Assembly (NCBI GenBank): GCA_020628165.1
Contig: JAHDFM010000022.1
Location: forward strand, 1-56,713
Source: Bdellovibrionales bacterium
GTDB taxonomy: Bacteria; Bdellovibrionota; Bdellovibrionia; Bdellovibrionales; UBA1609
Direction of reading: 5' to 3'
Length of the DNA: 56,713 bases
Position 1 is the first letter of the stretch, and each line of letters opens with the position of its first letter. Positions 1 to 56,713 of this stretch are shown here, one piece after another. The notes beneath the pieces were generated by a model, which was given only the letters and a program-made list of their open reading frames with translations, ran no database searches and was not told where the DNA came from. The position numbers were made by a program, and so were the translations under genes.

Positions 1-77
1 GACAGTTTGAAAACTCAAAGGCTAGTGAACATGAGCCAAAGATTGTTTTTGTTAATGATGACAATATTCCAAAATAA
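1..77 (+). CDS. 3' end of an unidentified gene (partial)
   Basis: Reading from base 3 there is an open frame of 24 codons ending at TAA 75-77. The tail is acidic and hydrophilic (it includes FVNDDNIPK) and looks like the C-terminus of a real protein. Of the other two plus-strand frames, one meets stop codons almost at once and the other runs to a stop just beyond base 77, so the choice of frame is an inference. Too little is present to name a family. The next 244 bases are very AT-rich and hold no gene I can support. Confidence 0.4.
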   Translation, partial: QFENSKASEHEPKIVFVNDDNIPK

Positions 78-321
78 ATCATATTAATACTTCTACAAAT
101 GATTCACTTGCCTATAAAAAATATCAAACTTAGATAAAATCATAATTCGTATAAATTATTGACAATTTGATAATATTTTTACTTATTTTCAATGCTAGTT
201 TTTATGACTCATTTTTATGGTATTATTATTAAAATTATATCTTCTATATATTTGAATTTACCTTACCTCATGTATAGATAAAATAGAGTTTAACCCCTTG
301 TTGTCTAATTAAAAGGAAAAA

Positions 322-1077
322 ATGAAATATCTTGCTATTTATTTAATTATAAACTTTTTATCTTATCAATTAGCTCATGCTTATGAAGTGCTACCAGCTA
401 ACACCATACATATCACCGACTTCAACCAAGACAGTATTATTTTAAAACCCATCTCTGCAGAAAAAGCTGAAGACATTGTTAGCTACTTGAAGAAAAAAAA
501 CTACATACCTTACAAGTATTATGCAGACGCTTGCCATGTGAGAACACAAGAGGTTTCAGATTTAATCAGTTTCAAGTACTATAATTCTCAATCCATTGAT
601 GTTGCCAAAATAGCCATTGAACCAAAACAAGAGACTGATGTTATCACTTACAAAAGTGAAAATAGTCCATGGCAACTGAGATGGAAATACCATATGGCAC
701 CAATGATTAATGTCGAAGGTGAACTGATGGTTGTTGACTTAACTTTGTTTGATACCTTTGTAAGTGTAAAAACCTGGCATGATGAAGTTCTCAAAAACAC
801 AACTGATCTGAAAAAATATCGTCAATTTTTTATGAATCGCTTTACATTTAGAACATCATTAAAAAATCAACGCTTTAAACAGTTACCACGTAAGTTTGAT
901 ATATCTATGTCAGGTTTCATATCACAGTTTAAAAATGATTTTAAGCTATACGGCGCTTACATGCAAAAGTGCATACTTCAAGTTGAGGGTGAGCCAGACA
1001 GAGTTGGTGGCTTGTTGTTAAGTGAAGTTCCTGAATCCTATGATTTAAGTTCTCTACCGACATGCTTTGAGCAATAA
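322..1077 (+). CDS. Secreted protein of unknown function
   Basis: A 251-residue protein with a clear Sec signal peptide: two charged residues, a hydrophobic core and an A-H-A cleavage site near residue 20. The mature part is mixed alpha/beta in character, lysine-rich, with three cysteines (near residues 66, 217 and 248). No catalytic motif or known domain was recognised. An AAGGA Shine-Dalgarno lies just before the ATG. It is followed 38 bases later by two lipoprotein genes on the same strand, so the three may be expressed together and act in the periplasm or on the outer membrane. Function unknown. Confidence 0.75.
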   Translation: MKYLAIYLIINFLSYQLAHAYEVLPANTIHITDFNQDSIILKPISAEKAEDIVSYLKKKNYIPYKYYADACHVRTQEVSDLISFKYYNSQSIDVAKIAIEPKQETDVITYKSENSPWQLRWKYHMAPMINVEGELMVVDLTLFDTFVSVKTWHDEVLKNTTDLKKYRQFFMNRFTFRTSLKNQRFKQLPRKFDISMSGFISQFKNDFKLYGAYMQKCILQVEGEPDRVGGLLLSEVPESYDLSSLPTCFEQ

Positions 1078-1115
1078 AAATTGACATAAATAGAAATCCT
1101 ATCGATCATAGATGT

Positions 1116-1613
1116 ATGAAGTATTTAATTCTATGCTCTTTTACTTTGCTCATCGGCTGTAGTGTTTTTAATAAAAAACAACAAGTTGATGAAAACGGCA
1201 AACCTATTGAACCTCCACCACTAGCGTCAACTCACCCCAGTGGAGATATTTGCAATGCTCTTCATTTGAAATCACCAATCAAATATCCAAAAGTCCCCAT
1301 TGGCACATCCGAGCAATTGATTGTGGAAGTCTTTATTGAAAAGCAGCACGAGCTAACAAGTCTGACAGCAAGTGGTTTATATGACCCCCTTTCTTTTTAT
1401 GGGGGCAGTTTTCCAGGAGTGTTTCCTGAAAACACCTTTCGACCTTGCAGCTCTTATTTATCAAGTGCTGATGAAGCAGCTAATTACTGTCACATGCGCT
1501 TAAATTTCAATCCCCATCAACGAAAAACTTTTAGAAGACAACTAACCATTAATTACACACTCAACGGCAGAAGCTGCTCACGTGTCGTTAGCGTTGTTGC
1601 CACTGGATTTTAA
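1116..1613 (+). CDS. Lipoprotein, first of two tandem paralogs
   Basis: A 165-residue predicted lipoprotein: MKYLILCSFTLLIGC is a short hydrophobic signal ending in a canonical LIGC lipobox, so the mature protein should start at Cys15. The body looks like a single beta-sandwich. It shares with the next gene the order F-(Y/F)-G-x2-FPG-x-x-P, a central Cys, a Y/F-C pair, N/E-F-x-P, and a C-terminal L-T-x-x-Y-x-L-N-G-x-x-C-S block. That pattern resembles Ig-like ASPM/SPD2/Hydin-type modules, but this is inference. The stop lies 7 bases before the start of the paralog, so the two are probably cotranscribed. Confidence 0.75.
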   Translation: MKYLILCSFTLLIGCSVFNKKQQVDENGKPIEPPPLASTHPSGDICNALHLKSPIKYPKVPIGTSEQLIVEVFIEKQHELTSLTASGLYDPLSFYGGSFPGVFPENTFRPCSSYLSSADEAANYCHMRLNFNPHQRKTFRRQLTINYTLNGRSCSRVVSVVATGF

Positions 1614-1620
1614 ATATAAA

Positions 1621-2127
1621 ATGTATCCACGTTTAGCATTCGTATTTTTATTACTTTCAATAGCTTCCTGCAGTTCAGAAAAAGTCAAAGACAACTCCGT
1701 ATCAAGACCCTCTTATTCTGGCGATTGCAAAAAATTTAAATTAAAAGACCAAGGAACTGGAATAAACTTATCATTCAAAAAAGAACTCGATTTTGGCATC
1801 ACTGCCGTTAACAACAAACGTTTTAAAACATTAGAATTTTACACTCGCGACGAAACTGTGCGCGCAGAAAACCTAACTGGTAATATTTATGAGCCGCCAT
1901 TTTCTTTTGGTCATGCCTTCCCTGGTATCAGCCCACAGTATTATGGCTGCCAGACAAATGTACCACCCATTGATAATGCCGGACGGAGATTCTGCCTCAT
2001 TAATTTGGAGTTTGTCCCCTCGACTGACAGGCATTATATGAGTACTTTTGTACTGACTTATTATCTCAATGGAGCGCAGTGCTCTCAGCTCATTACCCTG
2101 AGAGGCCAAGGCGTTATCGTTCGGTAA
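1621..2127 (+). CDS. Lipoprotein, second of two tandem paralogs
   Basis: The frame is open from 1582, but I choose ATG 1621. It gives a proper lipoprotein signal (MYPRLAFVFLLLSIASC, lipobox IASC) and removes the overlap with the previous gene. The 168-residue product matches the preceding lipoprotein across its C-terminal two thirds: FSFG-x2-FPG-x-x-P, two or three aligned cysteines, an N-L-E-F-x-P strand, and a final T-Y-x-L-N-G-x-x-C-S strand. This suggests tandem duplication followed by strong divergence of the N-terminal linker. Probably an outer-membrane-anchored beta-sandwich protein; function unknown. Confidence 0.75.
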   Translation: MYPRLAFVFLLLSIASCSSEKVKDNSVSRPSYSGDCKKFKLKDQGTGINLSFKKELDFGITAVNNKRFKTLEFYTRDETVRAENLTGNIYEPPFSFGHAFPGISPQYYGCQTNVPPIDNAGRRFCLINLEFVPSTDRHYMSTFVLTYYLNGAQCSQLITLRGQGVIVR

Positions 2128-2150
2128 CTTTTATAATATCAACGATTCTT

Positions 2151-3059
2151 TTATTGATGTGACTTTGTTTCTAAATGACAAGATTTATTGAGCCAGCTTT
2201 TGATGGCGATGAGTTTTTCTAAATCTATTCCCGTTTTGTAACCCATGCCCTGAAGCATATACACAAGGTCCTCTGTAGCCAAGTTCCCGCTAGCACCTTG
2301 ACCGGCATAAGGACATCCACCCAAACCACCTACACTGGCATCAAAAGTGGTGACTCCCATTTTTAAACCTTGCAAGACATTCGCAAGGGCGGTGCCATGA
2401 GTGTTATGAAAATGCAGGGCAATTTTTTTAAGAGGTATATTGTTCTTAATTAATAAATTTAAAACTTGTTCTATATTTTTGGGAGTCGCCCGTCCGATGG
2501 TGTCACTGATCGCCACTTCATAAACACCTAAATCAAGCATTCTATTAGTTAGCTCTAAGACCTTCTTAGGCTTAACAGGGCCATCAAACGGGCAATAAAA
2601 AGCCGTGCTCAAATACCCGCGCACTTTGATTTTATTTTTCTTAGCCACTTGCACGACACTGGTGAATCGCTCAAAGCTTTCATCAATGCTGCAGTTGATG
2701 TTTTTTTGAGAGAAGCCTTCACTGCAAGCGGCGAAAATAGCAATTCGTTTTATCGGTGTTTTCAAAGCATCATTCATTCCGCGCAAGTTAGGAACAAGAC
2801 TTGAGTACTTCTTTTGTAACTTTGAAAGGTTATTGCTTTGTTTGAGCTCGCTTTTAAACAAACGCTGTATGAGCTTGCCACTGCCCTGCATTTGCGGAAC
2901 CCACTTAGGGCTTACAAAAGATCCCACTTCGATATATTTTAAATGGGCATCTGATAATTTTTTAATCAGCTTTAATTTTGTTTGTGGCGATAGAATTTGC
3001 TTTTCATTTTGCAAGCCATCTCTTGGGCCCACTTCAACGATTTTAATTTTTTTAGGCAT
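2151..3059 (-). CDS. liuE: Hydroxymethylglutaryl-CoA lyase
   Basis: Cleaves HMG-CoA to acetoacetate and acetyl-CoA, the last step of leucine degradation. It opens with the family signature KIVEVGPRDGLQNEK (divalent-metal-binding Asp) and carries the C-terminal active-site block GGLGGCPYAGQGASGN with the catalytic Cys. Length (302 residues) is normal for the family's TIM barrel. An in-frame GTG at 3071 exists, but ATG 3059 is preferred because GTGAGG sits at Shine-Dalgarno distance. It overlaps the biotinyl-protein gene by 8 bases. It is the last gene of a five-gene operon whose other members make up the methylcrotonyl-CoA branch. Confidence 0.92.
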   Translation of the reverse strand: MPKKIKIVEVGPRDGLQNEKQILSPQTKLKLIKKLSDAHLKYIEVGSFVSPKWVPQMQGSGKLIQRLFKSELKQSNNLSKLQKKYSSLVPNLRGMNDALKTPIKRIAIFAACSEGFSQKNINCSIDESFERFTSVVQVAKKNKIKVRGYLSTAFYCPFDGPVKPKKVLELTNRMLDLGVYEVAISDTIGRATPKNIEQVLNLLIKNNIPLKKIALHFHNTHGTALANVLQGLKMGVTTFDASVGGLGGCPYAGQGASGNLATEDLVYMLQGMGYKTGIDLEKLIAIKSWLNKSCHLETKSHQ

Positions 3060-3441
3060 CACTGGCCTCACTCACTTCTATTTCTACCAGGAGCTGCTTA
3101 ACTCCAACTTGATCACCAACTTCACAGTCTATGGATTTAATAACGCCATCTTGAGTGGCCTTTAAACTGTACTCCATCTTCATTGCTTCCATCACAAGAA
3201 CAAGGTCACCTTTACTAATGCTGTCGCCAACATTGGTTTTGATCGCCAAAATCTTACCCGGCATTGGAGCAACGATATTTTTATCCCCGCCATCCATCTT
3301 AGAGCGACTTTTGCGTTTGTTTTTTTGGGACATGTCGTGAACAAACGTTTTTCCCGAGAAATGAACCCACAGCTCATCCCCTAAAGTTTGTGACCACACG
3401 GTCACTCGTTGTCCATCAACATTTAAAATTAAATTTTTCAT
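3052..3441 (-). CDS. Biotinyl (BCCP-like) subunit of an acyl-CoA carboxylase
   Basis: A 129-residue protein whose C-terminal 75 residues form a biotinyl/lipoyl domain: VAPMPGKI opens it and EAMKMEY holds the Lys that is biotinylated. The first 40 residues (an N-terminal beta strand pair followed by a basic linker) may be what remains of the BT domain that joins carboxylase and carrier in a normal methylcrotonyl-CoA carboxylase alpha chain. It starts 2 bases after the biotin carboxylase stop but in another frame, so carrier and carboxylase are separate polypeptides. It serves as the mobile CO2 carrier between the two catalytic subunits of this operon. Confidence 0.88.
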   Translation of the reverse strand: MKNLILNVDGQRVTVWSQTLGDELWVHFSGKTFVHDMSQKNKRKSRSKMDGGDKNIVAPMPGKILAIKTNVGDSISKGDLVLVMEAMKMEYSLKATQDGVIKSIDCEVGDQVGVKQLLVEIEVSEASDA

Positions 3442-3443
3442 CC

Positions 3444-4907
3444 TTAAACCTCAAACCAAGGGTTCATATCGTCAGTGATCTCTTCACTTTTAACAGTTTG
3501 CTTTGAAACAGCTGTTAATATCGCTGTTTCTAATTCATTGTTTTCTGTCGGCTCTAAAGCTCCAGGAAAGTGCTTGTTTAAAAACTGCGTGGTCATTTGC
3601 CCTGTCACAAATTCTTCGTGCTCTAATATCTTCAATAAAAATGGAATGTTAGTTTTTAAACCAAAGATCACCGTTTCTTTGAGAGTCTCTTGCATTTTTT
3701 TGATGGCACGAGCTCGCGTCTCATCGTGAACAATGATCTTCGCGATCATCGAATCATAGTTTGTTGTGATGGTATCACCTTCATCGAAGCCAACCTCATA
3801 ACGGCGCCCAGGGCCGTGAGGCCAATGGCAAAAGCCGAGCCTGCCAATACTAGGGACTCCACCCAAGTAAGGGTCTTCGGCGTAGATACGGCACTCAATA
3901 GCGTGCCCATGTGGTGTCATGTCAGCTTGATTCCAAATCACGCTATTATCAGCCGCCACCATGATTTGCGCCTTTACTAGGTCCACACCCATGATCATTT
4001 CACTCACAGGATGCTCCACTTGCAAACGCGTGTTCATCTCTAAAAAGTAGTGTTTACCATCTTGGACTAGAAACTCCACGGTCCCTGCACCCAAGTACTT
4101 TGCTTTTTCAGCAACACTCACGGCTGATTTATGGATCTCTTCACGTAAGCTAGCTGATATTTGCCCCAAACTTTCTTCAATCACTTTTTGATGGCGCCTT
4201 TGTACAGAGCATTCGCGCTCATATAAGTGAAATACTTTTCCTGTGCAGTCACCGAAGATTTGCACCTCGATGTGTTTAGCATTGTTTAAGTACTTTTCTA
4301 GAAAAAGTTTATCAGAACCAAAAGCATTGATACCTTCACGCTTTGCTGACTCAATGGCCGCAGCGGCTTCATCTTCACTGTATGCCACCTTCAAACCACG
4401 GCCACCACCACCGCCTGCAACTTTCACCATCACAGGAAAACCAATGGCCTTCATTTCAGTAAGCAATCGCTCTGTTGACTGATCATCTCCTTTGTAACCT
4501 GGGATCACTGGACACTCAGTGGTCTCCACTAATTTTTTAGCCGAGATCTTATCTCCAAACAAAGCAATGGACTCCGGCGACGGGCCAATAAAAATAATGC
4601 GGTTATCTATGCACTTCTGAGCAAATTCTGCGTTCTCAGATAAAAATCCGAAGCCCGGGTGAATGGCATCGCAACCGCTCGCTAAAGCTCCGTCAATCAC
4701 CGCCTGCATATTCATATAACTGTTCGTAATGGGTGCTCCCCCAATGCAAACAACCTCATCGGCCTGTCGATAAGCCACTGACTGCTCGTCAGCTTCGGAA
4801 TGCAAGAGAACGGAAGTGACTCCGAGCTCTTTACAAGCACGAATGATTCTTACGGCCACTTCACCACGGTTCGCTATGCCTACTTTTTCAATTCTAGATA
4901 AACTCAT
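3444..4907 (-). CDS. liuD: Biotin carboxylase subunit (methylcrotonyl/acyl-CoA carboxylase alpha, carrier domain split off)
   Basis: ATP-grasp biotin carboxylase: N-domain KVGIANRGEVAVRIIRACKELG, ATP-grasp glycine loop VKVAGGGGGRGLK, ERECSVQRRHQKVIEE, and EMNTRLQVEHPVSE with the metal- and bicarbonate-binding residues. The frame is open further upstream to 4988, but ATG 4907 (MSLSRIEKVGI) is the family-like start and lies 1 base after the hydratase stop. At 487 residues it has the carboxylase and B/C domains but no biotinyl domain; that is the next gene. With the neighbouring carboxyltransferase it should carboxylate 3-methylcrotonyl-CoA. A propionyl- or geranyl-CoA specificity cannot be excluded from sequence alone. 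Confidence 0.9.
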   Translation of the reverse strand: MSLSRIEKVGIANRGEVAVRIIRACKELGVTSVLLHSEADEQSVAYRQADEVVCIGGAPITNSYMNMQAVIDGALASGCDAIHPGFGFLSENAEFAQKCIDNRIIFIGPSPESIALFGDKISAKKLVETTECPVIPGYKGDDQSTERLLTEMKAIGFPVMVKVAGGGGGRGLKVAYSEDEAAAAIESAKREGINAFGSDKLFLEKYLNNAKHIEVQIFGDCTGKVFHLYERECSVQRRHQKVIEESLGQISASLREEIHKSAVSVAEKAKYLGAGTVEFLVQDGKHYFLEMNTRLQVEHPVSEMIMGVDLVKAQIMVAADNSVIWNQADMTPHGHAIECRIYAEDPYLGGVPSIGRLGFCHWPHGPGRRYEVGFDEGDTITTNYDSMIAKIIVHDETRARAIKKMQETLKETVIFGLKTNIPFLLKILEHEEFVTGQMTTQFLNKHFPGALEPTENNELETAILTAVSKQTVKSEEITDDMNPWFEV

Positions 4908-4908
4908 T

Positions 4909-5679
4909 TTAAACCCAACTTGCTTTGCGCTTTTCAAAAAAACTGGCCAAACCTTCTTGCCCCTCTGTACTGACTCTTCGTTCAGCAATCACTTTGGTTG
5001 TTATTTTTTTGATGTCTGTAAAAGCGTTTTTCTTTACTTGATTGATTAATTTTTTTGTCTCGCGCACAGCTTGTGGGCCAGCTTGCACAAAGCGCTTTAA
5101 AACCTTAGTTTTTATTTCATCACAAACAGCCTGTTCGCCAGTGTACTCAATAAGCCCAGCGTTTAAAGCCTCTTCTGCTGAAAACAGTTTGCCCGTTAGC
5201 ATAAACTCAGTGGCTTTGTTGGCGTTCATTTTATTTAGTACGAAAGGGCTAATCACCGCCGGTGCTAAACCTATCTTCACTTCACTAAAGGCAAAGCGGG
5301 TATCTGTATGAGCGATGCCCACATCGCAGATAGCGGCAAGCCCTGTCGCGCCCCCCATCACATAGCCTTGAAAAAAGCCAACAACGGGCACTTCACACTC
5401 TAAGCCTGCCTGAAACATATTATGCAACTCTTCAGAGTCAGCAGTGTTTTCCTCTAAGCTGTAATCCACCATGGACTTCATCCACTCAAGGTCAGCTCCC
5501 GCGCAAAAACAATCCCCAGCTCCCGTTAAACTAACACCGCGAATGTCTAAGTTATTATTAGCTGTTCTAAAGGCCTCAGTGATTTCTTTGATCATCTCAG
5601 GGTTGAAGGCATTTTTTTTGTCAGGCCGGTTCAGTTCAATATTTAAAATGGGATTTTCAATTTGAGTTTTTACAAACAT
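4909..5679 (-). CDS. liuC: Enoyl-CoA hydratase family, probable methylglutaconyl-CoA hydratase
   Basis: A 256-residue crotonase-fold protein. It has the CoA-binding/oxyanion segment GDCFCAGADLEWM near residues 55-67 and a second glycine-rich oxyanion segment, GYVMGGATGLAAICD, near residue 105. SEVKIGLAPAVISPF follows, where hydratases place the second catalytic acid. The A-G-A-D-L-x-W-M form is typical of LiuC/AUH-like methylglutaconyl-CoA hydratases and fits the operon, where the carboxylase product is 3-methylglutaconyl-CoA and the lyase substrate is HMG-CoA. It sits 3 bases after the carboxyltransferase gene. Confidence 0.85.
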   Translation of the reverse strand: MFVKTQIENPILNIELNRPDKKNAFNPEMIKEITEAFRTANNNLDIRGVSLTGAGDCFCAGADLEWMKSMVDYSLEENTADSEELHNMFQAGLECEVPVVGFFQGYVMGGATGLAAICDVGIAHTDTRFAFSEVKIGLAPAVISPFVLNKMNANKATEFMLTGKLFSAEEALNAGLIEYTGEQAVCDEIKTKVLKRFVQAGPQAVRETKKLINQVKKNAFTDIKKITTKVIAERRVSTEGQEGLASFFEKRKASWV

Positions 5680-5682
5680 AGA

Positions 5683-7290
5683 TCACATCCTAAAAATGGC
5701 TTTTTGTTTTTCTGGCCACATTTTATTTAAACTTGAACGAATCCCTAAAGCGACAACTTTACGAGTATCGATAGGATCAATAATGCCATCATCCCAAAGA
5801 CGTGCACTCGAATAATAAGCTGAGCTTTCAACTTCATACTTATCTAAAATAGGTTGTTTAAATAGTTGTTGTTCTTCTGGTGACATCGTTTCGTTTTTGC
5901 GTGCCAACTGATCCATTTTTACCGTGAGTAAAACGTTGGCCGCTTGCTCACCGCCCATAACTGAGATTTTAGCATTCGGCCACATCCAAAGTTGTCTCGG
6001 TTGATAAGCTCGCCCACACATGCCGTAGTTTCCTGCTCCGTAAGAGCCGCCAACTACAACTGTGAACTTTGGAACGCGTGTATTACTCACGGCTGTGACT
6101 AACTTTGCGCCGTGCTTGGCGATGCCTTCGTTTTCATATTTCTTACCCACCATAAAGCCAGTGATGTTTTGTAAAAATAAAAGTGGAATGCCTCTTTGGT
6201 CACACAGCTCAACAAAGTGTGCAGCTTTTAAAGCACTTTCACTAAACAGCACTCCGTTGTTAGCTACAATCCCAACTGGGTAACCGTAAATGTGAGAAAA
6301 ACCTGTAACTATGCTGGTGGCGTAGTTTTGTTTGAACTCATGAAACTCACTGCTATCTACTAACCGTGCAATGATCTCTTTGATATCAAAAGGTTTACGA
6401 GCGTCTTTTGAAACAATTCCGTAAAGCTCTTTAATATCATAGTCAGGATCCTTGCTTGCTATTCTTTTAATCGCAGCCTGTTCTGTTCTGTTAAGATTAA
6501 ACACAATGTCTCGCACGATTTCTAAGGCATGCTCATCGTCTTCGGCATAATGATCAGTCACTCCACTGATGCGACAATGCACGTCTGCTCCGCCCAAGTC
6601 TTGAGCTGTGACCTCTTCACCTGTTGCCGCTTTTACTAAAGGAGGCCCTCCCAGAAATATTGTGCCGTTGCCTTTAACAATAATGTTCTCGTCACTCATT
6701 GCCGGAACGTAAGCACCGCCAGCTGTGCAACTTCCCATCACACAAGCAATTTGCGGCAAACCCATGGCTGACATTTGAGCCTGGTTATAAAAAATACGTC
6801 CAAAATGATCTCGATCCGGGAACACTTGATCCTGCATTGGTAAAAAAGCCCCACCACTATCGACGAGATACACACAAGGAAGTCCATTTTCCATAGCCAC
6901 TTCTTGGGCTCTTAAGTGTTTTTTTACTGACATGGGAAAATAGGTTCCACCTTTAACTGTGGCATCGTTGGCAACGATGATGCATTCTTGTTTGTGAATC
7001 ACACCAATGCCAGTGACCACACCTGCACCGGGGGCCTTGTTGTCGTACATATTAAACCCGGCAAAAGTTGAAAACTCGAGAAAGTGACTGCCTGGATCAA
7101 TGAGCTTTTCAACTCGCTCTCTGGCTGTGAGTTTTCCTCTTGATTTGTGCTTTTCAGTGGATTTTGGCCCACCACCTTGCCGAACAGTCTCTTTGCGATC
7201 TTGCATTTGCTTAACAAGATCTAGCATGTACTCTTTGTTTTCTAAAAAAGTGGCTGAAGATAGATCTATGTTTGAGTCAATATACGACAC
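5683..7290 (-). CDS. liuB: Methylcrotonyl-CoA carboxylase carboxyltransferase (beta) subunit
   Basis: A 535-residue carboxyltransferase with both crotonase-like halves. Family marks include [18 protein letters not shown] near residue 50, [39 protein letters not shown] and [19 protein letters not shown]. The last of these is characteristic of methylcrotonyl-CoA carboxylase beta chains. The start is GTG, with GGGGGG five bases upstream. It is the first gene of the leucine-degradation operon. An isovaleryl-CoA dehydrogenase (LiuA) is not next to it, so that step must be encoded elsewhere or substrate must enter as methylcrotonyl-CoA. Its promoter should lie in the 276-base divergent gap at 7291-7566. 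Confidence 0.92.
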
Positions 7291-7566
7291 ATTCGCCCCC
7301 CATAAAAATAGTGCTCAAAGTTTAACTACAAGAGATCACTAACTATGTGGCTTATATACTTATTTTACTGTTTTTTCACTCTTAAAAAATACACCTTTGT
7401 ACTTTGTTATATTTGACACACTGAAAAAATGATCAAACTCATACAAATTAAAATCAGTCCCAAACACTATATGCACAGTGTAAAACACTCTTGCTGGGCT
7501 CCAGTCGTTGAAGTGCTATGAATTAAGAGCTAAATTGGTGAAATGATTGCTTAAAGGGGATCAATT

Positions 7567-7986
7567 ATGAAATACATACACTTAGTCATCTTAACACTTT
7601 TCTTATCGTTAACTTGGAACCTTGTTCAAAGTGACCAAAATGTTTCAGAGTTAATTCACGCCGAAATCCAAGATGATTTGAAAGTCCTCATCGGCAACTA
7701 TGTCGCATCACAAGTTCCCAATGTTAAAAATATTAATTTTAAAAATATTTGGAGTGAATCCTTATCAGACACTAAAGTCAAAGCACACTTTAAATACAGT
7801 TTTGATGATGAAACTGAAAACATTGGAAAATCCGGCAATCTAATTGATGGTTTCGCAATATTAAACAAAACAGATGAAACCCAAGATGGAGCTGCCGTTT
7901 GGACACTTGATGAAATACAAATTTTAAATAACCACGTCACTTTCGAACAAGGCATCACCTTGAGTCCCAACGACGATGACGAGTGA
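7567..7986 (+). CDS. Small secreted protein, coupled to a methyltransferase
   Basis: A 139-residue protein with a Sec-type signal peptide (about 20 residues, hydrophobic core LVILTLFLSLTW). The mature part is acidic and ends in a DDDE tail. No cysteines and no recognised domain. Shine-Dalgarno AAGGGG precedes the ATG. The last 11 bases overlap the start of the methyltransferase gene, which implies translational coupling even though one product appears to be exported and the other cytoplasmic. Function unknown. Confidence 0.7.
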   Translation: MKYIHLVILTLFLSLTWNLVQSDQNVSELIHAEIQDDLKVLIGNYVASQVPNVKNINFKNIWSESLSDTKVKAHFKYSFDDETENIGKSGNLIDGFAILNKTDETQDGAAVWTLDEIQILNNHVTFEQGITLSPNDDDE

Positions 7987-9022
7987 TCTACAACTTCCTG
8001 ATAAATTCATTCAGATTGATTTAGAAGGGTATTTTCATTTTGGTGAAAACCGAGTAAATGACACAAATGTCGGCCTCAATTTATTCAACAATCTCAAAGT
8101 GACAGAGACTGGTCATGCTATAACTTCATATAACGGCACTGATGTTTTAGTTGAAGCTTTTGATCAACCCCTAGTTGCTCACTCTATTGATCGCATCAAT
8201 GATAATCACTGGGAAATTCAATTGCCTTATGGCTTCAAACAGCAAGTCAATTTGGACAGTTTGTGCTTAGACGAATGGGATCGCTTTTTAGGTGAAACTA
8301 CGTCTGGTATTCCTTTTGTCTTAAACAGATCTGCTCAGGCTAATTTCTTTAACCTCGTAGATGATTATGATGATGACAGCATTACAATTGGTTCAGCAAA
8401 GTTAACGACAGATAACTGGCTTAGTAATAATCACGATACACGCAATGAAAGTTTTTGGACAGACATCTACCAGACTGAAGATCCCGGTTGGGATTTAAAA
8501 GTTCCACACCCGTGTTTACAATCCACTTTGAATCAACTCAAACTCAACAAATGTCGTATCCTCAATCTTGGCTGTGGTACCGGCACTGATGCTCATTTTT
8601 TTGCAAGCCTTGGGCATATTGTGACCGGTGTAGATTTCAGCCCAGAAGCTATCTCACAAGCAAAGAAAAAATATGAAGGCACTAAAAACCTCAACTTCAT
8701 CCAAAAAGATGTTTTTGATGTGACTCCGGAAGAACTCGGACACTTTGACTTAATTTATGAACACACGCTTTACTGTGCTATCTCCCCAGATAGACGCAAT
8801 GCCCTTAAAAAAAAGTGGCTGCAAATGCTCACTGACAAAGGACAACTTCTCGGTGTGTTTTTCACTATGCACAAACGTTTTGGCCCCCCTTTTGGTGGCA
8901 GCGAGTGGGAAATACAGCAACGACTCAAAAAAGACTTTCGCTTTCTCTATTGGACGCGCAGCAAACTTTCCCCAGGTAAACGTATGGGTAAAGAACTAAT
9001 TGTTTTTGCCGAAAAAATATAA
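7976..9022 (+). CDS. SAM-dependent methyltransferase (TPMT-like) with an uncharacterised N-terminal domain
   Basis: The C-terminal 190 residues form a class I Rossmann methyltransferase: SAM-binding motif ILNLGCGTGTDAHFFASLGH, acidic motif II GVDFSPEAI, then QKDVFD and a YEHTLYCAI motif. The lead-in (NESFWTDIYQTEDPGWDL) and YEHTLYCAI resemble thiopurine S-methyltransferase family proteins, which methylate small thiol, halide or metalloid substrates. Residues 1-150 form a separate beta-rich domain that I do not recognise; it is rich in aspartate and aromatic residues. Overlaps the preceding gene by 11 bases. The substrate cannot be read from the sequence. Confidence 0.82.
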   Translation: MTSDLQLPDKFIQIDLEGYFHFGENRVNDTNVGLNLFNNLKVTETGHAITSYNGTDVLVEAFDQPLVAHSIDRINDNHWEIQLPYGFKQQVNLDSLCLDEWDRFLGETTSGIPFVLNRSAQANFFNLVDDYDDDSITIGSAKLTTDNWLSNNHDTRNESFWTDIYQTEDPGWDLKVPHPCLQSTLNQLKLNKCRILNLGCGTGTDAHFFASLGHIVTGVDFSPEAISQAKKKYEGTKNLNFIQKDVFDVTPEELGHFDLIYEHTLYCAISPDRRNALKKKWLQMLTDKGQLLGVFFTMHKRFGPPFGGSEWEIQQRLKKDFRFLYWTRSKLSPGKRMGKELIVFAEKI

Positions 9023-9128
9023 AATACAAATGTTTTTCCAACAAAACACTTACAAAAATTAACCATAACAAATAAAGTTAATCCAATTGCAACAAATGGA
9101 CGTTGCCTTTAAATCAACGGAGTGGTTT

Positions 9129-10349
9129 ATGAAAGAAATATTATATTTAATTCTAATAACTAGCTCTCTGAGCACTTTCGCCCAACTCAAAGATTGGGAG
9201 CCACAAAACAAGCTATCATTTGTCTACCTAACTTGGGCTAAAGAAAATACCAGCAATCATATCACCATCAACTATCATTCCACTCTTGACTATTACAACT
9301 CGCAAGTTTTTTACAGTACGGAATCAAAAGGTGGAGATATCACCAAGTACGAAAATAAAACTAACGGTGGTGCCCACCGTATAGATTCCTTACGTAGAGC
9401 TATCCATAGTGTGACCATTGATAATTTAAAACCTAATATAGTTTACTATTTTGTTGTCGGTGATTTTAAAACTGGTTACTCACAAGAGTACAAATTTAAA
9501 ACACTACCCGACGATGAAAGCCAAATTCGCTTTATCACAGGTGGAGACATGGGCTCTAGAGCCCTCGTAGGTGACATGATGATTCTTGCCGCCGAAAGAG
9601 ACCCCGACTTTGTCGCCATTGGCGGCGACATAGCCTATGCTGATGGTAAGATTGAAAAATTTGACCGATGGCATGAGTGGCTTTCCATGTACACAGAAAC
9701 TATGAAGACGTCAGATGGAAGGCTTATCCCTATGGCATTAGCACTTGGGAATCATGAAGTGAATTTTGCCGCAGTAAAAGTTTCAAGCAAAGCTCCCTTT
9801 TTCTTTGGCCTCTTTGAACAGGGCCTTAGAGATACTACATACTTCAAAAAATATTTTGGTAGTCATTCAATTATGTACTTCTTAGATAGCGGCTTTATTA
9901 AACCAGCATGGGGCAGTCAAAAAAAATGGCTCAAAAAAAATATGAATAATAATAAAGACATCATTAATCAATTCGCTATTTATCACATTCCACTTTACCC
10001 AAGTCACCGCAGTTATGATGGACTCCCAAGCAAATGGGCGAGATCCAACTGGCTTAAGTATTTTGACCGCTATAAACTTGATTTGGCTTTTGAAAACCAT
10101 GATCATACTTTTAAGGTCACTCATCCCCTCAAAAATGGTCGCATAGATCCGGAAGGAACCATTTACCTTGGTGACGGCTGTTGGGGCAAAAGCCCAAGAA
10201 GAGCTCACCCTAACCGTTGGTACTTAGAAACTGCATCAGAGTCCGTGCATGTCTGGGAAGTCACAGCTTCTAAACAAGGGTTTAGCTACGAGGCTATCAC
10301 TGAAGGGCATCAAAGCCTGTATTCGCGGTCTAAAGTGAATGAGCTTTAA
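9129..10349 (+). CDS. Secreted purple acid phosphatase-like metallophosphoesterase
   Basis: Start placed at ATG 9129: GGAG lies 6 bases upstream and it yields a clean signal peptide (MKEILYLILITSSLSTFAQ). The frame itself opens earlier at 9087. After the signal come an N-terminal fibronectin-like domain (about residues 25-130, ending TIDNLKPNIVYYFVVGD) and a calcineurin-type domain. The metal ligands appear in order: GGDMG, GGDIAYADG, GNHE, the His of IYHIPLY, and ENHDHTF (usually GHxHxY; both His kept, Gly replaced by Asn). It should hydrolyse phosphomonoesters in the periplasm or outside the cell. Its stop codon abuts the RNase P RNA terminator coming from the other strand. Confidence 0.88.
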   Translation: MKEILYLILITSSLSTFAQLKDWEPQNKLSFVYLTWAKENTSNHITINYHSTLDYYNSQVFYSTESKGGDITKYENKTNGGAHRIDSLRRAIHSVTIDNLKPNIVYYFVVGDFKTGYSQEYKFKTLPDDESQIRFITGGDMGSRALVGDMMILAAERDPDFVAIGGDIAYADGKIEKFDRWHEWLSMYTETMKTSDGRLIPMALALGNHEVNFAAVKVSSKAPFFFGLFEQGLRDTTYFKKYFGSHSIMYFLDSGFIKPAWGSQKKWLKKNMNNNKDIINQFAIYHIPLYPSHRSYDGLPSKWARSNWLKYFDRYKLDLAFENHDHTFKVTHPLKNGRIDPEGTIYLGDGCWGKSPRRAHPNRWYLETASESVHVWEVTASKQGFSYEAITEGHQSLYSRSKVNEL

Positions 10350-10389
10350 AAAAAAAGAGGGGTTTAACTCCTTTAAAGAGTTAAACCCC
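10348..10389 (-). terminator. Rho-independent terminator of rnpB
   Basis: Perfect 12-bp hairpin: GGGGTTTAACTC at 10359-10370 and GAGTTAAACCCC at 10378-10389 with a 7-base loop. Read on the minus strand it is followed by CTC and nine T residues (10356-10348). It lies directly downstream of the RNase P RNA 3' end. The plus strand has no T tract after the hairpin, so it works for the minus strand only. The T tract overlaps the stop codon of the convergent phosphatase gene. Confidence 0.92.
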
Positions 10390-10393
10390 ATAC

Positions 10394-10760
10394 GAGATTT
10401 TGGCAAACTGTAAGCCGGATTCTGTGCAAAGACGCATTCTCGAAAAACACCTCTTATTGACAGCCATTCATCTGAGATGATCATTGCTAATCACCTTATG
10501 CAGTCTACCCGGAAGTTATAATGCTGGCCGCACCGTCTCCTTCCCTATTTGACCTTGCTCCACGTAGAGTTTAGCTGTTTTCACTCCATCCACTCCCAAA
10601 AGTTCTCACGCTCTACAAACTTAAGATCACTGCTCTGGACATTCTCTCTGTTCCACTGGTCCTCACCTTGCGGTGGAGGGGTGTTACCCCTTACGTTGCC
10701 ATTTGGAGTCCGGACTTTCCTCTTTATAAAAAATAAAGCGGCTGCCTATTTACCAAATTT
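10394..10760 (-). ncRNA. rnpB: RNase P RNA (bacterial type A)
   Basis: Minus-strand sequence carries the universal RNase P RNA core in order: AGGAAAGTCCGGACTCC, ACCAGTGGAACAGAGAGAA (P10/11 region), GTGAAAACAGC/TAAACTC, GGAGCAAGGTCAAATAGGG (CR IV), CCGGGTAGACTGC, GATGAATGGCTGTC and AGAATCCGGCTTAC. The 5' AAATTTGGTAAAT (10760-10748) pairs with GTTTGCCAAAAT at the 3' end to make helix P1, which fixes the ends at about 10760 and 10394. Length of about 365 is normal. It is the ribozyme that matures tRNA 5' ends. Open frames on either strand here are accidental. Confidence 0.96.
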
Positions 10761-10761
10761 A

Positions 10762-10790
10762 GGTTTACAGATTCAAGCCTAAGCTGTCAA
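10762..10790 (-). promoter_or_regulatory. Promoter of rnpB
   Basis: On the minus strand a perfect -35 TTGACA (10790-10785), a 17-base spacer and a weak -10 TAAACC (10767-10762) preceded by TG. The expected transcription start falls within a few bases of the 5' end deduced independently from helix P1, which supports the assignment. Confidence 0.7.
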
Positions 10791-10907
10791 ATTTTGTGAC
10801 CTTTACAGGCCTTATTCCTGTGAAGAATATTCAATTGTATAGGAAACATTTTTAGGCAGATGATTTTCTTGGTATTTCTCTTTTAACGATTTCTTTGGGA
10901 GGGGAAT

Positions 10908-11354
10908 ATGAAACAACTTTTTCTAATTTTCACAATTTTTTTAACTCACATCAGTTTTGCAAACGAAAATACATGTCTTACTGACTACCCGAGAGACCTT
11001 ATGTACTGTAATGAGAAGTACTCAGGGCAAGTAACAGTACATTATTACGAAGACGCAAAAGAGTTCTTTTACCGTGAAGTCACTGAAAAAGAACGCTTCA
11101 GACTTATTGAAGAAACTGTGCGCCTACTTGCTGACGAATCTATCGATGAGCGTTTTGATTATGAGCCCGATTACTCCGACTATTCAACAGCTTTAATTTT
11201 TCCACTCGATGGTAGTTTTCTTATTTCGATGATCCAGCTAAATCAGAAGTATTACTATTACGTGCACTGGCAAGACAGCGATGACAGTTCATACAGCTTG
11301 TTATTCACCGGGGACAAAAGCCCAACACCCATTTACATTAACTACGAAAACTAG
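10908..11354 (+). CDS. Small secreted protein of unknown function
   Basis: A 148-residue protein with a signal peptide ending ISFA-N near residue 18 and a very strong Shine-Dalgarno (GGGAGGGGAAT). The mature part is acidic, rich in Tyr, Asp and Ser, with a Cys pair near residues 24 and 34. No known domain was recognised. It stands alone: rnpB runs away from it on the other strand and the next gene is convergent. The following 160 bases (11355-11514) contain no gene or clear terminator. Confidence 0.7.
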   Translation: MKQLFLIFTIFLTHISFANENTCLTDYPRDLMYCNEKYSGQVTVHYYEDAKEFFYREVTEKERFRLIEETVRLLADESIDERFDYEPDYSDYSTALIFPLDGSFLISMIQLNQKYYYYVHWQDSDDSSYSLLFTGDKSPTPIYINYEN

Positions 11355-11514
11355 TGTCTCTTCAGTTTAATTTTTTCATGCTATTGCGCAGGATTTTTTT
11401 ATGAGACTTAATTTAAAGCGACGAAGGACTGGCCAATAGCTAGCTCTAGGAGCTTCAGATTAAATCCTACGAAAAGTAACAAGAAGGGTATGAGGAAATT
11501 AAGTTGGAAAGTCA

Positions 11515-11952
11515 CTAACAGCCATCTAAGACAATATTGGCAATTTCATCGGCGCGTTTGTTGTATTCGCGCCGCACGTGTTCCACTTGAAAAGCACCAA
11601 TCTTTTGTATCAACTCTTTGCACTCTAAGTATATGGGCTTGAGACCAACAGATTTTACTTTGTATTCACCGAGCAACTGTTTAACCAAAAGTTGGCTATC
11701 ACTTTTTAAGATCAAGCTGTCAACATTGTTTTGCACCGACAACGCCAAAGCTTCTTTAACTGCTGAGTACTCTGCAAAATTATTGGTTTGTTGGTCTAAA
11801 TAGCGTCCATAACAAAATATTTCAGCTTCATTTTCATCGTAAACAACAAGGCCAAGAGAGGCATCCCCCGGGTTTCCACGGCTTGCGCCATCTGTAAATA
11901 TAACCACTTTACTTGGCCAATTATCTTGAGTTCCCGAGCTAAAGTCTTCCAT
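11515..11952 (-). CDS. Ribonuclease H-like protein (RNase HI type)
   Basis: A 145-residue RNase H fold with all four acidic catalytic positions visible: D in FTDGASRGNPG, E in NFAEYSAVKEAL, D in LKSDSQLLVKQL and D in NKRADEIAN. It should cut RNA in RNA-DNA hybrids. It is of the compact kind found as a single domain (YpdQ or RnhA-like) and lacks the basic protrusion of E. coli RNase HI. The frame is open to 11997, but ATG 11952 is preferred because AAGGG lies 7 bases before it. Divergently transcribed from a beta-barrel protein gene. Confidence 0.85.
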   Translation of the reverse strand: MEDFSSGTQDNWPSKVVIFTDGASRGNPGDASLGLVVYDENEAEIFCYGRYLDQQTNNFAEYSAVKEALALSVQNNVDSLILKSDSQLLVKQLLGEYKVKSVGLKPIYLECKELIQKIGAFQVEHVRREYNKRADEIANIVLDGC

Positions 11953-12026
11953 ATAAACCCTTAAGTGTTGCATTCTAAAACTATATAAAGCTATCATATA
12001 TTTAAGCTCTCTTAAAAGGATTTTAA

Positions 12027-12647
12027 ATGAAAGCTTTTGTTAATTTTTTAGCAGTTCTTATTTTTTTCAACCCCAGTGTTGGTCTTGGTTTTATTTCGGA
12101 AGAAGATCAAATTAACAACTCCCCTCCTGAATCTTCTGACCTTAATCTTAATAAAAAATTTAACTTAAAAACGAATGTCGCAAATATTGCATTTGGCATT
12201 TATAATTTAAGTCTTGAATACAAGCTATCACCCAACATTTCTATGAGCGCTATGGGAATCGTTGGCAGCTTTGAACAAAAGTCCAACGACAAAACCTACA
12301 CTTTTGAAGTCGAAACCCTTGGCGGCAATCTCATGTTGAATTATCACCTCAACGAAGTGTACACCAACAGCTTTTACGCCTCTGCCTTTGCAGGTTATTT
12401 ATCCATTGACGTCGAACTTAAAGATTTTGTTATTCCCGCATCAGCATCAATAGACACTCCCTACGTAGGTGCTGAGATTGGTTATGTGCACTATTTCCGA
12501 CGTTTCAATATCACCCTTGGTGCCGGTGGCAGCAAAACCTTTAAAGATGAAGAAACTGAAATTCAAATTGGCAACTTTAGCGGTAAAGCGAAGGTTCAAG
12601 TGCATTTAAACTATCACCTTAATGCAAGTCTGGGCTACGTATTTTAA
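12027..12647 (+). CDS. Predicted outer-membrane beta-barrel protein
   Basis: A 206-residue protein with an N-terminal signal (hydrophobic to about residue 20, processed near GLG/F). After a short polar linker there is a series of alternating strands (for example FGIYNLSLEYKLSPNISMSAMG, split by turns), ending in the terminal Phe (LGYVF) typical of proteins inserted by the Bam machinery. Size and pattern suit an 8-stranded OmpW/OmpA-like barrel. No ligand function can be assigned. The gap to the convergent CapA operon (12648-12781) is AT-rich and holds a 9-bp inverted repeat, TTAAAAATA-CGAA-TATTTTTAA (12664-12685). Confidence 0.7.
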   Translation: MKAFVNFLAVLIFFNPSVGLGFISEEDQINNSPPESSDLNLNKKFNLKTNVANIAFGIYNLSLEYKLSPNISMSAMGIVGSFEQKSNDKTYTFEVETLGGNLMLNYHLNEVYTNSFYASAFAGYLSIDVELKDFVIPASASIDTPYVGAEIGYVHYFRRFNITLGAGGSKTFKDEETEIQIGNFSGKAKVQVHLNYHLNASLGYVF

Positions 12648-12781
12648 TTTGAAAATAGAGTTTTTAAAAATACGAATATTTTTAAGTTAAATTTGATGAG
12701 CAAGAATAAGGCCTACGTTACTTATCAGCTAAATCAAAAGATTAAACCCTCAAACTCAAATAAAATTATTTTTTAAAATAC

Positions 12782-13960
12782 TTAGTTAAACATGACTGAA
12801 TTACAATGACTATAATTTATGGAGTTTTGATCTGAACTCCAAATACCATTTGTATAACCAAATATATTTTTGATGGTTTCAATAGCAAGATCTAAGTCTT
12901 CATAACCCTTTCCCTTATAGCTATTGTCTGATAACAAAGGGCGAACTTTAACATCCATATACCAACCTGTTCGGTTGCGCATAAAAAGCGGCAAATAGCG
13001 AACACCATTAATAACTAGGTCGCCATTATCACCTCTTTCGAAGTTAACAAACAATACGACGGACGATTTTTGCTTCACATCATAATGAAAGGTCGTAAAA
13101 TTTCCGAGCGAATAAGCAATTAAAGTTTCACGACCATCTTTTGTGATGTATTTTTCAACAGGTTGTAAAACGTGAGGGTGTGAACCAATAACAAGAGTCG
13201 CCCCTTGATCTAACCATAACTTGGCCCACCTTTTTTGCCTTTGGTTTGGATTTGTTTTACTTTCCTCTCCCCAATGTGGAAGCATCACAACTGCGTCATT
13301 GCTCTGTCGTAACTGAGTTATCATTTGAAGTATAAAGTTCTCATCTTGAGAACAACTTAAAACTTGTTTGTAATTGTCAGGTATGCCATTTGTTGAATGA
13401 GCGCAAGAGAGCCAAGCGATAGAGAACCCATTTTGTTGAGTGATTGTGTACCAAGGAGAATCTTTATCATTTTTTTTTCGAGTTCCCGTGTATTTAAGAC
13501 CGTATTTATCTAAGTTTGCAATTGTTTTATCTACCCCCAGGCTGCCCCTATCTAATGAGTGATTGTTGGCCGTCGAAACAACATCAATACCGCTCTCTAG
13601 TAAACTTTCAATGAGTTGTGGGTGAGTGTTGAAGCGAGGGTAAGTGGTGTAAACATTCTTGTCGTAGACATGACCAGGATCCGTTGTTTCTTTATTATTA
13701 AGTCCAACTCCATCAGCCACAGCTGTCTCTAAATTTGCATAAGAAAGGTCAGACCTTAGAAAATAAGGTATCACCTCTTGCCACAATGATGAAAAATCTT
13801 TGTTGTCAGCGGCCTTTCTTTGCAAAGGGCTGTGCATGATTAAGTCACCCACAAATGAAATCAGTAAATGTTCGCCGTCACCACAATTATTAGAAAAATT
13901 CACTTTGGCAAAACTACTCAAACAGAAAAAAGTAATGAAAATATAAACAACTAATCGCAC
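12782..13960 (-). CDS. CapA family protein (metallophosphatase fold), third of the cluster
   Basis: A 392-residue secreted CapA/PgsA-like protein. Starts at GTG with GGGGAG five bases upstream, and a signal peptide ends near SSFA. Conserved blocks in order: FVGDLIMHS, NLETAVADG, STANNHSLDRG, LPHWGEES, GSHPHVLQPVEKY and YSLGNF. These supply the Asp, Asn/Glu, His and His-x-His positions of the calcineurin-like metal site. CapA proteins are known from poly-gamma-glutamate capsule synthesis, but no capB/capC is present here. It overlaps the preceding CapA gene by 10 bases and is last in the operon. Confidence 0.88.
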   Translation of the reverse strand: MRLVVYIFITFFCLSSFAKVNFSNNCGDGEHLLISFVGDLIMHSPLQRKAADNKDFSSLWQEVIPYFLRSDLSYANLETAVADGVGLNNKETTDPGHVYDKNVYTTYPRFNTHPQLIESLLESGIDVVSTANNHSLDRGSLGVDKTIANLDKYGLKYTGTRKKNDKDSPWYTITQQNGFSIAWLSCAHSTNGIPDNYKQVLSCSQDENFILQMITQLRQSNDAVVMLPHWGEESKTNPNQRQKRWAKLWLDQGATLVIGSHPHVLQPVEKYITKDGRETLIAYSLGNFTTFHYDVKQKSSVVLFVNFERGDNGDLVINGVRYLPLFMRNRTGWYMDVKVRPLLSDNSYKGKGYEDLDLAIETIKNIFGYTNGIWSSDQNSINYSHCNSVMFN

Positions 13961-15168
13961 ACCACTCCCCTAGCTAATTGATCGTCGGTCAAAATGAAGT
14001 CAGAATCTATAAACTGATGTACGTGTCTTTTTGCTTTATCTAAGCTTGAACTTAAAATTTGATCTGAACCATACAACCTTGAATATGCTGGCAGTAATTT
14101 TCTAACATCCTTTTCACCTTCATGTACGATTTTCATATATGTTGGCAGAAATTTGATCTGTGATACTGAAAGGGTTCCTTTGTTCAGATCAAAGCCAAGG
14201 AAAGCACTCATGCCGACACGTCTTTTAAAACGTGATTCATTTTTTTGGGGGTCTCTCCAATTTGAAGGCGCTTGATTCGAAACAAAATTTCCCAAAGAGT
14301 AAATCACTGGGACCTTATAGCCCAAACTAGATTCAATAAACTCGATGGGTTGTACAACGTGAGGATGATGCCCCACTATGGCGTGAGCTCCGTTTAAAAC
14401 CAGTGCTTTCGCAAGCTTTTTTTGATGAGAGCTGACTGAGGGTGAATATTCATTGCCCCAGTGTGGAGTCACGATCACCGCCTCAGAATTTTGATGAGCC
14501 TCTTGGACAAGATCTAACAACAAAGGGTTTGGCTCCCCTTTTTTATAACAAAGTAATACTTGATCATTTTTAATGTTAACGTTGTTGCCATAGGTGCATG
14601 AAATGAAACTTAGTTTATAACTATTTTGAAACACATATTTAATATAGTCTCGAACTGGCGATTCTTCTTTTTTAGTGCCAAATACAGTGACATCTAAATT
14701 ATTGAAAAAATCTAAAGTCAGATCAGCACCTTTTTTCCTGCGGTCTAAACTGTGATTGTTAGCTAGAGAAAATAAAGTAAAACCAGAGTTCACTAACTCT
14801 CGTATTGATTGAGGATGAAAGTTAAAGGTGTAGCTTTTGCCAGCTTCACCAAGAGAGTACATTCCGTTAGTGGGGTGATACGTCTCAGCCATAGATAGAT
14901 CCATCTTACCGTTAGAATATAAGCCAGGAGCCACAGGACCTTCAATATTTGTATACATTAAATCGGCACCGTCTAAATACTTAACCACTTCAGACCACAT
15001 TGGCTGAAACTCTCCACGCTCACTGTTTTTAAAAGCTTGAACATAAAGTGATCCATGAAAGATGGTGTCACCAGTCATTGCTATGACGAGATCATTATCT
15101 AAACATTGAGCAAAAGCATTTGACCAACCTAAGAATATTACAAAAACACAGACTAATATTTTTTGCAT
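13951..15168 (-). CDS. CapA family protein (metallophosphatase fold), second of the cluster
   Basis: A 405-residue secreted protein with the CapA blocks: MTGDTIFHGS, NIEGPVAPG, LANNHSLDRRKKG, TPHWGNEYS, GHHPHVVQPIEF and YSLGNF. The signal peptide ends at SNAFA near residue 21. The frame opens at a TTG (15186), but ATG 15168 is the better start and overlaps the transpeptidase gene by 16 bases. It is clearly paralogous to the next gene (same PHWG and HPHVxQP spacing) and more distant from the first CapA of the operon. Specific substrate unknown; likely periplasmic or surface-acting. Confidence 0.88.
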   Translation of the reverse strand: MQKILVCVFVIFLGWSNAFAQCLDNDLVIAMTGDTIFHGSLYVQAFKNSERGEFQPMWSEVVKYLDGADLMYTNIEGPVAPGLYSNGKMDLSMAETYHPTNGMYSLGEAGKSYTFNFHPQSIRELVNSGFTLFSLANNHSLDRRKKGADLTLDFFNNLDVTVFGTKKEESPVRDYIKYVFQNSYKLSFISCTYGNNVNIKNDQVLLCYKKGEPNPLLLDLVQEAHQNSEAVIVTPHWGNEYSPSVSSHQKKLAKALVLNGAHAIVGHHPHVVQPIEFIESSLGYKVPVIYSLGNFVSNQAPSNWRDPQKNESRFKRRVGMSAFLGFDLNKGTLSVSQIKFLPTYMKIVHEGEKDVRKLLPAYSRLYGSDQILSSSLDKAKRHVHQFIDSDFILTDDQLARGVVCD

Positions 15169-15971
15169 TTCTCTGAGTCCACACAAATTAATTTATGAGC
15201 TGAGTATTCTGATTTTTTTAAATATCTACGATTTTTCTTAACAATTTTTAGTTTTGCATCGGAATAGACAATATTAACTAATGAACCCACATCCACTTGA
15301 TCATAGAGTTCTATGACTTCTTCGTTGTTCATACGAATGCATCCCCCAGATTCATGATAACCCAAGAGGCCTTCCTCTGGTGTGCCATGAATAAGTATGG
15401 ATCTCGCGACCGAATTATTATTAATTGGGCCCTCTAAACCTTTGAGTCTTAAAATTCGAGTCATTACAAACTTTGGATGCCAAAAAGTATCGTCTTGAGT
15501 TGGAATCACACTTTGATTGCGAAAGCCGTATTTAGCACCGTCTATGGCATAATTTAGAGGCCACCCTTCTGCTTCACCTTGTTTTTTCCAAATATAGTGA
15601 ACACCAGGTGGAGTACCTCCGCTGCGTTTAACGTTGCTAACAGCTCCTCGTCCACCTGAAGCACGGTAACTCTTAACGACATGATAATGAACTTTCTTTT
15701 CTTTTTGAGACCAAAAAAACAAATGATTTATATTACAAGTAAAGTCTGCCAATATGGCATTTTCGCCTTGAGGCAATTCAAAATCATTTTTTAATTGCTT
15801 CATGCCATCTTGAACAAACCCTGGTAACTCATCATTTAAATAAGCCTGACAAGCAGAAACACCAATAAGGTTTTCCATATTTATGAGATCAGAAACATCT
15901 GTATTTGAAAAATTTTGTGCATTAGTTACTTCGTAACTAAAAAGTAGTAAAACAATAATGAGAGTTCTCAA
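15153..15971 (-). CDS. L,D-transpeptidase (YkuD domain), periplasmic
   Basis: A 272-residue exported YkuD-type enzyme. The catalytic block IHGTPEEGLLGYHESGGCIRM contains the conserved His, the SGGC nucleophile Cys and the following Arg (the span is split across about residues 195-215). Such enzymes form 3-3 peptidoglycan cross-links or attach proteins to peptidoglycan. The start is assigned to TTG 15971, because AGGAG lies 7 bases before it; an upstream TTG at 15977 would be too close. That places it 2 bases after the first CapA stop. Residues 18-90 form an N-terminal region with two Cys. It sits between CapA genes, which suggests that substrate or product is tied to the cell wall. Confidence 0.87.
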   Translation of the reverse strand: MRTLIIVLLLFSYEVTNAQNFSNTDVSDLINMENLIGVSACQAYLNDELPGFVQDGMKQLKNDFELPQGENAILADFTCNINHLFFWSQKEKKVHYHVVKSYRASGGRGAVSNVKRSGGTPPGVHYIWKKQGEAEGWPLNYAIDGAKYGFRNQSVIPTQDDTFWHPKFVMTRILRLKGLEGPINNNSVARSILIHGTPEEGLLGYHESGGCIRMNNEEVIELYDQVDVGSLVNIVYSDAKLKIVKKNRRYLKKSEYSAHKLICVDSEKCKKY

Positions 15972-15973
15972 GT

Positions 15974-17005
15974 TCAATCTCCTATGTAAAACTGGCCGTT
16001 GTTATCAATAATTAGTTTTGAATTAAAATCTTCTTTTGAAAGTTTTTGTAAAATAGCGATGGCTTCTTTGTTGCGATCGACTTCTAAAAAAATAGGATTT
16101 TTACCCTGCTTGGTTGGAATGATTTCACCAGACACAAGATCACCAGAACGCTCATCTAATTTTACTTGCAAGATATAACCAATATTCAATGGGTTTGAGA
16201 GCTTGAAGCCCCATGGCGTTGCAAAGTTACTTAAAGAATATGCAATGAGTTTATTTTTATAAACTTCCATGCCTCTAGGAACATGGGGACCATGGCCAAG
16301 AATCAGATCAGCTCCAGCATCAATGGCAACTCTCACAAATTTTCTTAAGTCACCCCTGTTCTCCGAGCCACGCATTTCAACGCCCTGTGGAGTTGACAAG
16401 GCATTTTGCCCTTCACTGCCGCCATGGAATGACACAACAATTATATCTGCTTGAGTACTCACTTCTTTGATCAAAGCTGTTATGCGTTTGTATTCTTTGA
16501 TAGATATAAGTCGTCCCCAGCCATTAGAATAATGAAAGGCTACAAAACCCACTTTTTTGCCACGAACATTTAAAACACGAGTACTAGCTATGTCTTTTTT
16601 TGAACCAGATGGGATTAAACCAATGGCTTTGATCCCGTTTGTTTCTAAAAATTGAACTGTTTGATTGGCACAGATTTCACCGTAATCATAAATATGATTG
16701 TTTGCCACACTGGCGACCTGGATTCCAGCATTCTTTAAATGGTCGACAATTATAGGGTCAGAGCGAAAAGCAAAACAGGATTTACCTTCTTTGCACTTCC
16801 AACTGATCTCTTTAGTGTTACAAATGGTGCCTTCGTAATTTACAAATGACAGATCTGTTGATTTAAAATGTGTAGAGACTGCACTTAAGTAATTACTAGG
16901 CAAATAACTGCCACCAGACTGTAACATTGTGTCTCCAGCAGCACTTATGGTCAGTGCTGCTAGATCATATGTTATTAATAATATAAATACTAAAACTGAT
17001 TTCAT
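15974..17005 (-). CDS. CapA family protein (metallophosphatase fold), first of the cluster
   Basis: A 343-residue exported CapA-like protein: AGDTMLQSG, NYEGTIC, SVANNHIYDYG, VSFHGGSEG, GHGPHVPRGMEVY and YSLSNF. It differs from the two later copies by FHGG in place of PHWG and GHGPHVPRG in place of HPHVxQP, so it belongs to another subgroup. The signal peptide ends near ALT/I. No Shine-Dalgarno is visible: the ATG is abutted by a perfect palindrome (17005-17023). It is the first gene of the four-gene CapA/transpeptidase operon. Confidence 0.87.
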   Translation of the reverse strand: MKSVLVFILLITYDLAALTISAAGDTMLQSGGSYLPSNYLSAVSTHFKSTDLSFVNYEGTICNTKEISWKCKEGKSCFAFRSDPIIVDHLKNAGIQVASVANNHIYDYGEICANQTVQFLETNGIKAIGLIPSGSKKDIASTRVLNVRGKKVGFVAFHYSNGWGRLISIKEYKRITALIKEVSTQADIIVVSFHGGSEGQNALSTPQGVEMRGSENRGDLRKFVRVAIDAGADLILGHGPHVPRGMEVYKNKLIAYSLSNFATPWGFKLSNPLNIGYILQVKLDERSGDLVSGEIIPTKQGKNPIFLEVDRNKEAIAILQKLSKEDFNSKLIIDNNGQFYIGD

Positions 17006-17023
17006 AGATTGTTTAACAATCTA
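17005..17023. promoter_or_regulatory. Perfect palindrome touching the CapA start codon
   Basis: TAGATTGTT-T-AACAATCTA: 9-base arms around one base, running into the A of the ATG on the minus strand. In RNA it can fold into a 7-bp stem with a 5-base loop where a Shine-Dalgarno should be. It may be an operator for a dimeric regulator or a translational hairpin. Function is inferred, not shown. Confidence 0.5.
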
Positions 17024-17030
17024 CATTTTT

Positions 17031-17047
17031 TTAACAGTCCTTTAACA
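17031..17047. promoter_or_regulatory. TTAACA direct repeats with 11-bp period upstream of the CapA operon
   Basis: TTAACA at 17031-17036 and 17042-17047, separated by GTCCT. A third TTAACA lies inside the palindrome at 17013-17018. Hexamers repeated every 11 bp are the binding pattern of OmpR/PhoB-type response regulators, and TTAACA resembles the Gram-positive PhoP box. Binding here is only an inference. Confidence 0.35.
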
Positions 17048-17167
17048 AGTTCACATTGTTTGAAAATAATTTGTAAATGGTTTTCGTTTTTTAAAGTAAA
17101 AACTATAGCTCTTTTTAGTTTTCATTTAATTTAATTTTTTTAAAAAAACTTACATTATTAAATAACT

Positions 17168-17593
17168 TTATTTTTCTTGGCTGATACAGGAGTATTCCAT
17201 TGTGTACCCATTCAGTTCTTTTTTACATGCGAGATCTTTAATTAAACATGTGTCAAAATCGTCTTCGTGGACTTTACAAGCCTCAAAGCCCTTTGATGTT
17301 AAAAATTTTAGTAAGCTAATCATCGTTCCAGAAGAGTTTGGAGCTAACTCGTGAACACGACTTTCAGCATTTCCAGCTTTATTAAACTCGCTAATCACAC
17401 AATGACCTGCTTCTTCTGTACCATTACACGTTACTAATTCTATATCTAACGAGCATTTCCCCATTGAGCACTCTTCAAAATGTGCAATATCATTTAGGTA
17501 AGAGTAAAGAACCCGCGAACCATTTGGGCCAAAATCAATTGCAAAAGTTACAGGTGAAAATGTTAGTAGTAGAATTAATAATGTTTGTTTCAT
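17168..17593 (-). CDS. Small cysteine-rich secreted protein
   Basis: A 141-residue protein with a signal peptide ending TFA-I near residue 19. The mature part contains eight Cys, an even number that suits four disulfides in the periplasm or outside: C-x4-C-x8-C-x8-C in the first half and C-x9-C-x6-C-x12-C in the second. The two halves may be a repeated Cys module. No known domain recognised. A good Shine-Dalgarno (AGGAGAT) precedes the ATG. It lies between the CapA operon and the tRNA-Val gene, all on the minus strand. Confidence 0.7.
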   Translation of the reverse strand: MKQTLLILLLTFSPVTFAIDFGPNGSRVLYSYLNDIAHFEECSMGKCSLDIELVTCNGTEEAGHCVISEFNKAGNAESRVHELAPNSSGTMISLLKFLTSKGFEACKVHEDDFDTCLIKDLACKKELNGYTMEYSCISQEK

Positions 17594-17814
17594 TGTATCT
17601 CCTTTTTTTGCTAGCGTGACTTTTGTGTTTTATTTGTTCAAGAAAATTTGAGAATTATATTTTTTTTAATATTTATTTTATTTAAATTATAATATTGACC
17701 AGTGTTTGCTTTTATTGCTTTTACGCTAGTTCCCGTTGCACTCAAGACGACAGGGTTGTGATATTTTATAACTTAATGATCGGCTTTGCCTCTGATGATT
17801 TATATTCACTTTCA

Positions 17815-17829
17815 TGAGCCTTTGGCTCA
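17815..17829. repeat. Short perfect hairpin, and contents of the 17594-17890 gap
   Basis: TGAGCC-TTT-GGCTCA is a 6-bp perfect stem with a three-base loop. The gap from 17594 to 17890 between the Cys-rich protein gene and the tRNA contains this hairpin, the tRNA terminator and otherwise AT-rich sequence with no supportable gene. Confidence 0.4.
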
Positions 17830-17839
17830 CTATATATTC

Positions 17840-17890
17840 AAAAAAAAACGCCGCAGCAAAAATGTCCTATGAACAGTTTTGATGCGGCGT
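17840..17890 (-). terminator. Rho-independent terminator of tRNA-Val
   Basis: Minus strand: ACGCCGCA (17890-17883) pairs with TGCGGCGT (17855-17848) across a 27-base loop, followed by a T run (17848-17840). It begins 1 base after the tRNA CCA end. The stem is GC-rich in otherwise AT-rich sequence. Confidence 0.85.
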
Positions 17891-17966
17891 TGGTAGGGAA
17901 TACCGGGCTCGAACCGATGACATCCACCTTGTAAGGGTGGCGCTCTACCAACTGAGCTAATTCCCT
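17891..17966 (-). tRNA. tRNA-Val (anticodon UAC)
   Basis: A 76-base cloverleaf on the minus strand. Acceptor AGGGAAT pairs with ATTCCCT; the D arm is GCTCAGTTGGTAGAGC; the anticodon stem CCACC/GGTGG encloses loop CTTACAA with anticodon TAC; the T arm is CGGTTCGAGCCCG; discriminator A and an encoded CCA. It reads GUA and other GUN valine codons. A single tRNA unit with its own terminator. Confidence 0.97.
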
Positions 17967-17987
17967 ATATCATCAATTTAGATAGAC

Positions 17988-18016
17988 TATTTATGACAGT
18001 TTTCTCCTATTGGCAA
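17988..18016 (-). promoter_or_regulatory. Possible promoter of tRNA-Val
   Basis: Minus strand TTGCCA (18016-18011), 17-base spacer, TAAATA (17993-17988). It would start transcription about 15-20 bases before the mature tRNA. The -10 match is weak. Confidence 0.4.
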
Positions 18017-18065
18017 CCAAAAAAACTGAAATCATTAAAAACTTATAATTTTCAAGTACTTATAG

Positions 18066-18629
18066 TTACTTTATCTTAATCGCAATCTGATGTTTAATCT
18101 TTCTTTTACCACAATCACTACTACAATTTGTTTCACCAGTGACTGTCACAGCCATTTCTCTATTCTGGGTTTCCGTACAGTACTGTTGACTATAGACACC
18201 AGGACCCAGCTTTTTGGGAGAGCTTCGCTCAACCTTCAGTCTATTGTCATACATTCTAATAATAACAATGTACTGCTTGTCTTCAGATGTGCGGGTTAAG
18301 TCCTTTAAAAAAAGAAGAATAACATTTTGATCGTAAATAAACTGATTATCACCAAACAAGACAAGCTTATCATCTGCATCAAAACCAAACACAGTTAAAT
18401 TCATATCTCCGTTAGCTAATTCACGGACATAAAAAGACATGAAAACATCTTTTTTATTTAATTTGAAATTCCAAACATCATCTGAAATTGAACTCCATGG
18501 AAACGGACACTCTGTCCCCCAAGGATATGGCCAATACTCGCCATCACTCAAAATTTTGTTGTCCGCCTGAACAGAGAACATAAAAAACAAACACAACATT
18601 GATATGAAAAGCAACTTCACAGACTTCAT
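18066..18629 (-). CDS. Secreted protein of unknown function
   Basis: A 187-residue protein. ATG 18629 is chosen over the upstream ATG 18644 because GGGGGAGAT sits directly before it. Signal peptide to about residue 22 (VQA/D). The mature part has Trp/Pro-rich WPYPWGTECPFPW at its start, a beta-rich centre and a Cys cluster near the end (CTETQ, NCSSDCGKRK), finishing in a basic tail. No domain recognised. It follows the TPR/winged-helix regulator by 16 bases, so it may be a cotranscribed target or partner of that regulator. Confidence 0.7.
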   Translation of the reverse strand: MKSVKLLFISMLCLFFMFSVQADNKILSDGEYWPYPWGTECPFPWSSISDDVWNFKLNKKDVFMSFYVRELANGDMNLTVFGFDADDKLVLFGDNQFIYDQNVILLFLKDLTRTSEDKQYIVIIRMYDNRLKVERSSPKKLGPGVYSQQYCTETQNREMAVTVTGETNCSSDCGKRKIKHQIAIKIK

Positions 18630-18645
18630 ATCTCCCCCTCTCATC

Positions 18646-19749
18646 CTAAGATAATAATACTCTCACTTCTTTATTAAAATAGTAACCATTTTTTGCTCTA
18701 AACAAGTATTTAGGCTTTTCATTTTCTGGCTCGATCAGTTTTCTAAGACGCTTGATCGTGACGTAGAGCTTGTTGTCATGCACTCTTGGGTCATATTCTT
18801 GCTGCCAAATTTTATTAACAATCTCTTCTTTTGAATAAACTTGACCCGGACTGGTCATAAATAGCTTTAATAAGTCTAGAAGGATAAATTGATTTTTAAA
18901 ATCAATACTTCCTTTGTTCTTTTCAGTTACAAACTTTTTAGTTTTATCAAAGATTAAGTCGTATTGACCCACTTTACTGCCAGTGACCTCTTTGAGACTG
19001 TTCTCAATGGCCATAAACAGCATGTTTAAATTGTCTTTAGAAACACTGTTATATGCAAGGTTTAAATAAATTCTGGCTAAGTGGTGATCACCTTTATCTT
19101 TGTAAAACAAACCAATCATATATAGTATGGTGACATACAAATACATATCCTTGGCCTCTTTCACATCACTGTAAGCCTGCCATAAAATATCTAAGCCTTC
19201 ATCAAACCTATTTAATTTTCTAAGAATATTACTATTTAAAATTTTGATGTAAGTGTCTAATTCTGGAAAACTTTCAACCTGAGAAAATACTTTGATATTA
19301 TATATTTCTTTTAATGCCTCATCGTATTGACCTGCTCGGGCCGAAACGTTAGCTATTCCAAAAATTGCATAACAAATGTCTTTTTTTGAATTCTTCTTTA
19401 ACGCTAGGTTTAGCGATTTTGTGAAGTACTCTTTAGCTATACTATATTGTCTTTTTAAATCGGCGCACAAACCAAGTGTATAGAATGTCTTCGGTGATAG
19501 TTCAAAATTGTCTTTTAAGACGAGATCTTGCAAAAATTCTTTAAGTCTTTCTACTTCTTCTTGATTACCTAACTCGGCGTAAATTCGAATTAGTATATTT
19601 TGTGCATCCAAAAAGCTGTCAAACTTGCTCTCGTGCAAAAACAGCTCACTGGCCTGTTTTAAATAGGGTATAGCTTCTCTGTATTCTGTACGGTCCTTAT
19701 ATAAGCGACCTACTTTAAGTAGCTCTTCAGCTTTTAACCCCTGAATCAT
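18646..19749 (-). CDS. TPR protein with C-terminal winged-helix DNA-binding domain
   Basis: A 367-residue cytoplasmic protein. Residues 1-250 are tandem TPR-like helix pairs (AIPYLKQASELF, SIAKEYFTKSLNLALKK, HLARIYLNLAYNSV). Residues 285-362 form an OmpR/PhoB-type winged helix: LLDLLKLFMTSPGQVYSKEEI, NKLYVTIKRLRKLIEP (recognition helix) and YLFRAKNGYYF (wing). This is the reverse of the order in SARP/BTAD or MalT-like regulators and there is no receiver domain, so activity is probably tuned by protein or ligand binding to the TPR superhelix. Likely transcriptional regulator; targets unknown. Confidence 0.8.
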   Translation of the reverse strand: MIQGLKAEELLKVGRLYKDRTEYREAIPYLKQASELFLHESKFDSFLDAQNILIRIYAELGNQEEVERLKEFLQDLVLKDNFELSPKTFYTLGLCADLKRQYSIAKEYFTKSLNLALKKNSKKDICYAIFGIANVSARAGQYDEALKEIYNIKVFSQVESFPELDTYIKILNSNILRKLNRFDEGLDILWQAYSDVKEAKDMYLYVTILYMIGLFYKDKGDHHLARIYLNLAYNSVSKDNLNMLFMAIENSLKEVTGSKVGQYDLIFDKTKKFVTEKNKGSIDFKNQFILLDLLKLFMTSPGQVYSKEEIVNKIWQQEYDPRVHDNKLYVTIKRLRKLIEPENEKPKYLFRAKNGYYFNKEVRVLLS

Positions 19750-19891
19750 TTATCCCCCAATAAATTACATACACGTTACCGAAGGATCGAAATCTTTCCA
19801 AATATTTCCATAAATTTTCATTTATACATAGTTTTAATTTGGAGATTCTTCAAAAGGGAATAACCTAACTACTTGATTACAGAGAAATTTT

Positions 19892-19921
19892 TTGACCAAG
19901 CGCTTAAATGCGCTTAGTCAA
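19892..19921. repeat. Inverted repeat downstream of lon
   Basis: TTGACCAAGCGC-ttaaat-GCGCTTAGTCAA, a 12-bp stem with one mismatch, 24 bases beyond the lon stop. There is no T tract on either side, so it is not a canonical intrinsic terminator. It may stop transcription with Rho or protect the 3' end. Confidence 0.5.
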
Positions 19922-19944
19922 CTTAATGAAATGTATTAACAAGC

Positions 19945-22383
19945 TTAATGCTGAACCGATTGCTGGCCAGTGTATTGAGCTCTAATTCCAGTGGCTCTTT
20001 CTGTTCTAATTTTGAAAAGCTCTTTTGCATTTTTAATATCTAAAGCGTTCACTAAAACTTGATCGACGTGATCTACGAGAATCACTTTGATATCTTTAAG
20101 AACTTCTTCCGGAATATCTTTTAAGTCTTTTTCATTCTCTTTTGGAACGATCACAGTTTTAACGCCCGCTCTGTGAGCAGCTAGAGTTTTTTCTCTTAAA
20201 CCACCAATCGCTAAAACACGACCTCTCAAGGTCACTTCACCTGTCATAGCCACTGTGCGCTTAACTGGGATTTTAGTGATTGCAGATACGATACTTGTTG
20301 TTAATGCAATCCCTGCAGATGGACCATCTTTTGGAATGGCACCCTCTGGAAAGTGAATGTGCACATCTATGTTTGCATAATACTCTTTATCATAACCAAA
20401 AAGTGGGCCGCGCGATCTGACGTAACTCATCGCTGCCGAACAGGACTCTTTCATTACTTCGCCAAGTTGACCAGTCACTGTAAACTTACCCTTACCAGGC
20501 ACAACAGAAACTTCCACAGCAAGAATATCTCCGCCCACTTCTGTCCAAGCTAAACCGTTGGTTAAACCAATTTCGTTAGAGCCTTCGATCTTACCGTGCT
20601 TATGCTGTTTTTGCCCTAAGTACTCAACAACTTTTTTAGCATTCAAGTTGATCGCTTTTCTTGATTTGGTCGATTTTGATTTAGTTTTTTTATTGGCAAC
20701 TAGCTCTTCTTTAACAATGTCCTTGGCAACTTTTCTACAAACAGTTGCAATTTTGCGCTCAAGGTTTCTCACCCCAGCTTCACGCGTGTAAGAACGAATG
20801 ATTTCAAAAACCGCAGCATCATTGAAAGACACTTTGTAATCAACAAGGCCATGTTTTTTAATTTGTTTTGGAATGAGGTACTTTTTTGAAATATGAAATT
20901 TTTCTTTTTCCAAGTAACCATCCAAGCTGATCACTTCCATTCTATCGAGAAGTGGGCGAGGGATTGGGTGCAAAGAGTTGGCCGTTGTTAAGAACATCAC
21001 TTTAGATAAGTCGTATTCAACTTCAATGTAGTGATCTGCAAACGTAGAGTTTTGTTCTGGGTCTAAAACTTCAAGTAAGGCCGCAGAAGGGTCTCCTTTA
21101 AAGTCCATACTCATTTTATCAATCTCATCGAGTAATAATAACGGGTTGCCTTTTTCACACTTTCTTAAAGCTTGCATGATCTTACCAGGCATAGCTCCAA
21201 CATAAGTTTTTCTATGACCGCGTATTTCAGCTTCGTCGCGCACACCGCCTAAAGAGATTCTGGCAAAAGATCTATTCAACGCTTTTGCAACGGATCTTGC
21301 TAGTGATGTTTTACCAACGCCTGGAGGGCCAACTAAACACAAGATCGGACCGTTCAATTCATTAGTTAAAATTTGCACCGACAAGTGCTCTAAAATTCTG
21401 TCTTTAACTTTTTCTAAACCCCAGTGATCATCATCGAGGATTTCCTGAGCCGCATCGAGGTCACATTTTTCTTGGCTGTAATCACCCCATGGTAAATCTA
21501 GCATCCAATCGATGTAGTTTCTCACCACAGCCGCTTCTGCACTCATTGGTGACATCATCTTGAGTTTTTTAATTTCTTTTTCTACTTTTTTGCGACCGGC
21601 TTCAGTGATCTTCTTTTTTGCTAAGCGCTCACTGAGCTCTTCAAGCTCAGCTTGATAATCATCCTTGTCGCCCAACTCTTTTTGTATCGCCTGCATTTGC
21701 TCATTCAAATAGTATTCTTTTTGTGAACGCTCCATTTGCTTTTTAACACGACCACGGATCTTCTTTTCCACTTCAAGAATTTCAATCTCACCGGTCATTA
21801 ACTGGAACAGCTCTTCTAAGCGCTTAGCAGGATCAGTCAGCTCAAGTAACTTTTGCTTGTCCTCTAATTTTAAATTGAGCTGAGCTGCAATGATATCTGC
21901 AAGCTCTGAAAAGTCTTCGATCGTTGAAACGCGCATTAGCGTTTCTGGTGGAATTCTTTTGTTTAATTTAACATAAACTTCAAAAGTATTTTTTACAGAT
22001 CTTAGCAAAGCTTTCGCTTCTGTTTCGTCTTCAATGACCTCTTCGATTTCTGTAACATCAGCACTAAAGAAGTTATCTGATTGCGCTAAATTTTCAATGC
22101 GAACTCTTTTTTTACCTTCTACTAGAACTTTAACTGTTCCATCAGGAAGTCTTAACAATTGAATGATGGTTCCAATAGTTCCAACACTAAATATATCATC
22201 CACCGTTGGGTTATTGGTTTTAGCGTCTCTTTGTGCAGCTAAAACAATGTCCGTTTGCTTATTCATAGCGTCTTCTAAAGCATTGATACTTTTTTCACGC
22301 CCAACAAACAACGGCATCATCATGTGAGGAAAAATGATCAGATCTCTGAGTGGCAAAAGGGGTAAGGTGGATTTCTTAGACAT
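19945..22383 (-). CDS. lon: ATP-dependent protease La (Lon)
   Basis: An 812-residue LonA. The N domain ([22 protein letters not shown]) is followed by a coiled-coil helical part, the AAA+ module (Walker [14 protein letters not shown], Walker [11 protein letters not shown], sensor region [18 protein letters not shown]) and a proteolytic domain with catalytic Ser in [11 protein letters not shown] and Lys in [14 protein letters not shown]. It degrades misfolded and short-lived regulatory proteins. A Lys/Ser/Thr-rich insert ([12 protein letters not shown]) between the ATPase and protease domains makes it slightly longer than E. coli Lon. Ribosome site AGGAGG precedes ATG. Next to clpX-clpP, as in many bacteria. 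Confidence 0.97.
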
Positions 22384-22405
22384 AAACGCCTCCTAGCTAC
22401 TTATT

Positions 22406-22435
22406 ATTTTACACTTCTACTTGAGTTGTTGGCAA
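22406..22435 (-). promoter_or_regulatory. Likely promoter of lon
   Basis: Minus strand TTGCCA (22435-22430), 18-base spacer, TAAAAT (22411-22406), about 20 bases before the lon start codon. A sigma-70-like match. No CIRCE-type heat-shock palindrome was seen. Confidence 0.5.
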
Positions 22436-22567
22436 ATGACTTAGTTAACTGATTTATAATGCAGTGATGAAAAAACTGTCGACAGGTCTAGAATAAAAAA
22501 AAATGAGTTGATTTGTATTTCGGTTAGAAATTCTTTTTTTAAAAATTTGCTGTGAAGCAGAAAACTG

Positions 22568-23845
22568 TTACGCGCTTTCTGCTTTTTCTTTTTTCATTTC
22601 AGCATCAGATTTATAAACAAGCTCTGGTTGAGCTGTTTTCATGATCACTTCTGAGTTAATTATACATTCTTTTACATTGTCTTTGGACGGAAGTTCGAAC
22701 ATTGTGTCCAACATAGCTTCTTCGATAACTCCTCTTAAACCCCTGGCGCCAGTCTTTCTGCGAATGGCTTCTTCAGCAACGGTTCTTAAAGCATCATCAG
22801 TGAATGTAAGAATTACATCTTCATATGAAAATAGTTTTTGATATTGTTTGGTGATCGCATTTTTTGGCTTCACTAAAATATCCATCAAAGCCTCTTCGTT
22901 CAGCTGCTCTAACACTGCCAATACTGGCAAACGACCGATAAATTCTGGAATCAATCCATACTTAGATAAGTCTGTCGGAGACACTTTTTGCAAAGGGCTT
23001 ACTTGTGAAGCTAATTTTTCTTTTTCAGTTTTGATAGTTGCAGCTATACCCATTGATTTTGAAGTCAATCGACTTTCAACAACTTTATCAAGACCAACAA
23101 AGGCACCACCAACGATAAATAAAATGTTTGATGTGTCTACTTGAATGAACTCTTGCTGTGGATGCTTACGCCCACCTTTTGGTGGAAGGCTGGCTACAGT
23201 TCCTTCTAGAATTTTAAGTAAAGCCTGCTGAACCCCCTCACCACTGACGTCACGAGTGATCGACGGATTTTCAGACTTTCTTGTAATCTTATCAATTTCA
23301 TCAATATAAATAACGCCTTTTTGCGCCTTTTCAACATCGTAATCAGCAGCTTGTAAAAGACTAAGAACTACATTCTCAACGTCTTCCCCCACGTAACCGG
23401 CTTCGGTCAATGTTGTGGCATCTGCAATAGCAAAAGGAACATTCAGAACCTTAGCAATAGTTTGAGCAAGCAATGTTTTACCAGAGCCGGTTGGCCCCAC
23501 TAATAAAATATTACTTTTTGCAATCTCAACGTCATCTTTGCCATTCTTTTTTGAATTGATTCTTTTGTAATGATTGTGAACAGCGACAGACAGCGCTTTT
23601 TTAGCAGATTTCTGGCCAATCACATAATCATCTAAATGTGACATGATATCTATAGGCTTAGGCACTTTGAATGTGGACTGTGAACTGATTTCTTTGTCCA
23701 TCTCTTCTGCGATGATGTCGTTGCACAAATCAATGCACTCATCACAAATATAAACACCTGGCCCGGCAATTAACTTTTTAACTTCTTTTTGGCCTTTACC
23801 ACAGAAGTTACAACACAAAGATCCAAATCCATCTTTTTTACTCAT
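22568..23845 (-). CDS. clpX: ATP-dependent Clp protease ATP-binding subunit ClpX
   Basis: A 425-residue AAA+ unfoldase. N-terminal zinc-binding domain with C-x2-C (CNFCGKGQ) and C-x2-C (CDECIDLC), Walker [13 protein letters not shown], pore loop GYVG in [11 protein letters not shown], Walker [11 protein letters not shown], and sensor/arginine-finger region [15 protein letters not shown]. It unfolds substrates and feeds them to ClpP. The ClpP-contacting loop, normally I-G-F before the G/A-A-T/S-V-K stretch, reads M-G-I here (SMGIAATIK). It starts 9 bases after clpP, so the two are cotranscribed. The 184-base gap to lon holds the lon promoter. Confidence 0.97.
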
Positions 23846-23854
23846 AATTATCCT

Positions 23855-24454
23855 TTAAGCTAACTTCCTTGATTCTACAACGTGATCAATCAAACCAAAT
23901 TCTTTGGCCTGCTCTGGACTCATGTAATTATCCCTGTCCATTGCTTTGTCTAACTCTTCAAAAGATCTACCTGTATGATTAACATAAATTTCAGTTAAAT
24001 TCTTTTTAGTTCTCATCATTTCTTTGGCATGAATTTCAATGTCGGAAGCTTGCCCAGAAATGCCATGCCCACCGATGAGTGGTTGGTGCACCATCACACG
24101 TGAATTAGGTAAAGCGTATCGTTTTCCTTTGGTGCCTGCATTCAATAAAAGAGAGCCCATGCTCGCTGCCATACCCATACAGTAAGTCGCAACATCATTT
24201 TTTATAAATTGCATCATATCATAAATAGCTAAACCAGCGCTCACGCTGCCACCTGGCGAGTTAATGTACAGGTGCACATCTTGCTCTGGATTTTCCATCT
24301 CTAAAAATAAGAATTGTGCAATGATGGTATTAGCAACATCATCAGTCACAGGCGTTCCTAGAAAGATAATTCTATCTTTCATCAACCTTGAATAAATATC
24401 GTAACTTCTTTCACCCCTAGGTGTTTGTTCTATGACGACGGGAACAAGAGCCAA
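23855..24454 (-). CDS. clpP: ATP-dependent Clp protease proteolytic subunit ClpP
   Basis: A 199-residue serine protease with catalytic Ser in [13 protein letters not shown], His in [11 protein letters not shown], and Asp in the [21 protein letters not shown] region. Usual length for ClpP1-type proteins. Translation begins at TTG 24454, with AAAGGAG eight bases upstream; no ATG is available in that region. It forms the tetradecameric chamber used by ClpX. Its leader contains an 8-bp inverted repeat (AAATACAC...GTGTATTT, about 24472-24498). Confidence 0.96.
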
Positions 24455-24659
24455 TTTAATCTCCTTTCTTTAAATACACTTAAAAAATGTGTGTATTTAT
24501 TTGTACATGACAAGTTTTACATCGGGATTATTACTTAGACTCTTGAGTTTTATACATGGCGTTAATTAACTTACAGACTTTATATTAATTATTTGTTTAT
24601 TACTAAAGTACAGTCTGGTAAGAAACAGAGGTTTTACATTAACCAAGGAGCCCACCTGT

Positions 24660-26153
24660 ATGAACTTCAACCTATCAAAGTCCAGTAAACAACCCACTTC
24701 AAACACCCTTGTCGTTTTCTGCTCCAAAGGCAAAAACAAAGCTAATACAGAAGGCTTAGCAAAGTCTATAAAAGAATTGGTAAATGACTCATATCAAGAC
24801 AAAATGTTTCAAGCCGGAGTGAAGGACGTAAAAATATTTCCGAAAATTGGTTTAGAAGACTATGAAAATATTATTTTAGTTGGTCTTGGCGAAAAGAAAA
24901 CACAAAACATCGAATGCATCCGCTTTGCTTCGAGCAGCCTTTACACAGAACTTAAAAAATATAACCTTTCCAAAGTTGATGTTGACTTAGCTAGCTTACA
25001 AAAAAGTAGCAAAAACTTAAGTGACAGTATTAAAGCTTTTGTTGAAGGAGCTGTATTAACAGATTACAACTTCGACGATTACAAACCAAAATCAAAAGAC
25101 AAATTTTCTTTGGATTACAATTTTGTTGGACCTGCAAAACTTAAAAATAAAAGTTTGGCCAGCGCCTTAAATGATGCTGAAATCATGAGTGACTGCATTT
25201 GTTTTGCAAGAAACGTTGCTGACACTCCCGGTAATTTGATGACTCCAGAAATTTTAGCCAAAAGAACTCAAGATGCCTCTAAAGGCTCAAAACTCAAAGT
25301 GACCATTTGGGACAAAGCCCGCATCAAAAAAGAAAAAATGGGTGGACTTATTGGTGTTTCTTTAGGAAGTGCCGCTGAACCGAAATTCATCATCATGGAG
25401 TACAAAGGGGCTGCCGCTTCTAAAAAACCTGTTTGTTACGTGGGTAAAGGATTAACCTTTGATGCTGGTGGTATTAGCCTTAAGCCACCTGCTGGTATGG
25501 ATGAAATGAAATACGATATGTGTGGTGGAGCCAATGTGATTGGAACCATGCTCGCTATTGCCCGCTTAAAATTAAAAGTGAATGCTGTCGCCTATGTACC
25601 AGCCACAGAAAATATGCCAGGGCCAATGGCTAACAAACCTGGTGATATTTTAACTGCTCGCAACGGCAAACAAGTTGAAGTTCTCAACACAGATGCAGAA
25701 GGGCGTCTCATCTTAATGGATGCACTTTCATATGCTTGTGAAAAGAAACCTGCTGTTATTTTTGATGCTGCCACTTTAACTGGTGCTATCATTATGGCTC
25801 TTGGCAATTCATACACAGGTGTCTTTACTAGACATCAAAGCTTGTACACTAAAATTCAAAAAGCCGCCGATAAAACTTGCGAACGCGTTTGGCAAATGCC
25901 ACTCATGAAGCACCACACCGGTGATATGAAGGGAACACATGCTGAGCTTTCTAACATGTCTTCCACACGTGGAGCTGGTAGCTCAACCGCTGCAGCCTTC
26001 TTATCTTACTTTGTCGATGAAGATATTCCTTGGGCTCACTTTGATATTGCTGGCACAGCTTGGAAAGCAGGTAATCGCTTAAATTACTGCCCGAAAAAAG
26101 GAGCTTCTGGTGCTATGATCAGAACCTTTGTTGAGCTTTCTAAAATGTTTTAA
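24660..26153 (+). CDS. pepA: Leucyl aminopeptidase (M17)
   Basis: A 497-residue M17 aminopeptidase. The C-terminal catalytic domain has GKGLTFDAGGISLKP (Lys, Asp ligands), MKYDMCGGANVIG, and the signature NTDAEGRLILMDAL with metal-binding Asp and Glu. The N-terminal macro-like domain spans about residues 1-170. A two-metal hexameric enzyme that removes N-terminal residues from peptides, including products of the nearby Lon and ClpXP proteases. AAGGAG lies 9 bases before ATG. It is divergent from clpP and converges on the DUF1552 gene with 8 bases between stops. Confidence 0.95.
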   Translation: MNFNLSKSSKQPTSNTLVVFCSKGKNKANTEGLAKSIKELVNDSYQDKMFQAGVKDVKIFPKIGLEDYENIILVGLGEKKTQNIECIRFASSSLYTELKKYNLSKVDVDLASLQKSSKNLSDSIKAFVEGAVLTDYNFDDYKPKSKDKFSLDYNFVGPAKLKNKSLASALNDAEIMSDCICFARNVADTPGNLMTPEILAKRTQDASKGSKLKVTIWDKARIKKEKMGGLIGVSLGSAAEPKFIIMEYKGAAASKKPVCYVGKGLTFDAGGISLKPPAGMDEMKYDMCGGANVIGTMLAIARLKLKVNAVAYVPATENMPGPMANKPGDILTARNGKQVEVLNTDAEGRLILMDALSYACEKKPAVIFDAATLTGAIIMALGNSYTGVFTRHQSLYTKIQKAADKTCERVWQMPLMKHHTGDMKGTHAELSNMSSTRGAGSSTAAAFLSYFVDEDIPWAHFDIAGTAWKAGNRLNYCPKKGASGAMIRTFVELSKMF

Positions 26154-26161
26154 TTTTTAAT

Positions 26162-27490
26162 TTAGCTGTGGAGCACATTCAATGGTCCACAGTTCAGATT
26201 GTCTCCAATGCCATTAATTCTTACTCCAGCAAAATGAGCCATTGATGTTAGTGGCTTGTCATTGTCAGTTTTTACTTTTAAAACACGCCCCGTCTTTAAC
26301 TGCCCTTGAGCATTCCCAATTAAGATCACTGGAATTCTATCCGGCGAATGATGTCGACCAAAATGTGATGTCGCATAGATCAACACTTTATTGAGAAGAG
26401 ACCCTCCAGGTTCGTTCTTTAACTTCTCAGCGAACTGAGCAATCTGAGTCCATTTCCATTGAGAAATTTTGATGAAGTTGCTTCGTTGTGAACTTGCTTG
26501 GTGAAAGACTGCACTGTGTACATCATCATCAAGTTTTGTCAAATTGAGCCATGGCATATCCCACTGAATGCTAGAATAGCCATGCATCATTCCTGCAACT
26601 CCAACTTTTTCAGTTTTAAAAGCAGCGTATAGTACATCAAAATGAGCTTTTGAGTTCAAAGGAATATTAGGCGAATTCAAATTCGAAGGTTGCTTGCAGT
26701 CAAAAGTGCTTTGTGCCTGTCCTTGCAAAATGAGCTCTTGCTCTCTTAAATCGGCAGCGACAGACCTTTCAGCTTCACGAATAGCATTTTCATGGGAATC
26801 TAATTTGATTTTTTCTACACCAACGAGTTCCCTCTTAAGCCTTGCAATATCGCCGATTAAAAAATCCATCACTGATTTGTTTGCTTTTAAACGATTGATT
26901 CTTTCATTCAAAGCGGCATTGGTTTGTAATTTGGGCGGCTGACAGTTTTTAAATAAGCGGTCCCAAGCATCTATAGGTCGAAGAATGGCTCTTTTAAACA
27001 CTCTATTACCTGTTGCAAATGGATTAGCACGCATTAAATATCTACTAGTTCTATTACCATTGACTCTGACTTCAAGTGATGGCGTTTTTAAATTGTTCGC
27101 AATGACTTGATCAATAGATATTCCACCCGGAAGACCATCATTCTCGTCGCCGTTATGATGAATTGCTTTGGCTGTTAGAACTTTTCCAACTGTGTCGACA
27201 TGCCAATTTCCTTTAGCATTAGGACCACGCCTATTGATGTTTACCCCATCTAAAACAACCATATCTGATTTTAAGTTTGAAAAACCTTGAAGCACAGGTG
27301 GTAAATTAAAGTTGGCACTATTTGAAGCTTGTGGAAAAAAGTCTTCCGCCCTTGGGTAAGGTGAGCCTCCGTCTACAAAGAAAAAAGGAATCACCTTTTT
27401 ATTTTGAGCGGCTAAGTTCCGCAACTCAAATGTAGCTGAAAATAAAAGAGATGCCTGTAAAGAATTAAAAATAAACTTTCTACGTTTCAA
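26162..27490 (-). CDS. DUF1552 family exported protein
   Basis: About 442 residues. A twin-arginine-like leader (KRRKFIFNSLQASLLFSA) is followed by motifs I associate with DUF1552: FPHQ/FPQA-like start region, VLDGVNINRRGPNAKGNWH, GGISIDQVIA, and a C-terminal VLIYATSHFGRHHSPDRIPVIL-type segment. The frame can begin at GTG 27496, overlapping the previous stop by 4 bases, but TTG 27490 has better spacing from GAGGGA. DUF1552 proteins are usually encoded beside DUF1592/1588/1585 proteins in planctomycetes, verrucomicrobia and delta-type bacteria. Function is unknown; periplasmic, possibly folded before export. Confidence 0.8.
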   Translation of the reverse strand: MKRRKFIFNSLQASLLFSATFELRNLAAQNKKVIPFFFVDGGSPYPRAEDFFPQASNSANFNLPPVLQGFSNLKSDMVVLDGVNINRRGPNAKGNWHVDTVGKVLTAKAIHHNGDENDGLPGGISIDQVIANNLKTPSLEVRVNGNRTSRYLMRANPFATGNRVFKRAILRPIDAWDRLFKNCQPPKLQTNAALNERINRLKANKSVMDFLIGDIARLKRELVGVEKIKLDSHENAIREAERSVAADLREQELILQGQAQSTFDCKQPSNLNSPNIPLNSKAHFDVLYAAFKTEKVGVAGMMHGYSSIQWDMPWLNLTKLDDDVHSAVFHQASSQRSNFIKISQWKWTQIAQFAEKLKNEPGGSLLNKVLIYATSHFGRHHSPDRIPVILIGNAQGQLKTGRVLKVKTDNDKPLTSMAHFAGVRINGIGDNLNCGPLNVLHS

Positions 27491-27492
27491 GT

Positions 27493-29187
27493 TCACTCCC
27501 TCGTATAGACCTTTGGATGTGTTAAAGCATCGATAATCAGACCTATAATATTACCACCTGTTTTTTTATGACTGTCATAAACCAACCACGAATAATAATC
27601 TCTTTTAGAATTGTTCGCATTTCCTAATAAAAATGCAGCCATTTTTTCTGAAAAACAGTATTTATAATTTTCACTATCGGCTAACACAGGAATGAACTCT
27701 AAAATATTATTAAATGTTTTACTTTCGCCACTGATACTGGCTGTAGCTCGTGAATTGATATTTTGATTTTTTTGCTGCAACTGATATTCGCCAAGAGCAT
27801 TAAAATTAGAGAACATATACCCAAACGGCATGAACTGTTCGTGACAGGATTTGCAATCTTGTCCCTGATTCATCACAGCTTCATACTGAGCTCTGACTGT
27901 GTAGTTGTCGTAATTGGGGTGCTCTTGCAACACCTTTTCTTCAGCGTCTGTTAAACTGAGACCTGATGGAATGCCAATATTATCACATAAAAATTGATTT
28001 TTGATAAGTATGCCACGATTAACTGGTTTATCCTTGTCAGCACTCACTCTTGATGAATGACTCGACATCACACTGGCTAATGTCAAAACGCCTTTTCTCT
28101 CCACATTGTTATCTTTGGCATACAATGTTGATAAGCTCCCTGTTGAAGGGCGAGCTGAAACTTTGAGTAAGTCACCGGTCGAACCATTGTTGTTGTAAAC
28201 TATGTTATTTATGAATTGATCAAATTCTGTGTTCAAAGCATTAGCGATGCTAGCATCTTGCCATTTGCTATAGTTTTCTGGATTCTTCTTAAGCTCTGTT
28301 AATTCATCCAGCCTCAACCAATCTCTGAAAAAAGAATTCATCCAAGCCTTCGATTTTTCTGTGCGAACAATGCGGGCCAAGTGTTGCTTGAGCTTAGTCT
28401 CAGTGAGAGAATTGCTCATTATATCGTTCATCAACTGCTCGTCGGGCATATCACCAGTCAAAGTGTAGGACACAAAGTTAGCTTTTTCTGCTTGTGTGAG
28501 CTGATATGTGCCTGATTGCAACTCGCCCACTTCAAACTTATACAACATATCAGCCGACAACATTGCTGTTCTTAAAGTTAACTTTAGACTTTCATTGCTA
28601 TTGCTTAAACTAGTCTGAATCAGTTTGTACTGATTAATAAATTGATTCTGTCGGGATGTACTTACACTTTTGCGAAAGGCCTTCACGATGAAACCCTTGA
28701 TGATTTCTGAGGCACAACCTTCATTTACAGTATTAGAAAAACAACTAAAATCACTTTTAATCTTACTACTGAAGTAGTGATCCAATGAATTCTCAATCAC
28801 TGATGCGTAAGAGCTAAATATATTAGAATCTAACTCTAACTGATCACCGTTCACAAAACCATTACTATTATCTGCAAAGGTAGGTACAGTTGAACTTTTG
28901 TAGCCAGTTAAACTTTCAACAGTATTAACTAGTTCATGACCATTTAAAAGCCTTAGTTTTCTTGGTAGATTTTTAGGTTCGTTTCTCACTTTTTTAAAGC
29001 TAAGAGAGTTCGAAGACGATGACCCAGAGTTATTTATATTTGGTGTTTGAGCGTTAGGATTGCTACTCGTTGAATCTAGGTCTAAATTGCCAGTAGGGGT
29101 TTCTTCAAAATTAGCGACAAAAGGACTGCAATTTTGAAAAAAGAATATGAGCAAAGACAAAGTCAATAATTTAAAAAATAACTTCAC
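27493..29187 (-). CDS. DUF1592/DUF1588/DUF1585-type lipoprotein with a CxxCH motif
   Basis: About 564 residues. GTG 29187 is chosen, with GGGGGA just upstream. The leader ends LLIFFFQNC, an unusual lipobox with Asn before Cys. After a Ser/Asn-rich linker come a DUF1587-like PRKLRLLNGHELVNTVESLTG region, a long helical DUF1592-like part (KAWMNSFFRDWLRLDELTELKK), and DUF1588/1585-like VNRGILIKNQFLCDNIG and CKSCHEQFMPFGYMFSNFN, the latter with a heme-c-type CxxCH. The whole family is functionally uncharacterised. It overlaps the DUF1552 gene, so the pair is cotranslated and probably works together outside the inner membrane. Confidence 0.8.
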   Translation of the reverse strand: MKLFFKLLTLSLLIFFFQNCSPFVANFEETPTGNLDLDSTSSNPNAQTPNINNSGSSSSNSLSFKKVRNEPKNLPRKLRLLNGHELVNTVESLTGYKSSTVPTFADNSNGFVNGDQLELDSNIFSSYASVIENSLDHYFSSKIKSDFSCFSNTVNEGCASEIIKGFIVKAFRKSVSTSRQNQFINQYKLIQTSLSNSNESLKLTLRTAMLSADMLYKFEVGELQSGTYQLTQAEKANFVSYTLTGDMPDEQLMNDIMSNSLTETKLKQHLARIVRTEKSKAWMNSFFRDWLRLDELTELKKNPENYSKWQDASIANALNTEFDQFINNIVYNNNGSTGDLLKVSARPSTGSLSTLYAKDNNVERKGVLTLASVMSSHSSRVSADKDKPVNRGILIKNQFLCDNIGIPSGLSLTDAEEKVLQEHPNYDNYTVRAQYEAVMNQGQDCKSCHEQFMPFGYMFSNFNALGEYQLQQKNQNINSRATASISGESKTFNNILEFIPVLADSENYKYCFSEKMAAFLLGNANNSKRDYYSWLVYDSHKKTGGNIIGLIIDALTHPKVYTRE

Positions 29188-29481
29188 AGATCCCCCACTC
29201 ATTTTATGCTGAGCACTGTTTATATTTTAATATATAGACTGACCACAAGCTAAACAATTTTACAATCGTATCATATAGGGACACCAACATATCGACAGTT
29301 TAAAATGGATAGATAAGAAATACACTCTCAGCTTAAAACCCTATTTTTTAAAACATGAAAAACATATTAAAATTAGATTTAGCATTAATAAAAAATAAAA
29401 GTCTCCATTAAGTCATCAGACGTTGGTCTAAATTACACCCAAGCTCCAATACATCTGTTAAAAATAACCGATAAGGAAACA

Positions 29482-30105
29482 ATGAAAAAGTTAAACCTTG
29501 AAATTTTATCGTTTATCTTAACGGCCTTAGCAATTGCACTTGTGGTTACATTGTATTCTTGGGACGGCATGGTTTATTTTATTGAAAAAGGAAATGGTCG
29601 AACTCCAGCTAAGTTTTCAGAAATATCAAGTTTTAAAGACATCAAGAGTAAAAAAGCATTTATCAGTCTTACTGAAGTGATTTCTGAAGACACAATAGTC
29701 ATTAACACCAAGGAGAAAACTAACTTTAAACTCAAAGCTATTTTTAACAATAATAATAAAAATATTTGTAATGAGTTTTCAAAAATAAAAGTTAAGTTTG
29801 TTGCTCTTAACACCAGTGTGAGTGGTGACACCCCAAACATTGTGATTGAAACAAATTGTAAAGTAGATAATCGCAATTATATGGAAGGCATTAAGTTTCC
29901 AAAGAAAATGCTGCAAGAAATTAGTTTATCTGAAAAAGTTCTATTTCATTACGATCAGAAAATCAGTTTAAATAATATCTATGATCAATTGCCGGAACAG
30001 TTTCAAATGAGTGAAGTTATTTTCTATAACCCGAGGGAAGGGGCCAGCTCTGGGAGTCTTAAGATTGATTTACCTGCTAATAATGACTTGAAGATTCGAC
30101 TCTAG
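29482..30105 (+). CDS. Single-pass membrane protein of unknown function
   Basis: A 207-residue protein with an N-terminal signal anchor (residues 7-28, LSFILTALAIALVVTLYSW) and an exported beta-rich domain. The segment ISLTEVISEDTIVINTKEKTNFKL and a Cys pair (near residues 92 and 125) are visible, but no family was recognised. The downstream neighbour is convergent. The 280-base gap before it (29203-29481) is AT-rich and contains divergent promoter-like sequence but no gene. Confidence 0.65.
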   Translation: MKKLNLEILSFILTALAIALVVTLYSWDGMVYFIEKGNGRTPAKFSEISSFKDIKSKKAFISLTEVISEDTIVINTKEKTNFKLKAIFNNNNKNICNEFSKIKVKFVALNTSVSGDTPNIVIETNCKVDNRNYMEGIKFPKKMLQEISLSEKVLFHYDQKISLNNIYDQLPEQFQMSEVIFYNPREGASSGSLKIDLPANNDLKIRL

Positions 30106-30141
30106 TCTCTTCTGTAATATTTGTATTGGAATAATTAATTA

Positions 30142-31365
30142 CTATTGGCTACCCAATTGAATTTCTTGTGCTACAGCAAGTGATGCCAGTTTTGAGACCC
30201 AACCATAGACGTTTTCCATGGGGCATTCGACCACTCTTACTTTTAAGTCGGAGACGCATAGTTTTTTATAAACGGCTCCGGGGCTGTTCAGGCTTTCACG
30301 GGGACCTTTTTTGCTGTGGGCTCTTATAAACCCTCCAATCAATCTATCACCAATCATGTATATGGTTGGTTCAGCGGTTTCATCTTCATTTGTGAACACT
30401 GTTGGAATTCCTTCTTGAATGATTACCTTGTTAATGGAGCCTCCGCCTTTGACCGCCTTCATTTTTTTTCTGTCTTTGTAAGACCAACTCAAGATGTCTT
30501 CTGCGGCATTCACTTGTTTAACACCTAAACCGTATGTTCCTGAGCTGTTTTTTACAAAAATAAAAGGCTCTTCATTGATGTTGCTGTCACTGTATTGTGA
30601 TTTTAGTGAAGTCATAAACTCTTCAGCTTTGGTAGACAGATCTTTTCTACTTTCTTCTGAGTTAATATCGAAATCAGCAAATTCAATGGTGTTCACTTTT
30701 AAAATTTCTGCAGAAACACCTATGACTTTGGCAAACTCTTCTACTAATTGATTATAGTTGTTAAAAAAAGAAATTTTTGATCGATTGTGCCAACCCAAAT
30801 TTAGAGGTGGGTTCATTTCTTGGGAGAAGCCCTCTGTCCAACTGGTAAAAGCTGTTGAAAAGTCATTATTACTTATTAACAATTCCGGGGCTTCATTGTT
30901 GATTAGTAGCTGTTTGTCTTTTTTATAAATGAAATTCACCTCTAATTTTTCACCCAACACAGTTTCCACTTCAATGGCTGATTGTGGTTCTTCGCTAGGG
31001 ATGGCTAACTTAACGTTATTGCCAGTTGACGATAACATTTTTAGTAAAACAGATACATTCTGCCAGTAATAGGCGTTTTTAGTATGTGCTTCACAAACCA
31101 AGGCAATCATGCCAGAGATATTTTGGTGATTTTCTGAAAAGTACTTCTTTACAATTTCATTGGCTGAATCTTGGTCAACCTGACAAATATTATTGAATCC
31201 TGCAGGAAACAGATTGGCATCAACAGGTGCCACCTTAAACTCAGACTCACGAATGTCATAGCTTGATGAAAATGGAAAAAACATACCATCAGATTTATTT
31301 TTAAACCAATTTTGCACATCATTATAATTTTCACAAATTTTTTCATGAAGAAAATCTTTCACCAT
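30142..31365 (-). CDS. gshA: Glutamate-cysteine ligase, ATP-grasp (GshA/PF08886-like) type
   Basis: A 407-residue protein. KVAPVDANLFPAGFNNIC near residue 43 is the mark of the proteobacterial GshA family (first seen in Acidithiobacillus), which differs from the classic E. coli GshA fold. Further marks are FVKNSSGTYGLGV (ATP-grasp nucleotide loop), PTIYMIGDRLIGGFIRAH and NSPGAVYKKLC. It should ligate glutamate and cysteine, the first step of glutathione synthesis. No gshB is in the window. It starts 2 bases after the CysZ-like gene and is the last gene of the ArsA-pair operon, so it probably shares its promoter. Confidence 0.85.
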   Translation of the reverse strand: MVKDFLHEKICENYNDVQNWFKNKSDGMFFPFSSSYDIRESEFKVAPVDANLFPAGFNNICQVDQDSANEIVKKYFSENHQNISGMIALVCEAHTKNAYYWQNVSVLLKMLSSTGNNVKLAIPSEEPQSAIEVETVLGEKLEVNFIYKKDKQLLINNEAPELLISNNDFSTAFTSWTEGFSQEMNPPLNLGWHNRSKISFFNNYNQLVEEFAKVIGVSAEILKVNTIEFADFDINSEESRKDLSTKAEEFMTSLKSQYSDSNINEEPFIFVKNSSGTYGLGVKQVNAAEDILSWSYKDRKKMKAVKGGGSINKVIIQEGIPTVFTNEDETAEPTIYMIGDRLIGGFIRAHSKKGPRESLNSPGAVYKKLCVSDLKVRVVECPMENVYGWVSKLASLAVAQEIQLGSQ

Positions 31366-31367
31366 TT

Positions 31368-32108
31368 TTATAATCCTTTTTCAATTTTTGCCATAACTTC
31401 AGCGGCACCAATGATCGCACAAGGAAGTAACAGGAGAGTTAGGCCTGGGACCATTAAAGTCAGCCCTAACATAATTGCCATTCCTGTGAATACAGAAAAA
31501 TGCTGTCTAAAATAAGTTAAACGCTCTTTTAAGGTCATCAATTTAATTTCCATAGAGTAATCAATGCAGTCGAAAGCCACGATCAAAAAGGCCACAAATG
31601 CACCAATCAAATTCAATAATGGAATGAATGAAAATATAAATATCATTAAACCAACAATAGCGAACAATAAGGCTCTTATTAAAGAAACTCCCAGCTGTTT
31701 CATCGTGATTCGCAACCAATCTTTAAAACCCATAGCCTTAACGCTTTGGCTATTGCAGTGGTCTAAAGTTTTTTCAGCTAAGATGGAATTGAACGGAGCT
31801 GCAATGATCGTTGATAGTAAAAATCCAATATAAAAAGTGAGAACTACAGACAGTAAGCTCGCCAAAAATAATAGAGCTTTATACAATAAGCCGTAAAAAA
31901 AACCCGTAGGGTCACCCAATAGAAAGGAAACTCCCGCACCAATCCAACCCGGCATTTCAGACATTACAAATGTGATGGTCCCAGCAATGAGAGCTAAGTT
32001 AATTAAAAAAGGAAAAATCGCCCACTTCAGCGCTCCTGGAATTTCAAAAAGCAGTTTCATGCCTCTAAAAATAAATGAAAATCCTAACTTTAATTGTTTA
32101 ACCATCAT
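31368..32108 (-). CDS. cysZ: CysZ/EI24-family membrane protein
   Basis: A 246-residue integral membrane protein with five or more hydrophobic segments and the EI24-type opening G-x-x-F-x-x-x-G-x-x-x-L, then LKWAIFPFLINLALI. The central FLLSTIIAAPFNSILAEK is typical of CysZ-like proteins. CysZ carries sulfate into the cytoplasm for cysteine synthesis. Other EI24 proteins have unknown substrates, so the name is tentative, but its place immediately before gshA (2-base gap) and near a SulP gene favours a sulfur role. AGGTGA ribosome site. Confidence 0.72.
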   Translation of the reverse strand: MMVKQLKLGFSFIFRGMKLLFEIPGALKWAIFPFLINLALIAGTITFVMSEMPGWIGAGVSFLLGDPTGFFYGLLYKALLFLASLLSVVLTFYIGFLLSTIIAAPFNSILAEKTLDHCNSQSVKAMGFKDWLRITMKQLGVSLIRALLFAIVGLMIFIFSFIPLLNLIGAFVAFLIVAFDCIDYSMEIKLMTLKERLTYFRQHFSVFTGMAIMLGLTLMVPGLTLLLLPCAIIGAAEVMAKIEKGL

Positions 32109-32122
32109 AACTTCACCTCTAT

Positions 32123-33292
32123 TTAATTCGAAGGCTTCACTTTAAGGTTTTTTTGTTTTTTCATCTCTCTCATGATTTTTTCAAGTCTAGGATCAGGGTT
32201 GACTGTTCTCCCTTCACGCTTCAATGATTTATTTTTTTGCAGATCCGTAAGTTTAGTTCCAAGGTTGTTTTTTGTTAAAAAGTCAGAGTAGTCTTTATCA
32301 AATTTATCAATGCGACTATAAACTTTTCTGATAAGTGTTGGAGGGTTTCTGTCAGGGAGCTTAAGTCTCTTTAATGTTCGCAAGCCTTGCAAGGCATAGA
32401 TTGCCAGACTGTTCGCCTGCTCACGAGTCACCTTTTCACCTCGAGCCTCTCCGTTATCAAAAGCCTTATTCAAATAAACCCATAAAAATTGGTAGACTTC
32501 GATTAAATTTTTAGCTGCTATGGCAGACCATTTTGGACTGTCTAACTCCATAGCTCTTACTAAATACATTTGTGATTTTTCAAATGTTTTTAATATGTTC
32601 TCATGTCTTTTGATACGAAAGCCATTGTACCAATAGCGTCCCATATAAAACAGTGATTGTGCTAAAGCGTCTCTTTGCTGAGGGGCTGTTTGTGCCGGAT
32701 CACGGACCTGGTACAAACCTTGGTCAGCTTCTTGAAAAAACTTATCTGCTACTTTTTGATTACCAAGTCGCCCGTAGGCCCCTGCTAAGCGTGCTGGCAA
32801 TTCTGTTAATACAACGTAATTTTGCAAATATTCTTTTCGATTTTTAGCATCGAGTAAGCTGGTCACAACTTTTTTATCTGCAGCTAAACATTCGTAAGCG
32901 TAGCTTAAGCGGACTAAAGCCATCGTTTGTATTTTCTTATTCTCTTCATTCGTCGCTCTTACAATTTTACGAAAGTTCTTTCCTGCTCTCTTACAATTTT
33001 TAAGACCTTCATAAGCTGCGGCCGCATTGTAATAAAGTGCCATAGTTAGAGGACTTGTTGGGTACTTAGTTATCAAATACTCAAATTGCTTAGCTGCCTT
33101 CTGATAATCTTGATTATCAAGATATCTGACTCCCTTCTCATATGAGGTGGTGAGCTCAGGTGGAGACAAACCATAATCAATATTTTGTTTTTTTGGCTTC
33201 CCGTCTTCATCCAAATCATTAACTTGGTCAAAACTCTGGCATGATGTTAACAATAACAAAATCGTTAAAAATAAAATTCGAACTAATGTCAT
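32123..33292 (-). CDS. TPR lipoprotein
   Basis: A 389-residue lipoprotein. Signal LFLTILLLLTSC with a good lipobox (LTSC, Cys18); then a charged linker and TPR-like repeats (YEKGVRYLDNQDYQKAAKQFEYL, split as helix pairs; YYNAAAAYEGLKNCKRAGKNF; ALVRLSYAYECLA). C-terminal basic tail. The overall look resembles BamD/YbgF-type scaffolds but is longer. Its start overlaps the upstream ArsA-like ATPase gene by 4 bases (ATGA), implying a shared function, perhaps as an envelope acceptor or partner for what the ATPase pair handles. Confidence 0.78.
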   Translation of the reverse strand: MTLVRILFLTILLLLTSCQSFDQVNDLDEDGKPKKQNIDYGLSPPELTTSYEKGVRYLDNQDYQKAAKQFEYLITKYPTSPLTMALYYNAAAAYEGLKNCKRAGKNFRKIVRATNEENKKIQTMALVRLSYAYECLAADKKVVTSLLDAKNRKEYLQNYVVLTELPARLAGAYGRLGNQKVADKFFQEADQGLYQVRDPAQTAPQQRDALAQSLFYMGRYWYNGFRIKRHENILKTFEKSQMYLVRAMELDSPKWSAIAAKNLIEVYQFLWVYLNKAFDNGEARGEKVTREQANSLAIYALQGLRTLKRLKLPDRNPPTLIRKVYSRIDKFDKDYSDFLTKNNLGTKLTDLQKNKSLKREGRTVNPDPRLEKIMREMKKQKNLKVKPSN

Positions 33293-34335
33293 AGAAATTC
33301 CGTCATCTTATTAATATCCTCTAATTCGTTTATATTAGTGAATATTGGCATTTTTATCACTTTATCAGAGACATTAATTTGTTTGCAAAAATTATCTAAG
33401 TTTTTGTTCAATTCTGTATAGTAGGAGTGTTCAGTGTCAAAAAACGGTTTGTTTTGTGGCATGATTTTGTCATGACTGGAAGGGTCTTGGGCAAACCACA
33501 TCGGATGTGATCGATTAAAAACAGTTGCTCGCAAGTCATAATTTTTATCTTGTAGTATTTTTATGATCTCATCGGCCTCTTGCAGCTTAACTTCGTTGGG
33601 TTCTGTAATCAAAAGATAACCTGTGTTTTTTGAACTCAACAAATCATTGATCGTTTTACTATGAGTTTTAATTTCCATAGTTAAGTTTTCCAAGCAGTTA
33701 AAGAAAACTATGAGCTCTTCTACAAAAGATTTGCCCGTAACCATTGATAGGATACTTAGAATCCCTTTGGCTCCAGTCCCTATAAAACGCTTGATCAAAC
33801 TTTTTGAATCCGAGCTAGCACCGATAAAATTGATCAGCTTCGAGTTAAAAAGGTTATACATGTTTTCTGGAGAATTAAAAAAATCAATGAGATTTTGTAT
33901 AGGTGGTGTATCGAGCACAATAATATCATACTTTGGATCATTAACAGCCATAGCCAAGGATTCAATCGAAGTGAAATCTTGTGAGTCTTTTAAATTCGAA
34001 GTGAGCTGATCGAACAACTTATTGGCAAAGAGTTTTTCAATTTGATCTTTTTTTTGAGTGTTGCGCATGACAAACTCTTTAAGAGCTATTTCTGGTTCAA
34101 TGATCTTGCCCCACAATTGGCCAGAACCATTTTGACTATCAATGATGAGCTTTTCGGCGTTAGTGTTTGTCTCTAACCCCAAAACACTTGCTAAACGTCT
34201 CGATGGATCAATGGTCATCACTAAACAGTTTTTTCCTAACTGAGTGGCTTTCAAAGCAAGTGCTACTGATGTTGTTGTTTTGCCGACTCCCCCAGGCCCC
34301 AAAGCTATTAATACTTTTTTGTCAAACAAGCTCAT
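33289..34335 (-). CDS. ArsA/Get3-family ATPase, subunit lacking the signature lysine
   Basis: A 348-residue P-loop ATPase. P-loop ALGPGGVGKTTTSVALAL begins near residue 11, followed by VMTIDPSRRLASVLGL and switch-like IIVLDTPPIQNLIDFF. In ArsA/Get3/MinD-type ATPases the P-loop is G-K-G-G-V-G-K-T; here the first Lys, which reaches across the dimer, is Pro. The TIDPxRRLA and DTPP features match, from memory, one partner of the actinobacterial ATPase pair Rv3679/Rv3680. GTG 34341 is possible but ATG 34335 has GGGTGA before it. It overlaps its partner by 14 bases, so the two are probably a heterodimer. Confidence 0.82.
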   Translation of the reverse strand: MSLFDKKVLIALGPGGVGKTTTSVALALKATQLGKNCLVMTIDPSRRLASVLGLETNTNAEKLIIDSQNGSGQLWGKIIEPEIALKEFVMRNTQKKDQIEKLFANKLFDQLTSNLKDSQDFTSIESLAMAVNDPKYDIIVLDTPPIQNLIDFFNSPENMYNLFNSKLINFIGASSDSKSLIKRFIGTGAKGILSILSMVTGKSFVEELIVFFNCLENLTMEIKTHSKTINDLLSSKNTGYLLITEPNEVKLQEADEIIKILQDKNYDLRATVFNRSHPMWFAQDPSSHDKIMPQNKPFFDTEHSYYTELNKNLDNFCKQINVSDKVIKMPIFTNINELEDINKMTEFL

Positions 34336-35152
34336 TGTCACCCAGCTTTTTGGTCATCGAAGTCACTAAGTCACTCAACTTTAAATCATAAAAATAAGGA
34401 AAACTTTTATAGATATTCATCTTAGAAGCGTAATTGTCTTGATGGCCAATCTGCTCACTATACTCTTGCTCAAATGCTGTTTTTCCATTTTTTCGCAACG
34501 GTTGTTTAATTTTATTCAAAACAATTTGTGGCGAAATGTTAAACTCGTCTTGGAGACTACCTATGAATTCTTTGGTTTCAATCATCGGCAGTTTTTCAGG
34601 CAATGTCACTACGTAGTAGCTCACTTTCTCGGGATCTTTCATGACCTCAAGAATAGTTTTACATTGTTCGTGCATGGCACCTTTTTTTATGGCTGACATC
34701 ATTCCAGCTGGCGAGCGCAACAAAGATAAAAAGTGGCCAGTAGCATAAGAATCGATGATCAAGTAATCATAATCCATTTTTTTACCAATATTTCGGTAAG
34801 GGCTTGTCGCTTTACCAAGGTACACAAGCTCTCTGAGTGAGGGGGCAACCTTAATGAGTTTTTTCATAATGGGGCTTGAAAAAAACTTCTCCACCAGTGT
34901 TTTGACTTTTAGAAAATATGCAATGAACTCAATGAGAACTTCTTCATAATTCCAGGTGACAATTTCTAAGTTGGCCGGTGGAATTATTTTTTTATCCACC
35001 TTGTTTTTTGAAAAAATGTAATTCAGAAAAGGCTTCGGACCAAACTCGACAAGCAAGACTTTGTGCCCTTCACTCGCCTTAGTTAATGCCAATGACGAAG
35101 AAAAGGACGTCTTTCCAACGCCCCCCTTACCTGTTACGAAAACTATTTTCAT
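34322..35152 (-). CDS. ArsA/Get3-family ATPase, subunit with intact signature lysine
   Basis: A 276-residue ATPase starting MKIVFVTGKGGVGKTSFSSS, with both P-loop lysines. Switch II YLIIDSYATGHFLSLLRSP matches the Get3/ArsA form D-T-A-P-T-G-H. The start at ATG 35152 follows GGTGG; two in-frame GTGs lie just upstream. No Cys pair for arsenite and no arsB/arsC nearby, so arsenic export is unlikely. With the next gene it should form an asymmetric ATPase that moves or inserts membrane proteins, or protects a client. First gene of a five-gene operon; divergent from trigger factor. Confidence 0.82.
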   Translation of the reverse strand: MKIVFVTGKGGVGKTSFSSSLALTKASEGHKVLLVEFGPKPFLNYIFSKNKVDKKIIPPANLEIVTWNYEEVLIEFIAYFLKVKTLVEKFFSSPIMKKLIKVAPSLRELVYLGKATSPYRNIGKKMDYDYLIIDSYATGHFLSLLRSPAGMMSAIKKGAMHEQCKTILEVMKDPEKVSYYVVTLPEKLPMIETKEFIGSLQDEFNISPQIVLNKIKQPLRKNGKTAFEQEYSEQIGHQDNYASKMNIYKSFPYFYDLKLSDLVTSMTKKLGDNELV

Positions 35153-35268
35153 ATCCACCACATTATGCGCCGCAATATAGGCTTTGTTATTGCCATAAGG
35201 CAGAGCCTTACCTATATGTCATCAAAAGAATATATGACTTAATAATATTCAATACAAGTGGAGATAAA

Positions 35269-36600
35269 ATGAAAGCTGATATTGAAAAAAATGAAGGACT
35301 TTTACGCAAAATCAACATTACTGTGCCACAAAATGATGTGAACACAGCCTTCGAACAGGTCTATTCATATATCAACAACAATGTCTCTATCAAAGGCTTC
35401 CGTAAGGGCAAAGTACCGATGAGTAAAATCAAATCTCTTTATGCAGACAAAGCTCAGCAAGATGTTGCCGAAAGCTTAGTGAGTAAAGGCTACCAATTTG
35501 CCGTTGAAGAGCATGACCTCAAGCCTCTTGGCCAACCTCACATCCACCTTAACAACAAAGCCGAAGAGAACAAAGAGTTCGTTTTTTCTGCTGAAATTGA
35601 AGTTAGACCTGAAATTGTCCTCAAAAAAGTCGAAGGGCTCAAAGTCGAAAAAGAAAAGTTTACCATCAATGACACTGAAGTAGACCAGGTTTTAGAAAAC
35701 TTACAAAAGCAAAATGCGGAAGAGTCACCAATTCTGATTGAGCGTCCAGCTGAGATGGGCGATGTCGCTGAGATTGACTTTTTTGGAACCGTTGCTGGAC
35801 AGCCACTTGAAAAAGGCTCAGCTAAAAACTTCAAACTTGAACTTGGCAGCAACAGCTTCATTGAAGGTTTCGAAGAGGGTATCGTTGGTATGGCCATCGG
35901 TGGTGAAGTGAACTTGAAACTCAATTTCCCTGAAGAGTATCATGAAAAAGCCATTGCAGGACAGCCTGTCGAATTTAAAGTCAACTTACACAAGCTCTAT
36001 AAAAAAGAAGTCCCTGAGCTCAACGATGAGTTTGCTCAGAAAATGGGAGAACAGTTCAAAACAGTTGATGACCTCAAGGATGCTATTAAAAAAGACATTG
36101 AACAAAGAGAAAACAATCGTATTGAAGAAGATCTTAAGGCTCGAGTTATTGAGGCTCTCGTTGCAGAAAACCCAGTAGACGTGCCCGAAAAAATCAAGAA
36201 CAACCAAAAAGCTCAAATCATTGAAGATTCAAAACAAAAAATGAAGGGCCAAGGTATGAGCGATGGTGACTTTGAAGAGTACAAAAAGAAATGGGATCAC
36301 GAGTTTGAAGACACAGCCGCTTTCATGGTGAAGTCCACCTTCCTAATTGATGAAATCGCCAAGCAACAAAATATTTCTGTGACTGAAAAAGAAGTGCAAG
36401 AGCGTATAACTATGCACTCCATGCAAATGGGCTTACCGCTAGAAAACTTAATGAAGTTTTATGAAGAAGGTGGTCGCATGGGCAACTTGCGCTTTCAACT
36501 CACACAAGAAAAAGTGGTTAATTTTTTAAAAGAGAACTCGGTGATCTTAGAACTTCCTAAAGAAGAGCTCACTGAAAATAAGAAAGGGCAGCCAGCTTAA
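35269..36600 (+). CDS. tig: Trigger factor (ribosome-associated chaperone/prolyl isomerase)
   Basis: A 443-residue protein from ATG 35269 (Shine-Dalgarno GTGGAGAT). The open frame extends upstream to 35086 but that part is not trigger-factor-like and overlaps the divergent ATPase gene. Ribosome-binding signature KGFRKGKVPMS near residue 43; FKBP-type PPIase domain around residues 160-240 (GDVAEIDFFGTVAGQPLEKG, split); C-terminal helical arms to the end. It binds nascent chains at the exit tunnel. Usually beside clpPX, but here separated from them by about 11 kb. Confidence 0.95.
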   Translation: MKADIEKNEGLLRKINITVPQNDVNTAFEQVYSYINNNVSIKGFRKGKVPMSKIKSLYADKAQQDVAESLVSKGYQFAVEEHDLKPLGQPHIHLNNKAEENKEFVFSAEIEVRPEIVLKKVEGLKVEKEKFTINDTEVDQVLENLQKQNAEESPILIERPAEMGDVAEIDFFGTVAGQPLEKGSAKNFKLELGSNSFIEGFEEGIVGMAIGGEVNLKLNFPEEYHEKAIAGQPVEFKVNLHKLYKKEVPELNDEFAQKMGEQFKTVDDLKDAIKKDIEQRENNRIEEDLKARVIEALVAENPVDVPEKIKNNQKAQIIEDSKQKMKGQGMSDGDFEEYKKKWDHEFEDTAAFMVKSTFLIDEIAKQQNISVTEKEVQERITMHSMQMGLPLENLMKFYEEGGRMGNLRFQLTQEKVVNFLKENSVILELPKEELTENKKGQPA

Positions 36601-36671
36601 TCCAAAAACTTAAAGACATCTTTGTTCTTAAACTGCTTAAACTTATACCGTCTTAAAATTATTATTTTTTA

Positions 36672-36703
36672 TAGTGTTACTCTTAGAGTTAAGAGTAACA
36701 CTA
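36672..36703. repeat. Perfect 14-bp hairpin between convergent tig and sulP
   Basis: TAGTGTTACTCTTA-GAGT-TAAGAGTAACACTA. It lies between two convergent genes and probably ends transcription of both. It lacks a T run on either strand, so it is not a textbook intrinsic terminator. Confidence 0.6.
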
Positions 36704-36741
36704 ACTAAATTATCAAAGTTACTTTTGAGACACCCTAAACC

Positions 36742-38274
36742 TCATGTGTCTGGCGATAACACTTTATAATTTGGATCTTCCATAATATTAATTTCAATCA
36801 TTGTACCTGCATTATCTAAAAGTCTGCGACAGTCAGAACTTAAATGCTTTATAATGACTTGTTTATTGACCGCGACATACTTAGATGTGACTTTTTTTAG
36901 AGCCTCAATGCCACTGTGATCAACAACTCTAGACTCTTTAAAATCAATGATCACTTTTTCAGGGTCTCCGTACGCATCGAATTTTTTTACAAATAAAGCT
37001 GAAGACGCAAAAAATAAAGGTCCCCACACTTCATAGACTTTGGTTCCATCATCATCTATTGATTTCCTGACTCGAATTCGAATGGCGCTCTCCCAGGCGA
37101 AGACAAGTGCTGAGGCGATAACACCTATAATCACGGCAATAGCTAGATCAAATATGACCGTCATCACAGTAACTAGCACTAGAACAATCGCATCTGTTTT
37201 AGGTATTTTGTTTAATATACGAAAGCTTGTCCATTCAAAGGTACCGATACAGACCATGAACATCACTCCGACTAAGGCTGCGACAGGAACTAACTCAATC
37301 AGGCTTGATGCGAACAGTATAAATGATAACAAAGAAAGCGCAGCCACCACTCCAGACACTCGGGTCCTAGCGCCTGAACTTACATTGATAATACTTTGAC
37401 CAATCATTGCACAACCACCCATGCCGCCAAAAAATCCAGTAACAATATTGGAGGCACCTTGAGCAACACACTCTTTATTACTGCGACCTCTTGTTTCCGT
37501 GAGCTCATCGACAATTGTTAAGGTTAAAAGTGATTCAATCAAGCCTATGCCCGCTAATATAAGTGAATAGGGAAAAATAATTTTCAAGGTTTCAAAGTTA
37601 AACGGAACAGAAGGTATATTGAACCGAGGGAAGCCACCTTTGATAGAGGCAATATCACCCACAGACTTGGTCGGTAAATTGAATATGTAAACTATTGCAA
37701 AAATGGCCAAGATAGCGACCAATGAAGCCGGCACTGCTTTGGTTAGCTTGGGAGTGACATAAATGATCAACATCGTCACCGCAATCAGCACTCCCATTAA
37801 GGCTAAAGAGCTCTGGCCCATCCACTCTGTCGTCAACCCATCTGGGGACGAAACTTTAAATTGCCCAAATTGAGCAATAAAGATAACAATCGCTAGGCCA
37901 TTCACAAACCCATATATAACCGGTTCGGGGACAATTCGAATGAACTTACCTAATTTCAAATAACCAAAAAGAATCTGTAAAACCCCCATTAAAATGACGG
38001 TTGCGAACAAATACTGAACGCCATGATTTTGAACAAGCGCCACCATCACAACGGCCAAAGCACCGGTTGCACCAGAAATCATCCCTGGGCGTCCCCCAAA
38101 AAGGGACGTAATCAAACAAACCAGAAAAGCGGCGTACAAACCAACTAGGGGCTCCACTCCTGCAATAAAAGAAAAGGCTACAGCTTCTGGGACCAGTGCA
38201 AGAGCTACTGTGATGCCAGCCATAATTTCAAGTTTAATATCGTGCTGTTTGAAGTAATTTTGAATAATGGGCAT
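36742..38274 (-). CDS. SulP family anion transporter with STAS domain
   Basis: A 510-residue membrane protein with about 11-12 transmembrane segments and the SulP marks VALALVPEAVAFSFIAGVEP, GLYAAFLVCLITSLFGGRPG and GFFGGMGGCAMIGQSIINV. A C-terminal STAS domain follows (VIIDFKESRVVDHSGIEAL). Members move sulfate, bicarbonate or other anions, usually with Na+ or H+. The sequence does not decide between them; the GGMGGCAMIGQSxINV form is common in bicarbonate- or sulfate-type bacterial SulP. Single gene. The 203-base gap at 38275-38477 before ctpA has no supportable gene. Confidence 0.92.
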   Translation of the reverse strand: MPIIQNYFKQHDIKLEIMAGITVALALVPEAVAFSFIAGVEPLVGLYAAFLVCLITSLFGGRPGMISGATGALAVVMVALVQNHGVQYLFATVILMGVLQILFGYLKLGKFIRIVPEPVIYGFVNGLAIVIFIAQFGQFKVSSPDGLTTEWMGQSSLALMGVLIAVTMLIIYVTPKLTKAVPASLVAILAIFAIVYIFNLPTKSVGDIASIKGGFPRFNIPSVPFNFETLKIIFPYSLILAGIGLIESLLTLTIVDELTETRGRSNKECVAQGASNIVTGFFGGMGGCAMIGQSIINVSSGARTRVSGVVAALSLLSFILFASSLIELVPVAALVGVMFMVCIGTFEWTSFRILNKIPKTDAIVLVLVTVMTVIFDLAIAVIIGVIASALVFAWESAIRIRVRKSIDDDGTKVYEVWGPLFFASSALFVKKFDAYGDPEKVIIDFKESRVVDHSGIEALKKVTSKYVAVNKQVIIKHLSSDCRRLLDNAGTMIEINIMEDPNYKVLSPDT

Positions 38275-38477
38275 GAAGAATCCTAAGAACAGAGGGTCGA
38301 AAGAAAATTATATTTTTAAAATATTACTCTACAGGTTTTGTGATCAATTTCTATTGTTAATATCCAGGTTGTAAAAAATAAAGTTATCGATTCACGAAAA
38401 AATGAACAAAACTAATTGCTACCATGCCATTACACATGACGCGGGTTTGCTACTACTAGGAATCAGGAACCTTTTGG

Positions 38478-39812
38478 TTAGCGGTTCATTTTGTCGATGA
38501 CCTTCCATGCTTTTAAGTAGTTGTAGGCTTGGGAGATTTGGTAATCTTGATCCATTAACTTTTCGCCTTTTGACATGGTCATTTTTTGTGTCGCCTTTTT
38601 CCACCATGGTACCTTAGTGCTCGCTTTTTCGCGCTCTCCGATCAAATGACCTTTGATGTCTTTTTCTTGTTTCACTTTCTTTTTAATAATGGATTTTTTG
38701 AAGTCTTCAACCTTTACATTTTCAATATAGACATCTGGCTCAACACCCACCGACTGGATGGATTGACCGCTTGGTGTGTAGTACCTAGCGACAGTTAATT
38801 TTAAACCTGAACCGTCACCTAAACGAATCACTGACTGAACGGACCCTTTACCAAAACTTTTTTGCCCCATGACCACGCCTCGCTTGTTATCTTTAAGGGC
38901 TGCTGCAACGATTTCACTGGCACTGGCTGAGTATTCATCAATGAGCACGATCACTGGCACGTCTTCAAAAGTGCCAGGCTTTGTTGCAGATTTTACTTCC
39001 TTCTTTTTTTTATCTCGTCCAATAATACTGACAATGTCACCCTTCGGTAAAAATAGATCCGACACTTTTACTGCTTGGTCTAACAATCCACCTGGGTTTT
39101 GTCTTAAGTCTAAAATTAAACCTTTCAGTCCGTTTTTTTTCTGGTGATTGACTAAGTATTTTTTCAGGTCTCTAGCTGTGTGCTCAATGAAGTTGGTGAT
39201 TTTAAAATACCCATAACCAGCTTCAAGGTCTGTGTATTTCACCGACTTAATTTTTATGACTCCCCTTTTTATTGGAATGACTGTTGGTTCGTCGAGACCT
39301 TCACGAATGATTCCTAACTTAATCACAGTTCCGTTCTTCCCTTTCATGTGTTGGGCAGCCTCCACTAATGTGAAACCTTTGGTGGAAACTCCGTTGATAG
39401 AAATCACTTTATCACCAGGCTTGATGCCAGCCTTCCAAGCTGGCGTGTCTTCAATGGGTGAAATGATTGTCAAAATTCCTTTACGAACAGTGATTTCTAT
39501 TCCTATACCGCCAAATTCTCCACTGGTTTCATTTTCAAATTCTTTAAACACATCCGGTGGTAAAAAGTTGGTGTGCGGATCTAAGACCGATAGCATTCCT
39601 TTCAAGCCACCATAGATTAAATTTTTATACTCAACCTTTTCGACATAGTATTTTTGAGCCAGGTTCAGCACTCGCGTGAATAGCTGTAGGTTCAAGTATC
39701 TGTCTTTTGCATAAACTGATACGCCAATCACACTGAATAGTATCAAGGCCATCGAAATGATCGATGTAATGAATACAAATTTTATTGAGCGCTTTATTTT
39801 TTTTCTTTTCAC
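38478..39812 (-). CDS. C-terminal processing peptidase (S41, CtpA/Prc type)
   Basis: A 444-residue periplasmic protease with an N-terminal signal anchor (residues 10-30). A PDZ domain follows (FGGIGIEITVRKGILTII, then AGIKPGDKVISINGVS). The S41 catalytic core has the Ser in DEYSASASEIVAAALKDN and the Lys in GQKSFGKGSVQS. It trims C-terminal ends of envelope proteins; relatives cut peptidoglycan hydrolases. GTG start with GGGAG upstream. Last gene of ftsE-ftsX-envC-ctpA, 12 bases after envC, which suggests that it controls turnover of division-linked cell wall enzymes. Confidence 0.92.
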   Translation of the reverse strand: MKRKKIKRSIKFVFITSIISMALILFSVIGVSVYAKDRYLNLQLFTRVLNLAQKYYVEKVEYKNLIYGGLKGMLSVLDPHTNFLPPDVFKEFENETSGEFGGIGIEITVRKGILTIISPIEDTPAWKAGIKPGDKVISINGVSTKGFTLVEAAQHMKGKNGTVIKLGIIREGLDEPTVIPIKRGVIKIKSVKYTDLEAGYGYFKITNFIEHTARDLKKYLVNHQKKNGLKGLILDLRQNPGGLLDQAVKVSDLFLPKGDIVSIIGRDKKKKEVKSATKPGTFEDVPVIVLIDEYSASASEIVAAALKDNKRGVVMGQKSFGKGSVQSVIRLGDGSGLKLTVARYYTPSGQSIQSVGVEPDVYIENVKVEDFKKSIIKKKVKQEKDIKGHLIGEREKASTKVPWWKKATQKMTMSKGEKLMDQDYQISQAYNYLKAWKVIDKMNR

Positions 39813-39824
39813 AATAACTCCCTA

Positions 39825-40994
39825 TTACAATTGTGACATGTCTTTATTTAAATCCACCCAACTTGTTGGGTTGATTGGCTCTGAAAAGTATCTTATTTCA
39901 AAATACGATCCATACTTTTGATAAATTGGTGACTTTGCAATGGTCCCAATTTTATGGTGAATGTTTAACTTATCACCTTCATTTACAAAAACCTCTTTAT
40001 TATTTCCGTAGACCGTATAATAGTGGTCTCCATGACTTACAATGATCACTTTACCTAGGCCACGCATATCGCCAACAAAGCTAACACGACCTGGATGAAC
40101 ATTTCTTACGGCAGATTCACGCACTGAAGAAATAAACAAACCATTTTTCTTAATTTTATTTTTATAGACAGGGTCTTTAAAAACTCCGAAGCGACTCGTG
40201 ATCATGCCATTGACAGGTAGCTTTAAATAACCCTTTTGTTCAAAAAAATCTGTACCAAAAAGAGCGTTCAAATCGTCTATTTTATCACTGATGGCTAACT
40301 TTTGAGTTGTGTTTTTGATGTTGCTCAATTTTTTTAAATATTTATTTTTTTGTTTTTTTAAATGACTTAGCAAGACTCGCTTAGAGCGAACCTCTTTGCG
40401 CAACTCTTTGTTTTGCTCTTCGAGATCAGCAACAAGAATGTCTGATTTTTCAATTCCTTTTTTTAAGTCTTCTTTGGCCTCTTTGAGCTCTTTAAGGTCA
40501 TTAGCATAACTGATAATAGCATCGTAATCCGACTCAGAAATTATTTTTAAAAACTTTTTATTTCTTTCTAGCTCATTAAAAGATTTTGATTTCAACACAT
40601 AAAATAGAGCGTTTTGTGATGATAATTTATAAAGAGCTCTGATTTGCCTGGAAATCTTGGTTTTTTTACTAGAAATATTTACTGTGAGAGTCTTAATTTT
40701 TTTATTGAGGTCCTCAATTTTATGATTGGTATGTTGCAGTTCTGAGTTCAACTTATTGCGCCTTCTTTGAATCACCATTAATTTTCTATTTGTGTTATAG
40801 AGAGTCTTGCGCACTTTCCGCGTAAAAATATCACTTTCTAGAATTTTTGACTTTGTTTTTTCGTACTTTTTGGTGAGTCGGTTAACGATTTCTTTTTTAA
40901 ATTGGTTTTCTGAGACTTGTGCATCATCAGCATTTGTGTGGATCACTATTGAGCAGAGAATTAATAAACAAATTCTTTGCAAAAGTTTAATCAC
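39825..40994 (-). CDS. envC: EnvC-like murein hydrolase activator (coiled coil plus degenerate LytM)
   Basis: A 389-residue exported protein. Signal peptide to about residue 22, a long coiled coil (about 30-240, rich in Lys, Glu, Leu), and a C-terminal M23/LytM fold: GMITSRFGVFKDPVYKNKIKKNGLF, split, then VSHGDHYYTVYGN and FEIRYFSEPINPTSWVDL. The zinc ligands are lost (HxxxD replaced by KNGLF, HxH by E-I-R), as in EnvC, which activates amidases rather than cutting peptidoglycan. Starts at GTG inside the end of ftsX. It should be driven by FtsEX at the division site. Confidence 0.88.
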   Translation of the reverse strand: MIKLLQRICLLILCSIVIHTNADDAQVSENQFKKEIVNRLTKKYEKTKSKILESDIFTRKVRKTLYNTNRKLMVIQRRRNKLNSELQHTNHKIEDLNKKIKTLTVNISSKKTKISRQIRALYKLSSQNALFYVLKSKSFNELERNKKFLKIISESDYDAIISYANDLKELKEAKEDLKKGIEKSDILVADLEEQNKELRKEVRSKRVLLSHLKKQKNKYLKKLSNIKNTTQKLAISDKIDDLNALFGTDFFEQKGYLKLPVNGMITSRFGVFKDPVYKNKIKKNGLFISSVRESAVRNVHPGRVSFVGDMRGLGKVIIVSHGDHYYTVYGNNKEVFVNEGDKLNIHHKIGTIAKSPIYQKYGSYFEIRYFSEPINPTSWVDLNKDMSQL

Positions 40995-41919
40995 TCAGAG
41001 CCGCCCACCCTGTGTTCATTTTTCCTATGCACAACATCGCACTCATTGCACCCAAGACAGAAGAAGCCAAACAGATCAGCAACGAAATATGCAGAGGTAA
41101 AAATTGTAAATTTAAATTAGCAAATAAGCTTTCTGCATTATTGGCTGCAGATATAGAAACAATCGACTGGTAAAGAGCATAAGTCAGTCCAATAGAAATA
41201 GCAGAGGAAATCAACCCCATAAACGCACCCTCTAAAATAAATGGCATACGAATGTACATACGTGTAGCACCAACCAACTCAAGCACTTCAATTTCTTTGC
41301 GTCTTTGTGCTATTGAGGACTTAATAGAGTTTCCTACTACTAAAAACACACTCATCAATAAAAACAAAATAAAGGCAAGGCTACCAATATTGTAACTCGC
41401 TAAGATGGCCGAATACTTATTCACCCAACTTTTGCCGTAAGATATGTCTTCCACTCCAATCACGCTGAGCAAGCCATCAACAAAAGAGCCAACTTTATTA
41501 AAACCTGCCTTGTTATTAAATTGCTCATTAATCTTCAAAGCAAAACTAGAGGGCAAAGGGTTCACATCATTCTCTTCTAAGACAAAGCTTGGTAACTGTT
41601 CAGCCATTTTGGTCTTAAAATCTTGTAGAGCCATGTCTTTACTCACATAAGCAACATCAGAAAATATTTTTGATTCTTCAATCAGCGTTTTGATTTTTGC
41701 TTTGTGCTCTTCTTTCTCGCCTTCCGTTGTTAAGTAAACACTCACTTGAAAAGATTCAGACACCTCTTTAAAAATATGATTGATATTATTTAATACAAGA
41801 ACTGTGACAGTGACCACTAAAAACGAGCCAACCATAACAAGTAAAGTAGTCATTTGTAAGCTGAACTTTTTTAGCCAGCTATATTTGAGTTGTTCTAAAA
41901 AGAGCTTAAAGTATCCCAC
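40987..41919 (-). CDS. ftsX: Cell division protein FtsX
   Basis: About 310 residues. N-terminal cytoplasmic helix and first transmembrane segment (LLVMVGSFLVVTVTVLVL), a periplasmic domain (about 50-180) that should bind EnvC, then three more transmembrane segments with a QRRKEIEVLELVGATRMYIRMPF loop typical of FtsX. The frame opens at TTG 41925, but GTG 41919 has GGGG six bases before it. Overlaps ftsE by 14 bases. With FtsE it forms a mechanotransmitting ABC complex that couples division to peptidoglycan hydrolysis. Confidence 0.92.
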   Translation of the reverse strand: MGYFKLFLEQLKYSWLKKFSLQMTTLLVMVGSFLVVTVTVLVLNNINHIFKEVSESFQVSVYLTTEGEKEEHKAKIKTLIEESKIFSDVAYVSKDMALQDFKTKMAEQLPSFVLEENDVNPLPSSFALKINEQFNNKAGFNKVGSFVDGLLSVIGVEDISYGKSWVNKYSAILASYNIGSLAFILFLLMSVFLVVGNSIKSSIAQRRKEIEVLELVGATRMYIRMPFILEGAFMGLISSAISIGLTYALYQSIVSISAANNAESLFANLNLQFLPLHISLLICLASSVLGAMSAMLCIGKMNTGWAALSD

Positions 41920-42565
41920 TGACAACCCCAGCTTTAATTTCTATATGTTTTTTCTTTTTTCTTTTGACCATTTCTAAGTCATGGGTTGCAACAAAGACAG
42001 TCGTTCCTTGTGCATTCACTTTTTCTAATAAGGTCATAATTTCTTCTGCCAAAGCTGGGTCTAAGTTTCCCGTCGGCTCATCGGCAATTAATAAATTTGG
42101 TTGGTGAATTAAGGCTCTAGCGATAGCTACACGTTGCTGCTCCCCACCAGATAACTGTAATGGATAAACATTGGCTTTGTGTCCTAAAGACACTTGCTCT
42201 AAAACGTTATTAGCGCGACTAACAATTTCTTTATGATTAAAGCCCTTCACTTTTAATGGTAAAGATATATTTTCTAATACTGTTTTGTCGTTGATTAGTT
42301 TAAAATCTTGGTAAATCACTCCAATTTTTTTTCTAAAATTTGGAATCGACGAATTGGTCAGTTTATTTAAATTATCACCGAGAACATTGATTTCACCAGA
42401 TGTTGGGTGATCAAATGCGGATAGCAATTTGAAAAAGGTGGTTTTACCTGCGCCACTTGGGCCAGTTAAAAAAACAAACTCACCACGTTCAATATTGAGT
42501 GTGACATCTTTTAGAGCATGATTTGGACCGGGATAAGTTTTGTATACATGTTTGAATGAAATCAT
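41906..42565 (-). CDS. ftsE: Cell division ATP-binding protein FtsE
   Basis: A 219-residue ABC ATPase: Walker A GPSGAGKTTFFKL, Q-loop GVIYQDFKL, signature LSGGEQQRVAIARAL, Walker B LLIADEPTGNLDP, switch His ATHDLEMV. The GNLDP and IYQDF forms are typical of FtsE. No good Shine-Dalgarno is adjacent to ATG 42565; it may rely on coupling to the short gene 9 bases upstream. Confidence 0.95.
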   Translation of the reverse strand: MISFKHVYKTYPGPNHALKDVTLNIERGEFVFLTGPSGAGKTTFFKLLSAFDHPTSGEINVLGDNLNKLTNSSIPNFRKKIGVIYQDFKLINDKTVLENISLPLKVKGFNHKEIVSRANNVLEQVSLGHKANVYPLQLSGGEQQRVAIARALIHQPNLLIADEPTGNLDPALAEEIMTLLEKVNAQGTTVFVATHDLEMVKRKKKKHIEIKAGVVSGIL

Positions 42566-42574
42566 GTATATATA

Positions 42575-42829
42575 TTACAACAACTTCCCCTCAACAAGCA
42601 GGTCTAGAATTTTATTATGCTGGACTTTCATCGCCAACTTTATCAATTTTGAGCTAGTTAATTTACCAGCAGGCAAAACTTCACCGTAAGATGTTTTAAT
42701 ACTTTTAACTACAGCACCGTTTTGAAAAATTCGACTGACAAAGTAAGGGTTGAACTGACCCCAATCTTCCGTCTGTATGTGGTAGGACGAGCCCTTCACT
42801 TCGATGTCTGTATTAAACCCTTTTTCCAA
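42575..42829 (-). CDS. Short protein heading the ftsEX operon, function unknown
   Basis: An 84-residue protein with no ATG start. TTG 42829 is chosen because AAGGG lies 7 bases before it and the N-terminus then reads MEKGFNTDIEV. The frame is open from 42898 but that stretch runs through an AT palindrome. Body: SSYHIQTEDWGQFNPYFVSRIF-type segment, then NGAVVKSIKTSYGEV. From memory, short proteins with HIQTED-W/G and a K-T/S-x-Y motif occur in delta-type bacteria, but I cannot name a function. Position suggests a role with FtsEX. Confidence 0.6.
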   Translation of the reverse strand: MEKGFNTDIEVKGSSYHIQTEDWGQFNPYFVSRIFQNGAVVKSIKTSYGEVLPAGKLTSSKLIKLAMKVQHNKILDLLVEGKLL

Positions 42830-42862
42830 CTCAATTCCCTTGCGATATAAAGTTGTTTTGTA

Positions 42863-42893
42863 TTTTTTTAGTAAAAACTGTTTACTAAAAAAA
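42863..42893. repeat. 13-bp inverted repeat upstream of the ftsEX operon
   Basis: TTTTTTTAGTAAA (42863-42875), five-base loop, TTTACTAAAAAAA (42881-42893). It sits 34 bases before the chosen start of the first gene. It could be an operator or an AT-rich hairpin; it is not terminator-shaped on either strand. Confidence 0.5.
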
Positions 42894-43106
42894 ATCAAAA
42901 ACGAAACTAATTTTAATTTAGCATTTTTAAAAAAAATTCACCAGAATAGATTCAGTGTCTCAATTAAATACACAAATTGTTAGCCCTTTAGACATTGAAC
43001 AAAAACTTCACTAGCTCCTGACAATTCAACTTGAAACAACACATAAATAACTAAAAATACTAATAAAAAATTAAACAAACTGGTCTTTTCTCCGATAAGT
43101 ATTCAA

Positions 43107-44942
43107 ATGCTTAGATCCAGTTTAAAAACCCTTTTTAGCATTATGATTTTATCTCTTTTTGCAACTGGTTGTGGGGTCGTTACTGAAGATGGTAGCAAGC
43201 ACATAAAATCACTCAACAGCAGAATCAGCCCAACGTTCACTGGCGTTGCTGAAAAATCTTTTTGTAACACTCCAATAGTACACTCATCACCTTCGACAAT
43301 TACTGGAACAGCCACATACACAGAACGAGAACCCAACGGCAGTGGTCTAGGCTCAGAAAGTCCTCTTAGAAATATTCGTCATGCTGAGATTGAAGTGTAC
43401 AACTCAACTGGACAAATCATTCAATGCTCAAGTGTCGATGCTAGTGGAAACTTCTCTTTCGATGTTCCAACAGGTCCAGAGACTTTAGTGCTTCGAATCA
43501 ACTCAAGAGCCGATAATAATTTTGTAAAAGCATCGATACTCAATATGCCTGAGCAAAACCTTTTATATTTTATTCAAACAAGCTTTGTCGGCAACGCCAG
43601 TAAAAATATTGGCAACCTCAATGCATCTGCCACCGCTTCAAATTATGTGGGTGCAGCCTTTCACATCCTGGATTTGATAACATCAACTAATGATTATTTA
43701 CGAACTGAGGTCGGCAACTGCTCAGTGGCAATTGATGGATGTGTTGATTTTACCGTCGCAGACAAGGTGAGTGTTTATTGGGAGCCGGGCTTCAACCCAA
43801 ATAGTTATTATGGGGACCCAGAAAGTGGTGTGAGCTTTTACATTCGTGGATTTTTTAGACTATTTATCCTTGGTGGAATCAATGGCGATGTCGACTCTTC
43901 CGATACGGACCATTTTGATGACACCATAGTAGTCCATGAGTATGGACACTTTTTACAAGACGTCTACTCAACTGATGACACTCCAGGTGGAGCTCACGAC
44001 GGCACCGTACCTATCGACCCACGCCTTGCCTTATCGGAAGCTTGGGCCAATGTCCTACAAGCGGCCGTCAACTACGGGCCGGCCGACCCCAATCCACTTT
44101 ACCTAGACACGGCCGGCAACGTTGACGGCACTGTCACCGCAAATTTATTAAATATTCCTTTAGAAGATCAAGTCGATGGCTGCACCATTGCCACCATTGG
44201 TTGCGACAATCCAACAGAAATTGGTGAAGGCAACTACCGAGAGTTCGCTATCACCCGCGCTTTGTGGGACGTCATCGACACCGTCGATGATTCTGAAACA
44301 GTCAGTGGTGACTTTAACCAGATTTGGGCCAGCATAACTTCAGGAAATGGCTTCATATCTGACACCAACTCCCGCTTTCGTTCTGCCGGTTTACTTTATG
44401 ACATTCAAGGCAGTTTATCACAAGGGGCCACAACCCCTATCACCGATTGGACGGCAGCTCTCACTCAAACTGAAAATTTGCAATTGAATAACCGTGGTTC
44501 CTACGCTCAACGTTTAACTGCAACCGGTGGATGTCCTGTTAGAAACTTTAACATTAACCCACTCAATGAGATTTTTGACAACCGAGAATTTGACACTTCA
44601 AACCTTTACTTTAACAACGACTTTTACCACTACAAACAAACCGTTTCTGGCCCTGCAAACTTTGCCCTCAATTATTTGAGCGGCCCAGGAGTCGAGGCTG
44701 ACTTAGATTTATTTATATATAACGAAGCCGCCGAGTACGGCGAGTTTATAGATATGGTTGGACAGGCGCGAGGGTTCACAAACACGCCTGCTACAGATGT
44801 TGAAACAGAAACAATTAACATCAGTAATTTGCCAGCTGGGGATTATTTAATAAATGTAAAAGTGAAGACACATTTGTCGGCCAGTGTTGGCGCTAGCACT
44901 GACTATGAGCTCACTTTAGGAGGAACACGCTTATGCCCGTAG
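43107..44942 (+). CDS. Lipoprotein zinc metalloprotease-like protein (HExxH)
   Basis: A 611-residue lipoprotein (signal MLRSSLKTLFSIMILSLFATGC, lipobox ATGC at residue 22, given here in two parts by the reader's break). A beta-rich domain at about 50-160 may be a carboxypeptidase-like or Ig repeat. The catalytic motif VVHEYGHFLQD lies near residue 277, with the likely third ligand in ALSEAWANVL about 30 residues on, as in gluzincins. The C-terminal region resembles a pre-peptidase (PPC) beta domain (DLDLFIYN, LPAGDYLINVKV). Its end overlaps the next gene by 10 bases. Likely surface protease; substrate unknown. Confidence 0.8.
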   Translation: MLRSSLKTLFSIMILSLFATGCGVVTEDGSKHIKSLNSRISPTFTGVAEKSFCNTPIVHSSPSTITGTATYTEREPNGSGLGSESPLRNIRHAEIEVYNSTGQIIQCSSVDASGNFSFDVPTGPETLVLRINSRADNNFVKASILNMPEQNLLYFIQTSFVGNASKNIGNLNASATASNYVGAAFHILDLITSTNDYLRTEVGNCSVAIDGCVDFTVADKVSVYWEPGFNPNSYYGDPESGVSFYIRGFFRLFILGGINGDVDSSDTDHFDDTIVVHEYGHFLQDVYSTDDTPGGAHDGTVPIDPRLALSEAWANVLQAAVNYGPADPNPLYLDTAGNVDGTVTANLLNIPLEDQVDGCTIATIGCDNPTEIGEGNYREFAITRALWDVIDTVDDSETVSGDFNQIWASITSGNGFISDTNSRFRSAGLLYDIQGSLSQGATTPITDWTAALTQTENLQLNNRGSYAQRLTATGGCPVRNFNINPLNEIFDNREFDTSNLYFNNDFYHYKQTVSGPANFALNYLSGPGVEADLDLFIYNEAAEYGEFIDMVGQARGFTNTPATDVETETINISNLPAGDYLINVKVKTHLSASVGASTDYELTLGGTRLCP

Positions 44943-45541
44943 TGAATAAAAAGAAAAAAAAATGCAGCAAACTCATACTTCTACGTAACATTTCATTTGG
45001 GCTGTTGTTTGTCTTTGTTGCCTCCATCAATGACAATCCTAAAAATAACTACACACAACGACAAGTTGCATCCGTTCCGGAGCCACTCACTAAAAAACAA
45101 AGCCAGTTCTTAAAAAATAATTTATTAAAACGAACTCATAAGCTAACTATCCCCATGGTTACCCACATCAGCGCAAGCAAAAGTCTTATCAAGAAAGACG
45201 AAATCACTTTAATAGGTCATTTAAAGTCTAACACGCGATTAGAAAATATCCGCATTCAATGGCTTCTCCCTGAAGGGGTAGAAATGATCGATGGCACAAC
45301 GACATCTTTTGTTTCATCAACAAAGCAAGGAGATAAATTCAAATTCAAAATAAGAGTAAAAACTAACAACGAAACCAATGACATCATTCACCTCGTTGCT
45401 AAAGTAGAAAATGGCAACCAGGAATACAGCAACTCATCTCAGTACAACACCCGCCTGCAAAGTGAGATCACTGAAGCCAATCAAGCACTCTACGAACGTG
45501 CTAAAAAATATAAAGAAGACCAGGCTCGGATGAGTAACTGA
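44933..45541 (+). CDS. Membrane-anchored Ig-like protein coupled to the metalloprotease
   Basis: A 202-residue protein with a basic N-terminus and one transmembrane segment (residues 14-32, ILLRNISFGLLFVFVAS). A linker and a domain at about 75-170 follow, with the DUF11/CARDB-like pattern ISASKSLIKKDEITLIGHLK and WLLPEGVEMIDG. The C-terminus is a charged helix (ALYERAKKYKEDQ). The gene begins inside the metalloprotease gene, so the two are translationally coupled. It could tether or present the protease or its substrate. Function unknown. Confidence 0.7.
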   Translation: MPVVNKKKKKCSKLILLRNISFGLLFVFVASINDNPKNNYTQRQVASVPEPLTKKQSQFLKNNLLKRTHKLTIPMVTHISASKSLIKKDEITLIGHLKSNTRLENIRIQWLLPEGVEMIDGTTTSFVSSTKQGDKFKFKIRVKTNNETNDIIHLVAKVENGNQEYSNSSQYNTRLQSEITEANQALYERAKKYKEDQARMSN

Positions 45542-45588
45542 TTGTTTGATTTTCGTAATAAATTCACTTTAAGTAAATTTACCTTTTT

Positions 45589-46014
45589 CTATTTTGATTG
45601 AATTTCAGTTGAGTAGTAGCCACAAGATGAAATATAGAATTTGTTTTCGTATTTATTCAAAGCAAACAAAAACTTTTTTCCAATTGGAAAAGCTGTGACA
45701 TAAGGCATACAAGAGAAACCGTTATCTCCTTGAACGATCAGCGTATTCTCATCAAGGGATCCTTGAACGACACCACTAATATTTAAGAGCATTTCAGTTG
45801 GCTCTGGTCCACTTCTTAATTGTAAGTATTTATCAACTTCAGCTGAAACGACAGTCAATTCAAGGCTTTTAGGATACTCACCAGATTGAACTTTGATATT
45901 GTGTAACGAAACTGTTTCAAAAAAGTTTTCCCCAAGGTTAGCACATGAACAAGCAAGGCTCGATTCTACAAATAAAAGTGCTGTAAAAACAGGTAACAAC
46001 AATAATTTTTTCAT
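45589..46014 (-). CDS. Secreted TIMP/netrin (NTR)-like protein
   Basis: A 141-residue protein. ATG 46014 is chosen because GGAG lies 8 bases before it. The signal peptide would be cut after SSLA, leaving Cys-Ser-Cys-Ala at the mature N-terminus, the arrangement of tissue inhibitors of metalloproteinases. The rest fits a bacterial NTR-type OB fold: KSLELTVVSAEVDKY strand, then NTLIVQGDNGFSCMPY, FPIGKKFLFALN and a final SSCGYYS, giving four paired Cys. In TIMPs the N-terminal Cys chelates the protease zinc. It faces an HExxH protease gene across 47 bases. Inhibitor function is inference. Confidence 0.65.
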   Translation of the reverse strand: MKKLLLLPVFTALLFVESSLACSCANLGENFFETVSLHNIKVQSGEYPKSLELTVVSAEVDKYLQLRSGPEPTEMLLNISGVVQGSLDENTLIVQGDNGFSCMPYVTAFPIGKKFLFALNKYENKFYISSCGYYSTEIQSK

Positions 46015-46198
46015 ACTTTTTACTCCTTTATAAAGCATTCAATTAAAATTGAACACTCAAAAAGAAATTATATCAAGCTAGATTCATACATTTTGTATTT
46101 AATAGTTATTGCTAAAAGAGGTGGAACCCTTTGGGTTTAAATATTGAACTACGAAATGACTAAGACGGAATCGAACCAATTAATCAACTAGTAAAAAT

Positions 46199-46795
46199 TT
46201 AAATTGGAATAACAATGATATTTTGATTACCTAACTCGTGACGAATAATGTTTTGTATCGCGTCTAGGGTTCCCATCATTGCACTTGGACAGCCTCCGCA
46301 AGCACCTTGATACATGATCCTGAGTTCGTCGTTTTCAAAACTGATCACTTCTACGTCTCCGCCATCAGACTGTAAACCTGGACGAATTGTGCGGTCTAGG
46401 ATTTCTTCAACCTCTAACATTTCTGCTGAGAGATGAGATCTATCTTCTTGACTTTGTTGTCTTTGAGCGTGTTGTTCGTCGTCAGTTTGAAAATTAGGGT
46501 CGTGAATTGTAAGTCTTGATTTTAATACGGCTTCGACGGACTCTACCATGTTTTCTGTGCCCATCTGTCCGTCATGAGAAATTGTTAGACTATTTCCCTG
46601 CATATAAACTTGCTTTACCCCCAGAACATTTAACAACGTAACTACTAATGGTAGACCTTGGCTTTCATCGACATGTGAAAAGGTTGCTTTGCCTTCTGTT
46701 TTTAATGGTCTATTGACGATAAATTTTAAGGCATATGGGTTTGGGGTTTCTTGCCATCTGACTTGCACTTCAGACTGTGTAGTTTCTTCTGTCAT
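46199..46795 (-). CDS. nfuA: Fe-S carrier, NfuA/NFU1-like (Nfu N-terminal domain plus NifU C-terminal domain)
   Basis: A 198-residue protein. Residues 10-95 are an Nfu N-terminal domain (TPNPYALKFIVNRPL start); residues 120-198 are a NifU C-terminal domain with IRPGLQSDGGDVEV and cluster ligands in GACGGCPSAMM (C-x2-C). This is the NFU1 architecture rather than the degenerate A-type domain of E. coli NfuA. It delivers [4Fe-4S] clusters made on SufBCD. Overlaps sufS by 4 bases (ATGA). Last gene of the suf operon. Confidence 0.92.
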   Translation of the reverse strand: MTEETTQSEVQVRWQETPNPYALKFIVNRPLKTEGKATFSHVDESQGLPLVVTLLNVLGVKQVYMQGNSLTISHDGQMGTENMVESVEAVLKSRLTIHDPNFQTDDEQHAQRQQSQEDRSHLSAEMLEVEEILDRTIRPGLQSDGGDVEVISFENDELRIMYQGACGGCPSAMMGTLDAIQNIIRHELGNQNIIVIPI

Positions 46796-48003
46796 ACCAG
46801 CATCTCCAGGGATTTACGTAAACATGTTATAAAATAATCGATGTCTTCTTTTTCATTGTATAACGACAATGACACTCGAATCGAACCGCTTAAACCTAAC
46901 TTTTTAAAAATCACTTGCGTGCAGTGGTGTCCAGCTCGCACTGCCACACCTTGTTGATCTAACAGTTGTGATAAATCAGAATGATGAACGCCTTCAACTA
47001 TGAATGACAAGACATTGACCTTAGTTTTTGATGTTCCTAAAATTTTAATTTTATCAGAAACCTTCAACAGTTCTTCTGTAGCGTATTCAAGTAGCTCAAG
47101 CTCATGTTTGTAAATATTTTTTAAACCAATTTCTTGAACGTAATCAATAGCCTCACCTAATGCTATAGCACCTGCTACGTTAGGGGTTCCTGCTTCGTAT
47201 CTTTGTGGTGAAGGTAGGTAAGTGGAGTTTTCTTTTTCCACTTGTTCGATCATGCTGCCTCCTCCTTGAAACGGCTCACTTGAATTTAACAAGTCTTTTT
47301 TACCCCACAAAATTCCTATACCAAATGGAGCAAACAACTTATGGCCGGAGAAAGCTAAGAAATCACAATTTAATGCTTGTACATCGAGGTCAAGAATACT
47401 CACTGATTGAGCAGCATCAACAACAACATAAGCGCCTTTGTCTTTTGCCATTTCTGCTAAGGCTTCAACATCGTTGATTGTTCCCAAGGTATTTGAAACA
47501 TGACAGAGGGCCAATACTTTTGTTTTGTCTGTTATTAAATTTTGAGCCTCGTTAAGATCCAACTCACCGACATCATCAAATGGAATGTACTTGATGATTA
47601 GGCCCAACTTTTCTTTTAAAAGTTGCCAAGGAATAATGTTAGAGTGGTGTTCCATTTCTGTGAGCAGAACCTCATCACCACTTTTTAATCCTAGTGAAGC
47701 AATGATATGAGCTGCTAAGTTTAAAGACTCAGTCGTGCTTCTGGTAAAAATGATTTCTTCATCAGAGTAGGCATTTAAAAAACGAGCCACTTTTGTGCGC
47801 GCGCCCTCATAAAGAGACGTGGCTTTATTGCTTGAGCTGTGTAGGCCTCTATGTACGTTGGACACATCATAAGAGTAAAACTCTTTGATTTTATCTATCA
47901 CTCGCGTTGGTTTCAGCGTGGTCGCACCACTGTCTAAATAAGTGTAGCGACCATTGGTGTGACTGGTTGCAAGTTGTGGAAAGTCTTCGTGCCAATTCAT
48001 CAT
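46792..48003 (-). CDS. sufS: Cysteine desulfurase SufS
   Basis: A 403-residue PLP enzyme: YLDSGATTLKP near residue 21, HHSNIIPWQ, VVDAAQSVS, PLP lysine in FSGHKLFAPFGIG, and active-site Cys in VRAGHHCTQ (group II desulfurase form). It supplies sulfur for Fe-S assembly. Starts ATGATG and overlaps sufD by 4 bases. No SufE or SufU partner is in the operon. Confidence 0.95.
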   Translation of the reverse strand: MMNWHEDFPQLATSHTNGRYTYLDSGATTLKPTRVIDKIKEFYSYDVSNVHRGLHSSSNKATSLYEGARTKVARFLNAYSDEEIIFTRSTTESLNLAAHIIASLGLKSGDEVLLTEMEHHSNIIPWQLLKEKLGLIIKYIPFDDVGELDLNEAQNLITDKTKVLALCHVSNTLGTINDVEALAEMAKDKGAYVVVDAAQSVSILDLDVQALNCDFLAFSGHKLFAPFGIGILWGKKDLLNSSEPFQGGGSMIEQVEKENSTYLPSPQRYEAGTPNVAGAIALGEAIDYVQEIGLKNIYKHELELLEYATEELLKVSDKIKILGTSKTKVNVLSFIVEGVHHSDLSQLLDQQGVAVRAGHHCTQVIFKKLGLSGSIRVSLSLYNEKEDIDYFITCLRKSLEMLV

Positions 48004-49250
48004 AATTGATCCACTTTTTGTTTGAGCCAGTTGCGAATGTTCAAATCACCTATACTTAGGACAATCTCATCGACAAAAGCTTTTTGAATGATGCTTTTTG
48101 CTTTGTCTTTAGCAATACCACGACTCATAAGATAAAAGATTTCTTCATCACTCAATTGACTGACGGTTGCGCCGTGAGCGGCTTTGACGTCGTCAGCGTT
48201 AATATTTAATTGAGGCTTGGTGTACACTTCGGCCTCATCACTTAAAATTAAGTTTTTGTTCATTTGGCTTGAGTCTACTTTTTGTGCGTCTTTTGCAATG
48301 TGAATCATGCCATCAAACACTGACTTTGCCTTCCCAGACAAAACCCCTTTGTACAACTGATGACTTTCACCCATACCTTTTGCGTGAAAGATGCGGGCAA
48401 GCATATTCACCTGCTCATCTCCTTTGGCAAAGTAAAGTCCTTTTACATGGAGCTCTGCACGCTCTTCGCGGTGATTCATCTCACACTCTAGACGATTGAA
48501 GGCTCCCCCTAAATTAACTGAAGTGAAATCTAGATGAGCCTCTTTCCATAAATCAGCAACAAATTGTCCCGTTTGAAAAACTTGACTGTTAGTGAACTCA
48601 GACACTCGCAACATCTTTACCAGTGAGTTCTGTGCACAGTTCAGTTGAGTGAACGTGTTTATCAATGACGAATCTTTATGAACGCCGTTGAACTCATGAT
48701 GCTCTATGATTTTAACCTGTGAGTTTTTACCAACATTGATATTCACTTGTGGGTGACACATCGACCCCGCACTGAACTCATACTTATAGGTTAGAACAAT
48801 GGGAGCTTTTAAAAAAGCACCGTCTGCAACCTCAATTTTATAAGGTTGAGAATTAAAACTTTGATTCAAATGATAAAATGAATTGCTGGCAAATTCGCTC
48901 TCTGATCCTAGCGAACTGAAGACCTGTGCCTCAGTCACACTGACCTTGTCTTTGAACCCATCGCTGAGAGTGCTCGCCTCTTGGTCATACATTCCATTTT
49001 TAAACACAAGTTGATTCACAGGAAATGAAAACTCTTTGTCTGCGTTTGCAACTTTAAACTCAGCGACAGTTTCATTGATCAGCTCAAGGTTTTTGATCTT
49101 TTTTAAATCTGAATAACGCCAGTCTTCTAAAGATCGTTGCGGCAACCCTAGCTCCGCAAAACGCTCAAAGCTCTGCTCGCGCTCAGCTTGCAATAAATGG
49201 TTGTTTTGATTCACCTGCTTAAAATGATTGGTTAAGTTTGCAATATTCAT
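48000..49250 (-). CDS. sufD: Fe-S assembly protein SufD
   Basis: A 416-residue right-handed beta-helix protein: N-terminal LPQRSLEDWRYSDLKKI, VKIIEHHEF, and C-terminal HGATVSQLSDEEIFYLMSRGI with the conserved His near the SufB-SufD interface. It forms the SufBC2D scaffold with its neighbours. Overlaps sufC by 1 base. Confidence 0.93.
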   Translation of the reverse strand: MNIANLTNHFKQVNQNNHLLQAEREQSFERFAELGLPQRSLEDWRYSDLKKIKNLELINETVAEFKVANADKEFSFPVNQLVFKNGMYDQEASTLSDGFKDKVSVTEAQVFSSLGSESEFASNSFYHLNQSFNSQPYKIEVADGAFLKAPIVLTYKYEFSAGSMCHPQVNINVGKNSQVKIIEHHEFNGVHKDSSLINTFTQLNCAQNSLVKMLRVSEFTNSQVFQTGQFVADLWKEAHLDFTSVNLGGAFNRLECEMNHREERAELHVKGLYFAKGDEQVNMLARIFHAKGMGESHQLYKGVLSGKAKSVFDGMIHIAKDAQKVDSSQMNKNLILSDEAEVYTKPQLNINADDVKAAHGATVSQLSDEEIFYLMSRGIAKDKAKSIIQKAFVDEIVLSIGDLNIRNWLKQKVDQL

Positions 49251-50005
49251 CAGTGCTTTGTCACCCAGTCATAACCTTCTTTTTCTAAACGAAGGGCAAG
49301 GTCTTTATCACCTGTCTTAACAATTTTGCCGTCTGCAAGAACATGCACAAAGTCAGGAACAATGTGATCTAACAGCCTTTGATAGTGAGTCACTATCACA
49401 AAGGCATTATTTTTGTTGTGCAAGCTATTAATACCTTGAGAAACAATTTTAAGGGCGTCAATATCTAGGCCTGAATCAGTTTCATCAAGTAAGGCAAGTC
49501 TTGGCTTCAATACGGCCATTTGCAAAATTTCATTTCTTTTTTTCTCACCTCCAGAAAAGCCTTCATTCACAGGGCGATCTAAAAAGCGAGGGTCCATTTC
49601 AACCAATTTAACTTTTTCATTGATAAACTTAGTAAAGTCTTCATCCCCTAACTCAGGTGCACCTTGATGAGTGCAAATAGAGTTGAACGAGGTTTTCAGA
49701 AAATCATAGTTAGTGATCCCAGGAATGTTGGTAGGATATTGAAAAGCCAAGAAAACACCCTCTTTGGCTCTTTCGTCGGCCTCAAGATCAAGGAGATTTT
49801 TGGCCTCAAAATCAATATCGTAATTCACTTCACCAGACGTCACTTCATAGCTTGGGTGACCTGCGATCACTTTTGACAGTGTGCTTTTTCCAGAACCATT
49901 TGGCCCCATGATGGCGTGAATCTCTCCTGCTTTTACGTCGAGAGACAATCCTTTAAGAATTTCAACTCCGTCGACAGACACATGTAAATCTTTAACTTGT
50001 AACAT
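49250..50005 (-). CDS. sufC: Fe-S assembly ATPase SufC
   Basis: A 251-residue ABC ATPase: Walker [29 protein letters not shown] (the Q-loop form typical of SufC), signature [14 protein letters not shown], Walker [17 protein letters not shown], and His in [11 protein letters not shown]. Drives the shape change of SufBCD. 5 bases after sufB. Confidence 0.96.
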
Positions 50006-50010
50006 TGCTA

Positions 50011-51459
50011 TTACCCCACACTGTTTTCTAGTTTCATTTCTATTAATTTGACCGCCTCTACAGAGAACTCTAGTGGCAATTGTTTAAATACTTCTTTGCA
50101 AAACCCATTCACAAGCATGGAGATAGACTGCTCCATCGTTAAACCACGGGACTGCAAATAAAAAAGTTGATCCTCACTGATCCGTGAGGTCGAAGCCTCG
50201 TGCTCTAGCACGGCGGTTTTATTTTTCACTTCTATATAAGGGACAGTGCTAGCGTTGCACTGATCACCGACAAGCATGGAATCACACTGAGAGTAGTTCC
50301 TTGCACCGGTTGCTGATGGCATCACCTTCACCTGTCCTCGGTAAACATTGGACGATTTGTCCGCTGAAATCCCTTTAGAGATGATTGTGCTTTTGGTGTT
50401 TTTACCAACGTGAATCATCTTCGTGCCCGTATCAGCCTGCATATGATCATGAGTCAGTGCCACCGAGTAAAAAGCACCTTGTGAGTGATCGCCTTGCAAT
50501 ATCACACTCGGATATTTCCAAGTTATGGCAGAGCCTGATTCCACTTGGGTCCACGAAATTTTTGAATTTTCACCCAAACACTTTCCACGCTTGGTTACAA
50601 AGTTGTAAATTCCACCTTTGCCGTCTTTGTCACCGGCATACCAATTTTGCACAGTTGAATATTTAATTTCTGCATCTTTGAGAGCAACCAATTCAACAAC
50701 AGCTGCGTGCAATTGATTCTCATCTCGCATAGGAGCCGTGCATCCTTCGAGGTAGTTCACATAACTGCCCTCCTCGGCGATGAGCAAAGTTCTTTCAAAC
50801 TGACCAGTCTCTTCGGCATTAATTCTAAAATAAGTCGACAAGTCAATCGGGCAAGTCACACCTTTTGGAATGTAACAAAAAGATCCGTCAGTAAAAACGG
50901 CACCGTTCAAAGCGGCAAAAAAGTTATCTGTCGCTGGCACAACAGATCCGTAGTATTTCTTAACAAGATCTGGATATTCTTTGATAGCTTCCGAGATTGA
51001 ACAAAAAATAACTCCGTATTTATCTAAGATCTCTTTATTGGTAGTTCCAACAGAAACGCTGTCAAAAACCATATCAACGGCAACGCCAGAAATTCGTTTT
51101 TGCTCGTTCACTGATATCCCTAAACGCTCGAAGGTTTTGATTAACTCAGGGTCTAAATCGTCGAGTGATTTTGGTTTCCCTTCTTTGCTGTTTCCTATGT
51201 AAGACTTAGGAGCTGAGAAATAACTAATGTCTTGATAGTCTATGGGATCATAATTGAGCTTGGCCCAATTGGGCTCTTTCATTTTTAACCAAACTTTGTA
51301 GGAACGCAGCCTGTTTTGTAACATCCACTCAGGCTCATCTTTGAGTTCTGAAATTTTGCGAATGACATCTTCATTCAAGCCCTTTTCTAATTGCTCCATG
51401 TCTATCTGAGTTGTAAAGCCATACTTGTAATTTTTGTTGATGGTCGAGCTATCAGTCAT
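50011..51459 (-). CDS. sufB: Fe-S assembly scaffold SufB
   Basis: A 482-residue protein: [19 protein letters not shown] opening, [44 protein letters not shown] and [24 protein letters not shown] (split), then [22 protein letters not shown] with catalytic Cys/Glu/His positions of the family. The chosen ATG 51459 shares a base with the regulator's stop codon (TGATG). An upstream GTG at 51462 is in frame. Confidence 0.95.
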
Positions 51460-51905
51460 CACGCTAACTCCTCCTTGTTGGTGAGCACAGTGTTTTGTGA
51501 GCCTTGCAATAACTCTTGCAGAGTTATGTTTTTATAAAATTCGATTAACTTGTTATTTAAAAAATTCACGGGCTGTTTGATCTTGCAGTTTGTTTCCATT
51601 TCGCATTGATACTGATGGGATAAACACTTCACTATTTCTAAAGGTCCCTGTAACGATTTGATCAAATCATTCAATGTCACAGCCTTGAGATCACAGGCGA
51701 TGGTGTATCCGCCCCCATAACCTTGATCGGATTTGATGATTTCTGATTTCACTAACCTCTGCATCACTCTCGCCAAAGAATCAAATGGAGCATTTAAGTG
51801 AGAGGCAATGGTTTTAACATTGCTTGGCTTTTGTTCATTTTCAGCCTGCTGTAAATACTCGAGAGCCAAAAGTGCATACTCTAAGTTTTTGTTCAGTTTG
51901 ATCAA
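51459..51905 (-). CDS. Rrf2-family Fe-S regulator of the suf operon
   Basis: A 148-residue Rrf2 protein. N-terminal winged helix ([41 protein letters not shown]) and a cluster-binding loop with C-x6-C-x5-C (near residues 95-108). It resembles SUF-system regulators and IscR but has no His just after the third Cys. It should sense Fe-S status and control this operon. Starts at TTG 51905 with GGAG five bases before it; the nearby ATG is out of frame and meets a stop at once. A -10-like TATAGAAT lies about 30 bases upstream. First gene of the operon. Confidence 0.88.
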
Positions 51906-52088
51906 AACATCTCCATTCGTTATGCCGCTAAAATTCTATAAGACAAATTGAAAATCAAGTGAAAAATAAGTATTTTTTTGACGTATTTTATGCGCCGCGC
52001 TTATTAAGTCAATAAAAGACCCTTAAATTCTTAAAATTTCTCTGATTCTATTAATTGCAAAAAAAATAAGCGATTTACAAAGTAAAGA

Positions 52089-52118
52089 CTGACAAAAAAA
52101 GAACATCTATAGTATATG
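52089..52118 (+). promoter_or_regulatory. Likely promoter giving a near-leaderless mRNA
   Basis: CTGACA (52089-52094), 18-base spacer and TATATG (52113-52118), with an overlapping TATAGT at 52108-52113. The expected start is within about 10 bases of ATG 52129 and there is no Shine-Dalgarno. This fits leaderless translation, but it is an inference. Confidence 0.4.
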
Positions 52119-52128
52119 CTAAAAAACC

Positions 52129-52887
52129 ATGAGAAACCCATACTTTAGGCTTTTTTTTATTTCTGTGAACGTGCTTTTATGGTCCGCTTTAGTGATCGGA
52201 TTCTTACGTTATCTCGGCAATCAACAGAGTTATACACAATTTGACCATGTTATTTTAAACCAAGATCAGATTCTTCTCTACAAAACCAACTCCTTAGATT
52301 CAATCCTTCAAATACCTGAAATTGTAGAAAATAAATGGAACATCATCCCTATGATCAATGTAGAGATCAGGGAACGCGATTGGCACGTTGTCGAAATATT
52401 AAGTAAAAACCCGTACAAGACAAAATCACACCTGCTCCTTGATGAATTTTTAAACACATATCAGCTGTCAAAGCTTGCCATCAATGTTGCAAATAAACAT
52501 CTACGAAACTTAAAACGTTTATCAGAAATTCTAGCACAGAAAGAAAATGTTGAAGTTTTGTTCACTTCAGAGACAACAGGAATTTTGCATGAGGTTCGCA
52601 AAGAAAAACCAAAGTGGTTGTTTATGTCGAGTCATGCTCTGGTTGCCAAGCTTCAGATAATGGGTGCACTTTATTTAGAAAATTTAGTGCAAATCAATGA
52701 AGACTTGGTTTTTTTAAACTCAAGCAATGAACTTGACGAACGCTTGCTTACTGAAGTTAACAAGCGATACAAAAAAATAATTCTTAAAGTGAATAAAAAG
52801 CCCAATGCAGACCAACAAAGTTTGTTCAAAAATTTTCTTTCAGCTGACTTAGCTCTGTTAAAAGAGATGAGTGTTTTAAAAAAATAA
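52129..52887 (+). CDS. Membrane-anchored protein, possibly a degenerate GDPD-like barrel
   Basis: A 252-residue protein with an N-terminal transmembrane segment (residues 7-27). The rest weakly recalls the C-terminal half of glycerophosphodiester phosphodiesterase barrels: LLLDEFLNTYQLSKLAINV, then LKRLSEILAQKENVEVLFTS and VRKEKPKWLFMSS. The catalytic H-R and E-N-T/E-x-D motifs of that family are absent, so it would be inactive or another fold. It has its own promoter-like sequence and terminator, so it is not part of the tol operon that follows. Confidence 0.6.
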   Translation: MRNPYFRLFFISVNVLLWSALVIGFLRYLGNQQSYTQFDHVILNQDQILLYKTNSLDSILQIPEIVENKWNIIPMINVEIRERDWHVVEILSKNPYKTKSHLLLDEFLNTYQLSKLAINVANKHLRNLKRLSEILAQKENVEVLFTSETTGILHEVRKEKPKWLFMSSHALVAKLQIMGALYLENLVQINEDLVFLNSSNELDERLLTEVNKRYKKIILKVNKKPNADQQSLFKNFLSADLALLKEMSVLKK

Positions 52888-52918
52888 CGCACAATTTGCA
52901 ATCATCACTACATCTTAC

Positions 52919-52955
52919 TACACTATTAGGCATAGGGGCCTGTTAGTGTATTTTT
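52919..52955 (+). terminator. Rho-independent terminator before tolQ
   Basis: TACACTA (52919-52925) pairs with TAGTGTA (52944-52950); inside it AGGC (52928-52931) pairs with GCCT (52938-52941) across a 2x2 bulge and a 6-base loop. A TTTTT run follows at 52951-52955. It ends the preceding gene and isolates tolQRAB. Confidence 0.65.
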
Positions 52956-52991
52956 GTCTGTGCCTTTTATTTTATAACAACGTGGGGATAT

Positions 52992-53741
52992 ATGCTTTTA
53001 CTTAGTTTATTACTGAATCCTGTCTTCGCACAGAATGTTGAAACCAAAAAGGCGATGGACATTAGCTCTATTGATGCTATTGCACAAGCAAGCCCCGTCG
53101 TGCAGTTAACTTTGTTTATTCTCATAGCCATGTCAGTGGTTTGTTGGGCCATTACTTTTTATAAATACAAACGATTTAAAGCCATTGAACAAAGCAACGA
53201 GCCCTTTTTAGATTTATTTTGGAAAGCGAACTCATTGGATGATATTTTTGCCGATGTGGGAGAATACCCCAACAGCAACTATGCCAAAGTATTTAAGGCC
53301 GGTTATTTAGAGTTAAGAAAGCTTGCCGATTCTAGCCTTGCTGACAGTTCATCAAGCTCACCCTTGCTGAGTGGCATAGACAATCTCGAACGCGCAATAC
53401 AAAAAGAAATTGATAAGCGTATTGCAAATATGGAACACCGACTGAACTTACTTGCCACGACAGGCAGTACCGGCCCGTTCATTGGATTATTTGGAACCGT
53501 TTGGGGAATCATGGGAGCCTTTCAAAAAATTGGTCTTACAGGCATGGCAAGCCTTGCTGTGGTTGCCCCGGGTATCTCTGAAGCCTTGATCGCCACAGCT
53601 ATCGGCTTGGCGGCGGCCATACCAGCAACTGTCGCTTACAACTATTTTTTAACAAAAATTAAAACTCACGAAGTAAACCTCTCCAATTTCTCGGCTGATT
53701 TTTTAAACATCGCTAAAAGAAACTTTTTCAAGGGCAAATAA
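52992..53741 (+). CDS. tolQ: Tol-Pal system protein TolQ (MotA/ExbB family)
   Basis: A 249-residue inner-membrane protein. An extra hydrophobic leader (MLLLSLLLNPVFAQ) looks like a signal peptide. TM1 is VVQLTLFILIAMSVVCWAITF, split at about residue 47. TM2 and TM3 lie at about 155-185 and 200-225, with the family block ATTGSTGPFIGLFGTVWGIM and APGISEALIATAIGLAAAIPA. It is the proton-channel stator that powers TolA. GTGGGGAT ribosome site. First gene of tolQRAB. Confidence 0.95.
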   Translation: MLLLSLLLNPVFAQNVETKKAMDISSIDAIAQASPVVQLTLFILIAMSVVCWAITFYKYKRFKAIEQSNEPFLDLFWKANSLDDIFADVGEYPNSNYAKVFKAGYLELRKLADSSLADSSSSSPLLSGIDNLERAIQKEIDKRIANMEHRLNLLATTGSTGPFIGLFGTVWGIMGAFQKIGLTGMASLAVVAPGISEALIATAIGLAAAIPATVAYNYFLTKIKTHEVNLSNFSADFLNIAKRNFFKGK

Positions 53742-54158
53742 ATGGGAGCGTCCAGTAACAGAGGAAGATCGCGAGTTGTCTTAAGTGAAATCAATGTCAC
53801 ACCCTTAGTTGATGTTATGTTGGTGCTGCTAATTATTTTTATGGTCACCGCACCCATGATGAAACAAGGTTTAGAGGTTGAGTTGCCACAAACGGCGAGC
53901 ACTGGAATTTCTACCAATGACAAACCTTATATACTTGTGATTAAAAAAGATGAAACCCTGTTTGCCGGATCCACTCAAATACCCATGGCAAATTTAAGAG
54001 AGAAGATCCAGTCCACATTTGAAACTCGCAAGAACAAACAAATTTATATCCAAGCTGACAAATCCGTAAATTATGGTTTTGTTGCAGAAACGATGGCTGA
54101 GATTCGTGCTGCAGGAATATTCAGTATAGGACTTGTCACTTTACCAAAAGCGAAATAG
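53742..54158 (+). CDS. tolR: Tol-Pal system protein TolR (ExbD family)
   Basis: A 138-residue protein with one transmembrane helix carrying the essential Asp (NVTPLVDVMLVLLIIFMVTAP) near residue 25, and a periplasmic domain containing YIQADKSVNYGFVAETMAEIRAAG. It works with TolQ to couple proton flow to TolA movement. Starts directly after the tolQ stop codon. Confidence 0.95.
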   Translation: MGASSNRGRSRVVLSEINVTPLVDVMLVLLIIFMVTAPMMKQGLEVELPQTASTGISTNDKPYILVIKKDETLFAGSTQIPMANLREKIQSTFETRKNKQIYIQADKSVNYGFVAETMAEIRAAGIFSIGLVTLPKAK

Positions 54159-55036
54159 TGAAGAAAAAATTTTTTAAATCCACTTTAGATAAATACATTG
54201 CCGTCTCGGCCGTGATACATATTTTTATCATCAGTTTGTCGTCTGGGTTCTATAAGTGTTCGAATGACGAAATTATTTTGCCTCCGTCGGTGCAAGTGGA
54301 TTTGATCGCTCCTGACTTTAAGCCGGCAACACAACCACAACTCCCTGAAAAGCCAACTCCTGAACCTCCCCCAGAGACTGTCAGTGAACCTGAAAAACAG
54401 CTGCCAGACAAAGAAGAGCCTAAAAAACAAGGCCCGACTGTAGATTTAGAACAAGAGAAAAAGAAAAAAGAAGAAGCCAAAAAGAAAAAATTAGCTGAAG
54501 AAAAAAAGAAGGCCGAAAAACGCAAGAAAGCAGAGCTAGAGAAAAAGCGAAAAGCTGAAAAAAAGAAAAAAGAAGAAGAACGAAAAAAACAAGAACAGCG
54601 CAAAAAACAAGCTCAAAAAGTTCAACAAAAACAAAACGAAGCTCTCAATAAATTGAAGCAAAATGAAGCTCTCAAAAAGTTGCAACAAAAAGCCCAGCCA
54701 GCAACTGGAAAACGCCTCAACCCAGGCACAAGCTTTTCTGGGCTCGATTCCATTCAGTTTCAAAAATATTACGGTGAAATAAAAGACCATCTTTTTAATA
54801 ATTGGAGCTTGCCTCAGTGGTTATCGGAGCTCAACTTAAAGGCGCAAGCGTTAGTTGTGTTAGATGGCAACGGCTACGTGGTGAAAAGAGAAATCATCCA
54901 AACATCTGGAAACGCTAATTTTGATAACACTGTTTTGTCAGCCATTGACCGAGCATCTCCTTTCCCAGTGGCGCCCTCTCGACTCAAAGACAAAGTAGAG
55001 AACAAAGAAATTGTTTTTGGCTTTCCTGAGAACTAA
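54158..55036 (+). CDS. tolA: Tol-Pal system protein TolA (TonB C-terminal domain)
   Basis: A 292-residue protein starting at GTG that overlaps the tolR stop by one base. The N-terminal transmembrane helix contains the S-x3-H motif (SAVIH) needed to engage TolQR. A Pro/Glu-rich stretch (about 45-90) leads into a Lys/Glu/Ala-rich helical domain (about 95-180), and a TonB-like C-terminal domain (IQFQKYYGEIKDHLFNNW, ALVVLDGNGYVVKREI, ASPFPVAP) follows. It spans the periplasm to TolB/Pal. Shorter than E. coli TolA (421). Confidence 0.93.
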   Translation: MKKKFFKSTLDKYIAVSAVIHIFIISLSSGFYKCSNDEIILPPSVQVDLIAPDFKPATQPQLPEKPTPEPPPETVSEPEKQLPDKEEPKKQGPTVDLEQEKKKKEEAKKKKLAEEKKKAEKRKKAELEKKRKAEKKKKEEERKKQEQRKKQAQKVQQKQNEALNKLKQNEALKKLQQKAQPATGKRLNPGTSFSGLDSIQFQKYYGEIKDHLFNNWSLPQWLSELNLKAQALVVLDGNGYVVKREIIQTSGNANFDNTVLSAIDRASPFPVAPSRLKDKVENKEIVFGFPEN

Positions 55037-55124
55037 CATTTCTTTTCGTGACCTAATGTTGCACAGATGTTAATTTTAATATTAGTTTCAAGTAACCTCT
55101 TTTCAGATTATTTTGGGGGATGAG

Positions 55125-56543
55125 ATGTTTGTTTTAAGTTTTGTTCGTCTTTTTTGGGTTTTGTTGTTTTCATTGTTTTTTGCACTGCCCGCTGTTTCAA
55201 AAAATCGTGTTTACATCAACATTGGCAAAGCCAAAGTTAAGAAAAGTTTATTGGCCTTTCCAGCTTTACAATATTATGGATCTCCTCGCGAAAAAGAATC
55301 CGTGATGCGCGGTCAGGGTTTATTTTCGACTATTAAGAATGATCTTGAGTTCACCAACATGTTTCAATTCATTGACCCGAAAGCTTACTTAGAAGACACG
55401 CGCAAAACGGGTTTAAAACCAGCCCCAGGATTCCCTGGTGGTTTTAAATTCACCAATTGGACTCCCCTGGAAACAGAATTTCTCATCCGTGCTGGCTACA
55501 AAGTGATCAAAGGTCAACTCATCCTTGAAACCTATGTTTACTACGTGCCTCAAGGGAAATTGATCTTTTCACAAAACTATCAAGGCAATAAAAATAATTT
55601 TCACCGCATCGGTCACCGTTTTGCCTCTGATGTGGTCGAAAAATTAACAGGCAAAAAAGCCATGTTTAATTCTAAACTTGTGTTTACCAGCGATCGCGCC
55701 AGCCGGAAAACTAAAGAAGTTTACATCATGGACTGGGATGGCAAAAACTTACAACGTGTGAGCTTTCATAAACGCAATGCTTTGTCTCCCAACTGGTCTA
55801 CCGATGGTCGGAAAATCACTTACAGTAATTTTAACTATCACTCTGTAAAAAACAAAAGTGGTAAGATTATTAAAGTTCCAAACGTAGATCTTTTTATATA
55901 TGATTTGTCGGGTCGCAAACGCTTTTTAGCCTCCTACAAAACGGGCTTAAACTTAGGTGGAGACTTTTTTCCCGGTGACCGAGAAATTGTACTCGCCATT
56001 TCACTTAAAAAGAATCCCAACATTTACTCTATGAACCTTGTGGGTTCAAAGAAAAAACTCAAACAACTCACTCGCGGCCCCAACAATGCCATGAATGTCG
56101 AGCCGGTGATTTCTCCGGACGGCAAAAAGATTGCTTTTTCATCGGATCGCAGTGGTCGCCCTATGATTTACATCATGAACCGCAATGGCAGTGGTGTTAA
56201 GCGAGTTACTTTTGCTGGTAAGTATAACTCTACCCCGACTTGGTCGCCTGACGGTAAAAAAATTGCATTTGCTGGTCTTGATAAAGGCAACTTTGATATC
56301 TTCACCGTTGATCTGGATGGAACCAACTTAAAGCGCTTAACCAATGCAAGAAAAGTCAGTGGCAAACGTGCTGACAATGAATCTCCGAGCTGGTCACCAG
56401 ATGGTAGATACATTGTATTCACCAGTAACCGAACGGGTCGCAAACAGTTATATGTGGTTGGCGCAGATGGCAGCAATGAACGACGAATCACTTTTGATAA
56501 ATTTAACTATCACACACCAAAGTGGTCACCTATTCTACAATAA
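55125..56543 (+). CDS. tolB: Tol-Pal system protein TolB (beta-propeller)
   Basis: A 472-residue periplasmic protein. ATG 55125 is preferred over ATG 55113, which lies within the GGGGGATGAG ribosome site. The signal peptide ends at ALPAVS. An N-terminal TolB_N domain (VYINIGKAKVKKSLLAFPAL) is followed by WD-like PD40 repeats: SPNWSTDGRKITYSNF, SPDGKKIAFSSDRSG, SPDGKKIAFAG and SPDGRYIVFTSNRTG. It links TolA to the peptidoglycan-associated lipoprotein. No pal gene follows directly. Confidence 0.95.
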   Translation: MFVLSFVRLFWVLLFSLFFALPAVSKNRVYINIGKAKVKKSLLAFPALQYYGSPREKESVMRGQGLFSTIKNDLEFTNMFQFIDPKAYLEDTRKTGLKPAPGFPGGFKFTNWTPLETEFLIRAGYKVIKGQLILETYVYYVPQGKLIFSQNYQGNKNNFHRIGHRFASDVVEKLTGKKAMFNSKLVFTSDRASRKTKEVYIMDWDGKNLQRVSFHKRNALSPNWSTDGRKITYSNFNYHSVKNKSGKIIKVPNVDLFIYDLSGRKRFLASYKTGLNLGGDFFPGDREIVLAISLKKNPNIYSMNLVGSKKKLKQLTRGPNNAMNVEPVISPDGKKIAFSSDRSGRPMIYIMNRNGSGVKRVTFAGKYNSTPTWSPDGKKIAFAGLDKGNFDIFTVDLDGTNLKRLTNARKVSGKRADNESPSWSPDGRYIVFTSNRTGRKQLYVVGADGSNERRITFDKFNYHTPKWSPILQ

Positions 56544-56713
56544 ATGAAATTTAAAAAGCTCTCTGACTACAATCCGGACGAACTCTCTCTTTGTGAGAAT
56601 TTTTCACCAGCAATAAAACGCTACCGACAATTAATAACTAGCTCCCAAGCTGAGAGTTTCGCCGATCAGTTGCGGGTTCAAAGACACTCCGCCTGGGTGC
56701 AAGCCGCCTGTGC
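56544..56713 (+). CDS. Start of an unidentified gene (partial, runs off the window)
   Basis: ATG 56544 follows the tolB stop with no gap and the frame stays open for 56 codons to the end of the window. It begins MKFKKLSDYNPDELSLC and continues with helical, charged sequence (SPAIKRYRQLITSS; RVQRHSAWVQAAC). It is not Pal: there is no signal peptide or lipobox. A resemblance to the N-terminus of large cytoplasmic enzymes such as GlnE is too weak to claim. Translation is probably coupled to tolB. Confidence 0.6.
   Translation, partial: MKFKKLSDYNPDELSLCENFSPAIKRYRQLITSSQAESFADQLRVQRHSAWVQAAC

Follow-up and report, generated by a model that had tools for sequence, protein, structure and literature searches.

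CapA proteins are, to our knowledge, annotated everywhere as capsule proteins, although their reaction is unsettled. The window, which is the whole stretch of 56,713 nucleotides analysed here, contains a locus that raises the question of what such proteins do in other company. Its three CapA genes and one gene for a peptidoglycan enzyme, without CapB or CapC, offer a clean setting for looking at what CapA does outside capsule synthesis.

A four-gene locus and its recurrence

The genes are transcribed on the minus strand from 17005 to 12782 in the order CapA1, L,D-transpeptidase (LDT), CapA2 and CapA3.

17005-15974, minus strand: CapA1, first gene; 343 aa, ATG start; PF09587 at 160.7 bits
15971-15153, minus strand: YkuD L,D-transpeptidase (LDT), second gene; 272 aa, TTG start; PF03734 at 54.7 bits
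15168-13951, minus strand: CapA2, third gene; 405 aa; PF09587 at 177 bits
13960-12782, minus strand: CapA3, fourth gene; 392 aa, GTG start; PF09587 at 219 bits

The earlier note had described a packed CapA-YkuD-CapA-CapA unit with export signals on all four products, and this description stands. The genes are separated by a 2-base gap and then overlap by 16 and 10 bases, and all of the family scores lie well over the curated cut-offs (27 bits for PF09587, PGA_cap, and 23.4 bits for PF03734). Each of the four proteins has a hydrophobic, export-like N-terminus with no strong membrane segment after it by a simple hydropathy measure, so all four are probably exported. The outer limit of 17023 has to be corrected, since this position is the first base of a TAG stop (17023-17021) in frame upstream of CapA1, which begins at the ATG at 17005, the only usual start available to it. 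A TTG at 15977 is a possible alternative start for LDT. A scan for promoters and terminators returned no more matches than shuffled sequences.

The genome of the window (3.19 Mb, 99% complete) encodes three PF09587 proteins, all within the operon, and three YkuD proteins, one of them in the operon. Thus, all of its CapA genes and a third of its YkuD genes are packed into 4.2 kb and, because the same gene order recurs in two more species, this clustering goes beyond chance. The recurrence, on which the earlier note had made its reading depend, is found in a congener (G003) and in a member of another family of the same taxonomic order (G125; contig CAUJGS010000079.1, Bdellovibrionota KLAP46). 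In G125 the complete order lies on a single contig (L049), with two overlaps of 4 bases each and a 23-base gap. In G003 the operon falls on two contigs, C135 and C100 (loci L025 and L026), whose ends share 1123 bp at 96% identity, and joining them gives CapA1-LDT-CapA2-CapA3. The simplest reading is a single locus that a strain-mixed assembly has broken; two diverged copies are also possible. Identities to the window proteins for CapA1, LDT, CapA2 and CapA3 are 59, 60, 51 and 59% in G003 and 42, 38, 37 and 43% in G125, respectively.

The flanks of the operon differ between the carrier genomes. A further congener (G002, 99% complete) has the regulator that adjoins the operon but neither the operon itself nor any CapA gene in its genome. 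The conserved unit is therefore the four genes only. Regarding the surroundings, a TPR protein with a C-terminal OmpR-type DNA-binding domain (18646-19749) occurs in each of the four genomes searched within the genus, and a Lon-type protease gene, named by eye (19945-22383 in the window), lies near the gene for this TPR protein in both the window and G003.

A profile of the operon LDT matches three of the 369 genomes of the phylum, namely those of the window, G003 and G125, and some CapA is present in 101 of the 369. Judged by this distribution, the operon is old, accessory and patchy. Its GC content is near that of the surroundings in the window's genome and in G125, so base composition gives no support to a recent horizontal gain. 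Outside the phylum, relatives of the LDT (77 open frames scored) have no CapA gene in the flanking DNA covered, which extends up to 7 kb on each side; the scan of genome contigs required short exact motifs and kept the best 80 matches, so that distant copies may be missed. Searching plasmids with the LDT returned weak, half-length L,D-transpeptidases only. Other pairings of CapA genes proved not to be the operon. In G149 and G156, CapA pairs about 4 kb apart enclose unrelated genes and lack a YkuD, and in G042 a CapA1-type and a CapA3-type gene lie 5 kb apart on opposite strands with no LDT between. The open-access papers searched yielded no description of the operon, and nothing relevant that linked CapA to YkuD or Bdellovibrio to poly-γ-glutamate, or that treated PgsA as an epimerase. 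The operon, made of known families, is real and conserved and is apparently undescribed.

The CapA tree places CapA1, CapA2 and CapA3 in three separate groups, each of which joins the copies from the window's genome, G003 and G125. The CapA2 clade is well supported (99/98) and, within the tree set, consists exclusively of operon copies with no lone relative. The CapA1 and CapA3 clades are weaker inside and are shared with lone relatives, which belong to family f8 (which we take to be Bdellovibrionaceae) for CapA1 and to f8 or the window's own family for CapA3. The operon genes are orthologous position by position, each CapA falling in its own clade. Two CapA-like proteins of about 480 residues in G001 (L028, 627-2057; L029, 5507-6958) match PF09587 in two parts and form a distinct family branch. 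A 747-residue CapA of G003 (C105, L027, 524-2767), which starts like a lipoprotein and has additional residues N-terminal to its CapA domain, sits on a long branch.

Folds and active sites of the three CapA proteins

CapA1 is the one CapA that was modelled, and its AlphaFold2 prediction has a pLDDT of 92.6. The nearest solved fold is that of MslH, the calcium-dependent epimerase of the C-terminal Trp of a lasso peptide (PDB 8gq9; PMC10406935), with a Z-score of 36 and 2.4 Å over 302 residues, covering residues 15-343 of CapA1 at 22% identity; the Foldseek E-value is 3.5e-20. MslH uses two His/Asp dyads, His88/Asp91 and His295/Asp11, and binds one calcium ion via Glu44, Asn87, His259 and His261 (PMC10406935). 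By alignment, D11, E44, N87, H88, D91, H259 and H295 of MslH correspond to D25, E58, N103, H104, D107, H194 and H241 in CapA1. The residues in the matching columns are D34, E76, N138, H139, D142, H236 and H270 in CapA2 and D39, E78, N133, H134, D137, H229 and H263 in CapA3. Thus, both catalytic dyads and three of the calcium ligands are kept in all three CapA proteins, along with the likeness of CapA1 to MslH over nearly its whole length. The fourth ligand, His261, is Gly in all 22 aligned CapA proteins (G196 in CapA1), so the match to the metal site of MslH is incomplete. The invariant residues among the 22 proteins, in CapA1 numbering, are G24, D25, N56, E58, N102, N103, H104, H194, G196, E198, H241 and N260.

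The three proteins differ around this site. CapA1 carries the MslH-like signature GHGPHxxRG; CapA2 (GHHPHVVQP) and CapA3 (GSHPHVLQP) both keep an HxH pair and are closer to two-metal enzymes. From these residues, the three CapA proteins appear to be different, intact enzymes. Their differences from MslH also include the export-like N-termini, the lack of recognised lasso-peptide genes and scores far under the cut-off of the MslH equivalog (NF038314; 75.9 bits for CapA1 and 41.7 and 40.4 bits for the other two, against 700). A shared fold by itself does not establish a shared reaction.

In the fold search with CapA1, YmdB (Z 18), 5′-nucleotidases (about 17) and Mre11 rank after MslH. This ranking, the calcineurin-like fold and the HxH pair of CapA2 and CapA3 would also suit ordinary calcineurin-like phosphoesterases, that is, nucleotidases or phosphodiesterases whose task is to scavenge phosphate or to cleave wall polymers joined by phosphate, with LDT as a general envelope partner. 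We consider this explanation unlikely: CapA1 matches MslH far above the phosphatases (Z 36 versus 18), and where YmdB has its second-metal Asn40, the three CapA proteins carry Gly or Thr. A gene for a purple acid phosphatase-like protein (PF16656 and PF00149; 9087-10349, plus strand) lies 2.4 kb from the operon; however, it is on the opposite strand and outside the conserved unit.

MslH acts on a lasso-peptide precursor, whose C-terminus it epimerises (PMC10406935), and the likeness of the CapA proteins to MslH suggests another explanation, namely that a secreted ribosomal peptide is matured by the operon: the CapA proteins would epimerise this peptide, and LDT would attach it either to a D-residue or to the wall. 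A candidate peptide gene can even be pointed to, since a 141-residue protein with an export-like start is encoded on the same strand just upstream of the operon (17168-17593). In neither G003 nor G125 was this neighbour seen next to the operon, however, and nothing there could be recognised as a precursor, lasso cyclase or protease, which makes the explanation highly improbable.

The L,D-transpeptidase and the cell wall

The assignment of LDT to the YkuD family by its PF03734 score is matched by an HGT...SxGCxR active site, and H195, S208, C211 and R213 are invariant in an alignment of 34 relatives. The structural model is of moderate quality (pLDDT 83) and YkuD-like, with a Z-score of 13.8 and 2.2 Å over 116 residues. 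Judged by these features, LDT is apparently an intact enzyme. It shares the family domain, the catalytic His, Ser, Cys and Arg and the fold with Bacillus subtilis YkuD and LdtMt2, but it differs from them in a Cys-bearing N-terminal part of its own, a C-terminal tail within the genus, the linkage to CapA and a change in the SHGC motif. The His of this motif (window 15336-15350) is Gly in the window and G003 (SGGC) and Ala in G125 (SAGC), and most relatives keep His. The best NCBIfam match of LDT is the ElsL-type L,D-carboxypeptidase (NF040925; 70.4 bits over residues 99-236, under the cut-off of 270), compared with which LDT adds the export-like N-terminus and extra segments.

Since the catalytic residues of LDT are kept, the cell wall is the most economical reading of the site of action. 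The earlier note had proposed a system that modifies the cell wall or the wall of prey; the first part is plausible on these grounds, and specificity for prey finds no support. The window's genome has three YkuD genes versus 12-14 in three of the four f8 genomes searched, and the operon LDT is absent from the sampled f8 genomes.

Capsule synthase and proposed wall-peptide editing

PF09587 is named for capsule synthesis, and all three operon proteins have this domain in common with PgsA/CapA of the PgsBCA/CapBCA systems. Where these systems have a synthase, the operon has an LDT along with three divergent CapA proteins. Its CapA proteins might nevertheless make, trim or attach a poly-γ-glutamate-like amide polymer, as the earlier note had supposed, with LDT anchoring the polymer to peptidoglycan. 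CapD of Bacillus anthracis anchors an amide polymer to peptidoglycan. This supposition loses ground, and we regard it as distinctly unlikely. In the two genomes with the operon complete on one contig, those of the window and G125, there is no match to CapC (PF14102) or PgsB (TIGR04012) at E-values up to 0.1, so in these two genomes no capBC locus elsewhere explains the CapA copies. G003 does encode CapB/CapC-like proteins, which would favour a polymer, but their genes are on contigs other than those of the operon. Thus, two of the three carriers have no detectable polymer synthase, and CapA1 finds its nearest solved relative in a peptide epimerase. Because the gene order recurs in two other species with no capsule synthase beside it, wall-peptide editing rather than capsule building is probably the role of the operon.

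We therefore favour, though tentatively, a self-contained accessory operon whose exported enzymes would edit D,L-peptides, most likely the stem peptides of peptidoglycan. L,D-transpeptidases act at the diaminopimelate of stem peptides, in which a γ-D-Glu link lies beside this residue. CapA relatives are tied to D- or γ-linked peptides, through the substrate of MslH and through association with poly-γ-glutamate. These points together suggest a stem-peptide substrate, presumably shared by the four enzymes, and the CapA proteins would be tied to peptidoglycan by their operon partnership with LDT. After export of all four to the periplasm or beyond, the three CapA proteins may act as metal-dependent enzymes on peptide ends or on γ-glutamyl peptides. 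Among them, CapA1 with its GHGPH site would be the likeliest to carry out acid/base chemistry at a terminal Cα, that is, epimerisation; CapA2 and CapA3, with the HxH pair, may hydrolyse instead. LDT would then cut, exchange or form a bond at diaminopimelate, adjoining the γ-D-glutamyl link that is common to stem peptides and poly-γ-glutamate. Three different CapA proteins could imply three different substrates or steps. A more specific version, which we hold to be very unlikely, is that the MslH-type CapA proteins epimerise the terminal residue of the stem peptide and the dedicated LDT fixes or removes the product, so that other enzymes could not cut the wall.

The editing of stem peptides would tie the widespread and poorly understood CapA family to the mechanism of the MslH epimerase and to the wall. 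The locus also suggests that annotating a capsule from CapA alone is unsafe. The CapB/CapC-like proteins of G003 are unusual in themselves. One has 1057 residues and two CapC domains (C129, L132, 1734-4907), and another has 1419 residues with a PgsB-like stretch (C222, L133, 1830-6089); together they are possibly an unusual fused synthase of the poly-γ-glutamate type.
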